NCBI RefSeq assembly: GCF_013409365.1
Contig: NZ_JACCBA010000001.1
Coordinates: forward strand, 9,362,001-9,426,000
Reading direction: 5' to 3'
DNA from: Actinomadura luteofluorescens
Lineage (GTDB): Bacteria > Actinomycetota > Actinomycetes > Streptosporangiales > Streptosporangiaceae
Length of the DNA: 64,000 nt
Both the position numbers and the translations under genes were made by a program. Positions 1 through 64,000 of this stretch are shown one piece after another. The notes below the pieces were generated by a model. The model did no database searches, had not been told where the DNA came from, and saw nothing but the letters and a program-made list of their open reading frames with translations. The first letter of the stretch is position 1. Each line of letters begins with the position of its first letter.

Positions 1-1941
1 CAGCACCAGCAGCAGGATGTGGGTGACCATCCCCACGAGCTGGGAGGCGCCCACGCTCGCGACGGCGAGGGCGGGCCGGACGCCCGAGCGCTGCAGGTAG
101 CGCGTGTTGACGGCGACGCCGCCTACGGCCGCCGGCGCGACCAGCTTCACGAACGACGCCGCCAGCTGCACCAGGACCGTCCGCCACAGCGGCAGCCGCT
201 CGGGGACGAACCCCATCAGCATGAACGCGGCGGCGACATAGGTGAGCGCCGCCGCCCCGAGGGCCGCCGCCACCCAGTGCCAGCTCGCCGTGGCCGCCAG
301 ACGGCCGATGTCCAGGCTCGTCACCTGCGGGATGACGATGTACGCCGCGACCGACAGCGCCACGATGCTGACGATGGTCCGGGGCCGGAACCGCTCCAGC
401 TTGGCCGGGGGCGCCTCCGTCTCCGGCTTCAGCCGGACGATCTGCTCCCGGATGCGGGTCAGCAGGTCCTTGTGGCGCCGCAGCGCGGTGCGGGTCTCCC
501 GCGACAGCGCCACCCGCTGGAGCAGCGGCACCGCCCCGCCGAGGGCCTCCTCGCCCAGCACCGGCGCCGCGGTCCGCACCGCCCGCTCCGGCCCCGTGCG
601 CAGCGCCAGGGTCGTGAGCAGCTGCGCGAGGTCCAGGCGCAGCGCCAGGTCGCCGGCCGCGGTCTCCCCGGACCGCAGGTCGGTGAGGTAGGCGAGGCCG
701 TCGTCGCCGACCAGGACCGCCTCGCCCTCCAGCCGCCGGTGCGCGAGCCGCCCCGCCTGCAGGGACCGGAACTGCCGCCACACGTCCGCCAGCAGCTCGT
801 CGGTGACCTCCCCGTCGGGGACGTCCCCGAGCCGCCGCCCCGGGACGTGCTCGTAGGCCAGCAGCGCCGCCTCGGTGCCGACCTCGCACGTGCCGACGAG
901 CCGCGGCGTCCGGGCGCCCGCGGCGTCCACCGCGTACGCCATCAGCGACTCCAGTTCCAGGGACCGGCGCAGCGACCGCAGCGTCCGCCCCGTCGTGGCG
1001 CCGCGCAGCCGCAGCAGCCGCCAGACCCGGTACAGCAGCCCGGCGGTCTGCTGGTCGCGGTCCAGGACGCGGACCTCGATGTCCCAGTCGCCGTGCGCCC
1101 CCCGGCCCGCCGGGAGCCGGGCGCCGTACCCGTCCTGGGGGCAGGAGGCGAGGGCGACGCCGTAGCGGCGGCTCTCGTCGGCGGCGTGCGCGTCGTCCAG
1201 GCGCGCCCCCCGCTGCGGGCGCAGGCCGAGCCGTTCGAGCGCGGCCACCACGGCCGCGCCGGACGGGCGCGGGTTCGGCGTCCCGACCGCGTAGAGGGTG
1301 CCGTGGCCGATGGCGCGGCCCAGCAGGTAGGTGGCCGCCAGCGCGGCGACGGAGGCGTAGGACGCGGTCAGCCCCGTCAGCGCCGCCAGCCCGATCATGG
1401 TCCAGGTCGCGGCCTGCCAGCGGGCGCGGCCCGCCATCCCGACCGCGCTGACGAACGCGATCACCGGGGCGATGTCGGTGTGCACCGGCGCGGTCTCGGT
1501 GCCGCCCCAGATCAGCGAGTCGAGCACGCCGCCCGGCGCGGCCCGCACCACCAGGTCGTCCAGGCCCACCGTGACGCCGAAGGCGATCATCGCGGCCAGC
1601 AGGGCGATCGCGACGCGCATGCCGTCCTTGTGGAACAGCCGCTCGATCGCGAACGCGATCGGGACGGCCAGCACCCCGAAGCTGGACACCAGCGTCGCCA
1701 GCGTCAGCAGCGGCCGCGGCGCGTGCGCGGTGCCCTGCGCGATGTCGGTCTGCAGGCCGTGGGTCGTCTGCTGCGCGATCGACACCAGCAGCATCACCGC
1801 CGCCAGCCCCACCACGGACGCCGCGAACCGGATGGCGTCGGAGGGCCGGCGGATCCGGTACGGCTGGGCGGGCTCGTCGACGGGCGCGGCCGCGGCGGCG
1901 CCCTGCGCCGGGCGCACCGCGCCGTCGTGGGTCTGTGTCAC
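1..1941 (-). CDS. YbhN/MprF-type flippase-domain membrane protein with a kinase-like middle domain (3' end missing)
   Basis: The frame is open on the minus strand from a GTG at 1941 to the window edge, so at least 647 residues are visible and the C-terminus is missing. The N-terminal third has several hydrophobic membrane segments (for example VVGLAAVMLLV). The middle third has HRRLEGEAVLVGDDG followed by LTDL, which resembles the catalytic HxDLxxxN loop of protein/aminoglycoside kinases but lacks the key Asp. The last visible part, with ASFVKLVAPAAVGGVAVNTRYLQ, matches the lysylphosphatidylglycerol synthetase/YbhN (UPF0104) membrane domain. Proteins of this layout are usually annotated as flippase-domain or TIGR00374 proteins; substrate unknown. 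No strong ribosome site precedes the GTG, so the start is tentative. Confidence 0.8.
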   Translation of the reverse strand, partial: MTQTHDGAVRPAQGAAAAAPVDEPAQPYRIRRPSDAIRFAASVVGLAAVMLLVSIAQQTTHGLQTDIAQGTAHAPRPLLTLATLVSSFGVLAVPIAFAIERLFHKDGMRVAIALLAAMIAFGVTVGLDDLVVRAAPGGVLDSLIWGGTETAPVHTDIAPVIAFVSAVGMAGRARWQAATWTMIGLAALTGLTASYASVAALAATYLLGRAIGHGTLYAVGTPNPRPSGAAVVAALERLGLRPQRGARLDDAHAADESRRYGVALASCPQDGYGARLPAGRGAHGDWDIEVRVLDRDQQTAGLLYRVWRLLRLRGATTGRTLRSLRRSLELESLMAYAVDAAGARTPRLVGTCEVGTEAALLAYEHVPGRRLGDVPDGEVTDELLADVWRQFRSLQAGRLAHRRLEGEAVLVGDDGLAYLTDLRSGETAAGDLALRLDLAQLLTTLALRTGPERAVRTAAPVLGEEALGGAVPLLQRVALSRETRTALRRHKDLLTRIREQIVRLKPETEAPPAKLERFRPRTIVSIVALSVAAYIVIPQVTSLDIGRLAATASWHWVAAALGAAALTYVAAAFMLMGFVPERLPLWRTVLVQLAASFVKLVAPAAVGGVAVNTRYLQRSGVRPALAVASVGASQLVGMVTHILLLVL

Positions 1942-2187
1942 GCCGTACCGCCGCCCTGACCATCCGCCATCGTGATCAGCGTCCCAGACCCGGCGGCGCG
2001 CCGTCGAGTCGCGGGGCCGCCGCCGGGACGCGCGTCCATCCCGCAGCCTCATCTCCCCGCCCCCGTGCGGCCCGGAACCGTCGCGTCCCAGGTGAGTCAG
2101 CACATGGTACTCGCCGGTACGGCCCCGGCGCCCGGCGGCGCGGCCCCTTGCGGCGGGCCGGAACGACGTCGCGGACGCGCCTTTGGG

Positions 2188-2193
2188 TAGGGT
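2188..2193 (+). promoter_or_regulatory. Possible -10 box for the gcvP transcript
   Basis: TAGGGT fits the actinobacterial TANNNT -10 pattern and lies about 30 bases before the first conserved base of the glycine riboswitch. No convincing -35 is visible. This is inference only. Confidence 0.3.
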
Positions 2194-2220
2194 TCGACCT
2201 AGGACATGCCGTCGACCCTG

Positions 2221-2415
2221 TGCGGGAGAGACCCCACGCCGCCAGCGTGGGGCGCCGAAGGGGCAACCTCCCCGGAACCTCTCAGGCAAAAGGACCGCGC
2301 GGGCGAGGCACCTCTGGAAAGCAGGCGCCGGTCCCCCCACGGGGGCGGGCGGCTCACCGAAGGGGAAACCCCGCCGCGCGGGTGAAGCTCTCAGGTGCCG
2401 ATGACAGAGGGGGAG
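2221..2415 (+). ncRNA. Tandem glycine riboswitch upstream of gcvP
   Basis: Two consecutive aptamer-like units are visible. The first starts with GCGGGAGAGACC, has the conserved GCCGAAGGGGCAA, and continues with CTCAGGCAAAAGGACCGC and CCTCTGGAAAGC up to about 2322. The second has CACCGAAGGGGAAACCCC, then GGTGAAGCTCTCAGGTGCCG and ATGACAGAGGGGGA up to about 2414. These are the hallmark blocks of the gcvT-type glycine aptamer. The position, about 60 bases before gcvP, fits the known role of sensing glycine and switching on the cleavage system. The gcvP ribosome site and start follow directly. Confidence 0.93.
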
Positions 2416-2477
2416 ACCGGCCCGCCGGCCAGCGCCGGCGGCGCACCTGAGCGACCGCAGCAGCCAGGAGGCCCTCC

Positions 2478-5348
<2,871 letters not shown>

Positions 5349-5356
5349 ATTGGATT

Positions 5357-5406
5357 GTGGTTGTTCTGGGTGAGGCGCCTGGGGGCGCCTCACCCAGAAC
5401 AACCAC
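5357..5406 (+). terminator. Perfect 23-bp stem hairpin after gcvP
   Basis: The arms 5357-5379 and 5384-5406 are exact reverse complements, with a 4-base loop. The hairpin starts 8 bases after the gcvP stop and has no U-tract, as is common in actinomycetes. Thirteen bases of its right arm (CCAGAACAACCAC) recur at 32311-32323 after menD. Confidence 0.8.
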
Positions 5407-5822
5407 GTGCGATCGCTGTGTTTATTGCAGTGCTCTCCTCCTTCGGGCCTGGCGGCCCTCCATCGTCGGGCACCGCGTGCGATCGCTGGCATCGCTTCGA
5501 CTCGCCTGGCGGCTCGCTGCGCGATCAGGTTCTCGCTTTGCTCGAACCTGCCTTCGGACGCGATCGCGGTGGTTCGGGTCGCTGGTGGCTTGGGGGTGGG
5601 CTGGGCGCCGTTCACGTCGTCTTGATGGTCGGCGATGATCGCGCGGGCCTGGGGGCCGCCGGTTGGGTGCTGTCGCGCGTGGCGCCGGGCTTGGCGGGGC
5701 GCGGGGGCGGCACGGGCGATGGATTTGTGATCTTGCTTGGGTTTTGGGTGTCGTCGCGGGACGGGGGCGGCGCGGATCGCTACGCTCTTTGCGGACCCCG
5801 ACCCCCAGAGGGCAGAAGAGCG
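5407..5822. other. Intergenic stretch with palindromic elements, no gene seen
   Basis: About 415 bases lie between the gcvP hairpin and the TPR gene. The stretch holds three copies of the 8-base palindrome GCGATCGC (5409, 5479, 5560), a small AGGTTC/GAACCT hairpin near 5527-5549, and a 20-base segment (5502-5521) found again at 6963-6982. Reading frames here have poor amino-acid content and no supported start, so I call no gene. The promoter of the TPR gene presumably lies in the last 150 bases, but I cannot place it. Confidence 0.6.
5502..5521 (+). repeat. Dispersed intergenic repeat, copy 1
   Basis: TCGCCTGGCGGCTCGCTGCG is identical to 6963-6982. Both copies are intergenic and near GGCATCGCTTCG motifs (5488 and 7004), so the repeat family is wider than the 20 bases. 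Confidence 0.7.
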
Positions 5823-6932
5823 ATGATCGAGTCTCCGGACGCGGTATCCGACGACGCGGCGCGACTGTGCGAGGAGGCCCGCGGCCTCGCCGAGGACGGT
5901 GAGGCCGAGCGGGCCGCACTGCTGTTCGAGAGGGTGCTCGCACTGGGCGACACCCCGTTCCGGGCGCGGGCGGCGCTGGGGCTGGCGGTCGTCCTCGACG
6001 ACGCCGGGCACGTCGAGCGCGCCCGGGAGGCCGACCGGGCCGCGATCGCCACCGCCGACCCCGAGTACGGGCCGCGCGCCGCCTACCACCTGGCGCTCAC
6101 CCACGAACGGGCCGGCGAGCAGGAGCGGGCGGCGCCCGCCTGGCGGGTCGTGGTCGACTTCGGCAACCCCGCCTACCTGCCGCCCGCCCACCTGGCCCTC
6201 GCCCGGATCGCCGACGACGCCGGCGACTTCGACACCGCCCGCGGCCACTGGGAGGCGGTGATCGCGACCGGGGACGCCGAGTACGGGCCGCCCGCCGCGC
6301 ACGACCTGGCCCAGCGGCTGCTGGAGCGCGACGAGCCCGCCCGGGCCCAGCGAGCCCTGACCGCCGGGCTCAAACTGATCGACCGGGGCACCGACCCCTA
6401 CGCGTACGGCAGGCTCGCCGTCGCGCTCGGCATCTCCTACCTCGACCAGGCGATCGGCGCGTTCGGCGCGGCGCTGGGGGAGGAGCCGACCGACCCGGAG
6501 GTCGGGCCGCTGGCCACCGAGCTGCTCGCGCGGACGCTGCCGCTGCGGGGGCGGGGCGCCGAGGCGGGCGAGGTGTGGCGGCGGGGGCTCGCCGAGCCCG
6601 GCACCGCCGGGCAGGTGCGGGCGCGGCTGCGCCGCGACTTCGGCGACTCCGACGACGACGGCGACCTGTGGTGGGAGCCGGTCGTCGAGCACGCCGTGTC
6701 CGACGGGACGCTCCCCGCCCTCGCCGGCGAGGCGTTCGGCGCCCTCGACCACATGTACGCGCTGCTCGCCGTCCGGTACGCCGAGCGCCGGGCGGGCGAC
6801 GCCCGCGAGACCCTCGGCAGTGCCGTCCGGGTGCCGGGCGGCTACGCGTGGGGGCCGCTGCTGCACGAGAGCTTCGCCGAGCGGTTCCGCCTGGCGACCG
6901 GCTCGGCCGCCCCGGACCTGACCGAGGGCTAG
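5823..6932 (+). CDS. Tetratricopeptide-repeat protein
   Basis: The 369-residue product is alpha-helical and Ala-rich, with about 35-residue repeats recognisable by recurring blocks such as AALGLAVVLDDAGHVERAREAD, AAYHLALTHERAGEQERAAPAW and AHLALARIADDAGDFDTARGHW. Two copies share DPEYGPRAA/DAEYGPPAA. No catalytic motif or signal peptide is visible, so it is probably a cytoplasmic scaffold; partners are unknown. The ATG at 5823 follows the purine-rich AGAGGGCAGAAGAG. The frame is open upstream to 5355, but that part is translated intergenic repeat. It stands alone between two palindromic intergenic regions. Confidence 0.75.
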   Translation: MIESPDAVSDDAARLCEEARGLAEDGEAERAALLFERVLALGDTPFRARAALGLAVVLDDAGHVERAREADRAAIATADPEYGPRAAYHLALTHERAGEQERAAPAWRVVVDFGNPAYLPPAHLALARIADDAGDFDTARGHWEAVIATGDAEYGPPAAHDLAQRLLERDEPARAQRALTAGLKLIDRGTDPYAYGRLAVALGISYLDQAIGAFGAALGEEPTDPEVGPLATELLARTLPLRGRGAEAGEVWRRGLAEPGTAGQVRARLRRDFGDSDDDGDLWWEPVVEHAVSDGTLPALAGEAFGALDHMYALLAVRYAERRAGDARETLGSAVRVPGGYAWGPLLHESFAERFRLATGSAAPDLTEG

Positions 6933-6962
6933 GCGGTTTTTTCGCAGTCCCGGCCACTTCGC

Positions 6963-6982
6963 TCGCCTGGCGGCTCGCTGCG
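6963..6982 (+). repeat. Dispersed intergenic repeat, copy 2
   Basis: Exact copy of the 20 bases at 5502-5521, here about 30 bases after the TPR gene stop and next to a nested palindrome (6996-7074). Confidence 0.7.
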
Positions 6983-6995
6983 TGACCGTGCCTGG

Positions 6996-7074
6996 GCGAA
7001 CGCGGCATCGCTTCGCGATCTGCCCGGTTCCGCTCGCCTCCGGCCTCGCTACACCGGGCAGTTCACGCGTTCGC
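6996..7074. terminator. Nested palindromic intergenic element between convergent genes
   Basis: The outer arms GCGAACGCG (6996-7004) and CGCGTTCGC (7066-7074) enclose a small hairpin ATCGC-TTC-GCGAT (7007-7019) and a second stem TGCCCGGT (7021-7028) / ACCGGGCA (7053-7060). It sits between the TPR gene and the convergent PPOX gene, so it may serve as a bidirectional terminator; the elaborate folding is more than a terminator needs. Confidence 0.6.
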
Positions 7075-7093
7075 GCGCGCTTCGAGACAGGCG

Positions 7094-7519
7094 CTAGCCG
7101 GCGATGGCGCGCTCGGCGATCACCTTGGTGATGCGGGCGCGGACGAGGTACTCGGTGGGGACGGCGTTGCGCCGCCCGAACTCCTCGGCCCGGTCGGCGC
7201 CCATGTAACGGCCGCCGATGACCGTCGCCCAGCGCAGCACCTCGTCCAGGTCCTCGACGAGGGACGCCTCGGCCTGGATCAGCACGTACGAGTACGGCGG
7301 CGTCTGGTCGTCGACGCACACGGACAGGCGCGGGTCGCGGGCGAGAACGCGGCCCTTGACGCTCTGGCGGCCCGTGTTGAACAGCAGGTCGTCGCCGTCG
7401 AGGACGAACCAGATCGGCGTCACGTGCGGCGTCCCGTCCTTGCGGGTCACAGCGGCCTTGCCCGTCCGGGTGCCCTCCATGGCGAACGCGCGCCACTCGC
7501 TGTCGGTCATCGTCTCCAT
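7094..7519 (-). CDS. PPOX-class, probably F420-dependent, oxidoreductase
   Basis: The 141-residue protein has the split-barrel pattern of the pyridoxamine-phosphate-oxidase-like superfamily: GKAAVTRKDGTPHVTPIWFVLDGDDLLFNTG, then KGRVLARDPRLSVCVDD. In actinomycetes, proteins of this size and pattern are mostly F420- or flavin-binding reductases of unknown physiological substrate. The start METMTD was chosen because upstream residues are low-complexity; the ATG at 7511-7513 on the same strand would remove the first three residues. It is divergent from the hydrolase gene with only 51 bases between them. Confidence 0.85.
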   Translation of the reverse strand: METMTDSEWRAFAMEGTRTGKAAVTRKDGTPHVTPIWFVLDGDDLLFNTGRQSVKGRVLARDPRLSVCVDDQTPPYSYVLIQAEASLVEDLDEVLRWATVIGGRYMGADRAEEFGRRNAVPTEYLVRARITKVIAERAIAG

Positions 7520-7570
7520 AGGCCCAGTCTGCCGCACGGCCCCTCCGCGGCCGCCGCTACCGTGAGTCAT

Positions 7571-8188
7571 ATGAAGGTCGCGACGGTGCATGGGCCCGCC
7601 GAGGTGCTGCTGGACGAGGTAAAGGATCCGGCGTTCCTGCTGGTGCTGACGCACGGCTCGAACGGGGGAGTGGAGGCGCCCGACCTGCTGGCGGTGCGGG
7701 CGGAGGCGTTGCGGCTCGGCGGCGCCGTCGCGCGGGTGACGCAGCCGTTCCGGCTCGCCGGGCGGCGGGCGCCCGGCCCGGCGGCCAAGCAGGACGAGGC
7801 GTGGCTGGAGATCGTCGCGGTCCTGCGCGAGAGATTCGGGGACGTCCCGCTGGTGCAGGGCGGCCGCAGCAACGGGGCGCGGGTGGCGTGCCGGACGGCG
7901 GCGGCAGCCGGAGCGGCGGGCGTGGTGGCGCTGGCGTTCCCGCTGCACCCGCCGGGCAGGCCGGAGAAGACCCGCGTGGACGAGTTGCGGTCGGCGGGGG
8001 TGGAGGTCCTCGTCGTCAACGGCGACCGCGACCCGTTCGGCGTGCCCGCCCCCGTGGACGCGGCGGAGGTCGCGGTCCTGCCGGGAGAGCGGCACGACCT
8101 CGGCAAGGATCCCGCGGCGGTCGGCCGGGCCGTGGAGCCTTGGCTCAGACGTTGGACGGCCCGTCCGGTGCGGACGGGCCGGAAGTAG
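7571..8188 (+). CDS. Small alpha/beta hydrolase of the TEX30/KANL3 type
   Basis: The 205-residue product has LVLTHGSNGG near the N-terminus (oxyanion-hole region), a nucleophile elbow QGGRSNGARVA (Ser about 101), an acid in LVVNGDRDPFG and a late His in ERHDLGK. This is the compact alpha/beta-hydrolase layout seen in KANL3/TEX30-like proteins; the substrate is unknown. The ATG at 7571 has no strong Shine-Dalgarno sequence and lies within 51 bases of the divergent PPOX gene, so the transcript leader must be short. Confidence 0.8.
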   Translation: MKVATVHGPAEVLLDEVKDPAFLLVLTHGSNGGVEAPDLLAVRAEALRLGGAVARVTQPFRLAGRRAPGPAAKQDEAWLEIVAVLRERFGDVPLVQGGRSNGARVACRTAAAAGAAGVVALAFPLHPPGRPEKTRVDELRSAGVEVLVVNGDRDPFGVPAPVDAAEVAVLPGERHDLGKDPAAVGRAVEPWLRRWTARPVRTGRK

Positions 8189-8285
8189 GGTCGCTCCGGG
8201 CCCGGTGCGGGCCCAGAGGCCGGTGGTGGGCGGGCGTGCCCCCGAGGATGATCACCCGTTTGAACTAGTCCCCCGTGGAGACCGC

Positions 8286-8489
8286 TCAAGCGGCGGACGT
8301 GGCCTGCGCGTCCGTCGGCCGGTGCGGCGCGATGACTCCCCCGTCGGGCAGCAGCTCACCGGTGTCCTCGAACAGCACGACTCCGTTGCACAGCAGGCTC
8401 CACCCCTGCTCGGGGTGCGAGGCCAGCGTGCGGGCGGCGTCGCGGTCGGGTGCGTTGTGGGAGGGACAGAGCGGCTGGTGCGGGCACAT
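8286..8489 (-). CDS. DUF5999 family small protein
   Basis: The 67-residue product starts MCPHQPLCPSHNAPDRDAAR and has the family core HPEQGWSLLCNGVVLFEDTG followed by ELLPDG. This family is widespread and short in actinomycetes; function unknown. The paired Cys/His near the N-terminus (CPHxPxCP) could bind a metal, but that is inference. It stands alone, divergent from the lut operon across about 280 bases. Confidence 0.85.
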   Translation of the reverse strand: MCPHQPLCPSHNAPDRDAARTLASHPEQGWSLLCNGVVLFEDTGELLPDGGVIAPHRPTDAQATSAA

Positions 8490-8603
8490 GGCGTGCCTCC
8501 GGTCTCAACTACTGGTCGGTCGTGGTGCTTTCCTGTTCTGACGCACCCCAGTGTGGAGTGGTTCGCCCCCACCGGCCATAGCCCGTTGGGACGGTTGTCC
8601 ATT

Positions 8604-8617
8604 GGTACCGGAGTACC
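8604..8617. promoter_or_regulatory. Palindrome between DUF5999 gene and lutABC, possible operator
   Basis: GGTAC-CGGA-GTACC has perfect 5-base arms. It lies about 150 bases upstream of lutA and 115 bases upstream of the divergent DUF5999 gene. Lactate operons are often controlled by GntR-type regulators, but none is encoded beside this one. Confidence 0.35.
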
Positions 8618-8768
8618 GGACGGATGTGATCCCTCCCACTCCGGGGTGCCACGCAGTAGCGTCCCGCCCGCGCGATAACGGACGAAGAACGACACGCCGC
8701 CGGAGCCTGAAACCCCTACGATGTTCGGCGGGGGAACGGGCTTTGCAGGGGTTGGGGGAGTGAGGCCG

Positions 8769-9497
8769 GTGCGGGTCGCGCTGTCCGTCGCGTGCTTCGA
8801 GGACGTGCTGTTCCCCGGCACCGCGAAGGCCGTGACCGTGCTGCTGGAGCGGCTCGGGCACGAGGTGGCGTTCCCGCCGGGGCAGACGTGCTGCGGCCAG
8901 TTCCACTGGACCGCCGGCTACCACCGCGAGGCCGCCGGGCTCGCCCGGTCCCACGCCGCCGCGTTCGAGGGCTGCGAGGTCGTGGTGGCGCCGTCCGCGT
9001 CGTGCGCCGCGACCGTCCGCGCCGACTACCCGAAGATCGCCCGGGCGGCCCGGGACCCCGGCCTGGCGCGCGCCGCCGAGGGCCTCGCCTTCTACGAGCT
9101 GACGGAGTTCCTCGTCGACGTCCTCGGGGTCACCGACGTCGGCGCGTACTTCCCGCACCGGGTCACCTACCACCCGTCCTGCCGGTCTCTGCGCACCCTC
9201 GGCGTCGGCGACCGGCCGGTGCGGCTGCTGCGCTCGGTGCGGGGCCTCGACCTGGTGGAACTGCCGTCCGCGGGGGAGTGCTGCGGGTTCGGCGGCGCGT
9301 TCGCGATGAAGAACGCGGACGTGTCGGTCGCGATGGTGGCCGACAAGGTCCGGCACGTCCGCGACACCGGCGCGGAGGTGGTCTGCGCGGTCGACGACTC
9401 GTGCCTGGCCCACATCGGCGGCGCGCTGTCGCGGCTGCGCGGCGGCGTCCGGACGATGCACCTGGCCGAGATCCTCGCGGAGACGGGGCCGGCGTGA
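8769..9497 (+). CDS. lutA: Lactate utilisation protein A, CCG-domain Fe-S protein
   Basis: The product (242 residues) has two cysteine-rich CCG blocks, GQTCCGQFHW and GECCGFGGAFAMKN, typical of LutA/GlpC/HdrB-like iron-sulfur proteins. With LutB and LutC it forms the membrane-associated complex that oxidises L-lactate to pyruvate. I chose the GTG at 8769 because GGGGGAG ends eight bases before it; the frame is open from 8721, and GTG at 8760 is the alternative. The stop overlaps the lutB GTG by four bases, so the three genes are translationally coupled. Confidence 0.92.
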   Translation: MRVALSVACFEDVLFPGTAKAVTVLLERLGHEVAFPPGQTCCGQFHWTAGYHREAAGLARSHAAAFEGCEVVVAPSASCAATVRADYPKIARAARDPGLARAAEGLAFYELTEFLVDVLGVTDVGAYFPHRVTYHPSCRSLRTLGVGDRPVRLLRSVRGLDLVELPSAGECCGFGGAFAMKNADVSVAMVADKVRHVRDTGAEVVCAVDDSCLAHIGGALSRLRGGVRTMHLAEILAETGPA

Positions 9498-10963
9498 CGG
9501 CCTCCTCTCCGGGGACGACGCCGTCCTCCTCAGGCAGGAGCGGGCCCGTGCCGAGGCCGAAGTTCGCCGCCGCCGCGCGGCCGGAACTGGCCGACACCCG
9601 GTCACGCCGCAACCTGCGCGGCGCGACCGCCGCGTTGCGGGGGCGGGAGGCCGCCGCGGCGGCCGGGACCGCCGACTGGGAGGACCTGCGCGAGGCCGGG
9701 CGCGCCATCGGGGACGGCGCGCTGCTCGACCTCGACGCCCACCTGGAGGAGCTGGAGCGGGCCGTCACCGAGGCCGGCGGCACCGTGCACTGGGCGGCGG
9801 ACGCGGCGGAGGCGCGCCTCGTCGTCACCGGCCTGGTCCGCGCCACGGGCGCCAAGGAGGTCGTCAAGGCGGCCTCCGCGACGACCCGGGAGATCGGCCT
9901 GAACGACGCGCTGGCCCGCGCGGGCGTGACCGTCCGCGAGACCGGCGTCGCCGAGATGGTCGTGCAGCTCGGCGAGGACGCGCCGTCCCACCTGCTGTCC
10001 CCGGCCGCGCACCGCGACCGCGCGGAGATCGCGGAGCTGCTCCGGCGGGCGGTCCCGGGCGCGGGGCCCGGCCTGGCCGACGATCCCGAGGCGCTGGCCG
10101 CCGCGGCCCGCACCCACCTGCGCGACCGCTTCCTGCGCGCCCGCGTCGCGGTCACCGGCGCGAACTTCCTGGTGGCCGAGACCGGCACCCTGGTCCTGCT
10201 GGAGTCCGAGGGCAACGCGCGGATGTGCCTGACGCTCCCCGAGACGCTCATCAGCATCGCCGGTATCGACAAGGTCGTCCCGACATGGGATGACATGGAG
10301 GTGTTCCTTCAGCTCCTCCCGCGCTCGTCGACCGGCGACCGGATGACCCCGTACGTGTCGTCGTGGACGGGCGTGACGCCGGGAGACGGGCCGCGCGCCT
10401 TCCACCTCGTCCTGCTCGACAACGGCCGCACCCGCGCCCTGGCCGACGAGGTCGGCCGCGCCGCCCTGCGGTGCATCCGCTGCTCCGCCTGCTCGAACGT
10501 CTGCCCCGTCTACGAGCGGACGGGCGGGCGCCCCTACGGGCCCGTCCATCCCGGCCCGATCGGCGCGGTGCTCACCCCGCTGACGCGCGGCGTGGAGAGC
10601 GCCGCCGACGCCTCGCTGCCGTACGCGTCCACGCTCTGCGGCGCCTGCGCCGACGTCTGCCCGGTGAAGATCGACATTCCGGACGTGCTGGTTCACCTGC
10701 GGGGGAAGGTGGTCGAGTCGCGCCGGCGGCGTCCGGTTCCGACGCCCGAGATGGCGCTGATGCGCGGTCTCGCCTGGACGATGGGCGACCCGCGCCGCCA
10801 CGAGGCGGCGGTGCGGCGCGGGGTCCGGTGGGCGCGGCTGCTGTCGCGCGGAGGGCGGATCCGCCGCCTTCCCGGCCTGCTCGGCAAGTGGACCGAGGCC
10901 CGCGACCTTCCCGCGCCGCCGGCCGAGAGCTTCCGCGGCTGGTGGGACAGGACGCGCGCATGA
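9494..10963 (+). CDS. lutB: Lactate utilisation protein B, LUD domain and two 4Fe-4S motifs
   Basis: The 489-residue product begins with a LUD domain (residues about 60-300; VLLESEGNARMCLTLPE and VPTWDDMEVFLQLLPRSSTG are typical). A ferredoxin-like part follows with CIRCSACSNVCP at about residue 327 and CGACADVCPVKIDIP at about 382, each fitting a 4Fe-4S cluster. The C-terminal helical tail with RGWWDRTRA completes the family length. The GTG start overlaps the lutA stop (GTGA) and GGAGACGGGG lies before it. The function as electron-transfer subunit of lactate oxidation is by family. Confidence 0.94.
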   Translation: MTASSPGTTPSSSGRSGPVPRPKFAAAARPELADTRSRRNLRGATAALRGREAAAAAGTADWEDLREAGRAIGDGALLDLDAHLEELERAVTEAGGTVHWAADAAEARLVVTGLVRATGAKEVVKAASATTREIGLNDALARAGVTVRETGVAEMVVQLGEDAPSHLLSPAAHRDRAEIAELLRRAVPGAGPGLADDPEALAAAARTHLRDRFLRARVAVTGANFLVAETGTLVLLESEGNARMCLTLPETLISIAGIDKVVPTWDDMEVFLQLLPRSSTGDRMTPYVSSWTGVTPGDGPRAFHLVLLDNGRTRALADEVGRAALRCIRCSACSNVCPVYERTGGRPYGPVHPGPIGAVLTPLTRGVESAADASLPYASTLCGACADVCPVKIDIPDVLVHLRGKVVESRRRRPVPTPEMALMRGLAWTMGDPRRHEAAVRRGVRWARLLSRGGRIRRLPGLLGKWTEARDLPAPPAESFRGWWDRTRA

Positions 10964-11601
10964 GCTCGCGCGAGGAGGTGCTGCGCCGGGTCCGCGAGGC
11001 GCTCGGCGGGGCCCGCGGCACGAGTTCGCCGGTGCCGCGCGGCTACGCCCGGCGGCTGCCCGCGGCCGACGCCGAGACCCGGGCCGACGTCCTCGCGCTG
11101 TTCACCGAGCGGGCCGCCGACAACCGCGCGGCGGTCCGGCACGTCGCCGCGGACGAGGCGGGCACGGCCGTGGCGGCCGCGCTGTGGGGGCGGGAGGCCA
11201 AGCAGATCGTCGTCCCGGCCGACCTGCCCTTCGGGTGGCTCGCCGAGCTGGACGGCGTGCGGGCGCTGGCCGACGCCCCGGCTCTCGACCTCGACACGCT
11301 CGCCGGGTCGGACGCCGTCGTGACCGGCTGCGCGGTGGCCGTCGCGCAGACGGGCACGGTCGTCCTGGACGGCGGACGGGCGCAGGGCAGGCGGGCGCTC
11401 ACCCTCGTCCCCGGCCACCACCTGTGCGTGGTGCACGCCGACCAGATCGTCGGAACGGTCCCGGAGGCGGTCGGGCGGCTCGACCCGGCGCGCCCGCTGA
11501 CGTGGATCAGCGGGCCGTCCGCGACCTACGGCATCGAGACGGCGCGGGTCGAGGGCGCCCACGGCCCACGGCACCTGGAGATCATCCTCATCGAGGACTG
11601 A
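10960..11601 (+). CDS. lutC: Lactate utilisation protein C, LUD domain
   Basis: The 213-residue product is a single LUD domain: VTGCAVAVAQTGTVVLDGG, then LTLVPGHHLCVVHADQIVG and ISGPSATYGIETARVEGAHGP. The ATG overlaps the lutB stop (ATGA). It completes the lutABC operon for growth on lactate. The gene is followed at once by the convergent tetR gene, with only 6 bases between stops. Confidence 0.94.
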   Translation: MSSREEVLRRVREALGGARGTSSPVPRGYARRLPAADAETRADVLALFTERAADNRAAVRHVAADEAGTAVAAALWGREAKQIVVPADLPFGWLAELDGVRALADAPALDLDTLAGSDAVVTGCAVAVAQTGTVVLDGGRAQGRRALTLVPGHHLCVVHADQIVGTVPEAVGRLDPARPLTWISGPSATYGIETARVEGAHGPRHLEIILIED

Positions 11602-11607
11602 CCGGTT

Positions 11608-12207
11608 CTAGCGCACGCCGCCGAGGACGACGCCGAGGCCCGCGCGGAAGCGGGCGTCCCAGTCGACCGCGCCGCCCTCGCCGCCCTCGCCGGAGGCGAT
11701 CCGGGCGGCGGCGCCGTCCTCGGCGGTGCCGCGCACCTCGAGGGCCGCGTGGCCGATCACGTAGCCGAGCAGGGTGTGCGCGGCGACGGCCGCGGCGTCC
11801 TCGGCGACGCCGCCGCGGCGCAGCACCTCCCGCAGCGAGGCGAGGGTGGCGGTGAGCGCGGCCGGGTTGCGGCGCGTGACGACCAGCGGGAGGACGCCCG
11901 CGTGGGCCAGCAGGCGCTCGCGGTAGCCGCCCGCCCACGCCCGCAGGACGTCCTGCCAGCGTCCGGCGGCCGACGTGTCGGCCGGGGCCGCCGCGACGTG
12001 CGCGACCAGGCCGTCCAGGAGCTGCTCCTTGCCGCGGGGGAGGTGGTGGTAGATCGCCATCGCCTCGACCTCCAGCGCGTCGCCGAGGCGGCGCATCGTG
12101 AGGCGGCCGAGTCCCTGGCCGTCCACGATGTGCAGGGCCGTCTCGATGATCCGCTCGGTGGACAGCGGGGTGCGGTTCTGGGCGTTGATGCTGGGCTGCC
12201 TGACCAT
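11608..12207 (-). CDS. TetR-family regulator
   Basis: The 199-residue protein has an N-terminal TetR HTH (LTMRRLGDALEVEAMAIYHHL, about residues 37-57) and an all-helical C-terminal ligand domain of the TetR_C type found in tetracycline-repressor-like regulators. The ATG at 12207 follows TCTCTCCTC on the coding strand, with no good Shine-Dalgarno. The palindrome TTACTACGTAA lies 12 bases upstream and overlaps a possible -10 (TAAGGT), so autoregulation is likely. The same site occurs at 26203, suggesting more targets. Ligand unknown; it could also act on the convergent lut operon. Confidence 0.88.
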   Translation of the reverse strand: MVRQPSINAQNRTPLSTERIIETALHIVDGQGLGRLTMRRLGDALEVEAMAIYHHLPRGKEQLLDGLVAHVAAAPADTSAAGRWQDVLRAWAGGYRERLLAHAGVLPLVVTRRNPAALTATLASLREVLRRGGVAEDAAAVAAHTLLGYVIGHAALEVRGTAEDGAAARIASGEGGEGGAVDWDARFRAGLGVVLGGVR

Positions 12208-12218
12208 GAGGAGAGACC

Positions 12219-12229
12219 TTACTACGTAA
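12219..12229. promoter_or_regulatory. TTAC-N3-GTAA operator in front of the tetR gene
   Basis: TTACTACGTAA is followed by AGG and preceded by GACC. A near-identical block (GACCTTACT-T-CGTAAAGG) lies at 26199-26216, and TTACAATGTAAAGG at 32268. The position, 12 bases before the regulator start, is ideal for autorepression. Confidence 0.6.
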
Positions 12230-12324
12230 AGGGCCGAAGCCGGGTGTCCGCCGCCACAACACGCCGGGACCCCGCGTACGCTTACCTCGATCGAACATTG
12301 CACGACCGTCGAGGGAGTACCGCC

Positions 12325-12741
12325 ATGCCACTGGGCCGCCGGGTGAGCAAGGACGTCGCGGAGCCGTACGAGGCCGACCAGCGGCTGGCCGCCGAGTACG
12401 ACGACCGGCTCGCGGCGGCGGGCGACGCGGAGCGGGCCCTGCGGGACGCGCAGGCGGCCGGCGCCGCCGAGCCGGAACTGGGCGAGCTGACGGTCGCGTT
12501 CGACAGGGCGATGACGGACGTGCTCGCCGCCGCCGAGGCGGCCGAGCGGGTCGCGATGGGCCCGAAGGTGTACTCGACGCAGGCGCAGGACGCCAAGACG
12601 CGCCGCGCCGCCGAGATCGCCTACCGCAAGGCCAAGGCGCGCCCGGCGGTGCGCCCGTGGACGGACGAGGTCGACCGGCTGCGCACGGCGCGCGAGGCGC
12701 ACCGGCTGAGCTTCAGGACGCGGCCCGCGGCGAGCGTGTGA
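12325..12741 (+). CDS. Small charged helical protein of unknown function
   Basis: The 138-residue product is rich in Ala, Arg, Glu and Asp and looks like a long helix or coiled coil (EYDDRLAAAGDAERALRDAQ; VAFDRAMTDVLAAAEAAERV). There is no signal peptide, membrane segment or catalytic motif. The C-terminal part has DEVDRLRTAREAHRLSFRTR. The start is well supported: GAGGGAG lies 7 bases before the ATG. I do not recognise the family. The gene is divergent from the tetR gene and could be one of its targets. Confidence 0.7.
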   Translation: MPLGRRVSKDVAEPYEADQRLAAEYDDRLAAAGDAERALRDAQAAGAAEPELGELTVAFDRAMTDVLAAAEAAERVAMGPKVYSTQAQDAKTRRAAEIAYRKAKARPAVRPWTDEVDRLRTAREAHRLSFRTRPAASV

Positions 12742-12920
12742 GCCGCCGCCGACGCGCGGCGACACAGCGTCACCGGGTGGCACGGGCCACCGAACTTTGA
12801 GAGTCTGCCCTCTCTGGGGAACGCCGGGGGTGCCCGCGCCGCACGTCGCGCCAGCGTGACGCGCGGCGGCACGTCCCGGCGGTGAGGGCACAGGGTGCTC
12901 TGGACGTTGGGGGATGTCAC

Positions 12921-13646
12921 GTGGAGCGCACGCCGCCGGACCGGTGCCGCGTACTGGAGTCCTACCAGGACGGGGTGAAGGCGGTCCGCTCCCTGGCGGA
13001 GACCGTCGCGGACTGGGACGTGCCGACGCCCTGCGCCGACTGGCAGCTGATCGACCTGGCGGGGCACCTGCGGTGCGTCGCGGAGAACTTCCTGGAGTAT
13101 CTCCAGGACGCGCCCGACAGCAGGCTGGCGAAGCTGTTCGCGCAGGACGCGGCCACGGCGGTGCTGATCAGGCAGCAGGCCCGGCAGAACGCGGCGGAGC
13201 TGGCGGTGCTGCCGCCCGAGCCCGGCCCGGAGCGGATCCTGGCGTTCGGGGTCTCGGCGGGGGCCTACGCCGACCTGCTGCCCGACATGTGGGACCGGAC
13301 GCATCTGATCTACCGGGGGACCAAGTACACGGTCGGCGACCACGCGGGCGCGGCGTGCGTGGAGTGGCACCTGCACGCCTGGGACCTGGCCCGTGCGATC
13401 GGGGCCGACTACCGGCCGCGCGACCCTGACCTGCTGGTGTCGGCCTGGCACTGGGGCGTCCCGCACCTGCCGCTGGAGCCGGGGGACTCGTGGGAGGCGG
13501 TGCTGCGCTCCTCGGGCCGCTCGCCGCGGTGGCCGGACCCCTCGGAGGGGCCCGGCCGGGCGCGGCGGCGGCGTTCGGGGCGGCAGTCCTCCGTCAGACG
13601 CCCGCCGGCCTCCCCGGGCGGGGCCGCAGGTAGACCAGCCAGGTGA
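12921..13646 (+). CDS. Mycothiol-dependent maleylpyruvate isomerase/DinB-like family protein
   Basis: The N-terminal 200 residues fit the actinobacterial TIGR03083-like family: a four-helix DinB-type bundle with WDVPTPCADWQLIDLAGHLRCV and, later, CVEWHLHAWDLARAIG, the His residues being likely metal ligands. Members use or bind mycothiol. GTG at 12921 was chosen because GGGGGA lies 8 bases upstream. The last 35 residues are an Arg/Ser/Pro-rich tail, and the final 53 bases are antisense to the end of narK. This looks like readthrough beyond a lost stop, since the family normally ends earlier. Confidence 0.75.
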   Translation: MERTPPDRCRVLESYQDGVKAVRSLAETVADWDVPTPCADWQLIDLAGHLRCVAENFLEYLQDAPDSRLAKLFAQDAATAVLIRQQARQNAAELAVLPPEPGPERILAFGVSAGAYADLLPDMWDRTHLIYRGTKYTVGDHAGAACVEWHLHAWDLARAIGADYRPRDPDLLVSAWHWGVPHLPLEPGDSWEAVLRSSGRSPRWPDPSEGPGRARRRRSGRQSSVRRPPASPGGAAGRPAR

Positions 13647-14967
13647 GCGCGCAGCACACGGCGTAGAAGGCGATGAACGCGACGTAGGCGCCGTCGCCCG
13701 TCCCGTAGGTCAGGAACGACTGCCGGAACACGATGTTGACCAGCACGCCGCCGAACGCGCCGACGGCGCCCGCGATGCCGATCAGCGCTCCGGCGAGGCG
13801 GCGGGCCTCGTGCTCGGCGGCGGCCGGGTCGCCGCCGGCCGCGACGCCGGCCTGGCCCTTCGCCCTGAAGATCGCCGGGATCATCTTGTAGGTGGACCCG
13901 TTGCCGAGGCCGCTGAAGGCGAACAGCAGCACGAAGCCGGTGAGGAACAGCGCGAGGGACCCCAGCCGCGAGGCGGTGAGCACGAGGACCGCCGAGACGG
14001 CCATCGCCACGAACGTCGCGAAGGTGACCCTCGCGCCGCCGAGCCGGTCGGCGAGCCACCCGCCGGCGGGGCGGATCACGGACCCGAGCGCGGGGCCGAG
14101 GAAGGTCAGGTAGGCGGCCTTGATCGGGGTGTCGAACTCGGCCTTGAACTGCACCTGCAGGACCTGGCCGAACGCGAAGCCGAACCCGATGAACGACCCG
14201 AAGGTGCCGATGTAGAGCACCGACATGATCCAGGTGTGGGCGTCCCCGCAGACGTCGCGCATGGCCCGCCTGTCGTTGCGGGCGTGCGCGAGGTTGTCCA
14301 TGCCGAGCGCGGCGCCGAGGGCGGCGAGGACGATGAACGGGATGTAGACGCCCGCGACGAGGCCGGGGTGGTCCTTGCCCGCGGTGGCGAGGACGGCCAG
14401 CCCGACGAGCTGGACGACGGCGACGCCGAGGTTGCCACCGCCCGCGTTGATGCCGAGCGCCCACCCCTTGAGCCGCTGGGGGTAGAACGCGTTGATGTTC
14501 GCCATCGAGGACGCGAAGTTGCCGCCGCCGACGCCCGCGACGGCCGCCAGGACCAGCAGCGTGGTGAAGGAGACGCCGGGCTCGATGAGGACGGCGGCCA
14601 GCCCCGCCGGGACGAGCAGCAGCGTGGCGCTGAGGATCGTCCAGTTGCGGCCGCCGAACCGGGCGACGGCGAGGGTGTAGGGGATGCGCAGCGCCGACCC
14701 GATGAGCGCCGGGACGGCGGTGAGCGTGAACTTTCCGGCCGGGTCGATCCCGTAGGCGGGGCCGAGGAACAGCACGAGCACCGACCACAGCGTCCACACC
14801 GAGAACCCGATGTGCTCGGAGAAGATCGAGAACACGAGGTTGCGGCGGGCGGTCCGGGCCCCGCCGGCGGCCCAGAAGGCGGGGTCCTCGGGGTGCCAGT
14901 CGTCGATCCAGCGGCCCTTGCGCGGTCGGGCGCGCTCGGTTCGCGCGGCTTCGGTGGTGGCGGTCAT
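13594..14967 (-). CDS. narK: Nitrate/nitrite transporter, MFS (NarK type)
   Basis: The 457-residue protein has about 12 membrane segments and the nitrate signature GGGNFASSMANINAFYP; a related block is FSGLGNGSTYKMIPAIFR. These glycine-rich motifs line the substrate path in NarK/NRT2 proteins. It imports nitrate for the assimilatory reductase encoded just downstream on the other strand. The ATG at 14967 is preceded by AAGGAGA. The promoter carries a GlnR-like box plus a -10 in the same layout as the nitrate reductase and nirD promoters (14998-15054). Confidence 0.94.
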   Translation of the reverse strand: MTATTEAARTERARPRKGRWIDDWHPEDPAFWAAGGARTARRNLVFSIFSEHIGFSVWTLWSVLVLFLGPAYGIDPAGKFTLTAVPALIGSALRIPYTLAVARFGGRNWTILSATLLLVPAGLAAVLIEPGVSFTTLLVLAAVAGVGGGNFASSMANINAFYPQRLKGWALGINAGGGNLGVAVVQLVGLAVLATAGKDHPGLVAGVYIPFIVLAALGAALGMDNLAHARNDRRAMRDVCGDAHTWIMSVLYIGTFGSFIGFGFAFGQVLQVQFKAEFDTPIKAAYLTFLGPALGSVIRPAGGWLADRLGGARVTFATFVAMAVSAVLVLTASRLGSLALFLTGFVLLFAFSGLGNGSTYKMIPAIFRAKGQAGVAAGGDPAAAEHEARRLAGALIGIAGAVGAFGGVLVNIVFRQSFLTYGTGDGAYVAFIAFYAVCCALTWLVYLRPRPGRPAGV

Positions 14968-14997
14968 CAGGCGGTCTCCTTGGGTCGCTCGGACGGC

Positions 14998-15054
14998 CCG
15001 ACCGTAGGAATCCGGGGTTTCGCGCGTGTGTGACCGGTCATACGGCAGTGATAA
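14998..15054 (-). promoter_or_regulatory. GlnR-like box and -10 element of narK
   Basis: Read on the minus strand from 15054: TTATC-N6-GTATG-N6-CACAC-N6-GAAAC (GAAAC at 15021-15017), then 8 bases, then CC-TACGGT-CGG (15008-14998). The 11-base spacing of half-sites and the final GAAAC fit the GlnR pattern (gTnAC-N6-GaAAc repeated), although the two middle half-sites are weak. TACGGT would be the -10, giving a leader of about 25 bases before narK. Confidence 0.6.
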
Positions 15055-15157
15055 CTCCGCTGCACAGCGTGTCCCGCCCGCTGTGAGGCGCGGGTAGACC
15101 CGGGTTCGCCCGGGTAGGCACCGAAGGCGAGGCGGCGGGGGAACGGAGACGCTGACT

Positions 15158-15406
15158 ATGGGAACCTGCGAGGTCTGCGGGAACGAGTACGCGATGGCGT
15201 TCGAGGTGCACGCGCAGGGCGAGGTGCACACGTTCGACTCGTTCGAGTGCGCGGTCACCAAGATGGCGCCGATCTGCGAGCACTGCCAGTGCCGCATCAT
15301 GGGCCATGGCGTGGACGTGGGCGGGCACTTCTACTGCTGCGCCCATTGCGCCCACGCGGCCGAGCCCGAACGCGCCCGCACGATCCAGGACGCCGTGACC
15401 GTGTAG
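15158..15406 (+). CDS. Small Cys-rich metal-binding protein (zinc-ribbon/metallothionein-like)
   Basis: The 82-residue product has nine cysteines arranged as CEVCG (4, 7), FDSFEC, CEHCQC and CCAHC, plus several histidines (EHCQCRIMGHG, YCCAHCAHAA), the pattern of a metal-binding knuckle protein. Similar short proteins occur across actinomycetes and are sometimes annotated as metallothionein. The ATG at 15158 follows GGGGGAACGGAG with 10 bases spacing. It is divergent from narK and shares the 190-base control region containing the GlnR-like box. Confidence 0.75.
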   Translation: MGTCEVCGNEYAMAFEVHAQGEVHTFDSFECAVTKMAPICEHCQCRIMGHGVDVGGHFYCCAHCAHAAEPERARTIQDAVTV

Positions 15407-15474
15407 GGAGCGGTGTCTTCACACGCGTGGTGCGGGTGTAGGCGAAGGTGCCGGTGCGACCGCCCGGCCCGGGC

Positions 15475-15972
15475 TCAGGCGCGGGCGGTCCCGAACGCCT
15501 GCTCGCGGCCGTCCTCCAGGTAGACGGCGTTGCCGGCGGCCATGGCGCGGAGGCTGGGCTCCATCCGGCGCGACACGTGCGGCGGGGCGAGCTCGGGGAC
15601 CTTCTCGGGAGCCACGAGGATGTGGTCGGACAGCTCCTCGGGCGGCAGCCGGATCGCCGCGATCTCCGCGCCGGTGATGGTGCCGCCGAACACGAAGACG
15701 TTCACCGCGTCGACGCCGTCGTCGCGCGGGGACCCCCAGTCGACGCAGGCCAGCCCGTGCAGCCGGGGGACGAGGCCGAGCTCCTCCTCGCATTCGCGCA
15801 CGCACGCCGACAGCGGGGACTCGTCGGCCTCGATCACCCCGCCGGGCAGGAACCAGCCCTCGCTGTAGGTGGGCTTGACCAGCAGCACCCGCCCCAGGTC
15901 GTCCAGCAGCAGGGCCGCCGCGGCGCCGCGGGCCCGCGGCAGGGAGGCGTAGTAGGCAAGGTCGGGCAACAT
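15475..15972 (-). CDS. Nudix hydrolase
   Basis: The 165-residue product has a complete Nudix box, GGVIEADESPLSACVRECEE followed by ELG, matching Gx5Ex7REuxEExGu. The N-terminus ARGAAAALLLDDLGRVLLVKP is the usual leading strand of the fold. It hydrolyses a nucleoside-diphosphate-X compound; the substrate cannot be read from sequence. It is convergent with the Cys-rich protein gene and divergent from the nitrate reductase gene, separated by about 290 bases of regulatory DNA. Confidence 0.9.
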   Translation of the reverse strand: MLPDLAYYASLPRARGAAAALLLDDLGRVLLVKPTYSEGWFLPGGVIEADESPLSACVRECEEELGLVPRLHGLACVDWGSPRDDGVDAVNVFVFGGTITGAEIAAIRLPPEELSDHILVAPEKVPELAPPHVSRRMEPSLRAMAAGNAVYLEDGREQAFGTARA

Positions 15973-16120
15973 GCTCCGAGGTTAATTGTGATCACCCCGG
16001 GCCGGTTCCGGCCGCCGCGGGGCGGGGGCCGCATCCGTCCGCGGGATCGCCGGGCCACCGCGAATCCGTTCGGCAACCGGGCAAAAGGCAACGAATAGGC
16101 CATGACAGGGATCGACAACG

Positions 16121-16147
16121 CTTGACACGCGTTCGTCAAGGCGTGTC
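16121..16147. promoter_or_regulatory. Overlapping inverted repeats upstream of nitrate reductase
   Basis: CTTGAC (16121-16126) pairs with GTCAAG (16135-16140), and GACACGC (16124-16130) pairs with GCGTGTC (16141-16147). Two interlocked palindromes suggest a regulator site, possibly for the NnaR-like protein encoded at 18842 or for the Nudix gene promoter. TTGACA at 16169-16174 nearby resembles a -35 box. Confidence 0.4.
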
Positions 16148-16201
16148 GCGATCCCGCGGGGCGAATCCTTGACATCGAGGGGCGTACGGCGTGAACGCCA
16201 T

Positions 16202-16258
16202 TTAACGCCGGGGTCACACCCGGGACTCGGCGGCGAAACCGGGCACGCCGAGTCTCGG
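16202..16258 (+). promoter_or_regulatory. GlnR-like box and -10 element of the nitrate reductase gene
   Basis: TTAAC (16202)-N6-GTCAC (16213)-N6-GACTC (16224)-N6-GAAAC (16235) keeps the 11-base pitch of actinomycete GlnR sites. Eight bases later comes CC-GAGTCT-CGG (16248-16258), equivalent in position and sequence to CC-GAGTAT-CGG at nirD. If GAGTCT is the -10, transcription starts about at the ATG (16262), which implies a leaderless mRNA. Confidence 0.72.
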
Positions 16259-16261
16259 CGG

Positions 16262-18364
16262 ATGGCCGCGACTCCCACGCACTGCCCGTACTGCGCGCTG
16301 CAGTGCGGCATGTCCCTGCACGACGGCGGCTCGGAGCCCCTGCGGGTGGAGCCGCGCGACGACGTGCCGGCCAACGCCGGCGGGCTCTGCCAGAAGGGGT
16401 GGACGGCGGCCGAGCTGCTCACCGTCCCCGACCGGCTGACCGCGCCGATGATGCGCCGCGGCCGGGACGCGCCGCTGGAGCCGTGCGGCTGGGACGAGGC
16501 CCTCGACCGGATCACCGCCGAGATCGGCCGGCTGCGCGGGCTGCACGGGCCGGACTCCGTCGCGGTGTTCGGCGGCGGCGGGCTGACCAACGAGAAGGCG
16601 TACCAGCTCGGCAAGTTCGCGCGGATCGCCCTCGGCACCTCCCAGATCGACTACAACGGGCGGTTCTGCATGTCGTCGGCCGCCGCGGCGTCCGGGCGGG
16701 CGTTCGGCATGGACCGCGGCCTGCCCGGCCCGGTCACCGACCTCGCGGCGTCCGGCGCGGTCCTGCTCGCGGGCGGCAACGTCGCCGAGACGATGCCGCC
16801 GTTCATGCGGCACCTGGCGCGGATGCGCGAGGGGGGCGGCGCCCTCATCGTCGTGGACCCGCGCCGCACCGCCACCGCGCGGCAGGCCGACCTGCACCTG
16901 CAGCCGACGCCCGGGACCGACATCGCCCTTGCCAACGGGCTGCTGCACCTGGCGCTCGCCGAGGGCCTGGCCGACGAGGAGTACATCGCGGCCCGCACCA
17001 CCGGGTTCGACGCCGTCCGCACGGTCGCCAACGCCTACTGGCCCGACCGCGCCGAGCGCATCACCGGCGTGCCCGTGCCGCTGATGCGCGAGGCCGCCCG
17101 GCTGCTGGCCCGCGCCGCCCGCGCCCACGTCCTGACGGCGCGGGGATCGGAGCAGCACGCCCGCGGCACCGACACCGTCAGCGCCTTCATCAACCTGGCC
17201 CTCGCGCTCGGGCTGCCGGGCCGCGCGGGCTCCGGCTACGGCTGCCTGACCGGGCAGGGTAACGGGCAGGGAGGGCGCGAGCACGGGCAGAAGGCCGACC
17301 AGCTCCCCGGCTACCGCCGGATCGACGACCCGGAGGCCCGCGCGCATGTCGCCGGGGTCTGGGGCGTCGACCCCGGCGACCTGCCGGGACCGGGACGGTC
17401 GGCCTACGAGCTGCTGTCGGCGCTCGGCACCGCGGAGGGCCCGAAGGCGCTGCTGCTGTTCGGGTCGAACCCGGTCGTGTCGGCGCCCGGCGCCGCGGGC
17501 GTGGAGGAGCGGCTCGGCGCGCTGGACCTGCTGGTGGTGGCCGACTTCGTGCCGTCGGAGACCGCGCGGCGCGCCGACGTCGTCCTGCCGACCGCGCAGT
17601 GGGCCGAGGAGTCGGGGACGATGACGAACCTGGAGGGCCGGGTGCTGCGCCGCCGCCGCGCCGTCCGCCCGCCGGACGGCGTGCGCACCGACCTGGAGAT
17701 CCTCGCCGCGCTCGCCGGGCGGCTCAAGGCGCCGGGGGAGTGGAGCACCGACCCGCGGGCGGTGTTCGGGGAGCTGCGCCGCGCCAGCGCGGGCGGCACC
17801 GCCGACTACTCCGGCATCAGCTACGAGCGGATCGAGGCCGAGGGCGGGGTGTTCTGGCCCTGCCCGTCGCCCGGCCACCCCGGCACGCCGCGGCCCTACC
17901 TGGACCGCTTCCCCACTCCGGACGGGCGGGCCCGGTTCGTCCCCGTCGAGCACCGCGGCGCCGCCGAGGACGTCGACGCTGACTACCCGGTGTACCTGAC
18001 CACCGGGCGCGTCCTCGCGCAGTACCAGTCGGGCGCGCAGACCCGCCGCGTCCGCCGGCTGGCCGAGGCGGCGCCGGGGCCGTTCGTCGAGCTGCACCCC
18101 GACCTGGCCGGGCGCCTCGGCATCGAGGACGGCGCCGGCGTGCGGGTGGAGAGCCGCCGGGGCGCGGCCACCGTGACCGCCCGCCTGACCGGCGCGATCC
18201 GCCCCGACACCGTCTTCATCCCGTTCCACTGGGCGGGGGAGGGCCGCGCGAACCTGCTCACCAACCCCGCGCTGGACCCGGTCTCGCGGATGCCGGAGTT
18301 CAAGGTGTGCGCCGTCCGCCTGCGGGCCGTGGCGGAGGGGGACGGCGCCCCCGGCGCACGGTGA
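16262..18364 (+). CDS. nasC: Assimilatory nitrate reductase, molybdopterin catalytic subunit
   Basis: The 700-residue product is a molybdopterin oxidoreductase of the NasC/NarB type. The N-terminus HCPYCALQCGM with GGLCQKGW about 30 residues later supplies the four Cys of the 4Fe-4S cluster. KGWTAAELLTVPDRL, NYNGRFCMSSAAAASG-like block (YNGRFCMSSAAAASGRAFG) and GSGYGCLTGQGNGQGG are molybdopterin-binding regions, and the C-terminal GADGV-type domain (DADYPVYLTTGRVLAQYQSG) is present. There is no C-terminal BFD-like extension. The start is fixed by the Cys motif; the frame is open to 16169. In Streptomyces the orthologous enzyme is called NasA. It reduces cytoplasmic nitrate to nitrite. Confidence 0.93.
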   Translation: MAATPTHCPYCALQCGMSLHDGGSEPLRVEPRDDVPANAGGLCQKGWTAAELLTVPDRLTAPMMRRGRDAPLEPCGWDEALDRITAEIGRLRGLHGPDSVAVFGGGGLTNEKAYQLGKFARIALGTSQIDYNGRFCMSSAAAASGRAFGMDRGLPGPVTDLAASGAVLLAGGNVAETMPPFMRHLARMREGGGALIVVDPRRTATARQADLHLQPTPGTDIALANGLLHLALAEGLADEEYIAARTTGFDAVRTVANAYWPDRAERITGVPVPLMREAARLLARAARAHVLTARGSEQHARGTDTVSAFINLALALGLPGRAGSGYGCLTGQGNGQGGREHGQKADQLPGYRRIDDPEARAHVAGVWGVDPGDLPGPGRSAYELLSALGTAEGPKALLLFGSNPVVSAPGAAGVEERLGALDLLVVADFVPSETARRADVVLPTAQWAEESGTMTNLEGRVLRRRRAVRPPDGVRTDLEILAALAGRLKAPGEWSTDPRAVFGELRRASAGGTADYSGISYERIEAEGGVFWPCPSPGHPGTPRPYLDRFPTPDGRARFVPVEHRGAAEDVDADYPVYLTTGRVLAQYQSGAQTRRVRRLAEAAPGPFVELHPDLAGRLGIEDGAGVRVESRRGAATVTARLTGAIRPDTVFIPFHWAGEGRANLLTNPALDPVSRMPEFKVCAVRLRAVAEGDGAPGAR

Positions 18365-18371
18365 GCCCCTT

Positions 18372-18428
18372 TTAACACGGCGGTGACAAAGGAGACCCAA
18401 CCGCGAAACCGCCCCTTCCGAGTATCGG
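18372..18428 (+). promoter_or_regulatory. GlnR-like box and -10 element of nirD
   Basis: TTAAC (18372)-N6-GTGAC (18383)-N6-GACCC (18394)-N6-GAAAC (18405), then 8 bases, then CC-GAGTAT-CGG (18418-18428). The layout is the same as in front of the nitrate reductase gene. The start begins 8 bases after the nitrate reductase stop, so nirD has its own nitrogen-controlled promoter. Leader about 34 bases to the ATG at 18466. Confidence 0.75.
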
Positions 18429-18465
18429 ACCACCGGACAGTTCCCCGCCAGGAGGTTGCCGCGCG

Positions 18466-18858
18466 ATGACCACGACACCCGAAGCGACGATCGTCAGGGA
18501 GAGGGCGGGCCGCCCCGCGGCCCGCTGGTTCGACATCTGCTCCTACGCCGGCCTGACCCCCGAGCGGGGCGCCTGCGCGATGGTGGACGGCACGCAGGTG
18601 GCGATCTTCCGGACCTTCGACGGAGGCCTGTACGCGCTGTCGAACCTCGACCCTTTCAGCGGCGCCTGCGTGCTGTCGCGGGGGATCCTCGGCACCAGGG
18701 ACGAGGCCCCGACGGTCGCGTCCCCCATGTACAAGCAGGTGTTCGACCTGCGGACCGGGGTGTGCCTGGACGATCCCCGGGTGGCGCTTCCGACCTTCCC
18801 GGTCCGCCGCTCCGGGGACCGGGTGGAGGTGGCGCTCACCGATGAGCACCGGCAGTGA
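18466..18858 (+). CDS. nirD: Nitrite reductase small subunit NirD (Rieske-like fold)
   Basis: The 130-residue product matches assimilatory NirD: WFDICSYAGLTPERGACAMV, YALSNLDPFSGACVLSRGI and VASPMYKQVFDLRTGVCLDD. NirD has a Rieske fold but usually lacks cluster ligands, and none (CxH) is seen here. It normally works with the siroheme/flavin subunit NirB in reducing nitrite to ammonia; nirB is absent from this window. AGGAGG lies 10 bases before the ATG. Its end overlaps the next gene by 17 bases, so nirD, the NnaR-like gene and the chelatase gene probably form one operon. Confidence 0.92.
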   Translation: MTTTPEATIVRERAGRPAARWFDICSYAGLTPERGACAMVDGTQVAIFRTFDGGLYALSNLDPFSGACVLSRGILGTRDEAPTVASPMYKQVFDLRTGVCLDDPRVALPTFPVRRSGDRVEVALTDEHRQ

Positions 18859-20056
18859 GCCGCTGGCCGGGTTCGCCGTCGGCGTGACCGCGGCCCGGCG
18901 CCACGAGGAGCTCGCGACGCTGCTGGAGCGGCGCGGGGCGAGGGTCGTGCTGGCGCCCGCCATCCGCCTGGTCCCGCTCGCCGACGACGCCGAGCTGCTG
19001 GAGGCCACCCGGGCGTGCCTGTCCGGGCCGCTCGACCACGTCGTGGTCACGACCGGGATCGGGTTCCGGGCGTGGCTGGAGGCGGCCGACGGGCACGGCA
19101 TGCGCGACGCCCTCATCGCCCGCCTGGCCGAGACCGACATCCTGGCGCGCGGCCCGAAGGCGCGCGGCGCGATCCGGTCGGCGGGCCTGCAGGAGCGCTG
19201 GTCGCCGGACTCGGAGGAGTGCGCCGAGGTGATCCGGCACCTGCTGGACCGGGAGCCGGCCGGGGCGCGCGTGGCCGTGCAGCTGTACGGGGAGCGCCAG
19301 CCGGAGCTGATAGCGGCGCTGCGCGCGGCCGGCGCCGAGGTGATCGAGATCCCGGTGTACCGGTGGTCGCGGTCGGAGGACTCCACGCAGCTGCGCCGCC
19401 TCGTGGGGCAGGCGGTCGCGGGCACGATCGACGCGATCACCTTCACCAGCGCGCCGGCGGTCGCCGCGACGCTCGCCGTCGCCGCGGAGGACGACCTGGA
19501 GGAGGCCCTGCTGGAGGCCATGCGCACCCATGTCGTGGCGGCGTGCGTCGGCCCGGTGACGGCGCAGGCGCTCACCGACCGCGGCGTCCCGACCGTCCAG
19601 CCCGAGCGCGCCCGGCTCGGCGCGCTCGTGCGGGCCCTGGTCGCCGACCTGCCGCGGCGCCGGTCGCGGCGGCTGTCGGTGCGGGGGTTCTCGCTGGAGC
19701 TGCGCGGGCACGCCGTCGTCCTGGACGGCCAGTTGCGGCCGATCGCGCCCGCGCCCATGGCGATCCTGCGGGCCCTCGCGCGGCGCCCCGGGCACGTGGT
19801 GTCGCGGGCGGAGCTGTGCGGGGTGCTGCCGGGCCGGCTCGCCGTCGCGCCCGGGATCAGGGACGCCTGGGCGCGGGAGGCGCGGCCCCGCGACGCCCGC
19901 CCGCAGGCGGACGAGCACGCGGTGGAGATGGCGGTGGCGCGGCTGCGGCGCGGCCTCGGCCGGCCCGGCATCGTCGAGACCGTCGTCAAGCGCGGCTACC
20001 GGCTGGCCTGCGACCCGCGGATCGCCGACCGGCTCCCGGCGGGCGCCGGTGGCTGA
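18842..20056 (+). CDS. nnaR: HemD-like domain fused to a winged-helix DNA-binding domain (NnaR-type nitrate regulator)
   Basis: Residues 1 to about 265 form a uroporphyrinogen-III synthase-like domain (GFAVGVTAARRHEELATLLE, VVVTTGIGFRAWLEAA, AITFTSAPAVAATLAVAAE). From about 275 to 395 comes an OmpR-type winged helix (LRPIAPAPMAILRALARRPG and VEMAVARLRRGLG, then GIVETVVKRGYRLA). This architecture belongs to the actinobacterial group including mycobacterial NnaR, a nitrate/nitrite assimilation regulator that acts with GlnR. The gene is cotranscribed with nirD (17-base overlap), which fits that role. Whether the HemD part is still an enzyme or only senses a tetrapyrrole cannot be told from sequence. 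Confidence 0.85.
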   Translation: MSTGSEPLAGFAVGVTAARRHEELATLLERRGARVVLAPAIRLVPLADDAELLEATRACLSGPLDHVVVTTGIGFRAWLEAADGHGMRDALIARLAETDILARGPKARGAIRSAGLQERWSPDSEECAEVIRHLLDREPAGARVAVQLYGERQPELIAALRAAGAEVIEIPVYRWSRSEDSTQLRRLVGQAVAGTIDAITFTSAPAVAATLAVAAEDDLEEALLEAMRTHVVAACVGPVTAQALTDRGVPTVQPERARLGALVRALVADLPRRRSRRLSVRGFSLELRGHAVVLDGQLRPIAPAPMAILRALARRPGHVVSRAELCGVLPGRLAVAPGIRDAWAREARPRDARPQADEHAVEMAVARLRRGLGRPGIVETVVKRGYRLACDPRIADRLPAGAGG

Positions 20057-20780
20057 GGCCGGCGCCGGGCCGCCCGCGCTGCTCGCGGTGGCCCACGGCA
20101 CCCGGGACCCGGCGGGGCCCGCGGTGGTGCGGGCGCTGCTGGACCGGGTGCGGGCGATGCGGCCGGGCCTGCGGGTGGCCGAGGCGTACGGCGAGCTGTC
20201 CGAGCCGTCGCTGGAGGAGGCGGCGGAGGGGCTGCGCGGCGGCCCGGTCGTCGTGGTCCCGCTGCTGCTGGCGCGCGGGTACCACGCGCTGATCGACGTC
20301 CCCGGCCGGGCCGGGAGCCTGCTGCCGGGGTCGGTGACGTCCCGGCCGCTCGGCCCGGACGCGCTGCTGGCCGGGGCGCTGGCCGCCCGGCTGGCCGAGC
20401 AGGACCGGACCTCGCCGCACCGCCGGGACGCCGTCGTCCTCGGCGCGGCGGGGTCCGCCGACCCGGCGGGCGCCGCCGACGTGCGCGCGGCCGCCCGGCT
20501 GCTGGCGCGGCGGCTCGGGCGTCCCGTCCCGCCCGGTTTCGTCGCGGCGGGAGGTCCGCCGCTGGACGAGGTCGTCGCGGGGTTGCGCAGAGGCGGCGCC
20601 CGCCGGGTCGCCGTGGCGTCCTACCTGCTGGCGCCCGGACGGTTCCACGACCGGATGCGGGCCTGCGGCGCCGACGTGGTCGCCGCGCCGCTCGGCGCGC
20701 ACGGCGCGGCGGCCAGGCTGGTGCTGCGCCGTTACGACGAGGCGGCGCTGCCGCTCGAGATCCCGGCGCCGGTCCGCTGA
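20049..20780 (+). CDS. CbiX/SirB-type sirohydrochlorin chelatase
   Basis: The 243-residue product has two CbiX-like halves. The first has LLAVAHGTRDPAG (His about 16, metal ligand) and VVVVPLLLARGYHALIDVP (second His); the second half repeats the fold with VAVASYLLAPGRFHDRM. It inserts iron (siroheme) or cobalt into sirohydrochlorin; siroheme is the cofactor of nitrite reductase, which explains the link to nirD. The GTG start at 20049 overlaps the upstream stop by 8 bases. Its last 49 bases overlap the convergent marR gene. Confidence 0.88.
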   Translation: MAEAGAGPPALLAVAHGTRDPAGPAVVRALLDRVRAMRPGLRVAEAYGELSEPSLEEAAEGLRGGPVVVVPLLLARGYHALIDVPGRAGSLLPGSVTSRPLGPDALLAGALAARLAEQDRTSPHRRDAVVLGAAGSADPAGAADVRAAARLLARRLGRPVPPGFVAAGGPPLDEVVAGLRRGGARRVAVASYLLAPGRFHDRMRACGADVVAAPLGAHGAAARLVLRRYDEAALPLEIPAPVR

Positions 20781-21295
20781 CCCGCCTCGTCCCGCCGGAC
20801 CGGCCGCCCGTTCCCGTCCGGCTCCTCCGGCCGGAGCTGCGGGTCCGGGGCGCCGGTGAACCGTTCGTCGTGGTGGGCGAGGATCCGCAGCAGCAGATCC
20901 TTGAACAGGTGCGTCTCGTCGGGTGACAGCGCCTCGAACAGCGCTTCGTCGAGGCGGGCGCGGTCGTTCTGGCAGGCGCCGAGGAACAGCCGCCCGTTCT
21001 CGGTGGCGTCCAGCGCGTACCGTCGCCGGTCCTCGGGGTCGCGGCGGCGCACGACGTGCCCGGCCTTCTCCAGTGCGTCGACGATGCCGACGAGGTCGCC
21101 GGCGTCCATGCGCAGCCGCCCCGCGACCTGGCGCTGCGACAGCGGCCCGTGCCGCGCCACGCACGACAGGACCAGCAGGTAGGGCAGCCTCGGCTGCTCG
21201 GGGGACATCCGGGCGAAGGTGCGCCGCACCAGCCGCCCCGTCTCGAACAGCAGGTAGGTGGGCGACGCGTACAGGGGATCGGGCCGGTCCTCCAC
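20732..21295 (-). CDS. MarR-family regulator
   Basis: The 187-residue product has the MarR core: LPYLLVLSCVARHGPLSQRQ, VAGRLRMDAGDLVGIVDALEKAGHVVRR and RDPEDRRRYALDATENG (wing). It starts with GTG at 21295. The C-terminal tail from about residue 150 is Gly/Pro/Arg-rich and runs antisense over the end of the chelatase gene. It is divergent from a DrrAB-type exporter operon, and two palindromes lie between them, so it is the likely repressor of that exporter; its ligand is probably an exported drug or metabolite. Confidence 0.88.
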   Translation of the reverse strand: MEDRPDPLYASPTYLLFETGRLVRRTFARMSPEQPRLPYLLVLSCVARHGPLSQRQVAGRLRMDAGDLVGIVDALEKAGHVVRRRDPEDRRRYALDATENGRLFLGACQNDRARLDEALFEALSPDETHLFKDLLLRILAHHDERFTGAPDPQLRPEEPDGNGRPVRRDEAGQRTGAGISSGSAASS

Positions 21296-21336
21296 GACTG
21301 CTCCCTCGGGACTCTTGGCTGGTCCTATTTCTCTTG

Positions 21337-21375
21337 ACCTGAGATATAGGTTACACCTACCGTTGGATAGTCCAA
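21337..21375. promoter_or_regulatory. Two palindromes between marR and the ABC exporter operon
   Basis: ACCT-N7-AGGT (21337-21351) and TTGGA-TAG-TCCAA (21363-21375) lie in the 116 bases between the divergent starts. Both sizes fit MarR dimers. The second lies 37 bases before the ABC start codon at 21412. Confidence 0.55.
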
Positions 21376-21411
21376 GATATGGGCGTTCGCCGCGTCGCGG
21401 AAGGAGGCCCC

Positions 21412-22395
21412 ATGCCGGACGGGGGACCGGCCGTCGAGGTCGACGGCCTGACCAAGAGGTTCGGTGACGTGGAGGCCGTGCGGGGCATCGACTTCGCCGT
21501 GCGGCCGGGGGAGATCTTCGGCTTCCTCGGCCCGAACGGCGCGGGCAAGTCCACCACGATCAACATGCTGTGCACGCTGCTGCGCCCGAGCGACGGCAGC
21601 GCGCGGGTCGCCGGTTTCGACGTCGTGCGCGAGCGCGACGACGTCCGCCGCAACATCGGGCTGGTGTTCCAGGACCCGACGCTCGACGGCTACCTGTCGG
21701 GCGAGCAGAACCTGCGCTTCCACGCCGAGCTGTACGGGGTGCCGCGCTCGGTGACGGCCGACCGCATCCGGCAGGTGCTGGAGATGGTCAACCTGTGGGA
21801 CCGGCGCGGCGACCTCGCGCAGACCTACTCCGGCGGGATGAAGCGCCGCCTGGAGATCGCGCGCGGCCTGCTGCACTCCCCGCGGGTGCTGTTCCTGGAC
21901 GAGCCGACCGTCGGCCTGGACCCGCAGACCCGGGCGTCGATCTGGGAGTACATCCGGCACCTGCAGAGCGCCGAGGAGATCACGATCTTCATGACGACGC
22001 ACTACATGGACGAGGCCGAGTACTGCGACCGCATCGCGATCATCGACTCGGGGCGGATCGTGGCGCTCGACACCCCCGAGGCCCTCAAGGCCGGCGTCGG
22101 CGAGGACCGGATCCGCATCCAGACCGCCGACGACGAGACCGTGATCGCCGCGCTGAAGGACAGGTTCGGGCTGGAGGCGGTCGTGTCGGAGGGCGCGGTC
22201 ACGTTCTCGGTGGCCTCCGGCGAGGCGTTCGTCCCGCGGCTGTTCGCCGAGCTGAGCGTCCCGATCAAGTCGGTGAACGTGGCGCGGCCGTCCCTGGACG
22301 ATGTGTTCATGTCCTTCACCGGCACCACGATCCGCGACGCCGAGGCCTCGGCGAGCGAAGGGATGCGCATGGCGATGCGCGCGAAGGGGAGGTGA
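21412..22395 (+). CDS. ABC transporter ATP-binding protein, DrrA (daunorubicin resistance) type
   Basis: The 327-residue product has Walker [11 protein letters not shown]-loop LVFQDP, signature [12 protein letters not shown], Walker B VLFLDEPT and switch [10 protein letters not shown], in DrrA order, plus the C-terminal regulatory domain ending in [12 protein letters not shown] chose the ATG at 21412 because AAGGAGG lies 4 bases before it; the ATG at 21379 lies close to the palindrome. It powers the ABC-2 permease encoded 2 bases downstream. Substrate unknown; drug or lipid export is typical. MarR control is likely. Confidence 0.93.
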
Positions 22396-22397
22396 CG

Positions 22398-23285
22398 ATG
22401 GCGAGCACGGCCGAGAGGGCGCCGGGCGCCGGGGTCGTCCGGGTCAGGGTGCCCGAGCGCGGCCTGCGGCGGGACCTGCGCGCCGTGAAGGTCGTCCTGC
22501 ACCGTGAGCTGATCCGGTTCTGGCGCGACAAGCTGCGGATGGTTTCCGGGCTCGTCCAGCCGGTTCTGTGGCTGCTGGTGATGGGCACCGGGCTGTCCAA
22601 CCTCATGGCCAGAAGCGGCGGCCCCGCGGGGACCGTCGACCTGAAGACCTTCATCTTCCCCGGCGTGTGCGCGATGTCGGTCATGTTCACCGCGATGTTC
22701 TCCGCCGGCTCGATCGTGTGGGACCGCGAGTTCGGGTTCCTGCGCGAGATGCTCGTCGCCCCGGTCAGCCGCGCCGCCATCGTCGTCGGCAAGTGCATCG
22801 GCGGCGCCGTGGTGGCGACCGCGCAGGGCACGGTGATCGTGCTGCTGGCGGGCCTGGCCGGGGTCCCCTACGACCCGGGGCTGATGCTGGAGCTGCTGGG
22901 CCTGATGTTCGTCGGGGCGTTCGCGCTCACCGGGTTCGGCGTCATGATGGCCGCGCGGATCAGCAGCATGCAGTCGTTCTTCGGCCTCATGCAGATGGCG
23001 ATGATGCCGATGCTGTTCCTGTCCGGCGCCCTGTACCCGCTGAGCGGCCTCCCGGGGTGGCTGACCGTACTGACCCGGTTCAACCCGCTCACCTACGCCG
23101 TCGACCCGCTGCGGCACGCGGTGTTCTCCCGCCTCGACCTCTCGCCGGAGCTGATGCGGACGTTCGACCCGGGCGTCACGTGGGGCGGCTGGGTCGTCCC
23201 GATCTGGCTGGAGATCCTGCTCGTCCTCGGCATGGGCGTGGGGCTGATGGGCGTGGCCATCCTGGAGTTCCGCCGCGCCGACTGA
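22398..23285 (+). CDS. ABC-2 type permease of the DrrB family
   Basis: The 295-residue membrane protein has about six hydrophobic segments. The family pattern includes LIRFWRDKLRMVSGLVQPVL, then FIFPGVCAMSVMFTAMFSAG, REFGFLREMLVAPVSRAAIV and FLSGALYPLSGLPGWLTVLT. It forms the export channel for the ATPase encoded just upstream, with 2 bases between the genes and GGGGAGG overlapping the end of the ATPase gene. Confidence 0.93.
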   Translation: MASTAERAPGAGVVRVRVPERGLRRDLRAVKVVLHRELIRFWRDKLRMVSGLVQPVLWLLVMGTGLSNLMARSGGPAGTVDLKTFIFPGVCAMSVMFTAMFSAGSIVWDREFGFLREMLVAPVSRAAIVVGKCIGGAVVATAQGTVIVLLAGLAGVPYDPGLMLELLGLMFVGAFALTGFGVMMAARISSMQSFFGLMQMAMMPMLFLSGALYPLSGLPGWLTVLTRFNPLTYAVDPLRHAVFSRLDLSPELMRTFDPGVTWGGWVVPIWLEILLVLGMGVGLMGVAILEFRRAD

Positions 23286-23377
23286 GAAAACGCCGCCGTC
23301 ACCCACCGTGATGAAGGATACTGGCCGCGTGCGCGACGCAGCGCACTCGGACGGATGCGAAGGGTGACGCGGACAAC

Positions 23378-24565
23378 GTGAACGGGCACAGGACGATGTG
23401 GCGCGGGGCGGCGGCGACGGCCGCCGTCCTCGCGGCGGTGACGGGCGCGGCGGCGGTGGACGGACGGGTCCGCGCGCAGGCGGCGGACGGGGGCCGCCCG
23501 GCGGCCGCGGCGCAGGGGCTGCGGATCACGCGGTTCCTGGGGGAGCGGCGCCTGCCCCACATGGCGAAGTTCAGGGGCACCACGGTCGGCGGGCTGTCGG
23601 GCATCGACCGCGACCCGCGCACCGGGACCTGGTACCTGGTCTCCGACGACCGGTGGCGCTACGACCCGGCCCGGTTCTACACCGGCCGCCTGGCCATCGA
23701 CCCCGCCACCGGCGCGTTCACCGGCGTCAGGATCACCGGGGTTTCCACGCTGCGCGGCCCGGACGGCCGCCCCTACCCCGCGTTCGGCAAGCCGGGGTCG
23801 GTCGACCCGGAGACGATCCGCTTCGACCCGCGTTCCCGGCGCGTCCTGTGGGGCAACGAGGGCGACCGCCCGGACGAGGCGCACCAGGGGATCCCCCTGG
23901 CGCCGATGTCGCTGCGGTGGGCGCGCGAGGACGGCCGGTACGCCGGGGCGCTGCCCCTGCCGCCGTCGCTGCGGCTGACCCCCGAGCACCGGGGGCCGCG
24001 CCGCAACGCCGGCATCGAGGCGCTGACGTTCACCCCGCACGGCGTCGCCGCGATGGCCGAAGGCCCCCGGTACGAGGACGGGGAGCCGCCGACCGTCCGG
24101 CACGGCGCCATGTCCCGCCTCACCCTGTGGGACCGCGCCGGGCGCGTGGCCGGCCAGTACGCCTACCCCGTCGACCCGCTCCCGGCCGCGCCGAAGCCGC
24201 CCACCGGCGCCGCCGACAGCGGCGTGTCGGAGATCCTCGCCGCGGGCGGCGACCGGTTCCTGGCGCTGGAGCGGTCCTGGCTGGAAGGCGTCGGCTACAA
24301 GGTCCGGCTGTACGAGTTCGACGTGAGGGGCGCCACCGACGTGCTGCGCCGCGACCGCCTCACCCAGGGCGGGCGGTTCCGCCCGGCGCGCAAGCGCCTC
24401 GTCGCCGACCTCGGCCGCTACGCCGCCCCCGCGCAGAACCTGGAGGCGCTGGCGTGGGGGCCCCGCCTGAAGACGGGGGAGTGCACGCTGGTGGTCGGCT
24501 CCGACGACAACTTCGACCAGCGCGAGGTCACCCAGTTCCTGGCGTTCGCCGTCCGGGGCTGCTGA
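23378..24565 (+). CDS. Secreted esterase-like/phytase-like beta-propeller protein
   Basis: The 395-residue product starts with an Ala-rich hydrophobic segment (AAATAAVLAAVTGAAAV), a likely signal peptide. The mature part matches the esterase-like-activity-of-phytase family: GLSGIDRDPRTGTWYLVSDD, GSVDPETIRFDPRSRRVLWG, RNAGIEALTFTPHG and PAQNLEALAWGPRL. These are blades of a propeller with conserved acidic metal-binding loops. The probable role is extracellular phosphoester or ester hydrolysis. GTG at 23378 is the first start; no strong Shine-Dalgarno is visible. Several genomes carry it as a lone gene, as here. Confidence 0.85.
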   Translation: MNGHRTMWRGAAATAAVLAAVTGAAAVDGRVRAQAADGGRPAAAAQGLRITRFLGERRLPHMAKFRGTTVGGLSGIDRDPRTGTWYLVSDDRWRYDPARFYTGRLAIDPATGAFTGVRITGVSTLRGPDGRPYPAFGKPGSVDPETIRFDPRSRRVLWGNEGDRPDEAHQGIPLAPMSLRWAREDGRYAGALPLPPSLRLTPEHRGPRRNAGIEALTFTPHGVAAMAEGPRYEDGEPPTVRHGAMSRLTLWDRAGRVAGQYAYPVDPLPAAPKPPTGAADSGVSEILAAGGDRFLALERSWLEGVGYKVRLYEFDVRGATDVLRRDRLTQGGRFRPARKRLVADLGRYAAPAQNLEALAWGPRLKTGECTLVVGSDDNFDQREVTQFLAFAVRGC

Positions 24566-24580
24566 CCGTCCCCGCCGCGA

Positions 24581-24626
24581 CGCGAAAGGGCCCGCGGGAC
24601 CATGACGGTCCCGCGGGCCCTTCGCG
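24581..24626. terminator. Bidirectional terminator hairpin
   Basis: The arms 24581-24601 and 24607-24626 are complementary over 20 pairs with one bulged A. It lies between the convergent phytase-like gene (stop at 24565) and sigma factor gene (stop at 24642). Confidence 0.85.
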
Positions 24627-24641
24627 TGCCGGGCGGACGGG

Positions 24642-25991
24642 TCAGACGGCGAAGTCCAGCAGCGGGCGGGCGTTGCTGGGGTGCCGCAGCTTGGACAGCG
24701 ACTCCTTCTCCAGCTGCCGGATCCGCTCGCGGGTCAGGCCGAGGGCCTTGCCGATCTCGTCCAGGGTGCGCGGCGTCCCGTCGTACAGCCCGAACCGCAT
24801 CGCCATGATCTTGGCCTCGCGCGGGGACAGGATGTCGAGGGTGCGGCGCAGCTGGTCGGCCATGAGCTGGCGGTCCACCAGCTCCGACGCCTCGGGGCTG
24901 TCGGTGTCCTCGATGAGGTCGCCGATGCGGGTCTCGCCGTCCTCGCCGATCGTGGAGTCCAGGCTGATCGGCTGGCGGCTGGTGCGCAGCAGCTCGCGGA
25001 CCTGCTCGGGGCTCTTGTCCAGCTCGGCGGCCAGCTCCTCGGGGGTGGGCTCGCGGCCGAGGCGCTGGTGCATGTCGCGCTCGACGCGGCTCAGCTTGCT
25101 GAGCATCTCCAGGACGTGGACGGGCAGCCGGATCGTGCGGGCCGAGTCGGCGAAGCCGCGCTGGATCGCCTGCCGGATCCACCACATCGCGTAGGTGGAG
25201 AACTTGTAGCCCTTGGAGTAGTCGAACTTCTCGACGGCGCGGATCAGGCCGAGGTTGCCCTCCTGGACGACGTCCAGCAGCGACAGGCCGCGGTCGGAGT
25301 ACTTCTTGGCGACCGACACCACGAGCCGGAGGTTGGCCTCCAGCATGTGGGCCTTGGCGCGGCGGCCGTCGGCGGCGACCCATTCCAGGTCGGCGCGCAT
25401 GGCGGGGGACAGGTCCTCGCTCTCCAGCTTGTGCTCGGCGTACAGGCCGGCCTCGATGCGCTTGGCGAGGTCGACCTCCTGCTCGGCGGTGAGGAGCTGG
25501 CGGCGCCCGATGGCCTTGAGGTAGGTGTGGACGGAGTCGCCCATCGTGGTGGACTGGTCGTCCAGGTCGGCGGAGGTCTCCTCGGTCTCGACCTCGGTGA
25601 CCTCGAACCCCTCGTCGACCGAGGCGTCGGCCTGCCCGCCCTGCCGCGCGGCCCTGCCGGGGGCGGCCTTGGCGGTGCTCTTGGCGGTGCCCCTGCGGGC
25701 GGCGCGCTTCCTGGCGGCGCCGGAGGCGTCCTGGGCGGTCTCCCCGCCTGCGTGGTCGGCGGCCGCGGCCATCTTGCGGACGGCGTCGGGCTCGCCCGCC
25801 AGACTGATGCCGGCCTCGGACAGCTCGCGCAGGATGGAGCGGCCCTGGGCCGGGCTGATCCCGGCGGTCTCGAAGGCCCCCCTCACCTCGTCGAGCGAGA
25901 GGCGCCCGTGGGCGCGGCCACGCTTGAGGAGGTCGTTGAGCGCGGGGCTCGGCGACTCCGTGAGCGGGGTCTCGACGGCGCTTCGCGGCAT
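24642..25991 (-). CDS. RNA polymerase sigma factor, RpoD/HrdB-like group 1 or 2
   Basis: The 449-residue protein has region 1.1-like sequence near the N-terminus (LKRGRAHGRLSLDEVRGAFE), an Ala/Arg/Lys-rich linker, region 1.2 (DSVHTYLKAIGRRQLLTAEQ), regions 2.1-2.4 (NLRLVVSVAKKYSDRGLSLL, YKFSTYAMWWIRQAIQRG), region 3 and region 4 with TLDEIGKALGLTRERIRQLE. The -10-reading helix has AMWWIRQAIQRGFADSARTI, unlike the [20 protein letters not shown] of HrdB, so it may be an alternative primary-like factor. The start MPRSAVE is preceded by GGAGGGGGG; the frame is open to 26057. A TTAC-N3-GTAA site lies 212 bases upstream. Confidence 0.9.
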   Translation of the reverse strand: MPRSAVETPLTESPSPALNDLLKRGRAHGRLSLDEVRGAFETAGISPAQGRSILRELSEAGISLAGEPDAVRKMAAAADHAGGETAQDASGAARKRAARRGTAKSTAKAAPGRAARQGGQADASVDEGFEVTEVETEETSADLDDQSTTMGDSVHTYLKAIGRRQLLTAEQEVDLAKRIEAGLYAEHKLESEDLSPAMRADLEWVAADGRRAKAHMLEANLRLVVSVAKKYSDRGLSLLDVVQEGNLGLIRAVEKFDYSKGYKFSTYAMWWIRQAIQRGFADSARTIRLPVHVLEMLSKLSRVERDMHQRLGREPTPEELAAELDKSPEQVRELLRTSRQPISLDSTIGEDGETRIGDLIEDTDSPEASELVDRQLMADQLRRTLDILSPREAKIMAMRFGLYDGTPRTLDEIGKALGLTRERIRQLEKESLSKLRHPSNARPLLDFAV

Positions 25992-26202
25992 GGGGACACC
26001 CCCCTCCCTTCGGTGTGTGAGTGCGGCGCGGATTGTGTTCGCTCGTGGCGCACGCACTTAACGGAACGTCGCAGGACGGGCCTGTTGTTCCCGGCTCCGT
26101 CACCGGCAGCGTTCCGCCGGGGGATCGTGAAAGGAGCGATCCAGACGGTCGTGGTGCCCACGGCCAGCGGTTTCACACCGCCCGAACCGGTCCGATCTGA
26201 CC

Positions 26203-26213
26203 TTACTTCGTAA
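26203..26213. promoter_or_regulatory. TTAC-N3-GTAA site between sigma factor and CDF genes
   Basis: TTACTTCGTAA in the context GACC...AGGA differs from the tetR promoter site (12219) only in its central base over 17 positions. On the minus strand it contains AGTAAGGTC, so a -10 (TAAGGT) could overlap it, as at 12219. It is upstream of the sigma factor gene and just after the CDF gene stop (26248). Confidence 0.5.
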
Positions 26214-26247
26214 AGGACTCCAGGCCGTGGCGACGTGAGAAAGACCA

Positions 26248-27288
26248 CTACGCCTCCGAGTCCCTGGGCCGCAATGTCCGACCATAACGCGCGATGACGC
26301 GTTCGCGCAGCTCAGGGTCGTCGCGGGGAACGGGTTCGAGGAACACCTCGTCGATCTCCTCGTGCGCGTCGCGCAGCTCGCGGGCCATCCGGACGCAGGC
26401 GCGCTCCACCTCGGCGGCGCTGAGGGAGTCGCGGAAGTCGAGCCGGGCGCAGACCAGGACGCGGTCGGCGCCGAAGGTCACGGTGACGATGTCCACGACC
26501 CACTCGACCTCGTCCGCGCGGCCGAGGCGGGCGCGGACGTCGGCGACGATCCGCGGGTCGGCCTGCGATCCGATCAGCAGGTTCAGGTTGATCCGGCCGA
26601 GGACGAGCGCGACGGCGGTCAGCAGGACGCCGATGAGCAGGGAGCCCACACCGTCCCAGGTCGCCGATCCGGTGAGCTGGTGCAGGCCCAGCCCACCGAA
26701 CGCGATCACCAGGCCGATGAGGGCGGCCGAGTCCTCCAGCAGGACGCTGATCGAGGTGGGCTCGTCGGTGCGGCGGATGTAGGCGCGCAGCGGCAGGTCC
26801 TCCTCCCGCGCGGCGGCCCGGACCTGCCGGACGGCCTGCTGCCACGAGACCGCCTCCAGCACGAACGCGACCGCGAGCACGGCGTAGCCGACGACCGCGC
26901 CGGACTCGGCGGCCCGCCGGTGCCCGGTGAGCGTCTCGATCCCCTGGTAGAAGGAGAACAGCGCGCCCATGCCGAAGATCGCGACGGCGACGAGCAGGGT
27001 CCAGATGTAGCGCTCCTTGCCGTAGCCGAGCGGGTGGCGGCGGTCGGCGGGCCGCCCGCTGCGGCGCAGCCCCACCAGCAGCAGCACCTCGTTGAAGGTG
27101 TCGGCGATGGAGTGCGCGGCCTCCGCCGCCATCGACGCCGACCCGGTGATCAGCGCGGCGACGACCTTGGCGACGGCGATGCCGAGGTTGGCGGCGAACG
27201 CGAGGGCGACGGTCAGCAGGCTCTCGTCCCGCGGTTCGCCGCCGTCCGGCCGCCCTTCGGTCCGCTGCCCGCCGCTCTGTGCCGCCAT
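26248..27288 (-). CDS. Cation diffusion facilitator (CDF) family metal transporter
   Basis: The 346-residue product has six membrane segments and the CDF motifs AAEAAHSIADTFNEVLLLVG (TM2, His/Asp metal site) and VLLEDSAALIGLVIAFGG (TM5), followed by a cytoplasmic C-terminal domain (VDIVTVTFGADRVLVCARLD). It exports divalent metal, typically Zn, Co or Fe, in exchange for protons. The start at 27288 is the first ATG; the upstream charged segment is normal for the family. It lies 66 bases downstream of menE on the same strand but is probably not functionally linked. Confidence 0.92.
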   Translation of the reverse strand: MAAQSGGQRTEGRPDGGEPRDESLLTVALAFAANLGIAVAKVVAALITGSASMAAEAAHSIADTFNEVLLLVGLRRSGRPADRRHPLGYGKERYIWTLLVAVAIFGMGALFSFYQGIETLTGHRRAAESGAVVGYAVLAVAFVLEAVSWQQAVRQVRAAAREEDLPLRAYIRRTDEPTSISVLLEDSAALIGLVIAFGGLGLHQLTGSATWDGVGSLLIGVLLTAVALVLGRINLNLLIGSQADPRIVADVRARLGRADEVEWVVDIVTVTFGADRVLVCARLDFRDSLSAAEVERACVRMARELRDAHEEIDEVFLEPVPRDDPELRERVIARYGRTLRPRDSEA

Positions 27289-27355
27289 GGTCCGTCCTCT
27301 GCCCAGGTGGTGACCGAGCCATGCGCGGTACGGCCGCGCCCGCGATGCTCCGGCG

Positions 27356-28519
27356 TCAGTGCGCGCGAGCGCGGAGCCGGGCCCGGTCGGGCTTCCCGGA
27401 CGCCAGCAGCGGGATCGCCTCCACCAGTTCCAGCTCGCGGGGCGCCGCGTGCGGGGGCATCGTCTCGCGGACGAACGCGCGCAGCTCGGTCAGCTCCGGC
27501 AGGCCGGACGCGGCGGGGACGACGACGGCGGTGACCCGCTCGCCCCACTCGGGGTCGGGGCGGCCGACCACGACCACGTCGCGGACCTTCGGGTGCCGCG
27601 ACAGCACGGTGGCGATCTCGCCCGCGACGACCTTCTCCCCACCGGTGTTGATCACGTCGTCGAGGCGGCCGCGGACGCGGAGCCGGCCGTCCTCGACCGC
27701 GCCGAGGTCCTGGGTGAGGAACCAGTCGCCGTCGCGGACCCCGGCGGTCAGCTCGGGCCGCAGGCGGTAGCCGGTGAACAGCGAGGGGCCGGCGAGGCGG
27801 ATCCGGCCGTCCTCCCCGACCGCGACGCGCATGCCGTCCAGCGGCGTGCCGTCGTAGACGCAGCCGCCGCAGGTCTCGCTCATCCCGTAGGTGGTGAACA
27901 CGCGGGCGCCGCGCCCGCGCGCCTCGGCCAGCAGGCCGGGCGGGGCGGCGGCGCCGCCGAGGACGATGGCGCCGAGCCGCGCCAGGTCGGCGTCGGCGTC
28001 GAGCAGCCGGCGCAGCTGCGTGGGGACGAGCGAGACGTGGAACCCCTCGGCGGCCGCGACGGCGGCGGCGTCGAAGCGGGGGGCGATGACGGGGTCGGTT
28101 CCGGCGACGAGGGAGCGGACGAGGACCTGGACGCCGGAGATGTGGCTGGTGGGCAGGCAGCACAGCCAGCGGTCGCCGGGCCCGGCCTCGATGCGGGCGA
28201 GGGTGCCGGCGGCGGAGTGGCGCAGCGCGCCGGCCGTCAGCTCGACGAACTTGGGGGCGCCGGTGGAGCCGGACGTGGCGATGAGCACCGCCGCGTCGGC
28301 GTCGGCGGGTGCGTGCCCGCCGCCGGGGGAGTGCGGGGCGATGCCGCCGGCCGTCTCGACCGCGTCCGGCGCCAGGGCGTCCAGGAGGCCGCGCAGCGCG
28401 GCCTCGGGCAGGTCGGGGGGCAGGGGGCAGATCGCGGGGCCGCCGTCGAGGGCGCCGGCCAGGGCCTCCAGCAGGCGGGGGCCGGGCGGCAGGACGACGG
28501 CGTGCAGCGGGCGATCCAT
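27356..28519 (-). CDS. menE: o-Succinylbenzoate-CoA ligase
   Basis: The 387-residue product is a short acyl-CoA synthetase. It has the P-loop LIATSGSTGAPKFVELT, YGMSETCGGCVYDG and GRLDDVINTGGEKVVAGEI, plus the C-terminal catalytic Lys in LLASGKPDRARLR. The small size and divergent position from menB identify MenE, which activates o-succinylbenzoate in menaquinone synthesis. The ATG at 28519 (MDRPLHAV) was preferred over the upstream in-frame codon at 28558, which lies in the operator palindrome. Confidence 0.93.
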   Translation of the reverse strand: MDRPLHAVVLPPGPRLLEALAGALDGGPAICPLPPDLPEAALRGLLDALAPDAVETAGGIAPHSPGGGHAPADADAAVLIATSGSTGAPKFVELTAGALRHSAAGTLARIEAGPGDRWLCCLPTSHISGVQVLVRSLVAGTDPVIAPRFDAAAVAAAEGFHVSLVPTQLRRLLDADADLARLGAIVLGGAAAPPGLLAEARGRGARVFTTYGMSETCGGCVYDGTPLDGMRVAVGEDGRIRLAGPSLFTGYRLRPELTAGVRDGDWFLTQDLGAVEDGRLRVRGRLDDVINTGGEKVVAGEIATVLSRHPKVRDVVVVGRPDPEWGERVTAVVVPAASGLPELTELRAFVRETMPPHAAPRELELVEAIPLLASGKPDRARLRARAH

Positions 28520-28545
28520 GATCTCATCAGCGTAGACGACCCCGC

Positions 28546-28557
28546 TGAACGCGTTCA
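28546..28557. promoter_or_regulatory. Men operator: palindrome in the menE-menB control region
   Basis: TGAAC-GC-GTTCA is a perfect palindrome followed by AACG. TGAAC-CT-GTTCAAACG occurs in front of the isochorismate synthase gene at 40264-40280. The core TGAAC-N2-GTTCAAACG is shared, so one regulator probably controls both men loci. Confidence 0.6.
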
Positions 28558-28632
28558 AACGCGGGGCCGGTTGAATGGTGCCCGAGCGCCGCGCCCCCGG
28601 CCGCGGCGCGGTCGCCCCACGGAGAGGAAGAC

Positions 28633-29532
28633 ATGGTCTCGGAGCTGTTCGACGCGGACGCCTGGAAAGAGGTCGAGGGGTTCGGCTTCACCGACATCAC
28701 CTACCACCGGGCCGTCGACCACGGGACGGTGCGGGTGGCGTTCAACCGCCCGGAGGTGCGCAACGCGTTCCGTCCCCACACCGTGGACGAGCTGTACCGT
28801 GCGCTGGACCACGCGCGGATGTCCAGCGACATCGGCTGCGTGCTGCTCACCGGCAACGGGCCGTCGAGCAGGGACGGCGGCTGGGCGTTCTGCTCGGGCG
28901 GGGACCAGCGGATCCGCGGCCGTGACGGCTACCGGTACGCCGAGGGCGAGACCTCGGACACGATCGACCCGGCGCGGGCGGGCCGGCTGCACATCCTGGA
29001 GGTGCAGCGGCTGATCCGCTTCATGGGCAAGGTCGTCATCTGCGTGGTGCCGGGCTGGGCGGCCGGGGGCGGGCACAGCCTGCACGTGGTGTGCGACCTC
29101 ACCCTCGCCAGCCGGGAGCACGCGCGGTTCAAGCAGACGGACGCGGACGTGGCGAGCTTCGACGGCGGCTTCGGGTCGGCGTACCTGGCGCGGCAGGTGG
29201 GGCAGAAGTTCGCCCGGGAGATCTTCTTCCTGGGCGACGAGTACGACGCCGAGGCCGCGCACCGCATGGGCATGGTGAACGCCGTAGTCCCGCACGCCGA
29301 GCTGGAGACGACGGCGCTGGAGTGGGCCCGGAAGATCAACGGCAAGAGCCCGACGGCGCAGCGGATGCTGAAGTTCGCCTTCAACCTCGTCGACGACGGT
29401 CTGGTGGGGCAGCAGGTGTTCGCCGGGGAGGCGACGCGCCTGGCCTACGGCACCGACGAAGCCGCCGAGGGGCGGGACTCCTTCCTGGAGAAGCGCGCAC
29501 CCAATTGGGCGCCTTACCCGTGGTACTACTAG
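28633..29532 (+). CDS. menB: 1,4-Dihydroxy-2-naphthoyl-CoA synthase
   Basis: The 299-residue product is a crotonase-fold MenB: RVAFNRPEVRNAFRPHTVDEL, WAFCSGGDQRIRG, VPGWAAGGGHSLHVVCDL and DADVASFDGGFGSAYLAR, with the C-terminal RDSFLEKRAPNWAPYPWYY seen in MenB. It cyclises o-succinylbenzoyl-CoA to DHNA-CoA. ATG at 28633 follows GGAGAGGAAG. It is divergent from menE and followed by menC and menD. Confidence 0.96.
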   Translation: MVSELFDADAWKEVEGFGFTDITYHRAVDHGTVRVAFNRPEVRNAFRPHTVDELYRALDHARMSSDIGCVLLTGNGPSSRDGGWAFCSGGDQRIRGRDGYRYAEGETSDTIDPARAGRLHILEVQRLIRFMGKVVICVVPGWAAGGGHSLHVVCDLTLASREHARFKQTDADVASFDGGFGSAYLARQVGQKFAREIFFLGDEYDAEAAHRMGMVNAVVPHAELETTALEWARKINGKSPTAQRMLKFAFNLVDDGLVGQQVFAGEATRLAYGTDEAAEGRDSFLEKRAPNWAPYPWYY

Positions 29533-29597
29533 GTGTTCTAGTGCACGGTGTGATCCGGATATGCCGTGATTAGACGGTCAGGTCAGGGGGTCGGCGG

Positions 29598-30548
29598 GTG
29601 CGGGTGTACTCCATCCCGATGCGGACGCGGTTCCGCGGCGTGACGCGGCGGGAGGGCGCCCTCGTGCGGGGCCCCGCCGGCTGGGGGGAGTTCTCGCCGT
29701 TCGCCGAGTACGGTCCGGCCGAGTGCGCCCGCTGGCTGGCCGCGGCCCGCGAGGCCGCGCGGGACGGCTGGCCCGAGCCCGTCCGCGACCGGATCCCGGT
29801 GAACGCGACGATCCCGGCGGTCGGTCCGGAGCGGGCCTTCGAGATGACCCGCGAGTCCGGCTGCCGGACCGCGAAGGTGAAGGTCGCCGAGCGCGGTCAG
29901 ACCGACGCCGACGATCTGGCCCGGGTGGAGGCGGTCCGCGCGGCGATCGGCCCGGAGGGCAGGGTCCGGATCGACGCGAACGGCGGCTGGGACGTCGACC
30001 GCGCCGCCCGGATGATCCGGTCGCTGGACCGGTGGGAGCTGGAGTACGCCGAGCAGCCCTGCGCGACGCTGGAGGAGCTGGCGGCGGTGCGGCGGCGCGT
30101 GGACGTGCCGATCGCGGCGGACGAGTCGATCCGCCGCGCCGAGGACCCGCTGAAGGTGCGCGCGGCGGGCGCCGCCGACGTGGCGGTGCTGAAGGTGCAG
30201 CCGCTCGGCGGGGTCGCGGCGTCGCTGCGGGTCGCGGAGGCGTGCGGGCTGCCGGTGGTGGTGTCGAGCGCGGTGGAGACGTCGGTGGGGCTGGCGGCGG
30301 GGGTGGCGCTGGCCGCCGCGCTGCCGGAGCTGCGGTACGCCTGCGGGCTGGGGACGCTGTCGCTGCTGGAGGGCGATGTCGTGCGCGACCCGCTGCGTCC
30401 GGTGGCGGGGGAGCTCGAAGTGCGCCGGCCGGAGGTGGACGAGGAGGCGCTGCGCCGCTGGGAGGCGCCCGGCGCGTCCTGGCGGAGCCGGGCGCTGGCC
30501 GCCCAGGGCCATCTGGCCGGCCCCGCGGTGGTCGAGGTGGCTCCGTGA
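29598..30548 (+). CDS. menC: o-Succinylbenzoate synthase
   Basis: The 316-residue enolase-superfamily enzyme has the Lys acid/base in CRTAKVKVAE, metal ligands in RIDANGGWD, YAEQPC and AADES, and the second Lys in VLKVQPLGG. It dehydrates SHCHC to o-succinylbenzoate. GTG at 29598 follows the purine-rich GGGGG at 29587. The stop overlaps the menD GTG by four bases. It is 65 bases after menB. Confidence 0.94.
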   Translation: MRVYSIPMRTRFRGVTRREGALVRGPAGWGEFSPFAEYGPAECARWLAAAREAARDGWPEPVRDRIPVNATIPAVGPERAFEMTRESGCRTAKVKVAERGQTDADDLARVEAVRAAIGPEGRVRIDANGGWDVDRAARMIRSLDRWELEYAEQPCATLEELAAVRRRVDVPIAADESIRRAEDPLKVRAAGAADVAVLKVQPLGGVAASLRVAEACGLPVVVSSAVETSVGLAAGVALAAALPELRYACGLGTLSLLEGDVVRDPLRPVAGELEVRRPEVDEEALRRWEAPGASWRSRALAAQGHLAGPAVVEVAP

Positions 30549-32212
30549 ACCCGGCGACCGCGCTGGCGAGCGTCCTGGTCGACGAGCTGCAGCGCTGCGG
30601 GATGACCGACGTGGTGCTGGCGCCGGGGTCGCGGTCGGCGCCGCTGGCGCTGGCGCTGCACGCGGCCGAGGAGGCGGGCCGCCTCCGGCTGCACGTGCGG
30701 ATCGACGAGCGGTCGGCGTCGTTCCTCGGGCTGGGCATGGCGAAGCGGTCGGGGCGCCCGGTCGCGCTGGTGTGCACGTCGGGCACGGCCGCGGCGAACT
30801 TCCATCCGGCGGTGGTGGAGGCGCACGAGTCGGGCGTCCCGCTCATCGTGATCACGGCGGACCGGCCGCCGGAGCTGCGCGACACGGGCGCGAACCAGAC
30901 GATCGACCAGGTGAAGCTGTACGGGACGGCGGTGCGGTGGAGCACCGAGATCGGCGTCCCGGAGAACCGTCCGGGCATGGTGGCGTACTGGCGGTCGCTG
31001 GTGAGCCGCGCGTGGGGGCTGGCGCAGGCGCCCGTCCCCGGGCCGGTGCACATGAACGCGGCGTTCCGCGAGCCGCTGATCCCCGACGGCGACGAGACGT
31101 GGTGCGAGCCGCTGGACGGGGACGCGACCGGCGCGTGGACGAAGGTGCGTCCGGCGACCCCGGGGTCGGTGCTGCACGTTCCGCCGACGCGGCGCGGCGT
31201 CCTGGTGGTCGGGGACGGCGCGGTGAACGTCAAGCGGTACGTGGCGGCGGCGTCGATGGCCGGCTGGCCCGTGCTGGCCGAGCCGAACGGCAACGCCCGC
31301 TACGGCGATCACGCGCTGTCGTCGCATCACTTCCTGCTGGGCGTGCAGGAGTTCGTGGAGCGGCACCGCCCCGAGGTGGTGGTGACGCTGGGCAAGCCGG
31401 GCCTGTCGCGTCCGCTGTTGTCGCTGCTGCGCCGCGCGGAGGAGCACATCGTGCTGGCGCCGGACCTGGCGCACTGGCCCGATCCGGTCCGGTCGGCGAC
31501 GCAGGTGGCGCCCGAGGTCGAGATCCCCGTGGTGTCGGGCGACGACGCGTGGCTGAAGTCGTGGCGGGCCGCCGACGCGGCCGCGGCCGCGGCGGTGGAC
31601 GCCGTCCTGGACGCGGTCCCGGAGGTGAGCGAGCCGCGGCTGGCCCGCGACATGGTCGCGGCACTGCCGGGCGGGTCGCTGCTGTTCACGGCGGCGAGCA
31701 TGCCGATCCGCGACCTGGACCAGGTGATGCGGCCGCGCCGCGGTATCCGGATCATGGCCAACCGGGGCGCCAGCGGCATCGACGGGCTGGTGTCGACGGC
31801 GATGGGCGCGGCGCTGGTGCACAGCGGCCGCTCCTACGCCCTGCTCGGCGATCTGGCGTTCCTGCACGACCAGAACGGCCTGATCATGGGTCCGCGGGAG
31901 CGCCGCCCCGATCTGGCGATCGTCGTGGTCAACAACCAGGGCGGCGGGATCTTCTCGCTGCTGCCGCAGGCGGCGCTGCGCGGCCCGTTCGAGCGGGTCT
32001 TCGGCACCCCGCACCAGGTGGATCTGGAGGCGGTCGCCGGCGCGCACGGCGTCCCGTACCGGCGGCTCACCGCGGCGGCGGACCTGCCGAAGGCGCTGGC
32101 GGGGGAGGGGTTGCGGATCATCGAGGCCCGCACCGACAGGGAAGCGAACGCGGCCCTGCACGCCGAGCTGCGCCAGGCCGCCCAGGCCGCCGTCCGCGAC
32201 CTGCTCGCCTGA
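30545..32212 (+). CDS. menD: 2-Succinyl-5-enolpyruvyl-6-hydroxy-3-cyclohexene-1-carboxylate synthase
   Basis: The 555-residue thiamine-diphosphate enzyme has the MenD N-terminus DVVLAPGSRSAPLALALHA, RIDERSASFLGLGMAKRSG, ITADRPPELRDTGANQTIDQ and MANRGASGIDGLVSTAMG, with the ThDP region GDLAFLHDQNGL and VVVNNQGGGIFSLLPQ. It adds the succinyl semialdehyde unit to isochorismate. GTG at 30545 is coupled to menC. The isochorismate supplier is encoded at 38935-40242. Confidence 0.95.
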   Translation: MNPATALASVLVDELQRCGMTDVVLAPGSRSAPLALALHAAEEAGRLRLHVRIDERSASFLGLGMAKRSGRPVALVCTSGTAAANFHPAVVEAHESGVPLIVITADRPPELRDTGANQTIDQVKLYGTAVRWSTEIGVPENRPGMVAYWRSLVSRAWGLAQAPVPGPVHMNAAFREPLIPDGDETWCEPLDGDATGAWTKVRPATPGSVLHVPPTRRGVLVVGDGAVNVKRYVAAASMAGWPVLAEPNGNARYGDHALSSHHFLLGVQEFVERHRPEVVVTLGKPGLSRPLLSLLRRAEEHIVLAPDLAHWPDPVRSATQVAPEVEIPVVSGDDAWLKSWRAADAAAAAAVDAVLDAVPEVSEPRLARDMVAALPGGSLLFTAASMPIRDLDQVMRPRRGIRIMANRGASGIDGLVSTAMGAALVHSGRSYALLGDLAFLHDQNGLIMGPRERRPDLAIVVVNNQGGGIFSLLPQAALRGPFERVFGTPHQVDLEAVAGAHGVPYRRLTAAADLPKALAGEGLRIIEARTDREANAALHAELRQAAQAAVRDLLA

Positions 32213-32234
32213 GCGGAGATCACCGCACGAAGGG

Positions 32235-32287
32235 CCGACGCCTCCGACCAGTACTTCAACCCTCAAATTACAATGTAAAGGCGTCGG
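32235..32287 (+). terminator. Possible hairpin after menD
   Basis: CCGACGCCT (32235-32243) and AGGCGTCGG (32279-32287) can pair over nine bases, 23 bases after the menD stop. The 35-base loop contains the TTAC-N3-GTAA palindrome, so the element could also be regulatory. Confidence 0.45.
32268..32278. promoter_or_regulatory. Third TTAC-N3-GTAA site
   Basis: TTACAATGTAA followed by AGG, as at the two other sites (12219, 26203). It lies downstream of menD and downstream of the convergent cupin gene, where no promoter is needed for a recognised gene. Confidence 0.4.
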
Positions 32288-32310
32288 GCTGAGAGCATCA
32301 CCCTAATGAT

Positions 32311-32375
32311 CCAGAACAACCACAAAAACCAGCGATCGCACCATCGCACGCACATCGGCCGTTGAGTTCTTCTGG
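32311..32375. repeat. Degenerate copy of the gcvP hairpin arm with GCGATCGC
   Basis: CCAGAACAACCAC (32311-32323) equals 13 bases of the gcvP terminator arm at 5394-5406. GCGATCGC follows at 32332, as it does after the gcvP hairpin at 5409. GTTGAGTTCTTCTGG (32361-32375) is an imperfect complement of the arm, so this looks like a decayed palindrome of the same family between the convergent menD and cupin genes. Confidence 0.55.
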
Positions 32376-32459
32376 ACGAGACCGACTCGCCGACCTGCGG
32401 TTCGTGGGCCTCGTCGGGGAGGGGTGACGGCGCGGACCGTAGGGCCCGCCCGGCGCCCT

Positions 32460-33008
32460 CTATGTCGGCCGAGTGCGGTCGGCGCCGATAGCGACGCCGA
32501 CGATCGTGCAGGGTTCGGTTCCGCGGTTGTACCAGGCGTGCCGGGTGCCGTTCTGGACGAGCACGTCGCCGGCCCGAAGGACCGTCCGCTCGCCGTCGTC
32601 GAGTTCCAGTGTGGCCTCGCCCGAGACGACCAGGACGTAGTCGATGCTGTCGGTGGTGTGCATCCCCGGCGCGCCGGGTTCGTTCGCGGCCATCGCGCCC
32701 GGCATCCGCCGTTCCAGTTCTTCCAGCGCCGCGGCCGTGTCGAGGTCCGCGGGCGGGATCGGCTCGCCCGGCGGCACCGTGTTGATCATGAAGCGTGAGC
32801 CGTCGCGGGGCGGGTACCACGACTCGGCGGGACGCGGTGAGCCGTCGTCGGGGAACGCGGGCCGCTCGTCCCGGCCCCACAGCCGGAAGAACGCGCATCC
32901 CGGCATCAGTTCCGAGGTGATGGGCTCGACGTCGCGATCGTCGACCACGCGGGCCCTGCCCTGCGCGTCGTGCCCGGTGACCACTCGGCGGACGGTCGTG
33001 TACTCCAT
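32460..33008 (-). CDS. Cupin-domain protein
   Basis: The 182-residue product has a C-terminal cupin: MHTTDSIDYVLVVSGEATLE, then RAGDVLVQNGTRHAWYNRG, with two His and Glu-like ligands for a metal. N-terminal part RRVVTGHDAQGRARVVDD is typical of cupins next to TetR or SDR genes. The substrate is unknown; isomerase or dioxygenase roles occur in the family. The ATG at 33008 faces a TetR gene across a 105-base region filled with palindromes, so this gene is very likely the regulator's target. Confidence 0.85.
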   Translation of the reverse strand: MEYTTVRRVVTGHDAQGRARVVDDRDVEPITSELMPGCAFFRLWGRDERPAFPDDGSPRPAESWYPPRDGSRFMINTVPPGEPIPPADLDTAAALEELERRMPGAMAANEPGAPGMHTTDSIDYVLVVSGEATLELDDGERTVLRAGDVLVQNGTRHAWYNRGTEPCTIVGVAIGADRTRPT

Positions 33009-33023
33009 TCGATCATTCCTTAG

Positions 33024-33067
33024 TACGGTGGCGTATGGATACTGCTGCGTATCAATACGCCACCGTA
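33024..33067. promoter_or_regulatory. Large inverted repeat in cupin/tetR control region
   Basis: TACGGTGGCGTAT (33024-33036) and ATACGCCACCGTA (33055-33067) are exact reverse complements. GATAC-TGCTGC-GTATC lies between them at 33038-33053. Each half contains GCGTAT, the half-site of the palindrome at 33090, so at least two regulator dimers could bind. Confidence 0.7.
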
Positions 33068-33089
33068 TCCTCCGTTCCCGGGCCGGTCA

Positions 33090-33103
33090 ATACGCTGGCG
33101 TAT
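33090..33103. promoter_or_regulatory. TetR operator overlapping the tetR promoter
   Basis: ATACGC-TG-GCGTAT is a perfect palindrome 10 bases before the GTG at 33114. The possible -10 TATCCT (33101-33106) overlaps its right arm and would start transcription at about the GTG, so the mRNA may be leaderless and autorepressed. Confidence 0.7.
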
Positions 33104-33113
33104 CCTGTGTCCC

Positions 33114-33671
33114 GTGGTGAACGAGTCGACCCGGCTTTCCGCCCAGGACTGGGCGCGAGCCGCGCTGAAGGCGATCGCGGACGGCGGGCTGGCCGCGGTC
33201 GCGGTCGAGCCGCTGGCGCGCACGCTCGGCGTGACCAAGGGCAGTTTCTACGCGCACTACCGGAACCGGGACGAGCTGATCGCGGCTGCGCTCACGGAGT
33301 GGTCGCGCGGCCACGGTGCGGACGGGCTCGCCGAGTTCGCGGCGATCACCGATCCGGCGCGGCGGCTGCGTGAGCTGCTCACCGTCGTCGTGCAGGCCGT
33401 CCAGCCGCTGGCTCCGTCGGTGCATCTGAGCCTGCTGGGTGATCGCAACGACCCCCGGGTCAGGGACGCGGTTCGCCGGGTGGACCAGGCCCGGTTGGAG
33501 CTCCTGGCCCGTACGTACCGCGAGCTCGGCCTGCCGCCGGACCGGGCGGCGTCGCGGGCGCGGGTCGCCTATGGGGCCATCCTCGGGCTGCAGCATCTGG
33601 CGCAGACCGATCCGGACGCTCCCCGTTCCGCCGTGCTCGCCGACGAGGCGGTCGCCGTCTTCCTTCCCTGA
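33114..33671 (+). CDS. TetR-family regulator of the cupin gene
   Basis: The 185-residue protein has the HTH VEPLARTLGVTKGSFYAHYR (about residues 31-50) and a short helical C-terminal domain. GTG at 33114 or 33117 can serve as start; neither has a Shine-Dalgarno, consistent with a leaderless transcript. It faces the cupin gene, and palindromes with GCGTAT half-sites fill the shared region, so it presumably represses both. The inducer is unknown. Confidence 0.9.
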   Translation: MVNESTRLSAQDWARAALKAIADGGLAAVAVEPLARTLGVTKGSFYAHYRNRDELIAAALTEWSRGHGADGLAEFAAITDPARRLRELLTVVVQAVQPLAPSVHLSLLGDRNDPRVRDAVRRVDQARLELLARTYRELGLPPDRAASRARVAYGAILGLQHLAQTDPDAPRSAVLADEAVAVFLP

Positions 33672-33698
33672 CGGCGGTGCCCGCCGGGGGTCTCCGGG

Positions 33699-34487
33699 TC
33701 AGCCGAGGAGGCGCTCGCGGAGGGTGTCGGTGTCTTCGGTGGTCCAGCCGTGTCCGGAGAGCCACCCGATGGTGCCGCCGTGCTCCTCGTCGATGCGGGC
33801 GAGGAACTTCTCCATGATGGCCGCGTGGGGCTGGTGGGTGTCGGCCGGGCGGGAGTCGAGGTCGGCGGCGTAGGTCTCGCTGGCGCGGAGCCGGCCCAGG
33901 ACGGCTTCGAGGCGTTCGCCGGTCTGGGCGTAGTCGGCGACGATCGCCTCGCGGGTGACGCCGGCGACGTCGAGGGCGAGGGCGCAGACGACTCCGGTGC
34001 GGTCCTTGCCGGCGGCGCAGTGGACCAGCGCGGCCCCGTCGGTGCGGGTCATGACGCGCAGGGCGGCGACGACGGAGTCGCCGCGGTCGGCGAGGTAGGC
34101 GAGGTAGTGGCCGGTCGAGCGGTCCTGCTCGGGGCCGTCGGACGGGCGTTCCTGCCAGGGCAGGGCCTTGGCGACGTCGGCGGCGACGTCGGTGTGGCGG
34201 CCGCCCTCGGCGAACAGCGAGAGCTGGTGGATCGTGACCGACGGCACGCGGGTGAGGGGGCCGGGGCCCTCCAGGCGTACTTCGGCGTCGCTGCGCAGGT
34301 CGATGACGTTCTTGAGGGCGTAGTCGTCGAGGAGGATCCGGACGTCGGTGACCGAGAGGTCCTGGAGGTTGTCGGAGCGCAGGACGCGCCCGAGCCGTGT
34401 GGCGCGACCGTCGGCCGTGGGGAGGCCACCGAGGTCGCGGGCATTGACGGCACCGTCCAGTTCGATCCACCGAGAGTCATCGTCCAT
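33699..34487 (-). CDS. Tyrosine/dual-specificity protein phosphatase (PtpB-like)
   Basis: The 262-residue product has the active-site loop VHCAAGKDRTGVVCALAL (CX5R, Cys about 153) and the leading block NARDLGGLPTADGRATRLGR plus VIDLRSDAEV, characteristic of the Y_phosphatase3 family that includes mycobacterial PtpB. It may dephosphorylate phosphotyrosine or phosphoinositides. There is no signal peptide. The ATG at 34487 follows GGTCACAAGTC; the frame is open further upstream to 34718. Confidence 0.9.
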   Translation of the reverse strand: MDDDSRWIELDGAVNARDLGGLPTADGRATRLGRVLRSDNLQDLSVTDVRILLDDYALKNVIDLRSDAEVRLEGPGPLTRVPSVTIHQLSLFAEGGRHTDVAADVAKALPWQERPSDGPEQDRSTGHYLAYLADRGDSVVAALRVMTRTDGAALVHCAAGKDRTGVVCALALDVAGVTREAIVADYAQTGERLEAVLGRLRASETYAADLDSRPADTHQPHAAIMEKFLARIDEEHGGTIGWLSGHGWTTEDTDTLRERLLG

Positions 34488-34716
34488 GACTTGTGACCCT
34501 ATATGGCTGCCCTGTCCGGACTTTGGCGCAGGGGCCCGGTGTGCCACGGGTGATCGACTTGTCGGATGACAGGGGCGGGTCGTACCGGGACCTGGGAGCC
34601 AGACGGTGAATGGCTCCACAGCGGGGTGACCCGGAGGCCTCACCGTCCGTAGCTTTCGAGGTGCCTTCTTCCGTGCGTTCCGCGCGAAGTTCCGCCCCCT
34701 GCTGAATGGAGTCTCC

Positions 34717-35748
34717 ATGCTCGCGACCGTGTCCGCTCCGTCCCGGCCGTCCGAACGGTCGGTCGGCAGTGATTTCGCGCCGCTGGCGCGGCGCGTCCGC
34801 GGCAGCGGGCTGCTGGATCGGCGGCGCGGCTACTACGCGCGGGTGATCGGGTTGAACCTGGCGGCGACGGCGGCGCTGTGGGCCGCGGTCGCGTGGGCGG
34901 GGGACAGCTGGTGGACGGTCCTGCTGGGGATCCCGCTGGCGGTGCTGTCGGCGCGTACGGCGTTCCTGGGGCATGACGCGGGGCACCGGCAGATCGCGCG
35001 GAGTGCGCGGGGGAACCGGTGGCTGGGGTTGCTGCTGGGGAATCTGCTTCTGGGGATGGGGCACGGGTGGTGGAACGACAAGCACAACCGGCATCACGCT
35101 AATCCGAACCATGTCGGCAAGGACCCCGATGTGGGTGAGGGCGTCCTGGCGTGGACGCAGGAGCAGGCCGAGGGGAAGCGGGGCGCGCTGCGGTGGGTGG
35201 CGCGGCACCAGGCGGCGTTGTTCTTTCCGCTGCTGACGCTGGAGGGCGTGAATCTGAAGGTGGGGAGCCTGCTGTTCCTGCGGGGGCGTTCGCGGCGGGA
35301 CCAGGTTCTGGAGGGTGGGCTGCTGCTGGTCCACGCGGTGGGGTATCTGGCGCTGGTGTTCGCGTTGCTTCCGGTGGGGCAGGCGCTGGCGCTGATCGCG
35401 GTTCAGCACGCGGTGTTCGGGGTGCACCTGGGTGCGGTGTTCGCGCCGAACCACAAGGGGATGGCGATGCCGGAGCCGGGGGAGCGGTGGGGGCACCTGC
35501 GGCGGCAGGTGCTGACGTCGCGGAACGTGCGGGGCGGTGTGGTGACGGACTGGCTGATGGGTGGCCTGAACTACCAGATCGAGCATCACCTGTTCCCGGG
35601 TGTTCCGCGGTGCAGCCTGCGGCGGCTGCGTCCGCTGGTGCGTGAGCACTGCGCGGCGGTGGGATTGCCGTACGCGGAGACGGGGCTGGTGGAGTCGTAC
35701 CGGTTGGCGCTGGGGCACATGCGGGAGGTCGGGGAGCCGCTGCGTTAG
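34717..35748 (+). CDS. Membrane fatty-acid desaturase
   Basis: The 343-residue protein has the three histidine boxes of acyl-lipid/acyl-CoA desaturases: HDAGH (about residue 87), HNRHH (about 123) and QIEHH (about 288), and four membrane segments in two pairs. The QxxHH third box is usual in front-end desaturases, but there is no N-terminal cytochrome b5 domain. It would introduce a double bond into membrane fatty acids. ATG at 34717. It is divergent from the phosphatase gene with about 230 bases between starts. Confidence 0.92.
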   Translation: MLATVSAPSRPSERSVGSDFAPLARRVRGSGLLDRRRGYYARVIGLNLAATAALWAAVAWAGDSWWTVLLGIPLAVLSARTAFLGHDAGHRQIARSARGNRWLGLLLGNLLLGMGHGWWNDKHNRHHANPNHVGKDPDVGEGVLAWTQEQAEGKRGALRWVARHQAALFFPLLTLEGVNLKVGSLLFLRGRSRRDQVLEGGLLLVHAVGYLALVFALLPVGQALALIAVQHAVFGVHLGAVFAPNHKGMAMPEPGERWGHLRRQVLTSRNVRGGVVTDWLMGGLNYQIEHHLFPGVPRCSLRRLRPLVREHCAAVGLPYAETGLVESYRLALGHMREVGEPLR

Positions 35749-35765
35749 GGCGGGCTATGCTCCGG

Positions 35766-36584
35766 GCCATGCCCGAGGGACACACGATTCACCGTCTGGC
35801 CGCCGAGCATCTGCGGATGTTCGGCGGTCTCGCCGTTGCCGCGTCGAGTCCGCAGGGGCGGTTCGCCGAGGGGGCGCGGTGGCTGGACGGGCGGGTGCTG
35901 TCGGAGGCGGACGCGCATGGCAAGCATCTGCTGCTGGGGTTCGACGATGACCGGACGCTGCATGTGCATCTGGGGATCTACGGCAAGTACGCGTTCGGGG
36001 AGGGGCCGGCGTCGGCTCCGGTCGGGGTGGTGCGGCTGCGGCTGGAGGGCGGCGGGTGGTACGGGGATCTGCGGGGGCCTAATACCTGCGAGCTACTGGA
36101 GCCGGGGGAGGTGAAGCTGCTGCGTGATCGGCTGGGGCCCGATCCGTTGCGCGGGGACGCCGATCCGGAGGTGGCGTGGTGGCGGGTCGGCCGGTCGCGG
36201 ACGCCGATCGCGGTGCTGCTGATGGATCAGTCGGTGGTGGCGGGGCCGGGGAACATCTACCGGGCGGAGGTGCTGTTCCGGCAGGGGATCGATCCGCGTC
36301 TGCCGGGGCGGCGGCTGGGTGCGCGGCGGTGGGCGGCGTTGTGGGACGACCTGGTGGAGTTGATGGCGGCGGGGGTGCGTGCGGGGCGGATCGACACGGT
36401 GCGGCCGGAGCATATGCCGGAGGCGATGGGGCGTGCGCCGCGGGTGGACGGTCATGGCGGTGAGGTGTACGTGTACCGGCGGGCGGGGCTGCCGTGCCTG
36501 GTGTGCGGGACGGAGGTGGCGACGGTGGAGGTGGCGTCGCGGAATCTGTTCTGGTGTCCGGGGTGCCAGCCGCCGGCCGTGTGA
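35766..36584 (+). CDS. Fpg/Nei-family DNA glycosylase/AP lyase (Nei2 type)
   Basis: The 272-residue enzyme must begin MPEGHTIHR at 35766, because Pro2 and Glu3 are the catalytic residues exposed after Met removal; the in-frame ATG at 35757 would bury them. It has the helix-two-turn-helix VAGPGNIYRAEVLF and a C-terminal zinc finger with CLVCG and CPGC, 17 residues between. EGHTIHRLA is typical of actinobacterial Nei2. It removes oxidised pyrimidines and cleaves the strand. It starts 17 bases after the desaturase stop. Confidence 0.93.
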   Translation, partial: AMPEGHTIHRLAAEHLRMFGGLAVAASSPQGRFAEGARWLDGRVLSEADAHGKHLLLGFDDDRTLHVHLGIYGKYAFGEGPASAPVGVVRLRLEGGGWYGDLRGPNTCELLEPGEVKLLRDRLGPDPLRGDADPEVAWWRVGRSRTPIAVLLMDQSVVAGPGNIYRAEVLFRQGIDPRLPGRRLGARRWAALWDDLVELMAAGVRAGRIDTVRPEHMPEAMGRAPRVDGHGGEVYVYRRAGLPCLVCGTEVATVEVASRNLFWCPGCQPPAV

Positions 36585-36659
36585 GGGGGGACAGCCCCAC
36601 TATTGATCTTGGGGTGTGCCTGATCGTGGGTGGTCGGGTGGCGGTTCTAGCGTTCGGTC

Positions 36660-37835
36660 ATGACTTCGATTCTGCGAAAGCGCCTCGGTGTGGCGCTGGG
36701 TGTCGCCGCGTTGCTCGTCGCCGATGCGGCTCCGGCGGTGGCGCGTCCTGCTGGTCCTGTGGAGCGGTTGCGCCAAGACACCGAGGCGATTCGCGCTCTG
36801 GGCGTGAGTGGTGTTCAGGCCCGGGTGGTCGGGGCTGACGGGCGGGAGTCGGTCGCCGTGAGCGGGACCGCTGATCTGCGGACGGGGCGCCCGGTTTCTT
36901 CTGGCGGCTACTTCCGTATGGCGAGTACGTCCAAGACGCTGGTGGCGGTCGTGGTCCTGCAGTTGGAGGCCGAGGGCAGGGTCTCTCTGGACGACAGCGT
37001 CGACCGCTGGCTGCCGGGGGTGGTGCGGGGGAACGGCAACGACGGCCGCCGAATCACGATCCGCCAGCTGCTCCAGCACACCAGCGGTATCCACGACGAT
37101 CTGCCCGGGTACACGACGCCGGGGGAGTACTACCAGCAGCGCTACGACGTCTACGAGCCCGAGGAGCTGGTGGCTCGTGCGATGGCTCATGCGCCGGATT
37201 TCCCGCCGGGGGAGGGCTGGGGGTATTCCAACACCGGGTACGTGCTGCTCGACATGGTCATCGAGAAGGTGACCGGGCGGCGCGCCCACCGGGAGATCGG
37301 GGATCGTGTCCTGCGGCGGGCGGGGATGGACCAGACCCGGTGGCTGGGGACGTCGCCGGTTTTGCCGCGGCCGCATGCCAGGGCGTACCAGCTCTTCGGT
37401 CCGGGTTCGCGGGTGGATGTCACTGATCAGGTCACGGTGGATTACGAGAACCTTTCGTGGGTGACGACCACGCGGGATGAGAACCGGTTGTTCCGTGCGT
37501 TGCTGGCGGGCCGTCTGCTGCCGGCGCGGCAGTTGGCGGAGATGAAGCGGACCGTTCCGGTGAGCGCGGAGGTTCAGCGGCTGTGGCCGGGGGGCCGGTA
37601 CGGGCTGGGGCTGGTCGAGCGTCCTTTGAGTTGCGGGGGGACGTACTGGAGCCATGAGGGCGGGGACGGCGGCTACATCACGCTGAACGGGGTCACCGGT
37701 GACGGGAGGCGCAGCGCGGTGGTCTCGATGTCGGAGGCGCGGGGTGACGCGCTGGAGCACGTCGTGGAGCAGGAGGACGCGGCGAGTGCTCTGATCGACC
37801 ACGCGTTGTGCGGTGGGGGAGCGGGTGCGGCGTGA
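36660..37835 (+). CDS. Secreted serine hydrolase, class C beta-lactamase/DD-carboxypeptidase-like
   Basis: The 391-residue product has a signal peptide (GVALGVAALLVADAAPAVA) and the three motifs of the class C beta-lactamase fold: SxxK in MASTSKTL (Ser about 85), YxN in WGYSNTGYVLLD and HEG in WSHEGGDGGYI. These define D-Ala-D-Ala carboxypeptidase/esterase-like serine hydrolases. Cell-wall trimming or small-ester hydrolysis outside the cell is likely; true beta-lactamase activity cannot be inferred. ATG at 36660 has no strong Shine-Dalgarno. Confidence 0.88.
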   Translation: MTSILRKRLGVALGVAALLVADAAPAVARPAGPVERLRQDTEAIRALGVSGVQARVVGADGRESVAVSGTADLRTGRPVSSGGYFRMASTSKTLVAVVVLQLEAEGRVSLDDSVDRWLPGVVRGNGNDGRRITIRQLLQHTSGIHDDLPGYTTPGEYYQQRYDVYEPEELVARAMAHAPDFPPGEGWGYSNTGYVLLDMVIEKVTGRRAHREIGDRVLRRAGMDQTRWLGTSPVLPRPHARAYQLFGPGSRVDVTDQVTVDYENLSWVTTTRDENRLFRALLAGRLLPARQLAEMKRTVPVSAEVQRLWPGGRYGLGLVERPLSCGGTYWSHEGGDGGYITLNGVTGDGRRSAVVSMSEARGDALEHVVEQEDAASALIDHALCGGGAGAA

Positions 37836-37860
37836 CCGGGGCTGTGGCCGCGGGTGCTCG

Positions 37861-38892
37861 TCAGTCCTCGTCGGGGGTGTAGCGGGCGGCGAGGGTGCGG
37901 GCGGTGGCGGCGATCATGTCGCGGAGGTGCGGGGGGTCGATGACCTCGACGTCGGCGCCGAGTTTGAGGAATTCGACGTGGGCGTGGCGGACGGATTCGA
38001 TGGGGAGGGTGGCGTGGACCCAGCCGTCGGGGCCGGGTGGGGTGGCGGTGTCGAGGGCGGCGCGGGCCATGGTGGGCGGGAGCAGGATCTGGGTGCGGGT
38101 GAGGCCGTCGGGGGAGAGTTTGACGGTGGCGTGTTCCCGGTAGGCGTCGGCTTCGAAGCGTTCGGCGTAGGTGGCCCAGAAGGCGGCGAGGTCGAAGCCG
38201 TGGGGGCGGTCGAAGTGGCCGGGGAGGGCGCGCAGGGTGAGGACGCGTGAGACGCGGTAGGTGCGGGGGGCGGGTGCGGTGTCGGCGGGTGTCTCGGCGG
38301 TGCCGGTGCGGGGCGGGTCGCTGGGTGCGGGGCGGGCGATGAGGTACCAGGTGCCGGCCTTGAGGACGACGCCGAGGGGTTCGAGGTGGCGGGTGACCTG
38401 CTGGGGGCGGCGCCAGCGGCGGTAGAGCACTTCGATGCGGTGCTGGTTCCAGACGGCGTCGGCGATGGCGTGCAGGTGGGGGACGTCGTCGGGGGTGCGG
38501 AACCAGCCGGGGGCGTCGAGGTGGAAGCGTTCGCGGATGCGGGAGGCGCGGGTGCGCAGGTCGGGTGGGAGGGCGGCCATGAGTTTGAGTTCGGCGGCGA
38601 GGACGTCGCCGAGGCCGAGTTGGGAGGCGGGGCCGGGCAGGGCGGACAGGGTGAGGGATTCGGCTTCGGCGGCGGTGAGGCCGGTGAGGCGGGTGCGGTA
38701 GCCGCCCACGAGGCGGTAGCCGCCGTCGGGGCCTCGGTCGGCGTAGACGGGGACGCCGACGGCGCTGAGGGAGTCGACGTCGCGGTAGACGGTGCGGACG
38801 GAGACTTCGAGTTCGGCGGCCAGTTCCCGGGCGGTCATGCGTTCCCTGGTCTGCAGGAGCAGGAGGAGGGACAGCAGCCGGCTCGCGCGCAT
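37861..38892 (-). CDS. WYL-domain transcriptional regulator
   Basis: The 343-residue protein has an N-terminal winged helix of the HTH_11 type (ARELAAELEVSVRTVYRDVD) and a WYL domain (IEVLYRRWRRPQQVTRHLEP, LKAGTWYLIARP) followed by a WCX-like C-terminal domain. Such regulators sense nucleic acids or small ligands. It starts 40 bases after the isochorismate synthase stop on the same strand, so cotranscription with that gene is possible. Target unknown. Confidence 0.9.
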   Translation of the reverse strand: MRASRLLSLLLLLQTRERMTARELAAELEVSVRTVYRDVDSLSAVGVPVYADRGPDGGYRLVGGYRTRLTGLTAAEAESLTLSALPGPASQLGLGDVLAAELKLMAALPPDLRTRASRIRERFHLDAPGWFRTPDDVPHLHAIADAVWNQHRIEVLYRRWRRPQQVTRHLEPLGVVLKAGTWYLIARPAPSDPPRTGTAETPADTAPAPRTYRVSRVLTLRALPGHFDRPHGFDLAAFWATYAERFEADAYREHATVKLSPDGLTRTQILLPPTMARAALDTATPPGPDGWVHATLPIESVRHAHVEFLKLGADVEVIDPPHLRDMIAATARTLAARYTPDED

Positions 38893-38934
38893 GGGTCCAG
38901 TGTGCCGGTAGGGGGTGCGGTGGTGGTGCGGGGG

Positions 38935-40242
38935 TCAGCCGTGCAGGGCGTACTGCATGGGGCGGAACTTGGTGCGGGCTTCGGCGAGTTCGGCGTCGGG
39001 GTCGGAGTCGGCGACGATGCCGCAGCCGGCGAACAGGCGGGCGCGGGTGCCGTCGATCTCGGCGCAGCGCAGGGCGATGCCCCATTCGCCGTCGCCGCGG
39101 GCGTCGACCCAGCCGACGGGGCCGGCGTAGCGGCCGCGGTCCATGCCCTCGAGTTCGCGGATGAGGTCCATGGCGGTGTCGGTGGGGGTGCCGCAGACGG
39201 CGGGGGTGGGGTGCAGGGCGGCGACGACGTCGAGGACGGAGCGGTCGGCGGCGAGGCGTCCGCGCAGGGGGGAGGCGAGGTGCAGGACGTTGGGGAGGGT
39301 GAGCAGTTCGGGTTCGTCGGGGACGGTGAGGTGGGCGCAGAGGGGGGTGAGGGCGTCGCGGACCATTTCGGCGGCGTAGCGGTGCTCTTCGCGGTCCTTG
39401 GCGGAGGTGAAGAGGCGTGCGGCGCGGGCCTGGTCGTCGGCGGGGGTGTCGCCGCGGGCGGTGGTGCCGGCGAGGACGAGGGATTCGATGTCGCCGCCGG
39501 TGCGGCGGATGAGGAGTTCGGGGGTGGCGCCGACCATGCCGGCGCAGGAGAAGGTGTAGCAGCCGGGGTAGCGGGTGGCGAGGCGCTGGAGGAGGACGCG
39601 GGCGTCGATGGGGGTGTCGGCGCGGACGGTGAGGTCGCGGGCGAGGACGACTTTGCCGAGGTGGCCGGTGTTGTCGGCGGGGCGCGGCGGGGGTGGTGCG
39701 GTGGTGTCGGCGGGGTCGGTGCCGGGGGCGAGGTGGCCGCGGCGGATGCGGTCGACGGCGGTGGCGACGGCGTGCTTCCAGGCGTGTTCGGGGAGGGCGC
39801 CGTCGCTCCAGCGCAGGCCGGTGGGGGGTTGGGGCGGGTTGGCGAGGGTGAGGGGGTCGGTGTCGTCGCCGATGGTGGTGAGCCAGGCGCGGCCGTCGCG
39901 GCGGCCGAGGATGCGGCGGGGGACGATGAGGGTGGAGTCGGGGGATTTGGGGTCGAAGCCGAAGGTGCCGAAGGCGACGGGTCCGGAGCCGGGGACGTTG
40001 ACGGTGTCGTCGACGGCGGCGGCGCCGAACAGGTCGTGGAGCATGCGGGCGGCGGCGTCGAAGCGGTCGTGGCCGCCGGGGAGGGTGAGGCGGGCGGCTT
40101 CGCCCCAGCCGACGATTCCTTCGCCGTGGCGGATCCAGGCCAGTGCGGAGGGGTGTGGAAGCCGTGCGATGAGGTCGCCCGGGTCGGGGATCGGGGCGGT
40201 GCGGACGGTGAGTCGGTCCGGTGCTGTCACGGCGAGCTTCAC
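38935..40242 (-). CDS. menF: Isochorismate synthase
   Basis: The 435-residue product has the chorismate-utilising signature blocks GKVVLARDL, GATPELLIRR, LAGTTARGDTP, HPTPAVCGTPT and GRYAGPVGWVDARGDGEWGI, ending with AGCGIVADSDPDAELAE. It converts chorismate to isochorismate, the first step toward menaquinone here, since menB, C, D and E are at 27.4-32.2 kb. A siderophore role (DhbC-like) is possible but no siderophore genes are nearby. GTG at 40242 (VKLAV) or 40251 (VAHVKLAV) can be the start. The TGAAC-N2-GTTCAAACG palindrome lies about 21 bases upstream. Confidence 0.9.
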   Translation of the reverse strand: MKLAVTAPDRLTVRTAPIPDPGDLIARLPHPSALAWIRHGEGIVGWGEAARLTLPGGHDRFDAAARMLHDLFGAAAVDDTVNVPGSGPVAFGTFGFDPKSPDSTLIVPRRILGRRDGRAWLTTIGDDTDPLTLANPPQPPTGLRWSDGALPEHAWKHAVATAVDRIRRGHLAPGTDPADTTAPPPPRPADNTGHLGKVVLARDLTVRADTPIDARVLLQRLATRYPGCYTFSCAGMVGATPELLIRRTGGDIESLVLAGTTARGDTPADDQARAARLFTSAKDREEHRYAAEMVRDALTPLCAHLTVPDEPELLTLPNVLHLASPLRGRLAADRSVLDVVAALHPTPAVCGTPTDTAMDLIRELEGMDRGRYAGPVGWVDARGDGEWGIALRCAEIDGTRARLFAGCGIVADSDPDAELAEARTKFRPMQYALHG

Positions 40243-40262
40243 GTGAGCCACTGTACGCCAGA

Positions 40263-40278
40263 TTTGAACCTGTTCAAA
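40263..40278. promoter_or_regulatory. Men operator: palindrome before isochorismate synthase
   Basis: TTTGAAC-CT-GTTCAAA is a perfect 16-base palindrome followed by CG. It matches the palindrome at 28546-28557 between menE and menB in TGAAC-N2-GTTCAAACG. Confidence 0.65.
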
Positions 40279-40364
40279 CGGGCGGGGTGGCGGTGGGTGG
40301 TGAGGTGTGCGCCACACCGGTCCCGGCGGGCGGCCGCGGGGTCTGGTTGCGCGTATGCCCGTCG

Positions 40365-40392
40365 GTCCCGTCCCCATGCGCGGGGACGGGAC
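40365..40392 (-). terminator. Terminator hairpin of bioY
   Basis: GTCCCGTCCCC (40365-40375) pairs perfectly with GGGGACGGGAC (40382-40392) over 11 bases with a 6-base loop, 15 bases after the bioY stop. Confidence 0.8.
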
Positions 40393-40406
40393 GCGGTGGC
40401 GCGGGG

Positions 40407-40994
40407 TCAGCGGCGGGCGGCGCCGGTGATCTTCCAGGCGGCGGGCAGCAGGCCGGCGGCCAGCAGGACCTTCAGGGCGTCGCCGGCCAGGAACGGTGTG
40501 ACGCCGAGGTCGAGCGCCTTGGCGAGGTCGACGTGCAGGGCGGCCATCAGGTAGGGGACGCCGGCGGCGTACATGATGGCGGTTCCGGCGAGCATGGTGC
40601 CGACGGTGCGCAGCGGGGTGCGGTCGCCGCCGAGCTGGGCGAGGCGTCCGACGGCGGCGGCCGCGGCGACGAACCCGATGACGTAGCCGAGGGTGGGGAA
40701 TCCGGCGCCGGAGGTGCCGTCGGTGAACCAGGGGACGCCGGCCATTCCGGCGAGCAGGTAGACCAGCATGCCCAGGCCGGCGCGGCCGAAGCCGAGGGCG
40801 GCGCCGGCGAGCAGGACCGCGAAGGTCTGCCCGGTGACCGGCACGGGGGTGCCGGGCAGCGGGACCGCGATCTGCGCGGCGATGCCGACGAAGGCGGCGG
40901 CGCCGATGACGAGCGCGGTGTCGCGGGCCAGCGAGCCGGGCAGCAGGTCGCCCAGGACGGCGGGACGCCGCCGGGTTGCGTGGGCAGTAGCCAC
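40407..40994 (-). CDS. bioY: Biotin transporter BioY (S component)
   Basis: The 195-residue membrane protein has about six helices and the BioY pattern: PLPGTPVPVTGQTFAVLLAG, AGMAGVPWFTDGTSG, FPTLGYVIGF and GVTPFLAGDALKVLLAAGLL. It is the substrate-binding S component of the biotin ECF transporter, or a solitary importer; no ECF ATPase genes are beside it. GTG at 40994 was chosen because GGGAGGA lies 5 bases before it; the longer frame starts with TTG at 41006 inside this ribosome site. Confidence 0.93.
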   Translation of the reverse strand: MATAHATRRRPAVLGDLLPGSLARDTALVIGAAAFVGIAAQIAVPLPGTPVPVTGQTFAVLLAGAALGFGRAGLGMLVYLLAGMAGVPWFTDGTSGAGFPTLGYVIGFVAAAAAVGRLAQLGGDRTPLRTVGTMLAGTAIMYAAGVPYLMAALHVDLAKALDLGVTPFLAGDALKVLLAAGLLPAAWKITGAARR

Positions 40995-41119
40995 AGATCC
41001 TCCCAAAACGGTTGTGTCAGGCCGAAACTTAGCGAACTGCCTGGCGGGGGTGGACGGCGCGGCCTACAGAAACGGGTGCCCCCGGTTTGTCGCCGCCCGC
41101 ACGGCGGCGCCGGCGCGCC

Positions 41120-41830
41120 TCAGCCGGCGGCGGCGCGCGGGTCGCGGGCGAGGTAGACCACGTCGGGTTCGCCGCGCGGCACCGGGACGGGCCGGACCCG
41201 CACGGAGCCGAACCGGCCCCGCAGCAGCGCCTCGAACGCCGGTGCGGCGCCCGCGCTCCACACCGCGAGCACGCCGCGCGGCGTCAGCAGCGCGGCGAGG
41301 GCGTCCAGGCCGGTGGCGGCGTACAGGCGGGCGTTGCCGGGGGTGACGGTCCAGTCGGGGCCGTTGTCGATGTCCAGGCACACCGCGTCGAAGCGGCCCG
41401 CGCCCGGGGCGGTGACGTAGTCGAGGAGGTCGGCGCGCTCGACGGTGACGCGGGGGTCACGCAGGGCGTCCCGGGACCAGGGCCGCAGCGCGGTGGCGTG
41501 CCAGGCGATCACGGCGGGCTCGCGTTCGACGACGGTGACGTGCGCGACGTCGTCGCCGGTGAGGGCCTCGGTGAGGGAGAATCCGACGCCCAGGCCGCCG
41601 ATGAGCACCCGCGCGGGTGCGCCGGGGCGGGCCGCGGCGGCGTCGAGGGCGGCGCGGACCAGCAGCCGCTCGGACTCGCCGTTGCGGGTGTCCATCAGGA
41701 ACACGCCGTTGCTGATGATCTCGTAGTCGCCGTCCACGCGGCGCAGCACCAGCTCGCCGCCCAGGCCGGCGGCGCGCTCGACCACCGTCGCCGTGGCGTG
41801 TTCCCCGCGTGTGTCCGCAGCCGATCCCAT
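41120..41830 (-). CDS. Spermidine synthase-like SAM-binding protein
   Basis: The 236-residue product has a Rossmann SAM site VLIGGLGVGFSLTEAL, the acidic end VTVVEREPAVIAWH and FDAVCLDIDNGPDW, as in spermine/spermidine synthases. N-terminal VLRRVDGDYEIISNGVFLMD is a substrate-side beta sheet. Polyamine synthase activity is uncertain because many actinobacterial homologues are uncharacterised methyltransferase-like proteins. It lies 125 bases upstream of bioY on the same strand. Confidence 0.82.
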   Translation of the reverse strand: MGSAADTRGEHATATVVERAAGLGGELVLRRVDGDYEIISNGVFLMDTRNGESERLLVRAALDAAAARPGAPARVLIGGLGVGFSLTEALTGDDVAHVTVVEREPAVIAWHATALRPWSRDALRDPRVTVERADLLDYVTAPGAGRFDAVCLDIDNGPDWTVTPGNARLYAATGLDALAALLTPRGVLAVWSAGAAPAFEALLRGRFGSVRVRPVPVPRGEPDVVYLARDPRAAAG

Positions 41831-41935
41831 GACCGCACCCTAGCCGCCGCGGGGCCCGGCCCGGGACTATCCCGGCCCGGGCCGGTGCGGGCCGGGGGCT
41901 GGGCGGGAAGGGCGGTGTCGGCTACGGTGCCGGGC

Positions 41936-42736
41936 ATGCCCGAGATCGAACCGCCCGGCGGGCTGCTGCCGGGCCGCCGGATCCTGGTCGTCGGCGCGGG
42001 GACGCGCCCCAGCGACGATCCCGCCGCGCCGGTCGGCAACGGCCGAGCGATCGCGGTCGCCGCCGCGCGGGAGGGCGCGGCGGTCGCGTGCGCCGACGTC
42101 GACGAGCACGCCGCCGGGCAGACCGCGGCGATGATCGAGGCGGAGGGCGGCCGGGCATGCGTGGTGGCGGCGGACGTGGTCGACCCGGCGGCCTGCGACC
42201 GGGTGGTGACCCGGGCGGCCGAGGGCCTCGGCGGGCTGGACGGGGTGGTGTTCAACGCCGGGATCGGCATCGGGTACGGGCTGGCGGGCACGGCGCTGGC
42301 CGACTGGGACCGCGTCCTGCACGTCAACCTGCGGGCGCCGTTCCTGGTCGGCAAGGCGGCGATGCCGGCGCTGGAGGCGGGCGGGGCGATGGTGTTCATC
42401 GGTTCGCTGGCCGGGACCAAGCCGGGTTCGCGGTCCCCGTCCTATGACGCCTCCAAGGCGGGGCTGACCGGGCTGGTGCGCCACATCGCCGCCGAGGGCG
42501 CGCCGCGCGGCGTGCGCGCCAACGTGGTGGCGCCCGGCCTGATCGATACCGTGATGGGGCGCGACGCCTCCTCCGGGAACGGCGACCGCGACCGGGTCGC
42601 GGGCCTGATCCCCATGCGGCGGCAGGGCACCGCGTGGGAGGTCGCGGCCGTCGCGGTGTTCCTGCTGTCGGACCGCGCGTCCTACGTCACCGGGCAGGTC
42701 CTGCACGTCGACGGCGGCCTGTCCACCCTGCGCTGA
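41936..42736 (+). CDS. Short-chain dehydrogenase/reductase (SDR)
   Basis: The 266-residue classical SDR has a modified cofactor loop VVGAGTRPSDDPAAPVGNGR, then FNAGIGIGYG, a catalytic Ser in FIGSLAGTKPGS and YDASK (Tyr/Lys about 165-169). The C-terminus VTGQVLHVDGGLSTLR is typical. The cofactor loop is longer than the usual TGxxxGIG, as in a group of actinobacterial SDRs that bind NAD tightly. Substrate unknown. ATG at 41936; GGGCGGGAAGGG lies some 19 bases upstream. The GNAT gene follows after 15 bases. Confidence 0.9.
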   Translation: MPEIEPPGGLLPGRRILVVGAGTRPSDDPAAPVGNGRAIAVAAAREGAAVACADVDEHAAGQTAAMIEAEGGRACVVAADVVDPAACDRVVTRAAEGLGGLDGVVFNAGIGIGYGLAGTALADWDRVLHVNLRAPFLVGKAAMPALEAGGAMVFIGSLAGTKPGSRSPSYDASKAGLTGLVRHIAAEGAPRGVRANVVAPGLIDTVMGRDASSGNGDRDRVAGLIPMRRQGTAWEVAAVAVFLLSDRASYVTGQVLHVDGGLSTLR

Positions 42737-42751
42737 CCCTGGGGGAGCGGC

Positions 42752-43321
42752 ATGAACGACACCCGTCGCGGGGGCGGGTCCGAGGAGGCGGACGGGGTGG
42801 CGCTGCGCCCGGTCGCCGAGGACGACCTGCCGCTCATCGAGCGGCTGCGCACCGACCCGGAGCTGGCCGGGCCGTTCCTGTGGGAGGGCTTCACCGATCC
42901 CCGCAGGTTCCGGCGCCGCTGGGAGTCCGACGGCATGCTCGGCGAGGAGACCGGGAACCTCGTCGTCGCCCGCGGCGCCGTGTTCTGCGGGATCGTGTCG
43001 TACCGGCGCGTGGCGACCACGGCGCGGGCGTGGTGCTGGAGCGTCGGCATCTCGCTGCTGCCCGAGGCGCGCGGCCGCGGCGCGGGGGCGCGGGCGCAGC
43101 GGCTGCTGGCCGAGTACCTGTTCGCGCACAGCCCCGCCCACCGGGTCCAGGCCGAGACCGAGACCGCCAACCTCGCCGAGCAGCGCGCCCTGGAGAAGGC
43201 GGGGTTCACCCGCGAGGGCGTCATGCGCGGCTGGAGCTTCCGCGACGGCCGGTACCGCGACGAGGTCCTGTACAGCATGCTGCGTTCGGACCTGCACCCG
43301 CCGGGGACGGCCCCCGGCTAG
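42752..43321 (+). CDS. GNAT-family N-acetyltransferase
   Basis: The 189-residue product matches RimJ/RimL-like acetyltransferases: VALRPVAEDDLPLIERLRTD, WCWSVGISLLPEARGRGAGA (acetyl-CoA pyrophosphate loop RGRGAG) and ETETANLAEQRALEKAGFTREG. Substrate unknown; probably cotranscribed with the SDR gene. GGGGGAG lies 4 bases before the ATG. Confidence 0.9.
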   Translation: MNDTRRGGGSEEADGVALRPVAEDDLPLIERLRTDPELAGPFLWEGFTDPRRFRRRWESDGMLGEETGNLVVARGAVFCGIVSYRRVATTARAWCWSVGISLLPEARGRGAGARAQRLLAEYLFAHSPAHRVQAETETANLAEQRALEKAGFTREGVMRGWSFRDGRYRDEVLYSMLRSDLHPPGTAPG

Positions 43322-43337
43322 CGGGCGGGGGCGGCCT

Positions 43338-44324
43338 TCACGCGTCGTGGTGGCCGCGGAACGTCGCGCGGTAGGACGAGGGCGACACCCCGATCGCGGC
43401 GTGCAGGTGCCGGCGCAGCGACGCCGCGGTCCCGAACCCCGTCCGCTCGGCGACCCGGTCCACGGGCAGGTCGGTCTCCTCCAGCAGCCGCCGCGCCGCC
43501 TGCACCCGCTGCGCCGTCAGCCACACCTGCGGCGACACGCCCGTCTCCTGCCGGAACCGGCGCGTGAACGTCCGCACGCTCATCGACGCCCGCGCCGCGA
43601 GCCGCGCCAGCGTCACCGGCCGGTCCAGCCGCTCCAGCGCCCACGCCCGCGCCGCGCCCGTCGAGGAGACCCGCGCGGACCCTCGCGCCGGCGGCACCGG
43701 CAGCGCCGTGAACTGCGCCTGCCCGCCCTCCCGGTGCGGCGGCACCACCGTGCGGCGCGCCACGTCGCCCGCCACCGCCGCGCCGTGGTCACGGCGGATC
43801 ATGTGCAGGCACAGGTCGATGCCCGCCGCCTCGCCCGCCGAGGTCAGCACCGCGCCCTCGTCGACGAACAGCACCGCCGCGTCGACCCGCACCCCGGGGA
43901 ACGTCTCGGCGAGCCGGCCGCACGACAGCCAGTGCGTCGTGGCCCGCCGCCCCTCCAGCAGCCCCGCCGCCGCCAGCACGAACGCGCCCGTGCACACCGA
44001 CGCCACCCGCGCGCCCCGCGCCGCGGCCGCCGCCAGCGCCCCCGGCACCGGCCCCTGCCCGGGACGGCTCTCGTCCAGCACGTGCGACGCCGGCACGACG
44101 ATCGTGTCCGCCGCCTCCAGAGCCTCCAGCCCGTGCCGCACCGTCACCGCGAAATCGGCGTCCGCGCGCACCGCGCCGGGCCGCACGCCGCACGACACCA
44201 CCTCGTACAGCGGCGCGCCTTCCGCCGACCGCGCCTGCCCGAACAGCTGGTGGACGATCCCGAGCTCCATCGGCAGCACGCCCTCGCGCACCAGCACCGC
44301 CACCCGGTGGATCCCGCCCGCCAT
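43338..44324 (-). CDS. GlxA-type regulator: DJ-1/PfpI domain plus AraC HTH
   Basis: The 328-residue protein has an N-terminal DJ-1/PfpI-like domain with the elbow VCTGAFVLAAAGLLEGRRAT followed by THW, and a C-terminal AraC domain with two HTHs (VTLARLAARASMSVRTFTRR, VDRVAERTGFGTAASLRRHL). This architecture is found in activators of amine and other catabolic genes. It faces the quinone-reductase gene across 108 bases and probably controls it. The ATG at 44324 has no strong Shine-Dalgarno. Confidence 0.9.
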   Translation of the reverse strand: MAGGIHRVAVLVREGVLPMELGIVHQLFGQARSAEGAPLYEVVSCGVRPGAVRADADFAVTVRHGLEALEAADTIVVPASHVLDESRPGQGPVPGALAAAAARGARVASVCTGAFVLAAAGLLEGRRATTHWLSCGRLAETFPGVRVDAAVLFVDEGAVLTSAGEAAGIDLCLHMIRRDHGAAVAGDVARRTVVPPHREGGQAQFTALPVPPARGSARVSSTGAARAWALERLDRPVTLARLAARASMSVRTFTRRFRQETGVSPQVWLTAQRVQAARRLLEETDLPVDRVAERTGFGTAASLRRHLHAAIGVSPSSYRATFRGHHDA

Positions 44325-44432
44325 GGCCCGATCCTTGCACACCATGGCCGACGGGCCACTCACCGCCGCGACCGCGCCACGGGCAGCATCGACACCAGAC
44401 CGACCGACACACCGGGAAAGGAAGACGGCGCC

Positions 44433-45212
44433 GTGAACGTCCTGTGGATCTTCGCCCACCCCGAGGGCCGCTCCCTCAACGGCGCGCTGCGCGACCACGG
44501 CGCCGCCACCCTGCGCCGCGGCGGCCACCGCGTCCGCCACTCCGACCTGTACGCGATGGGCTGGAACCCCGTGGTCGGCCCCGCCGACTTCGGCCACGAC
44601 CCCGCCGACCGCCTCATCGTCGGCGCCGCGTCCGAACGCGCCCACGCCGCCGGCGCCCTGGCCCCCGACATCCGCGCCGAACACGACAAGATCGCCTGGG
44701 CGGACGCGCTGGTCGTGCAGTTCCCCCTGTGGTGGTACGGGATGCCCGCCATCCTGAAGGGCTGGTTCGACCGCGTGTTCGTCCAGGGCTTCGCGTTCGG
44801 CGTCACCGGCGGCGACGGCCGCACCCTGCGCTACGGCGACGGCGGCCTGGCCGGACGCCGCGCCCTGGTCGTCACCACCGCCGGTGCCCGCGCCTCCGGC
44901 CTGGGCCCCCGCGGCGTGCACGGCGCCGCCGAGGACCTCCTGTTCCCCCTCCTGCACGGCACGCTGTTCTACACCGGCATGGACGTCCTGCCGCCTCTGG
45001 TCATCACCGGCGCGGACCGCGCCGGCCCCGCCGACCACGCCGCGGCCGCCGCCGCCCTGGACGCGCGCCTGCACGCCCTGCCCACCGCCGACCCCATCCC
45101 GTACCGCAGCGAGCACGGCGGCGACTACACCGGCGACCTCACCCTGCGTCCCGAACTGGCCCCCGGCCGCACCGGCCCCGCCGTTCACCGCCGCCCCTGC
45201 CCGGCCCGCTAG
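44433..45212 (+). CDS. NAD(P)H dehydrogenase (quinone), flavodoxin-like fold
   Basis: The 259-residue product matches the KefF/MdaB/NQO1-like Flavodoxin_2 family: MNVLWIFAHPEGRSLNGALR, then VQFPLWWYGMPAILKGWFDR and VTTAGARASGLGPRGVHG. It reduces quinones or nitro compounds by two electrons with FAD/FMN. GTG at 44433 follows GGAAAGGAAG. The last 40 residues are Pro/Arg-rich. It is divergent from the GlxA-like regulator gene. Confidence 0.88.
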   Translation: MNVLWIFAHPEGRSLNGALRDHGAATLRRGGHRVRHSDLYAMGWNPVVGPADFGHDPADRLIVGAASERAHAAGALAPDIRAEHDKIAWADALVVQFPLWWYGMPAILKGWFDRVFVQGFAFGVTGGDGRTLRYGDGGLAGRRALVVTTAGARASGLGPRGVHGAAEDLLFPLLHGTLFYTGMDVLPPLVITGADRAGPADHAAAAAALDARLHALPTADPIPYRSEHGGDYTGDLTLRPELAPGRTGPAVHRRPCPAR

Positions 45213-45240
45213 GCGGCCGGAGGGGACGGCCCCCGGCCGC
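45213..45240 (+). terminator. Terminator hairpin of the quinone reductase gene
   Basis: GCGGCCGG (45213-45220) pairs with CCGGCCGC (45233-45240), immediately after the stop codon at 45210-45212. Confidence 0.65.
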
Positions 45241-45260
45241 GCGGGTGCCGGGTCCGCGAC

Positions 45261-45272
45261 CCTGATATCAGG
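45261..45272. promoter_or_regulatory. 12-base perfect palindrome upstream of the GHL10 gene
   Basis: CCTGATATCAGG, 80 bases before the ATG at 45353. Operator or chance; no regulator gene is adjacent. Confidence 0.3.
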
Positions 45273-45352
45273 CGAAACGGGACGGTGAGGTATCACACGG
45301 GCGTCGGCGTTTCGTGCGTGGCATCCCGGCGCGTGCGTAACAATGGGCCGCT

Positions 45353-46975
45353 ATGGCATGGCGATCCAGGACCCGGCAAGTGGCGGCGGCGTTGACGGCG
45401 GGAGCGTCGGCGGGCGCGCTCGCCGCCTGCGGCATCACCGCCTTCGGCGGCACGACCGGACGCGAGGACGGCCCCGCCCGCGACGGCGCCAGGGCCGAAT
45501 GCCCGGGCGTCCCCGCCCCCGACGGCGCCAAGGGTCGCCAGCTGCGCGGCATGTGGATCGCCAGCGTCGGCAACACCGACTGGCCCAAGGACCCCAAGGC
45601 CTCACCCGCCGACCAGCGCGAGCAGTTCACCCGCCTCCTCGACACCGCCGCCGCGATGAACATGAACGCGGTGTTCGTCCAGATCCGCCCCAACTCCGAC
45701 GCGTTCTACGACTCCCCGTACGAGCCGTGGTCGCAGTGGCTCACCGGCACCCCCGGCAAGAACCCCGGCTACGACGTCCTGGCGTTCATGCTCAAGGAGG
45801 CCCACGCCCGCAACCTGGAGTTCCACGCCTGGTTCAACCCCTACCGCGTGTCCCGCCACCACGACCTGAAGAAGCTGGCGCCCAAGAGCCCCGCCCGGCA
45901 GCATCCCGACTGGGTCCGCAAGTACGGCAAGGGCCTGTGGTACGACCCCGGCCTCCCGCAGGTCCGCGACCTCGCCACCAAGGCCGTCATGGACGTCGTC
46001 ACCAAGTACGACATCGACGCCGTCCACTTCGACGACTACTTCTACCCCTACCCCGAGGACGGCGACTTCCCCGACGACGCCGCCTTCAAGGCCTACGGCA
46101 ACGGCATGAAACGCGCCGACTGGCGCCGCCGCAACGTCGACACCCTCGTGGAGTCGCTGTCGGGCCGCATCCACGCCGCCAAACCCTGGGTCCGGTTCGG
46201 CATCAGCCCCTTCGGCGTGTGGCGCAACAAGAGCAGCGACCCCGACGGGTCGCCCACCGCCGCCCTGCAGAGCTACGACGACATCTACGCCGACACCCGC
46301 AAATGGATCAGGCAGGGGTGGCTCGACTACGTCACCCCCCAGTTGTACTGGCCCATCGGCGACGCCCGCGCCGACTACGCCGAACTCGCCCCCTGGTGGG
46401 CCCGCCAGGTCAAGGGCACCGGCGTGCAGCTCACCATCGGGCAGGCCGCCTACCGCGTCGGCGAGGACGCCACCTGGCGCAAGCCCGCCGAACTGTCGCG
46501 CCACCTCACCCTGAACGCCAAGTACCCGCAGATCAGCGGCGACGTGTACTTCAGCGCCTCCGACCTCGCCGCCAACCGCCGCGGCTTCGCCGCCCGCCTC
46601 CGCGACGACCACTACACCCGCCCCGCCGTCCCGCCCGTCCCCGCCCGCCGCGGCGGGCAGGCGCCCCCGCCCGTCCAGGGCACCACCGCCGCCCCCGCCA
46701 CCGGCAAGGACGCCAAGAACGCCAAGGGCGTGAAGGTCACCTGGCGCGCCTCGCAGGGCGCCACCTCCTACGCCGTCTACCGCGTCGAGGGCGCCAAGCC
46801 CGGCTGCGCGCCCGTCGACCCCCGCCACCTCATCGCCGACGTCCGCGGCGGCGGCATCATCGACCCCACCGCCAAGCCCGGCCGCTCCTACACCTACTCC
46901 GTCACCGCCCTGGACCGCCTCCACCACGAAAGCCGCCCCGGCCGCGGCGCAACGGCCACCGCCCCCGAGGGATAA
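45353..46975 (+). CDS. GHL10-type glycoside hydrolase lipoprotein with a C-terminal Fn3-like domain
   Basis: The 540-residue product has a lipoprotein signal: ALTAGASAGALAACG ends in a lipobox LAAC (Cys 26). Residues about 65-410 match glycosyl-hydrolase-like family 10 (DUF187): LRGMWIASVGNTDWP, MNMNAVFVQIRPNSDAFYDS, FHAWFNPYRV, DAVHFDDYFYPYP and WLDYVTPQLYWP. The acidic residues of HFDDYFYPYP sit at the barrel's active site. The last 90 residues look like a fibronectin-III-like module. Relatives act on peptidoglycan-type or other glycans at the cell surface. ATG at 45353. Confidence 0.9.
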   Translation: MAWRSRTRQVAAALTAGASAGALAACGITAFGGTTGREDGPARDGARAECPGVPAPDGAKGRQLRGMWIASVGNTDWPKDPKASPADQREQFTRLLDTAAAMNMNAVFVQIRPNSDAFYDSPYEPWSQWLTGTPGKNPGYDVLAFMLKEAHARNLEFHAWFNPYRVSRHHDLKKLAPKSPARQHPDWVRKYGKGLWYDPGLPQVRDLATKAVMDVVTKYDIDAVHFDDYFYPYPEDGDFPDDAAFKAYGNGMKRADWRRRNVDTLVESLSGRIHAAKPWVRFGISPFGVWRNKSSDPDGSPTAALQSYDDIYADTRKWIRQGWLDYVTPQLYWPIGDARADYAELAPWWARQVKGTGVQLTIGQAAYRVGEDATWRKPAELSRHLTLNAKYPQISGDVYFSASDLAANRRGFAARLRDDHYTRPAVPPVPARRGGQAPPPVQGTTAAPATGKDAKNAKGVKVTWRASQGATSYAVYRVEGAKPGCAPVDPRHLIADVRGGGIIDPTAKPGRSYTYSVTALDRLHHESRPGRGATATAPEG

Positions 46976-47032
46976 TGATCATGCTCCGTGGGGAGGAACC
47001 TGACACCTGACCACCCCCCGGAGGTATGAAGC

Positions 47033-47233
47033 ATGGCGCTGTCGATGGAGGAGCAGCGGATCCTCAGCCAGATCGAGATCCGCCTGAGAGAGGACGACCC
47101 GCGGCTGGCCCAGCGCCTCGCCCGCCTCGGCACCCCCCGCGGCCGCCGTGCCCGCACGATCGTCCTCGCAGCCGCCGCCGTCATCATCGTCCTGGCCGCG
47201 ATCGGCGCCGGGATCGCCGCCGCGATCCTCTAG
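47033..47233 (+). CDS. DUF3040 small membrane protein
   Basis: The 66-residue product has the DUF3040 core MSMEEQRILSQIEIRLREDD-like block (LSMEEQRILSQIEIRL, DDPRLAQRL), then one C-terminal membrane segment IVLAAAAVIIVLAAIGAGIA. This family is actinobacterial and of unknown function. GGAGGT lies 7 bases before the ATG. It is followed by a strong hairpin at 47316. Confidence 0.88.
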   Translation: MALSMEEQRILSQIEIRLREDDPRLAQRLARLGTPRGRRARTIVLAAAAVIIVLAAIGAGIAAAIL

Positions 47234-47315
47234 ACCCGGCCCGGCCGGCCCGGCTCCCGTCCGCTCCCGCTCCCACCCCCGCTCGTGGCAGGTCCGGCGC
47301 CGCCCCACGCCCCGA

Positions 47316-47352
47316 GGCGACCGCGGAGGCGCACGCCGTCTCCGCGGTCGCC
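47316..47352. terminator. Terminator hairpin between DUF3040 and the convergent reductase gene
   Basis: GGCGACCGCGGAG (47316-47328) pairs perfectly with CTCCGCGGTCGCC (47340-47352), 13 bp with an 11-base loop. Confidence 0.8.
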
Positions 47353-47371
47353 GCGACCCCGTCCGGCCGGA

Positions 47372-47971
47372 TCAGCGGACGCGGTCGTAGACCAGGGCCA
47401 TCTCACCCAGCTCGCCGGTCTCCCGGCGGCTGAGCGACCACCGGGTGGACGGCAGGCCGTCCTCGAACAGCCGCCCCCCGCCCCCGGCGATCTCCGGCAG
47501 CACCATCAGGTACAGCCGGTCGACGAGGTCGGCGGCCAGCAGCGGCTTGATCACGCTGGCGCTGCTGTTGACCAGGATGTCGCCCCCGCCCTCGGCCCGC
47601 AGCTCTCCGACGACGTCCGCGGCGGGCGCGTTCACCACACGGGTCCGTTCCCACGGCGCCTCCGCCAGGGTGGTGGACAGCACCACCTTCTCGGTGCCGA
47701 CCAGCCACTCCGCATACCCGCGGTCGCGCGGATCGGCGCCGGCGTCCCCGGCGACCGCCGGCCAGAAACCCATGAAGCCCTCGGCGTTGCCCCTGCCCAG
47801 CAGCGCCGTCGTAGCGCCCTCGTAGATCCGGGTGAGATGATCGCGCGCCACCTCACTCGTCACATAAGGGACGAACATTCCGAAGTCGGCGGGGCCGCCG
47901 GGCCCGTGGTAGCGGCCGTCGAGAGTGAGGGCCAGGTTCGCGGTGACCTTGCGGCCGGTAGTGCCGGTCAT
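47372..47971 (-). CDS. Dihydrofolate-reductase-like (RibD C-terminal) protein
   Basis: The 199-residue product matches the stand-alone RibD_C/DHFR-like reductases: VTANLALTLDGRYHGPGG, TALLGRGNAEGFMGFWP, then DILVNSSASVIKPLLAADLV and LMVLPEIAGGGGRLFEDG. They bind NADPH; substrates are mostly unknown. The ATG overlaps the stop of the upstream ArsR-AHSA1 gene (ATGA), so the two are cotranscribed. The pairing of such a reductase with an ArsR-AHSA1 protein is common in actinomycetes. Confidence 0.88.
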   Translation of the reverse strand: MTGTTGRKVTANLALTLDGRYHGPGGPADFGMFVPYVTSEVARDHLTRIYEGATTALLGRGNAEGFMGFWPAVAGDAGADPRDRGYAEWLVGTEKVVLSTTLAEAPWERTRVVNAPAADVVGELRAEGGGDILVNSSASVIKPLLAADLVDRLYLMVLPEIAGGGGRLFEDGLPSTRWSLSRRETGELGEMALVYDRVR

Positions 47972-48858
47972 TTCATGCTCCTTGCGTCATCGTCGTTTCC
48001 AGTGCCGTGCTCATCCGCGCCGTGCTCGCCCGCCGGCCCTGGATCCGCCGCGGCGAGGACCGCCGCGAGCCTGTCCAGGCTCTGCCCGAAGCCGATCTCG
48101 ATGCCCGCGACGAAATCCGCGGACTCGACCGTGCTGCCGGTGATCCGGACCCGGGCGTCCAGGCCGGTGCCGTCGCCCTCGGGACGCAGGCCGAGCTCGA
48201 CGTGGGCGGTGAAGGCCGCCTCCCCGTTCGGCAGCACCGGGGTGGAGCGGTAGCGCAGGCGCTCGCCCGGGCGTGCCTCCTCCACCACGCCCTCGGCGCG
48301 GCCGGCGACCGCGTCCACCCCGCCGGCGTCCTCGGCGTCGCGGTACTCCAGCAGCACCCTGCCGCCCGGGCGCGCCTCGAAGACGAGGGCCGACACCCGC
48401 AGGTCGTCCGGCGCCCACCAGTCCGCCAGCAGCGACGGCTCGGTGAGGTGCCGCCAGACCAGCCCGGGACGCCGCGGCAGCGACCGTGTGAAGGCGAACG
48501 CGCGGCCGTCGGCCCACCCCGCCTCCCGCGCGGCGAGCCGTTCCGCGCCGAGGGCGGCCCCGTAGCGGTCGAAGGTCTCGCCCGCGCCGCCGGGTCGGCC
48601 GGCGTCGTCGGCGAGGCGGCCGAGCGCCGCCGCCAGGTCGCGCAGCGGACCGGGCCGCAGCGCGTAGACGCGCCGCTGCCCGGCGCGCTGCGAGGTGACG
48701 ACGCCGGCGCGCTCCAGCGTCTGCAGGTGCTTGGTCGTCTGCGGCTGCCGCGCGCCGGCGAGCCGCGCCAGGACGCCCACCGGCCGCGGCCGCTCGGCCA
48801 GCAAATTCACGAGCCGCCACCGGACCGGATCGGCCAGCGCACTGAGGATCTCCTCCAT
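47968..48858 (-). CDS. ArsR-type HTH fused to an AHSA1/SRPBCC domain
   Basis: The 296-residue product has an N-terminal ArsR winged helix (ALADPVRWRLVNLLAERPRP, RQPQTTKHLQTLERAGVVTS) and, from about residue 120, an SRPBCC/AHSA1 domain (FTRSLPRRPGLVWRHLTEPS, DWWAPDDLRVSALVFEARPG). The HTH lacks metal-binding cysteines. It probably senses a hydrophobic ligand and autoregulates the two-gene operon. ATG at 48858 was chosen; 48870 (MLRG) is an alternative. The last 20 residues are acidic and disordered. Confidence 0.85.
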   Translation of the reverse strand: MEEILSALADPVRWRLVNLLAERPRPVGVLARLAGARQPQTTKHLQTLERAGVVTSQRAGQRRVYALRPGPLRDLAAALGRLADDAGRPGGAGETFDRYGAALGAERLAAREAGWADGRAFAFTRSLPRRPGLVWRHLTEPSLLADWWAPDDLRVSALVFEARPGGRVLLEYRDAEDAGGVDAVAGRAEGVVEEARPGERLRYRSTPVLPNGEAAFTAHVELGLRPEGDGTGLDARVRITGSTVESADFVAGIEIGFGQSLDRLAAVLAAADPGPAGEHGADEHGTGNDDDARSMK

Positions 48859-49034
48859 GCCCCGAAGCATTCCTCATGACGAATATTCTTGTCAAGGAAT
48901 ATTTGGTGCGAGGTGACGCCGACACGAACGAGGAGGCACAGGGGTGCGCGGTCAAGGAGGCACGGGCCGAAAGGGGCGAGGCCAGGGGGAGGGGAGGGCG
49001 TGCCGGGACGGCCTGCCGGGGGCGTGAACGCCAA

Positions 49035-49065
49035 AGGCCCCGGCGGGATCAACCCGCCGGGGCCT
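49035..49065. terminator. Strong hairpin, orphan terminator
   Basis: AGGCCCCGGCGGG (49035-49047) pairs perfectly with CCCGCCGGGGCCT (49053-49065); on the minus strand it is followed by TTGG. No confident gene ends nearby; it lies 6 bases after the small minus-strand frame at 49071-49190. Confidence 0.65.
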
Positions 49066-49070
49066 CGGCG

Positions 49071-49190
49071 TCAAGCCGGTGTGGTGGTCGCCTCACGGCG
49101 AAAGGCACAACGAAGCTCCAGCCCGGACCGCATGGGACCGGCGGTATTCCCCGAAGGCATCAGGTAGAGCCCGGGGGACACATGCCACAC
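49071..49190 (-). CDS. Doubtful 39-residue small protein
   Basis: A GTG-started frame (MWHVSPGLYLMPSGNTAGPM and on) ends six bases before a strong hairpin, the arrangement expected of a real small gene. GAGTGGG lies about 9 bases upstream of the GTG. There is no recognisable family and codon bias cannot be judged over such a short length. An untranslated small RNA ending at the hairpin is the alternative. Confidence 0.25.
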   Translation of the reverse strand: MWHVSPGLYLMPSGNTAGPMRSGLELRCAFRREATTTPA

Positions 49191-49246
49191 CGACGCACCC
49201 ACTCTAGCGGCTCCGCGCCAGTGCCTCCTCCACCGCCACCCCGCAC

Positions 49247-49274
49247 GTGAAGTTCACCTCACCCCGCGGTGAGG
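49247..49274. promoter_or_regulatory. Palindromes upstream of the anti-sigma-like ATPase gene
   Basis: GTGAA-G-TTCAC (49247-49257) and CCTCAC-CCCGCG-GTGAGG (49257-49274) overlap by one base. They lie about 170 bases before the GTG at 49445 and could be an operator or a leader hairpin. Confidence 0.35.
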
Positions 49275-49444
49275 GTTGCCTGCGCCCGTGCACCACCCCG
49301 CCGGAAGAAGCGTCCACGCATATGAGTCGATGCGGGGAATACGGGGAGACCGGCCGGTCACCCCGCGGGGCCCCGCACACCGACCGCACACCGATCGGCG
49401 GCCAGACCCGGTACGGACGACCGGCACAGACGAGGAGACGGGTA

Positions 49445-49954
49445 GTGCGAACCACGGGGACGGGGACCACCAGGCCTGCGGGCGGCGGAACCGGAGAAGA
49501 CGACGGCGGCGGCGCCACGGCGGTCTGGGACCTGGCCGCCGACACCCGCGCCGCGGCACGGGCCCGCGCGCTCACCCGCCGGTCGCTGCGCCGGTGGCGC
49601 GTCACCGGCACCGCCGACATCGACGACATCGTCCTTATCGTGGACGAACTGGTCACCAACGCCGTCGTGCACGGCACCGGGCCCGTCCACCTGGCCCTGC
49701 GCCTGGAGGCCACCCGGGCCGGAGTGCGCCTCACCGGCGAGATCGGCGACGCCGACCCCCGCGCACCCGGCGTCCCCGCCGGACCGCCCCCCGTCCTGGA
49801 CTGGTCCGAGGCCGGCCGCGGCCTGCTCCTGGTCGCCTCCCTGGCCACCGAGTTCGGCGCCCGGCCCGCGCCGCCCGGCAAGACCATCTGGTTCACCCGC
49901 GACCTCGACCCCCTCGACACCCCCGCCCTCACCGCCGACGCGCCCGCCAGCTGA
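49445..49954 (+). CDS. Anti-sigma-factor-like histidine-kinase-type ATPase
   Basis: The 169-residue product matches the RsbW/SpoIIAB-like HATPase_c_2 family: ARALTRRSLRRWRVTGTADI, then DIVLIVDELVTNAVVHGTGP (N box with Asn) and LDWSEAGRGLLLVASLATEF (G box). Such proteins are abundant in actinomycetes and may phosphorylate anti-anti-sigma partners; no partner is adjacent. GTG at 49445 was chosen because GAGGAGA lies 7-8 bases before it; the frame is open to 49247. Confidence 0.82.
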   Translation: MRTTGTGTTRPAGGGTGEDDGGGATAVWDLAADTRAAARARALTRRSLRRWRVTGTADIDDIVLIVDELVTNAVVHGTGPVHLALRLEATRAGVRLTGEIGDADPRAPGVPAGPPPVLDWSEAGRGLLLVASLATEFGARPAPPGKTIWFTRDLDPLDTPALTADAPAS

Positions 49955-49972
49955 CCCGACCGGGGGCCGGGG

Positions 49973-51091
49973 TCAGACCTGCAGGGGGCAGCGGTCCACC
50001 ACCCACACCTCCTCCTCCCCGGCGCCGGGCGGCAGCGGCGGCTCGTCGGTGAGCCGGTCCAGATGCCACTCGATGTGGGCCAGCGGCCCCCGCCAGCCCG
50101 CCAGCAGATCGGCCAGCGGACGCGGCGGCCCCGGCGGCCCGTAGGGGCGCGGATCGGGCAGCTCGGCCTCCCACAGCGCGTCGTCGCAGCCGGCCGCCCA
50201 GTGCGCCACCGCCTCCAGCACCTGCTGCAGGTCGCGCGCCAGATCGCCCAGCGACCGCAGCGCCATCGCGTCCTGGATCATCCGCTCCCGCGCGTCGTAG
50301 GGCAACTCCCGCCCGAACGCCGGCGGGAACGGCGGAGGACGGCCCTCCAGCACCGGCTCCTCGCCCGTCGCCGCCGACCGGATCGCGGCCGCCTGCCACC
50401 GCGTCCACTCCGCCAGATGCCCCAGCACCCCCCGCAGCGCCGCCGCGCCCGACCCGCCGCCCCGGACCTCCGCGGCCGCCTCCCGCAGCCGCGACCGCAC
50501 GAACTCCAGCCGGTCCAGCGTCCACGCCCGCGCCCGCGCCGCGGCCGCCGGGGCCCGCGGACCCGCCTCGGCCGCCGGGCGCGGCACCGGCACCCGCAGC
50601 GCCGCCAGCAGGTCGTCCAGGTCCCGCACCTCCGCGCCCCGCCCCGACAGCACCGCCGCCCCGATCCGGTCCAGCCGGAACATCCGCGGCCCGTCGCGCA
50701 TGCGGCACCACCCCACCAGGTACTCCCCGTAGGGGGCCACGACCAGGCCGTGCGCCTCCACGTCGCGGAAGCTGCGCGCCCCCGCCTGGTCGGTGTAGGC
50801 CAGCCGCACGACCCGGCGGGCGCGGACCGCCTCGGCGAGCGTGTCGTGCACCGGGCCCAGCAGCGACCCCACCTCGCCCAGCGGCTCGCGCGCGGCGGGC
50901 TCCGGCAGCGCGTAGCCGCGGCCCTTGCGGGCCCGCACCGGCAGCCCGCCGTGCGTCAGCAGCTCCAGGTCGCGGCGCACGGTCCGCCCGCTGACCCCCA
51001 GCCGCGCCGCCAGCACCGCCGCGTCCAGCGGCTCGGGCGAGGCCGCCCGCAACTCCGCGACGAGCGCCAGCAGCCGATCCACGCGGTCCAC
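49973..51091 (-). CDS. HTH-WYL regulator fused to a DinB-like four-helix domain
   Basis: The 372-residue protein has an N-terminal DeoR-like winged helix (AAVLAARLGVSGRTVRRDLE), then a WYL domain (VRLAYTDQAGARSFRDVEAH, APYGEYLVGWCRMRDGPRMF). From about residue 195 a helical region carries LRGVLGHLAEWTRWQAAAIR and ends with HIEWHLDRLTDEPP, the spaced His pattern of DinB/mycothiol-transferase-like bundles. The fusion suggests a regulator whose sensor or enzyme part binds metal or a thiol. There is no evidence of a frameshift between the domains. It lies 108 bases downstream of the big AAA-like gene on the same strand. Confidence 0.82.
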   Translation of the reverse strand: MDRVDRLLALVAELRAASPEPLDAAVLAARLGVSGRTVRRDLELLTHGGLPVRARKGRGYALPEPAAREPLGEVGSLLGPVHDTLAEAVRARRVVRLAYTDQAGARSFRDVEAHGLVVAPYGEYLVGWCRMRDGPRMFRLDRIGAAVLSGRGAEVRDLDDLLAALRVPVPRPAAEAGPRAPAAAARARAWTLDRLEFVRSRLREAAAEVRGGGSGAAALRGVLGHLAEWTRWQAAAIRSAATGEEPVLEGRPPPFPPAFGRELPYDARERMIQDAMALRSLGDLARDLQQVLEAVAHWAAGCDDALWEAELPDPRPYGPPGPPRPLADLLAGWRGPLAHIEWHLDRLTDEPPLPPGAGEEEVWVVDRCPLQV

Positions 51092-51198
51092 GCACCCATC
51101 GTGACCCCGCCCGCGAGCGATTCACCCACCCGCAGGGGCTTAAAACCCTTACCGGCGCGGGGTTTCGGCCCCGCGCCGGGCGCGGGGCCGGCGCGGGG

Positions 51199-54120
51199 TC
51201 AGCGGCCCGACAGCTCCGCCGCCAGGCCCTGGAAGTCGGCCGCCGTCAGCGACAGCGCGCTGCCGATCGCCTGCGTGGCCTCCGCGCTGCCCAGATGCCG
51301 CGTCGCGGCCCGGTCCAGGTAGGCCTCCACGAGCCGCGCCCCGGCGAGCCGGCCCCGCGGGCGCAGCGAACCCACCTCGCGGTTCACCACCTCCCACGCG
51401 TCCGAACCCAGCCGCAGGCTGCGCTCCTCGGCCAGCAGCCGCACCAGCGCCGCGCGCGCCGGCGTCTCCGACAGGTCCGGCAGCCGCACCGCCCGCAGGT
51501 CCGTCACGAGTTCCGGCGACGCCGCCGACAGCTCTCCGACGCGGTCCGGCTCGCACGTGCCCAGCAGCGCCGTGTCGTTCACGCCCTCCAGCCGCGTCCG
51601 GTACAGCACCGACGCGTAGGCCGGGCCCTGAGACTCGTCCAGGATCAGCCCGTCCAGGCCGTCCAGCAGCAGGACGTGGCCCGCGTGCTCCTCCAGCGCC
51701 GCGCGCAGCCCGTCGGGACCGTGCTCGCGCAGGTCCTCGGCGTGGACGGCGTGGACCTCGCCGCTGGAGGCCTCCACCTCCGCCAGCGCCCGCGCCACCA
51801 TCCGCGCCAGCCGCCGCTGCCCGCTGGAGGGCGCGCCGATCAGCAGCAGCGCCGGCGCCGACGCGCTCGACACCTCCTGCCCGCGCAGCCGCCGCGCCCA
51901 CTTGCCGCGCCGCCGCACCTCGGTGACGACGCGCTCGATGTCGTCGGCGCCGCACAGGAACCGGACCCCGTAGGCCTCGGCGACCTGCGGGGCCTGCTCG
52001 GCCACGGGCGCGGGCGGCAGCGGGGGCGGCGGCTCGGGCACCGGGGCCGGGGGCGGCGGCAGATCCGCGTGCGGCGCGGGCGCCGGGACGGGGGAGGGCC
52101 GTGCGGGGGCCGGCGGCGCGTCGGATCCGGGCCACGCCGGGCCCGGGTCGAGCTGGGTGCGGAACGCGTCGGTGTCCAGCTGCGTCTGGTGCGGCTCCGA
52201 CGGCCACACCGGCTCGGGGACCGGCTCGCTCACCGGCGGCCGCTCGGGGGCCCGGTCCTGCGCCGGGGCGGGCGGCTCGGGCGCCGGGGGAGGCGGGATC
52301 CGCGGCGGCGGCACGTCCGACCCGAACGGGTCCGGCGACGAAGCGGGCGGCGGCGGGGCGGGCTCGTGGCGGTGCTGGTCGGTGCGTTGCTGCTCGCCGT
52401 GGGGCAGGTCGGGCGGGCCCTGCTCGTGGCGGGAGTCCCGCTCCGGCTGCGACCCCGGCGGGGGCGGCGGCGTGTACCGGAAGGGCGGCTCCAGCGAGGC
52501 CGGGGCGGGCGGTTCGGGCGCGGCGGGCGGAGGCACCGGCGGGGCGGCCGGGGGAGGGGCGGGCGCCACCGCCGGCGGCGGGCCCGGGGCCTCCTGCGCC
52601 GGCTCGGGCACCGGCGCGACCGGCTGGTCGGCGCCGGTGGCGGCGCGCTCGGCGGCCATGTGGGCGCGGGCGGCCTTGATGATGTCCCACGCCGACAGCT
52701 CGTCGGTGGAGGGCGGGGTGTGCATCGCGGGGGACGTCAGCTCCGCCGCGACCGCCTGCGGGACCGCGAACCCCGTCGCCGGAGGCGGCACCTGCGCCAG
52801 CCGGCACCACGTCAGCCCGAGGGTGTAGCTGGTGGCCAGCAGCGCGGCGAGGGCGTCGGAGTCGTCGCTGCGCAGCGCGTCGGGAAGGCGCCCGTCGCGC
52901 GGCCACAGCGACCGCAGCGGGTTGGCCGGATCGGTCAGGACCGCCTGCAGCGTGCGGGCGCTGTCGGCGTCCAGCCAGTGCTGCAGCGCCTGCAGCGCGC
53001 CCGGCGAGGCCTGCAGGTCGGCGGCCAGCACCGCGATCCCGGCGCGGCGGACCTCGTCGTGGCTGCGTCCCGCCGCGGCCGGGCGCGGCCCGGTCAGCCC
53101 CGCGACGATCTCCTGCAGGTCGTACAGGGCCAGGCGCAGGTACTCCCCGGGCGCGGTGTCGCGGACCATCGGGGTGGCGAACTCGGCGGGGCAGCGGCGC
53201 CGCCACTCCTGCAGGATCGCCTCGGGCCCGTACCGGACGGTGGCCATGTCCTGGTTGACCATCCGCAGCGACGCCGCCGTCACCGCGGCCAGCGCGTCGG
53301 CGCCGGGGCGGAACCGCGGGTCGGCCTGGAGCCCGGCGGCGACCTCGTACATGACGCGGGCGATGTGCGCGGCGCCGCCGCCGTCGCCCGCGCCGAGCCG
53401 GTGGACGTAGTAGCCGGCCAGGGTGGCGAAGTCCGGCGGCATCATCCAGTGCAGGTGCTCGGCCGAGGTGGTCAGGAACGGGATGAACGACTCGATCAGG
53501 GGGTGCTCGGTCAGCACCACCGGGGACCCCGCGCACCACAGCAGCGCGCCCCACGCGGCGGCGACGGTGCTGGGCGTGCCGGGCTGGAACATCGGGTCGC
53601 GCTGGGTGAACTGCTGCGGGTTCACCGCCAGCGCGGTGGTCAGGGCCTGGGAGATGCGGGCGACGACGGCGGTGTCGGGGACGGGCCCGAGGAACCCCAG
53701 CGGCGCCACGCGCCCGGCCGACAGGTCCGGGCCGGTGGGGAACAGCTGCGGCGGGACGGGCGGCGTCCCGGCGCCCTGGGGCGCGGGGACGGCGACGCGG
53801 CGGTCCTCGAACTGCGCGGGGGGCGGGCAGGGGTGCCAGGTGCCGTCCAGGCCGCACCGGTACCAGCGTCCCCACGCGCCGTACAGCCACCACTCGCCGG
53901 CGCCCCACAGCATCCGCGCGGCGATCTGCGCCGCCCGGTCGGCCGGCTGGGCGCTCTGCCACCACGGTGAGGCCACCAGCTCGCGCACGTTGCCCTCGAC
54001 CGAGGCGAACAGGTCGCCGCTCGGGCCCCCTCCGGTTCCGCCGGGCCCCGCCCCGGCCGACTGCCAGCTCATCCGGCGAATAGTAGTAGCAGCGGGCGTC
54101 GCGTCCGGCATCGCCCGCAT
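51199..54120 (-). CDS. Large proline-rich protein with a C-terminal degenerate AAA-type ATPase domain
   Basis: The product has up to 973 residues. An N-terminal part contains GEWWLYGAWGRWYRCGLDGT followed by WHPCPPP, then a helical domain to about residue 490. A Pro/Ala-rich linker runs from about 495 to 705. The C-terminal 250 residues resemble an AAA domain of the CbxX/EccA kind: LLLIGAPSSGQRRLARMVAR is in the Walker A place but has Gln for the Lys, HVLLLDGLDGLILDESQG in Walker B, and ALLGTCEPDRV in sensor 1. I do not recognise the family. Starts at 54120, 54111 or 54072 (MSWQSAG) are possible; none has a good ribosome site. Confidence 0.75.
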   Translation of the reverse strand: MRAMPDATPAATTIRRMSWQSAGAGPGGTGGGPSGDLFASVEGNVRELVASPWWQSAQPADRAAQIAARMLWGAGEWWLYGAWGRWYRCGLDGTWHPCPPPAQFEDRRVAVPAPQGAGTPPVPPQLFPTGPDLSAGRVAPLGFLGPVPDTAVVARISQALTTALAVNPQQFTQRDPMFQPGTPSTVAAAWGALLWCAGSPVVLTEHPLIESFIPFLTTSAEHLHWMMPPDFATLAGYYVHRLGAGDGGGAAHIARVMYEVAAGLQADPRFRPGADALAAVTAASLRMVNQDMATVRYGPEAILQEWRRRCPAEFATPMVRDTAPGEYLRLALYDLQEIVAGLTGPRPAAAGRSHDEVRRAGIAVLAADLQASPGALQALQHWLDADSARTLQAVLTDPANPLRSLWPRDGRLPDALRSDDSDALAALLATSYTLGLTWCRLAQVPPPATGFAVPQAVAAELTSPAMHTPPSTDELSAWDIIKAARAHMAAERAATGADQPVAPVPEPAQEAPGPPPAVAPAPPPAAPPVPPPAAPEPPAPASLEPPFRYTPPPPPGSQPERDSRHEQGPPDLPHGEQQRTDQHRHEPAPPPPASSPDPFGSDVPPPRIPPPPAPEPPAPAQDRAPERPPVSEPVPEPVWPSEPHQTQLDTDAFRTQLDPGPAWPGSDAPPAPARPSPVPAPAPHADLPPPPAPVPEPPPPLPPAPVAEQAPQVAEAYGVRFLCGADDIERVVTEVRRRGKWARRLRGQEVSSASAPALLLIGAPSSGQRRLARMVARALAEVEASSGEVHAVHAEDLREHGPDGLRAALEEHAGHVLLLDGLDGLILDESQGPAYASVLYRTRLEGVNDTALLGTCEPDRVGELSAASPELVTDLRAVRLPDLSETPARAALVRLLAEERSLRLGSDAWEVVNREVGSLRPRGRLAGARLVEAYLDRAATRHLGSAEATQAIGSALSLTAADFQGLAAELSGR

Positions 54121-54159
54121 TACGGGCCGGTATCCCGCCGTCGACGTGTAAGGAGCGTT

Positions 54160-55275
54160 ATGGCAGGATGCTCATTAGCCCGCCGGGGAGCGGGCTCGGC
54201 GGCACACCGCACGACCCCGGGGGTGAGGATGGACGGCGCCGCACGGACCCGCGCCTGGGGCCTGGCCCTGGCGGTCCTGTCCTCGGTGTGCTTCGGCGCG
54301 TCCGGGCCGTTCGGCAAGGCCCTCATCGAGGCAGGTCTCAGCCCCCTGCAGGCGGTGTGGCTGCGCATCGCGGTCGCCGCGCTGGTCCTGGCGCCGCTGC
54401 CGTTCCTGCTGCGCGGGCGTGCCGCCGCCCGCGGCCTGCGCCCCCACCTGCCCGCCCTGGCCGTGTACGGCCTGACCGGCGTCGCCGGATGCCAGGCGTT
54501 CTACTTCGTGGCCGCCTCCCGCCTTCCGGTCGGGGTGGCGATCCTGCTGGAGTTCAGCGGCCCCGTCATCGTGCTGGCGTGGCTGCGGCTGGTGCGCCGC
54601 GCCCCCGTGCACCGCACCGCCGCCGCCGGCGTCGCGATCGCCATGGTCGGCCTCGCCCTGGTCGTGCAGGTGTGGACGGGGCTGTCGCTCGACCCGATCG
54701 GCCTGGCCGCCGGGCTCGGCGCCGCCGCCTGCCAGGCCAGCTACTTCCTCATCGTCGACCGGCTGGCCGGGAAGGTCGACCCCGTCGTCATCACCTCGGC
54801 CGGCGCCGTCGTCGCCGCGCTCGCCCTCACCGCGCTGGCCGCGCCGTGGACGCTGCCCTGGCAGGTGCTGCCCGCCCCGGTGCCCGTCGCCGGGCACGCC
54901 GCGCCCGGCTGGGCGCTGGTCGCCTGGATCGGCCTGGTCAGCACCGTCCTGGCCTACCTCGCCGGCGTCGCCGGGCTGCAGCGCCTGTCGGCGCAGGTCG
55001 GCGGCGCCATCTGCTACACCGAGGCCGTCGCCGCCGCCCTCATCGCCTGGGCCGTCCTCGGGGAGCGCCTCACCGCCGCGCAGATGGCCGGCGGCGCGAT
55101 CGTGCTGGCCGGCGCCTACATCGCCCAGCGCGCCACCGTCGCCCACCCCGAGGTCCTGAACGCCGCCGCCGTCCCCGCGCACCGCCCGCCCGGCACCGCG
55201 CAGGGCGGCGGGACGAGCGGCGGGACGAGCGGCGGGACGGGCCCGCAGGCCCGGCCCGCCGCCCTGCCCCGGTGA
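54160..55275 (+). CDS. EamA/DMT-superfamily transporter
   Basis: The 371-residue membrane protein has about ten helices in two EamA repeats: VLSSVCFGASGPFGKALIEA, VAGCQAFYFVAASRLPVGVA, then GLGAAACQASYFLIVDRLAG and GAICYTEAVAAALIAWAVLG. It exports amino acids or other metabolites. The ATG at 54160 has AAGGAG four bases before it, although the first 25 residues are polar; GTG 54223 or ATG 54229 are alternatives. The C-terminal tail has a GGGTSGGTSGGTG repeat. It is divergent from the large AAA-like gene. Confidence 0.9.
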   Translation: MAGCSLARRGAGSAAHRTTPGVRMDGAARTRAWGLALAVLSSVCFGASGPFGKALIEAGLSPLQAVWLRIAVAALVLAPLPFLLRGRAAARGLRPHLPALAVYGLTGVAGCQAFYFVAASRLPVGVAILLEFSGPVIVLAWLRLVRRAPVHRTAAAGVAIAMVGLALVVQVWTGLSLDPIGLAAGLGAAACQASYFLIVDRLAGKVDPVVITSAGAVVAALALTALAAPWTLPWQVLPAPVPVAGHAAPGWALVAWIGLVSTVLAYLAGVAGLQRLSAQVGGAICYTEAVAAALIAWAVLGERLTAAQMAGGAIVLAGAYIAQRATVAHPEVLNAAAVPAHRPPGTAQGGGTSGGTSGGTGPQARPAALPR

Positions 55276-55285
55276 CCGGGCCGGG

Positions 55286-56182
55286 TCAGGCGTTCTCGCG
55301 GCGGAACCGGCGGGCGCCCAGCGCCACCGACGCCACCAGCAGCGCGACCGCCACCAGCGCCCCCTCCGCGACCGCCGCCGTCGCGTAGTCGCCCAGGAAC
55401 GCCGCCCGCGCGGCGTCCACCAAGTACCGGAACGGCGTGAACCGCGACACCACGTCCAGCCACCCCGGCGCCAGGCTCATCGGCAGCAGGATCCCCGACA
55501 GCAGCATCAGCGGCAGCGTCACCGACGACAGGATCGGAGCGAACGCGTCCTCGCTGCGCGTGCGCAGCGCCACCACGTAGGACAGGGACGCCACGCTCAC
55601 CGCCAGCGCCACCACCAGCGCCAGCCCGACGGCGATCCCGCCCACCGGGGCCCGCAGCCCCAGCGCCAGCCCGACCGCCACGACCACCGCGCCCTGGAAC
55701 GCGACCACGACGGTGTCGCGCAGCACCCGCCCCAGCAGCAGCGCGGTCCGGCTGGCCGGGGTGACCCGCAGCCGCTCCACCACCCCCGACCGCAGGTCCG
55801 CGATCAGACCGAACCCCGCGAACCCCGCGCCGAACAGCGCCAGCTGGATCAGGACCCCGGGCACGAACACCTGCCAGGCGCTGCCCGCGCCGAACCCGCG
55901 CACGTCGACCAGGTCCGACAGCAGCGGCCCGAACAGCACCAGGTACAGCAGCGGCTGCACCGCGCCGAACACCACCGCGACCTTGCTGCGCAGCGTCTGC
56001 CGCATGGAGCGCAGGAAGATCAGGCGAGTGTCGGACGCGACCCGCCCGAGGGCGGCGACCCGTCCGGGCGCCGCGGCCCGTCCGAGGGACGCGGACTCTT
56101 CACAGGACGCGGACTCTTCACAGGACGCGGACTCTTCACAGGACGCGGACTCTTCACAGGACGCGGACTCTTCATAGGGCAT
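55286..56182 (-). CDS. ABC-2 permease with an N-terminal EESASC repeat
   Basis: The 298-residue permease has six membrane segments and DrrB-family blocks: RLIFLRSMRQTLRSKVAVVF, AWQVFVPGVLIQLALFGAGF, VVERLRVTPASRTALLLGRV and LLSGILLPMSLAPGWLDVVS. Its first 30 residues are five tandem EESAS(C) units encoded by an 18-bp repeat (56087-56176), which is unusual and probably cytoplasmic. It works with the ATPase encoded just upstream (16 bases gap). Alternative downstream starts without the repeat have no ribosome site. Confidence 0.9.
   Translation of the reverse strand: MPYEESASCEESASCEESASCEESASCEESASLGRAAAPGRVAALGRVASDTRLIFLRSMRQTLRSKVAVVFGAVQPLLYLVLFGPLLSDLVDVRGFGAGSAWQVFVPGVLIQLALFGAGFAGFGLIADLRSGVVERLRVTPASRTALLLGRVLRDTVVVAFQGAVVVAVGLALGLRAPVGGIAVGLALVVALAVSVASLSYVVALRTRSEDAFAPILSSVTLPLMLLSGILLPMSLAPGWLDVVSRFTPFRYLVDAARAAFLGDYATAAVAEGALVAVALLVASVALGARRFRRENA
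56087..56176. repeat. Five tandem copies of an 18-bp repeat inside the ABC permease gene
   Basis: GGACGCGGACTCTTCACA is repeated exactly four times, and the fifth copy differs by one base (CATA for CACA). The unit length is a multiple of three, so copy-number change keeps the frame; on the minus strand each unit reads CEESAS. The repeat begins three codons after the start. Confidence 0.95.
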
Positions 56183-56198
56183 GGGGGGACTCCTCGGT

Positions 56199-57146
56199 TC
56201 AGGCCGCGTCGCGCAGCGAGCGGCCGGTGACGGTGAAGAACACGTCGTCCAGCGTGGGACGGGCCAGGTTCAGCGACGCCAGCTCCACCCCCGCGCCGTC
56301 CAGCGCGCGGATCAGGGACATCAGCGCCGTCTCGCCGTCCTCGACGGTCAGGCGCAGCGTCCCGCCGGACACCGCGGCCTCGCGGACGGCCGGATGCGCC
56401 GCCAGCGCCTTGCGGGCGCCCTCGACGCCGGCGGCCTCGGCCAGCTCCACCGTGACGACGTCCCCGGCGACGCGGCGCTTGAGCTCGGCGGGCGTGCCCT
56501 CGGCGACGATGCGGCCCCGGTCGATGATCAGCAGCCGGTCGCACAGCGCGTCGGCCTCGTCCAGGTAGTGCGTGGTGAGGAACACCGTCGCGCCGTCCCG
56601 GTCGCGCATGGCGCGGATGTGGTCCCACAGGTTGCCGCGGCTCTGCGGGTCCAGGCCCGTGGTCGGCTCGTCCAGGAACAGCAGCGGCGGGCGGTGCACC
56701 AGCCCGAGCGCGATGTCCAGGCGGCGGCGCTGCCCGCCCGACAGCGACCCCGCCGGGCGCGGCTCCAGGCCCTCCAGGTCCAGCCGCGCGCACAGCTTCG
56801 CGATCCGCGCGGACCGGTCGCGCACCCCGTACAGGCGGGCCTGCAGGTCCAGCTCCTCGGCGACCGGGACGCCCGGGTCGGCGCCGCCGCCCTGCGCGAC
56901 GTAGCCGATCCGGCGCCGCACCGCCGCCGGGTCGGCGCGCAGGTCGTGGCCGGCGACGGTCGCGGTGCCCGCCGTCGGTGCCAGCAGCGTCGTCAGCATC
57001 CGCAGCGTCGTGGTCTTGCCGGCCCCGTTGGGGCCGAGGAACCCGACGATCTCGCCGGGCGCGACCGACAGGTCCACGCCGCGGACGGCCTCGACCGTCC
57101 CGTGCCCGCCGGTGAAGGTGCGGGCGAGCCCGCGAGCCTCGATCAC
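56199..57146 (-). CDS. ABC transporter ATP-binding protein, DrrA type
   Basis: The 315-residue product has Walker A GPNGAGKTT, Q-loop YVAQGGG, signature LSGGQRRRLDIALG, Walker B LLFLDEPT and switch LTTHYLDEAD, with the DrrA C-terminal end RPTLDDVFFTVTG. GTG at 57146 was chosen because GGGAGG lies 6 bases before it. It drives the ABC-2 permease encoded 16 bases downstream. A possible -10 TACGCT is seen on the minus strand at 57180-57175. TetR control is likely. Confidence 0.93.
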   Translation of the reverse strand: MIEARGLARTFTGGHGTVEAVRGVDLSVAPGEIVGFLGPNGAGKTTTLRMLTTLLAPTAGTATVAGHDLRADPAAVRRRIGYVAQGGGADPGVPVAEELDLQARLYGVRDRSARIAKLCARLDLEGLEPRPAGSLSGGQRRRLDIALGLVHRPPLLFLDEPTTGLDPQSRGNLWDHIRAMRDRDGATVFLTTHYLDEADALCDRLLIIDRGRIVAEGTPAELKRRVAGDVVTVELAEAAGVEGARKALAAHPAVREAAVSGGTLRLTVEDGETALMSLIRALDGAGVELASLNLARPTLDDVFFTVTGRSLRDAA

Positions 57147-57193
57147 GTTGACCTCCCTCAGAACGATGGCCGCTAGCGTAACCCCAATTTTGC

Positions 57194-57233
57194 AGTCACA
57201 CCAAGTTTTCAGTGACACCAGTGAAGGTATATT
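57194..57233. promoter_or_regulatory. Operator and promoter between the ABC exporter and tetR
   Basis: AGTCACACCA (57194-57203) and AGTGACACCA (57211-57220) form near-identical direct repeats, and GTCAC/GTGAC also form an inverted pair. TATATT (57228-57233) is an excellent -10 and would start transcription at about the ATG at 57241, so the tetR mRNA is probably leaderless. Confidence 0.6.
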
Positions 57234-57240
57234 CCTGTGC

Positions 57241-57990
57241 ATGGCTGAGGACCACGTCCCCGACGCAGCGCCGGAACTGGGACTGCGGGAACGCAAGAAG
57301 CGCGAGACGCGGCGCCGCATCGCCGACATCGCCACCGGCCTGTTCATGACCCGCGGGTTCGACAACGTCACCATCGCCGACGTCGCCCGCACCGCCGACG
57401 TGTCGGTCAACACCGTCTTCAACTACTTCAGGACCAAGGAGGACCTGTTCTTCGACCGGCAGGACGAGATCATCGAGGCCGCCGGGCGCGACTTCCGCGA
57501 CCGCCGCCCCGGCGAGGGCGCCGTGGCGCTGTTCCGCCGCCGCTTCTTCGAGGGCCTGGACGCCCGCGCCCACCAGACCGCCTTCCACGAGGGCGCGGAG
57601 GTCTGGACCCGCACCGTCCGCGACAGCCCCGCCCTCATGGCCCGCCAGCGCGAGATCGGCCGCCAGGCCCAGGACCGCCTCGCCGACCTGCTCGCCGAGG
57701 CCACCGGCGCCGGCCCCGACGACATCGCCCCCCGCGCCGCCGCCGCCATGATCTTCGCCGTGCAGAACACGCTCGTCGAGCAGATCGCCGACCGCAAGAC
57801 CGCGGGGGAGACCCTCCAGGAGATGGCCGAGGACGTCTACGCCGCCGCGGCCCGCGCCTTCGACCTGCTCGAACACGGCCTCGGCCACTACGCCGCCGCC
57901 CCCGCCGCCGCCACGGCCGGCACTCCGGACGACCCCCGGGCCGACCCCGCGGCAGGCGCCGGCGTCGAAAGCCCGGCCGCCGGAAATTGA
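57241..57990 (+). CDS. TetR-family regulator of the ABC exporter
   Basis: The 249-residue protein has a canonical HTH: VTIADVARTADVSVNTVFNY with FRTKEDLFFDR after it, preceded by LRERKKRETRRRIADIATGL. The C-terminal 190 residues are helical with an Ala/Pro-rich tail. It faces the ABC ATPase gene across 94 bases containing repeats, so it is the probable repressor of that exporter. ATG at 57241 directly follows the predicted transcription start. Confidence 0.9.
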   Translation: MAEDHVPDAAPELGLRERKKRETRRRIADIATGLFMTRGFDNVTIADVARTADVSVNTVFNYFRTKEDLFFDRQDEIIEAAGRDFRDRRPGEGAVALFRRRFFEGLDARAHQTAFHEGAEVWTRTVRDSPALMARQREIGRQAQDRLADLLAEATGAGPDDIAPRAAAAMIFAVQNTLVEQIADRKTAGETLQEMAEDVYAAAARAFDLLEHGLGHYAAAPAAATAGTPDDPRADPAAGAGVESPAAGN

Positions 57991-58045
57991 GTGTCGGCCC
58001 ACCGCAGATCATTCCTAGACTTCATGGTTGCGGAGGCCAACAACC

Positions 58046-59392
58046 ATGGACACCCCCACGCTCCTTGCCCACCTGCACCACCACGACACGGCCCTGAGCC
58101 TGCCCCGGGGCGCCTGCCTGCGCTGGGACGACGCGGACCTGCACCGCGCCGCGCACACCGGCGACCCCGAGGGCTACGCCCTGCTCGGCCTGGCACCCGG
58201 CGTGCGGCCCTGGCAGCGCGCCCGCGTGCTGCTGCAGATCCTGGCCGCCTCCCAGGCCGGCCTGGACGACCGCGCCCGCGCCGTGCAGGCCCGCGTCGCC
58301 CGCGTCCTGACCCTGGGCCTGCCGCCCGCCCACGTCATCACCGTCCTGCTCGCGCTGCGGCGGCTGCGCGCCAACCACAAGCACACCACCCGCACCGCGC
58401 TGCGGTTCGTCCTGGAGCACCCCGCCGCCGACGCGCTCATCGCCGCGCGCCGCCCCGCCCTGCGCGACTGCTTCGAGCACGCCCTCGGCGCCGCCACCGC
58501 CCGCGGCTGCGCCGGCCGCATCGCCGGCGGCGACACCGCCTCGGACTACCTCCAGCGGCGCCTGCTGCGCTTCCTCACAGACCCCGCCGCCGCGCCCGCC
58601 CGCGTCCAGGCCCTCTACGACGCCGGCAAGGCCGCGGCCGCCACCCCGGGCGGCGACCACACCGCGGTGGGGGAGCCGGTGCTGCCCGTCGACACCGCCC
58701 GCCGGCGGCCCGCCACCATCACCGCCACCAACCGTGGCGACATCGCCGCCACCCTCGTCCACCTCTACCGGGGCGGGCCGTCCGAAGACCTCTACGCCGC
58801 CCTCGGCCGCTACGTCGGCGCCGCCGCCGCGGCGTTCCCCCGCTTCACCGGCACCGTCGCGCTCGTCCTGGACGCCTCGGCGTCCATGCGCGGCTACGGC
58901 GACCGCGAATGGGCCGCGCTGTCCCAGGCCGCCGCGCTGCGCATGGTGCTGTCGCAGGTGTGCGCCCGGCTGGAGGTCATCGAGACCGGCGGCGACGAAC
59001 GCGCTCCCCGCGGCGCCACCGACCTCGCCACCGGCGTCCTGGACGCCCTGGGCGCCGGCCCCGACCTGGTCGCCGTCGTCTCCGACGGCTACGAGAACGT
59101 CTTCCCCGGCGACCTGGCCAGGGTCGTGGCGAGCCTGCCCGGCGCCGGCGTCACCACCCCCGTGGTGTTCTGCCACGCCCTGTTCACCAGCAGCGACGAC
59201 CTGACGCTGCGGCGCCCCGCCCCGTCCCTGCCACAGCGCGGCTTCTGGCACCAGGACGACTTCGCCGAACTGCTGCCCTGGATGTTCGGGCACTGCGAGG
59301 CCGGCGCGCCCTGGCTGCGCGCCGCCCTGCACGACCGCCTGGACGCCCTCGACCGGCAGGCCGACACCCTCACCGCCCGCATCGCCGCCTGA
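58046..59392 (+). CDS. Helical-repeat plus vWA-domain protein (possibly Ro/TROVE-like)
   Basis: The 448-residue product has an alpha-helical N-terminal part (residues about 20-220; ARVLLQILAASQAGLDDRAR, HVITVLLALRRLRANHKHTT). A C-terminal von Willebrand A domain has a full MIDAS: TVALVLDASASMRGYGD (DxSxS), GATDLATGV (Thr) and VAVVSDGYENV (Asp). Helical repeats followed by a metal-binding vWA is the plan of Ro60/TROVE RNA-binding proteins, but I cannot show homology. ATG at 58046 follows GGAGG by 10 bases. The ARPP-1-like gene follows after 128 bases on the same strand, so they probably form a pair. Confidence 0.8.
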   Translation: MDTPTLLAHLHHHDTALSLPRGACLRWDDADLHRAAHTGDPEGYALLGLAPGVRPWQRARVLLQILAASQAGLDDRARAVQARVARVLTLGLPPAHVITVLLALRRLRANHKHTTRTALRFVLEHPAADALIAARRPALRDCFEHALGAATARGCAGRIAGGDTASDYLQRRLLRFLTDPAAAPARVQALYDAGKAAAATPGGDHTAVGEPVLPVDTARRRPATITATNRGDIAATLVHLYRGGPSEDLYAALGRYVGAAAAAFPRFTGTVALVLDASASMRGYGDREWAALSQAAALRMVLSQVCARLEVIETGGDERAPRGATDLATGVLDALGAGPDLVAVVSDGYENVFPGDLARVVASLPGAGVTTPVVFCHALFTSSDDLTLRRPAPSLPQRGFWHQDDFAELLPWMFGHCEAGAPWLRAALHDRLDALDRQADTLTARIAA

Positions 59393-59423
59393 ACCGCCCA
59401 CCCGCACCGGCACGCGCCGCGCC

Positions 59424-59459
59424 GCCCACACGCCCGCCCACACGCCCGCCCACACGCGA
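59424..59459 (+). repeat. Three tandem 12-base units in the vWA/ARPP-1 spacer
   Basis: GCCCACACGCCC is repeated at 59424, 59436 and 59448 (the third ends CGA). It lies 31 bases after the vWA gene stop in a C-rich spacer and may affect transcription between the two genes. Confidence 0.75.
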
Positions 59460-59520
59460 CCCGCACGCCCTTTGCGTGCCCGCCGCACGCCCGCCGACAC
59501 CGACCCGAAGGGAGCACCGC

Positions 59521-60531
59521 ATGACCCAGATGACGGCGCTCGACACCCTCGTCCCCGGCCCCCTCAGCCTCGCCGGGCACCGCCTGGGCACCCCCCAGCA
59601 GGCCGGCGCGCTCACCATGGTGCCCATCTCCGGGCCCGCCCACCGCGGCTACGTCCCGCCTCGCACCGGACTCAAACTGACCCGCGTCGCCGGCTACGGG
59701 CAGGTCGAACTGTCCAACCGCGCCGACTCCGGCGTCGCCATCGTCCCCCTGCACATCGGCTACATCCAGGACCGCGCCCAGAACCACGCCCTGTGCCGGT
59801 CGGCGTTCCTGGCCCCCGGGCAGACCGTGCGCTTCGACGACGCCTGCTGCGTCCAGCAGAGCCAGGGCGGCCTCCTCAGCGAGCGCGACCAGTGGTTCTT
59901 CGTCCTGCCGCTGGAACTGCGCGCCCGCGCCCTGGACCTGCGCGGCGTCACCGGCTACAGCAAGCTGTGGGACGACATCGCCGCCCTCAACGCCCGCCAC
60001 GGCCTGCCCCGCCGCGGCCACCTGGAGCAGATCCTGTCCCGCAAGCGGGCCGTGCTGACCCAGTTCCAGTCCCGGCTGGAACCGCAGCCCGCCCAGCTCG
60101 GCGCCCTGTTCTTCGTCTCCGGACGCTTCGCCGGCCTGGAGATCGCCCCCGACCCCCGCTACTTCGCCGAGATGTGGACCGCGCTGGTCTGCTTCGCCTA
60201 CGGCGTCGCCGCCTGGCACGCCGAACCCGCCCCGCCCGGCCCCGGCACCGCCCCCTTCGACCTCGCCCCCCGCGACGGGACGCCCTACCAGGGGACGCCG
60301 TACCAGGGCGCCGGGCTCGCCGGGCTGCGCGCCGCCCTGGACCGCGACCGCTCCGTCCGCCTCACCGAGATCGGCGGCTGGCTCGCCGACGCCCCCACCG
60401 GCCCCGTCGAACTCCGCGAAGAGGAGCGCTACCTCGACGTGCGGCTGTCCACCGTCACCGCCCCCCACCTGGCCGGGCAGATCGTCACCGACGGCGACCG
60501 CACCGTCTACGCGTCCCTGTTCGCCCGCTGA
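59521..60531 (+). CDS. ARPP-1/DUF6569-like protein
   Basis: The 336-residue product resembles the ARPP-1 family in its order of blocks: GYGQVELSNRADSGVAIVPL near residue 60, HIGYIQDRAQNHALCRSAFL followed by APGQTVRFDDACCVQQSQGG (compare the family's GAKQNR and CVEQGRW region), and ALFFVSGRFAGLEIAPDPRY with FAEMWTALV near residue 200. It has no catalytic motif I know. AAGGGAG lies 7 bases before the ATG. It follows the vWA gene and probably acts with it. The family assignment rests on pattern only. Confidence 0.7.
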   Translation: MTQMTALDTLVPGPLSLAGHRLGTPQQAGALTMVPISGPAHRGYVPPRTGLKLTRVAGYGQVELSNRADSGVAIVPLHIGYIQDRAQNHALCRSAFLAPGQTVRFDDACCVQQSQGGLLSERDQWFFVLPLELRARALDLRGVTGYSKLWDDIAALNARHGLPRRGHLEQILSRKRAVLTQFQSRLEPQPAQLGALFFVSGRFAGLEIAPDPRYFAEMWTALVCFAYGVAAWHAEPAPPGPGTAPFDLAPRDGTPYQGTPYQGAGLAGLRAALDRDRSVRLTEIGGWLADAPTGPVELREEERYLDVRLSTVTAPHLAGQIVTDGDRTVYASLFAR

Positions 60532-60560
60532 CCGCCCGCCCCCCTGCGGCGCCCCCGGCG

Positions 60561-60597
60561 GCGCCCCCGAGAAAAAAAGGGGTTGCCCCGGGGGCGC
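60561..60597 (+). terminator. Hairpin after the vWA/ARPP-1 pair
   Basis: GCGCCCCCG (60561-60569) pairs with CGGGGGCGC (60589-60597), 30 bases after the ARPP-1-like stop. The loop holds the minus-strand terminator described next. Confidence 0.6.
60572..60589 (-). terminator. Rho-independent terminator of the permease-thioesterase operon
   Basis: On the minus strand the sequence is GGGG-CAA-CCCC followed by seven T (60578-60572). It is the only hairpin with a clear U-tract I see in the window, about 105 bases after the thioesterase stop. Confidence 0.65.
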
Positions 60598-60694
60598 GGC
60601 GCCCGGTTGAATCAGAACCGCGGGAACTGTGCCGGGCGCGTCAGGCCGAAACCCGATTCCAAATCCGGGAAGACGCGCGATGCTCAAGACATCG

Positions 60695-61150
60695 TCAAGG
60701 CGAATGTGAACCTGACGAGGCGCCGGCCGCCTGTCCCGCCGTTCCGTCCAGGTAAGGCTCCAGAACCGACCTCACCTGCGGCGGCATCTCCTTCTTGGCC
60801 TTGGACGCCGGGTCGATGAACACGTGCCGCACCTCCCCGTCGGCGATCAGCCGCCCCGCCACCCGGAACACCGGACGCACGATCATGCTCGTCGTCCCCA
60901 GATGCGCCACCGGCATCGACACCTCCAGCAGATCGTCGAACCGCGCGCCCTCCCGGAAACGGATCCGCGCCTCGGCCACCACCAGGTCGTAGCCCTGCTC
61001 CACCATTCCCGCCCAGTCGCCGAACAGCGCCCGCCACATCTCCGTCAGCGCCACGTCGTAGAAGAACAGGTAATGGCCGTTGAACACCACCCCCTGCTGA
61101 TCGCACTCGCTGTACCGGACGCGCAGCCGATGCGCGAAGATCTCACTCAT
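60695..61150 (-). CDS. Acyl-CoA thioesterase, 4-hydroxybenzoyl-CoA thioesterase (YbgC-like) hotdog fold
   Basis: The 151-residue product has the hotdog-fold signature RVRYSECDQQGVVFNGHYLF followed by FYDVALTEMW, with the catalytic Asp in SECDQQG. It hydrolyses acyl-CoA thioesters. The ATG at 61150 overlaps the end of the permease gene (ATGAGTGA), indicating translational coupling; ATG at 61159 is an alternative. It probably ends at the hairpin/U-tract at 60572-60589. Confidence 0.9.
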   Translation of the reverse strand: MSEIFAHRLRVRYSECDQQGVVFNGHYLFFYDVALTEMWRALFGDWAGMVEQGYDLVVAEARIRFREGARFDDLLEVSMPVAHLGTTSMIVRPVFRVAGRLIADGEVRHVFIDPASKAKKEMPPQVRSVLEPYLDGTAGQAAGASSGSHSP

Positions 61151-62552
61151 ACCCGGCATTGTGCACGCCGCCGGACGCGCCCGGGCGCCGCCGCCGCAGC
61201 ACCAGCCACCGGCCGCCCAGCCCCACCGCGAACATCACCGCCCCCGCCAGCACCGACGTCCACGGCAACGCCGCCACCAGGACCACGCACCCGGCGGCGC
61301 CGAGCACGTTCAGCGCGCGCGGCCAGCGGCGGTCCCGCGCCGGCTGGGTGAACGCGCTCGCGTTGGCGACCGCGTAGTACACCAGGACGCCGAACGAGGA
61401 GAACCCGATCACCCCGCGCAGGTCCACCGCCGCGACCAGGCCGCACACCACGACCGCCACGGCGACCTCGGCGTGGTGCGGCACCCGGTACCGGGGATGC
61501 ACGGCCGCCAGCCACCCCGGCAGATCGCGGTGCCGCGCCATCGCCAGCGACGTGCGCCCGATCCCGGCGATCAGCGCCAGCAGCGCCCCCAGCGACGCCA
61601 GCGCGGCGCCCGCCCGCACCACCGGCGCCAGCGCCCCGGCCCCGGCCGCCTCGACCGCCGCCGCCAGCGGCGCCGCCGCGCCCGCCAGAACCCGCGGACC
61701 CGCCGCCAGCAGCGCCGCCGCCCCCACCACCAGGTACACCGCCACCGCGATGAACAGCGCCACCGGGATCGCCCGGGGGATCGTGCGCTCCGGGTCCCGC
61801 ACCTCCTCGCCCATCGTCGCGATGCGGGCATAGCCGGCGAACGCGAAGAACAGCAGCCCCGCCGCCTGCAGCACGCCGTAGGCGCCGCCCTCGCCCACCG
61901 CCGCCCACCCGCCCAGACGCGCCGCGCTCGCCTGCCCGCCCACCGCGATCCCCGCCACCACCACGGCCAGCGCCGACAGGCTGGCGACCACCAGCACCCG
62001 CGTGAGCAGCGCCGTCCTGGTCACGCCCCGGTAGTTCAGCGACGCCAGCGCCACCACGGCCGCCGCCGCCACCGCGCGGCGCACCCACCCGGGACCCGGC
62101 ACCGCGTACGAGGCGAAGGTGAGCGCCATCGCCGCGCACGAGGCCGTCTTGCCCACCACGAAACCCCACCCCGCCGCGAACCCCCACCACGAACCCAGGC
62201 GCTCGCGCCCGTACACGTAGGTGCCGCCGGACGTCGGATACACCGCCGCCAGCTGCGCCGAGGCCACCGCGTTGCAGTACGCGACCACCGCCGCGACCAC
62301 CAGCCCCACCAGCAGACCCGTGCCCGCCACCCGCGCCGCGGGCCCGAACACCGCGAAAACGCCCGCCCCGACCATCGACCCGAGCCCGATCAGCACCGCG
62401 TCCCCGGTGCCCAGCCGCCGCGCCAGCGCATCGCCACCATCGGACGCCCCGCCCGCGCCCTGTCCGTCCCCGCCAGGCCCGTCCCCGCCAGGCCTGCCCG
62501 CACCGGACGCCGCCGTCTCGGGCCCGCCCCGGTTCCGGCGCCGGAACGCCAT
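61143..62552 (-). CDS. APC-family amino-acid permease
   Basis: The 469-residue protein has twelve membrane segments and APC motifs: AVLIGLGSMVGAGVFAVFGP (first unwound helix), SAQLAAVYPTSGGTYVYGRE, FFAFAGYARIATMGEEVRDP and ERTIPRAIPVALFIA. It imports or exchanges amino acids. The first 45 residues are Gly/Asp-rich and disordered. It faces the ArsR-arsenate-reductase gene, and the ArsR-type palindrome at 62572 lies 20 bases upstream of its start, so it is probably under that regulator. Confidence 0.9.
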   Translation of the reverse strand: MAFRRRNRGGPETAASGAGRPGGDGPGGDGQGAGGASDGGDALARRLGTGDAVLIGLGSMVGAGVFAVFGPAARVAGTGLLVGLVVAAVVAYCNAVASAQLAAVYPTSGGTYVYGRERLGSWWGFAAGWGFVVGKTASCAAMALTFASYAVPGPGWVRRAVAAAAVVALASLNYRGVTRTALLTRVLVVASLSALAVVVAGIAVGGQASAARLGGWAAVGEGGAYGVLQAAGLLFFAFAGYARIATMGEEVRDPERTIPRAIPVALFIAVAVYLVVGAAALLAAGPRVLAGAAAPLAAAVEAAGAGALAPVVRAGAALASLGALLALIAGIGRTSLAMARHRDLPGWLAAVHPRYRVPHHAEVAVAVVVCGLVAAVDLRGVIGFSSFGVLVYYAVANASAFTQPARDRRWPRALNVLGAAGCVVLVAALPWTSVLAGAVMFAVGLGGRWLVLRRRRPGASGGVHNAGYE

Positions 62553-62571
62553 CGCCCACCCCCGCCTATTC

Positions 62572-62589
62572 CATCAAACTCATTTGATG
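62572..62589. promoter_or_regulatory. ArsR-type operator between APC permease and the ArsR fusion
   Basis: CATCAAA-CTCA-TTTGATG is a perfect palindrome with 7-base arms, similar to ArsR/SmtB operators. It lies 20 bases upstream of the permease start (62552) and 13 bases upstream of the regulator start (62602), so one dimer could block both promoters. Confidence 0.7.
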
Positions 62590-62601
62590 TATCGTCCGGG
62601 C

Positions 62602-63408
62602 ATGGCGTCACCGAGTCAAGCCGCCCCGGCGTTCGTGCGGCTGGCCGCCCACCCGCTGCGCTGGCGGCTGCTGACCGCCCTGGCCGACGGCGACCTGCGC
62701 GTCCGCGAGCTCACCGACCTGGCCGCCGCGCCGCAGAACCTGGTCTCCTACCACCTGCGGCTGCTGCGCGACGGCGGCCTCGTCACCGCCGCCCGCAGCA
62801 GCCACGACGGCCGCGACAGCTACTACCGCCTCGACCTGGACCGCTGCGCCCACGCCCTCGCCGGCACCGGAGCCGCCCTGCACCCGGCGCTGCGATGCGC
62901 CCCCGCGCCGCCGCGGCTCTCCGAGGACCCCCGGTTGCCCGGCGGTCCCGAGGGCCGGGCGGCCCCGGCGGTGCTGTTCGTGTGCACGGGCAACAGCGCG
63001 CGCTCACCGATCGCCGAAGCCCTCCTGCGCCACCACTCCGGCGGCCGCGTCGCCGCGGCCAGCGCCGGCACCCGTCCCAAACCCGAGATGCACCCCCGCG
63101 CCGTCCAGGTCCTGCGCGAGCGGTACGGCATCGACATCTCCGGGCAGCGGCCCCGCCCCCTGGACGCCCTGCGCCGCCGCTTCGACCGCGTCATCACCCT
63201 GTGCGACAAGGCCCGCGAGGCCCGTCCCGGCCTCGGCGACCACGCGCGGCACGCCCACTGGAGCACGCCCGACCCGGCCGCCGCGGTGCCCGACGGGCTC
63301 GCCGCCTTCGGCCAGGTGGCGGCCGACCTCGACACCCGCGTCCGCCACCTGCTGCCCCTGCTCGCCCAGAACCCGCAAGCCGCCCAGACGACGGAGGCGC
63401 ACCCATGA
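62602..63408 (+). CDS. ArsR HTH fused to a low-molecular-weight phosphatase-type arsenate reductase
   Basis: The 268-residue product has an ArsR winged helix (residues about 8-95; LRWRLLTALADGDLRVRELT, AAPQNLVSYHLRLLRDGGLV) and an LMW-PTP/ArsC domain from about 125: VLFVCTGNSARSPIAEALLR (CX5R, Cys about 133), VAAASAGTRPKPEMHPRAVQ, and a later Cys in VITLCDKAREARPG that may take part in the thiol cascade. The HTH has no paired metal-binding cysteines. The in-frame ATG at 62587 lies inside the operator and was rejected. It overlaps the VOC gene by four bases. Confidence 0.88.
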   Translation: MASPSQAAPAFVRLAAHPLRWRLLTALADGDLRVRELTDLAAAPQNLVSYHLRLLRDGGLVTAARSSHDGRDSYYRLDLDRCAHALAGTGAALHPALRCAPAPPRLSEDPRLPGGPEGRAAPAVLFVCTGNSARSPIAEALLRHHSGGRVAAASAGTRPKPEMHPRAVQVLRERYGIDISGQRPRPLDALRRRFDRVITLCDKAREARPGLGDHARHAHWSTPDPAAAVPDGLAAFGQVAADLDTRVRHLLPLLAQNPQAAQTTEAHP

Positions 63409-63782
63409 CCGAACCCGAGAAGTACGCAGGCGTCCGCTACCTCGTCGACGACGTCAAGGCCGCCGTCGACTTCTACACCACCCACCTCGGCTTCACTCTC
63501 AACCTCGACGCGTCGCCCGCCTTCGCCGACGTCGTGCGCGGCCCGCTGCGCCTGCTGCTGTCGGGACCGGCCAGCTCCGGCGCCCGCGCCACACCCGCGG
63601 ACGCGGCCGTCCCCGGAGGCAACCGCATCCACCTGATCGTCGACGACCTCGACACCGAGATCGCCCGGCTGCGCGGCGCGGGCCTGGCCTTCCGCGGCGA
63701 CCTGGTCACCGGGCCCGGCGGCCGCCAGATCCTGCTCGCCGACCCCGCCGGAAACCTGGTCGAACTCTTCCAGCCCGCATAA
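63405..63782 (+). CDS. VOC/glyoxalase-family protein
   Basis: The 125-residue product has the vicinal-oxygen-chelate pattern: GVRYLVDDVKAAVDFYTTHL, then IHLIVDDLDTEIARLRGAGL and LLADPAGNLVELFQPA, with His and Glu at the metal positions. It may handle a glyoxalase, dioxygenase or resistance reaction; next to an arsenate reductase fusion, an arsenic role (ArsI-like) is possible, but the ArsI Cys pair is not seen. ATG overlaps the upstream stop (ATGA). Confidence 0.88.
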   Translation: MTEPEKYAGVRYLVDDVKAAVDFYTTHLGFTLNLDASPAFADVVRGPLRLLLSGPASSGARATPADAAVPGGNRIHLIVDDLDTEIARLRGAGLAFRGDLVTGPGGRQILLADPAGNLVELFQPA

Positions 63783-63788
63783 GCATCG

Positions 63789-63805
63789 CTTCTGGAATCC
63801 AGAAG
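63789..63805. promoter_or_regulatory. 17-base perfect palindrome upstream of the SnoaL-like gene
   Basis: CTTCTGGA-A-TCCAGAAG begins 6 bases after the VOC stop and 74 bases before the ATG at 63879. It may be an operator or a short terminator stem; the A/T content suggests a protein-binding site. Confidence 0.5.
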
Positions 63806-63878
63806 AATCATCTCTTGGACTTCTCGACCCGGGGTGACCACGATGGGAGGTGACAGCACACACGACCTGGGGGAATCC

Positions 63879-64000
63879 ATGACGCAGTACGAGAAGGCCA
63901 TGCGGCCCGAGGACATCACCCGCCTGTTCGTCGAACGGTCCAACGCCGGCGACGCCGCCGGAGTCGCCGCCCTCTACGAGCAGGACGCGGTCATGGCCTA
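63879..64000 (+). CDS. SnoaL/DUF4440-like protein (3' end missing)
   Basis: The first 40 codons read MTQYEKAMRPEDITRLFVER then SNAGDAAGVAALYEQDAVMA, the N-terminal pattern of NTF2-fold SnoaL-like and DUF4440 proteins (helix, then AGDxxxVxALYxxDAVxxY). The rest is beyond the window. GGGGGAA lies 3-4 bases before the ATG at 63879; an in-frame ATG at 63843 is possible. Confidence 0.7.
   Translation, partial: MTQYEKAMRPEDITRLFVERSNAGDAAGVAALYEQDAVMA

Follow-up and report, generated by a model that had tools for sequence, protein, structure and literature searches.

Among the systems described to date, the closest to the promoters analysed here are the GlnR promoters of actinomycetes (amtB, glnA, nasA, nirB), in which an activator controls nitrogen genes through a-b-a-b half-sites set at an 11-bp pitch. 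Their consensus has been given as gTnAc-n6-GaAAc-n6-GtnAC-n6-GAAAc, and passages of the same review place four GlnR DNA-binding domains head to tail in the activation complex (PMC10704036). In S. coelicolor, two GTAAC sites have been described in part of one report on the nasA promoter (PMC3087709). Promoters co-regulated by NnaR and GlnR in Mycobacterium smegmatis and S. coelicolor show leaderless features, and the NnaR motif is a dyad, CTCAC-N(15-18)-GTGAG, located beside the GlnR box at a fairly conserved spacing and ahead of the same genes as those studied here (sections of PMC6277429 and PMC11162112).

The locus under study lies in a window (the whole stretch of DNA analysed) of 64 kb from Actinomadura luteofluorescens, NZ_JACCBA010000001.1, positions 9,362,001-9,426,000, and its relevant features, numbered from the first base of the window, are as follows.

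13594-14967, minus strand: narK, nitrate/nitrite transporter (Pfam MFS_1 over cut-off)
15001-15006, minus strand: narK -10 box TACGGT, predicted leader about 27 nt
15017-15054, minus strand: narK half-sites TTATC, GTATG, CACAC, GAAAC (5' end at 15054)
15061-15065, minus strand: GTGCA, in-register site and right arm of the narK NnaR-like dyad
15083-15087, minus strand: CTCAC, left arm of the narK NnaR-like dyad
16169-16173, plus strand: TTGAC, possible left arm of an NnaR-like dyad (N17 to GTGAA)
16191-16195, plus strand: GTGAA, in-register site
16202-16239, plus strand: narB GlnR-type half-sites TTAAC, GTCAC, GACTC, GAAAC, 11-bp pitch
16250-16255, plus strand: narB -10 box GAGTCT (NANNNT), 10 bp after GAAAC
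16262-18364, plus strand: narB/nasA, assimilatory nitrate reductase, ATG at 16262 being the predicted +1
18361-18365, plus strand: GTGAG, in register, overlapping the narB stop codon
18372-18409, plus strand: nirD GlnR-type half-sites TTAAC, GTGAC, GACCC, GAAAC
18420-18425, plus strand: nirD -10 box GAGTAT, predicted leader about 34 nt
18466-18858, plus strand: nirD, nitrite reductase small subunit (TIGR02378 over cut-off)
18842-20056, plus strand: nnaR, HemD-like domain fused to an OmpR-type DNA-binding domain, overlapping the nirD end

The narB product matches Pfam Molybdop_Fe4S4 from residue 1, Molybdopterin and Molydop_binding, its best NCBIfam model being NasC (774 bits, under the 1100 cut-off of that model), while NarK scores 286.9 bits against TIGR00886, under its cut-off of 311.7. 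The regulator gene nnaR is present and linked to the nitrate genes, directly after nirD, and its product matches Pfam HEM4 and Trans_reg_C as well as NF005568, all of them over cut-off. The predicted nirD leader contains AGGAGG ahead of the ATG at 18466.

Judging from sequence, the narB, nirD and narK promoters very probably belong to a nitrate/nitrite regulon of GlnR-activated promoters with a fixed spacing. When nitrogen is low, GlnR molecules lined up head to tail along one helical face would occupy the four half-sites. The gap between the promoter-proximal one and the poor -10 box is 10 bp, so that GlnR would stand in for the missing -35 element, and its contact with RNA polymerase would fix the distance between half-site and -10 box. 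NnaR, encoded just past nirD, would probably help at narK and may also do so at the other two promoters; a further GTGAR site upstream may be occupied by NnaR or by additional GlnR, and the narB transcript would begin at the A of its ATG, being leaderless.

As the initial annotation had claimed, the string TTAAC-N6-GTSAC-N6-GACYC-N6-GAAAC lies ahead of narB and nirD, at 16202(+) and 18372(+). Within the 64-kb window it occurs at no other position, and GAAAC-N8-CC-N6-CGG only at 16235(+), 18405(+) and 15021(-); the same three copies, ahead of narB, nirD and narK, bear out its GAAAC-N8-CC-N5-T-CGG pattern. In 150 first-order Markov sequences, each of 64 kb, neither the four-half-site string (observed twice) nor GTG[AC]-N7-TTA[AT]C-N28-GAAAC (observed three times) was found, while GAAAC-N8-CC-N6-CGG, observed three times, had a mean of 0.20 (maximum 2), and GAAAC-N10-NANNNT, also observed three times, a mean of 0.52 (maximum 3). 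These counts put the half-site series beyond chance and make the CC/CGG part alone merely moderately unusual. Both narB and nirD fit the published GlnR consensus in register, with GACYC as third site instead of GTnAC. The narK promoter fits it partly, since it reads TTATC-N6-GTATG-N6-CACAC-N6-GAAAC and its first three half-sites are therefore poor GlnR matches. From the single layout proposed for the three promoters, the 11-bp pitch and the fixed distance to the -10 box are retained, whereas CC and CGG are not common fixed parts.

Conservation among relatives, which are related genomes and not independent samples, supports a GlnR-type promoter core made of half-sites at an 11-bp pitch, the last one separated by exactly 10 bp from a NANNNT -10 box. 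This spacer was found in 66 of 80 narB loci (the best 80 of at least 588 candidates, including MAGs and one sequence labelled Proteobacteria), while each of the other spacers from 0 to 25 appeared in at most 6 of the same 80. At narK it is present in 25 of 35 wider loci, this spacer alone having been tested there, and for amtB the pattern GAAAC/T-N10-NANNNT was found in 29 of the 30 best-scoring genus loci; a narrower amtB box pattern, devised afterwards, matches all 30, including the one previously missed. In the genus, narB loci were obtained from 46 of 65 genomes, the remaining ones showing distant homologues only; one locus (L123, with GTAAC-N10-TACGTT) fell below the score cut, leaving 45 narB sites, and the narK set comprises 27 sites after removal from 30 rows of L117, L121 and L126, which are not narK promoters. 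NANNNT is present in 45/45 of these narB sites and in 27/27 of those of narK. The Streptomyces narB loci resemble S. coelicolor nasA, with GTAAC sites, a spacer of 10 and boxes such as CACGCT, whereas in Actinomadura four half-sites can be recognised, the last being GAAAC. A comparable arrangement exists in the E. coli promoters controlled by PhoB, also an OmpR-family regulator, where pho-box direct repeats replace the -35 element at a 10-bp distance. The spacing between pho box and core promoter is described as strict in part of PMC10294691, although both the regulator and the half-site sequence differ from those considered here. In M. tuberculosis, the midpoints of GlnR peaks lie at varied distances from the start, for example -37, -30 and -23, with 18 of 28 between -75 and +10 (data from part of PMC4950008), and therefore the 10-bp rule need not hold for all GlnR targets.

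The prediction that narB transcription starts at its ATG agrees with the position of the start codon, whose A (16262) is separated by six bases from the hexamer 16250-16255. In 43 of the 45 genus sites, the first base of the -10 box and the first narB codon are 12 or 13 nt apart, and an in-frame start at 12-14 nt exists in 63 of the 80 best loci (of at least 588 candidates); among those 63, anything from 27 to 100 nt separates the last half-site from the aligned NarB region. As judged by position, a leaderless narB mRNA is a well-supported prediction. The layout is absent from 14 of these 80 best-scoring loci, in seven of which a narK match ends within about 120 nt upstream. A broader proposal is evenly poised between true and false: the nitrate reductase genes of Actinomycetia would share a unit of half-site, 10 bp, -10 box, 6-8 bp and AUG, with selection holding the mRNA leaderless across orders despite the changing length of the protein N-terminus. 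On this same proposal, the promoter may pass between genes, and some Actinomadura nirD promoters would keep a nirB-like leaderless start, nirB itself being gone.

The genome encodes a GlnR orthologue with 77% identity over residues 1-236 of an S. coelicolor GlnR sequence. Nearly the full length of the protein matches PDB 8hih (four copies) and 8hig, entries that name the matched chain only as response regulator, and it also matches 4o1h, whose chain is named GlnR; 8hih we take to be the GlnR activation complex. A profile built from 50 narB, nirD and narK sites of the genus gave four strong matches in the 9.6 Mb of this genome, at narB, nirD, narK and nirB, the next having an E-value of 0.12. 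Matches at the three training genes are obtained by construction, and nirB, outside the training set, is a fourth promoter that the first reading had overlooked, with GTAAT in place of GAAAC. Matches at E <= 0.001 are present in 63 of the 65 genus genomes. Among those listed, 22 located in 20 stretches away from narB precede nirB (11), nirD-nnaR (5), nnaR (3) and narK (2), the remaining one (L162) having no nitrogen gene seen nearby. Of the 21 matches obtained at E <= 0.01 in 76 loci outside the genus, 20 were at narB, and no Streptomyces locus had one. The loose published GlnR consensus may be tightened into a one-base-exact rule, GWAAY-N10-NANNNT, followed for narB by the start codon. From sequence, this rule would predict the start codon, the operon boundary and the point where transcription begins, and in profile form it singles out nitrate/nitrite genes in the 9.6-Mb genome. 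In addition, narB would provide a testable case of selected leaderless translation in a nitrogen-stress gene.

Upstream of the four half-sites, and in the same 11-bp register, there is a fifth site, GTGAR or GTGCR, also overlooked at first. With respect to the M. smegmatis and S. coelicolor promoters, the right arm of the NnaR-like dyad is here directly upstream and in register, the left arm is weaker at narB and absent at nirD, and the right arm at narK is GTGCR; at narK, the fifth site resembles half of the published dyad. Of the 45 genus narB sites, 33 carry YTSAC at 22 or 23 bases before GTG, and it stands at no other offset within 5-24 in that set; CTCAC lies 21-23 bases upstream in 27/27 narK sites, whereas at nirD, where GTGAG itself is conserved in 31/31, no YTSAC was found at 22-24 (0/31). 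It is a serious possibility, somewhat short of an even chance, that all five sites are bound by GlnR or are a general part of GlnR promoters, GTGAR being unrelated to NnaR, which would act elsewhere or just indirectly. The shared register and the missing nirD left arm are in line with this, as is the GTG[AC] located one turn before the first half-site of amtB in 28 of the 30 best-scoring genus loci and in the copy of this genome, which makes it less clear that the fifth site belongs to NnaR; amtB does not appear among the NnaR targets listed in the part of the review concerned (PMC10704036). However, the left arms at narK and narB, near the published motif spacing, and the adjoining nnaR gene argue for the participation of NnaR.

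Returning to the GlnR-type promoter with a fixed spacer, the initial annotation had added CC and CGG flanking the -10 box as fixed common parts, a frame rejected as one conserved element on the genus counts, the wider narB set and amtB. Both are present together in 38 of 103 genus sites (narB 16/45, nirD 11/31, narK 11/27); exact CC is found in 17/45, 16/31 and 24/27, and exact CGG in 31/45, 14/31 and 12/27, respectively. Among 66 wider narB sites, the counts are 6 for CC, 16 for CGG and 2 for both, and past the amtB -10 box, CTG appears in 27/30 and CGG in 2/30 of the best-scoring genus loci. Mean information per column for CC, CGG and spacer is 0.31, 0.63 and 0.64 at narB, 0.88, 0.73 and 1.02 at nirD, and 0.96, 0.83 and 0.69 at narK (30 rows, including 3 false ones). 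By itself, CC is conserved at narK, also beyond the genus, where it precedes a TANNNT box in 21 of 25 wider sites, and not at narB; at nirD its first C is present in 31/31 genus sites. A scan of other families for the exact composite GAAAC-N8-CC-N6-CGG retrieved 5 of the best 80 narB loci (of at least 588): L001 (at nirD), L002 (at narB, nirD and narK), L012, L017 (at narK) and L053. It is very improbable that the frame is a separate real element, such as a repressor operator, in spite of the inverted repeat CCGA-N3-TCGG spanning the -10 box at narB, nirD and nirB (three of the four promoters in this genome), the conserved narK CC and the CGG found at 10 of 12 Streptosporangiaceae narB loci. 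It is a weak rival only, because narK lacks the repeat and relatives break it; the joint counts of CC and CGG likewise speak against the frame.

Finally, passages of PMC6277429 describe the MtrA motif as almost the same as that of GlnR and report competition between GlnR and PhoP for glnA and amtB in another species. Even so, it is very improbable that the half-sites are mainly occupied by a related OmpR-family regulator of this kind, as the four strong matches in this genome all belong to nitrate/nitrite genes and amtB has the same layout, as expected for GlnR.

The genes in the window are ordered as narK (minus strand), a small cysteine-rich gene, a NUDIX gene (minus strand), narB, nirD and nnaR, and among the matches listed the closest named relative of NarB, the assimilatory nitrate reductase, is that of A. 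mexicana (96%). The window belongs to one contig of 9.62 Mb. A pattern search of the window confirmed the promoters that the initial annotation had placed upstream of narB, nirD (nitrite reductase small subunit) and narK (nitrate/nitrite transporter), all three at the same positions. In 150 simulations, the string of four half-sites proved to be far beyond chance expectation, while the CC and CGG flanking the -10 box departed from it only moderately. Two further features are:

15158-15406, gene for a small cysteine-rich protein, flanked by narK and the NUDIX gene; prokaryotic metallothionein is a weak Pfam match, under the cut-off
G000:C1:54305-54372 (L136), nirB promoter, the fourth of the layout, far from the narB cluster; profile match

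An inverted repeat, CGCCGAG-T-CTCGGCG, at 16248-16262 spans the narB -10 box and transcription start, and is broken in relatives.

Genus promoters were aligned (45 scored narB, 31 nirD and 27 true narK sites), and the -10 box NANNNT was present in every one of them (45/45, 31/31 and 27/27, respectively). At narB, TTAAC, GTSAC and GAAAC are near-invariant, as are A and T within the -10 box. In a wider set from named records, formed by the best 80 of at least 588 narB candidates and searched over 300 bp upstream, GWAAY-N10-NANNNT was found in 66/80 loci, including Streptomyces (mostly with GTAAC), Micromonosporaceae and Streptosporangiaceae, and each alternative spacer from 0 to 25 in 0-6 loci. 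The 10-bp spacer also occurs in 25/35 wider narK loci and in 29 of the 30 best-scoring genus loci of amtB, where other spacers reach at most 13 of those 30, probably owing to several GAAAC copies there. Taking into account that amtB is a standard GlnR target, and that wider narK shares the spacer, this distance appears to be a GlnR rule, not something peculiar to nitrate genes. Nevertheless, a fixed-spacing rule calls for caution, since GlnR peaks in M. tuberculosis are reported, in the portion of the source consulted, at variable distances from mapped starts (PMC4950008).

The tested sequence features of a GlnR promoter are present, GlnR binding and regulation being putative. This promoter type would work like those of the OmpR/PhoB family, with an activator in place of the -35 element. 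According to the excerpts consulted, the GlnR activation complex contains four DNA-binding domains arranged head to tail (review, PMC10704036), and strict spacing is a feature of the PhoB system (PMC10294691). PDB chains match GlnR of A. luteofluorescens. The portions of the open-access literature consulted state neither a 10-bp rule nor that narB is leaderless in different orders, either of which may already be published.

A sequence-only profile built from 50 genus sites gave four strong matches in the genome of A. luteofluorescens: narB scored 63.7 bits, nirD 63.6, narK 54.4 and the fourth match 30.1 (E 3.8e-6). The fifth-ranked match has an E of 0.12. The fourth is the nirB promoter, whose -10 box begins 13 nt before the nirB ATG; it keeps CC-GAGGAT-CGG, but GTAAT replaces GAAAC, so that the original pattern would miss it. 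NirB scored 544 bits against TIGR02374, under the 578 cut-off, probably because the extracted reading frame is cut. Among the genus matches listed away from narB, 21 of the 22 examined precede nirB, nirD-nnaR, nnaR or narK. Locus L162 (105-172, genome G014) carries a strong layout match, GTGAG-TTAAC-GTGAC-GAAAC, with no adjoining nitrogen gene seen.

The proposal of a fixed CC[-10]CGG did not hold, both parts being exact in only 16/45 narB, 11/31 nirD and 11/27 narK genus sites. Information per column for CC, CGG and spacer was 0.31, 0.63 and 0.64 bit at narB, 0.88, 0.73 and 1.02 at nirD, and 0.96, 0.83 and 0.69 at narK (30 rows, 3 of them false). The 66 wider narB sites have exact CC in 6, exact CGG in 16 and both in 2, one of these from Streptomyces; CGG follows the -10 box in 10/12 narB loci of Streptosporangiaceae, and CTG stands in its place in 27/30 best-scoring genus amtB loci. 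At narK, 24/27 genus sites keep CC directly ahead of a TANNNT box, as do 21/25 wider sites (e.g., L006-L009, L016, L017, L075, L077), and CGG is exact in 12/27 and 5/25. From these alignments, CC and CGG look like preferences of individual promoters or lineages, not one common element.

The leaderless narB transcript predicted initially agrees with the start-codon positions: in 43/45 genus sites, 12 or 13 nt separate the first base of the -10 box and the first codon, and an in-frame ATG/GTG at 12-14 nt was found in 63/80 wider loci (19, 35 and 9, respectively). Among those 63, anything between 27 and 100 nt separates the half-site from the aligned NarB region, and hence the start codon tracks the promoter, not the protein domain. 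In 7 of the 14 loci (of 80) lacking the layout, a narK match ends about 120 nt or less upstream, which fits cotranscription. In the window, nirD and narK have short predicted leaders with Shine-Dalgarno-like sequences. Leaderless features of GlnR/NnaR targets had already been noted in Mycobacterium, in the part of that study consulted (PMC6277429).

An additional in-register site, overlooked initially, lies 11 bp (one turn) before the first half-site: GTGAA at narB, GTGAG at nirD and GTGCA at narK. The three-promoter pattern including it occurred 0 times in 150 simulations. The protein encoded after nirD has the NnaR domain architecture (Pfam), and the NnaR motif is given, in the extracts consulted, as ctCAC[ac]-16N-[tg]GTGag (PMC6277429) or CTCAC[AC][CG]-13 to 16-GTGAG (PMC11162112). 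Upstream of the GTG site, CTCAC is found at 21-23 bases in 27/27 narK genus sites, making NnaR binding likely there; YTSAC at 22 or 23 bases in 33/45 narB sites makes it plausible, and with no YTSAC at 22-24 in the nirD sites (0/31) NnaR may or may not bind at nirD. Assigning the extra site to NnaR only is weakened by amtB, where 28/30 genus loci (L131, L178-L206) carry GTG[AC] in the same register, one helical turn ahead of their first GAAAC half-site.

The 31 genus nirD promoters differ in their leaders. The gene itself is leaderless in 7; in another 8, an ATG at 12-13 opens a different frame from that of nirD and begins MNAG or MNIG; and the remaining 16 show neither (nirD start ambiguous in 4 of the 16). 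These MNAG/MNIG starts fall at the predicted +1 (L094, L095, L098, L100, L102-L104, L125). NirB encoded after a promoter of this layout (12 loci) begins with MN, MS or MD plus a Gly-rich stretch in 8 and with MGAD in 4, a group that includes NirB of A. luteofluorescens. The simplest reading would be that nirB formerly preceded nirD, its start having stayed in place. Loci of other genera (L011, L020, L021, L040, L059, L061) encode another, second NirB-like protein (~40% identity) downstream of narB; in the window, nirD, not a NirB-like gene, follows narB. Two narB homologues match in separate pieces (G015:C1:3214176-3216313 and G043:C284:2069-4186), presumably through frameshift or sequencing error.
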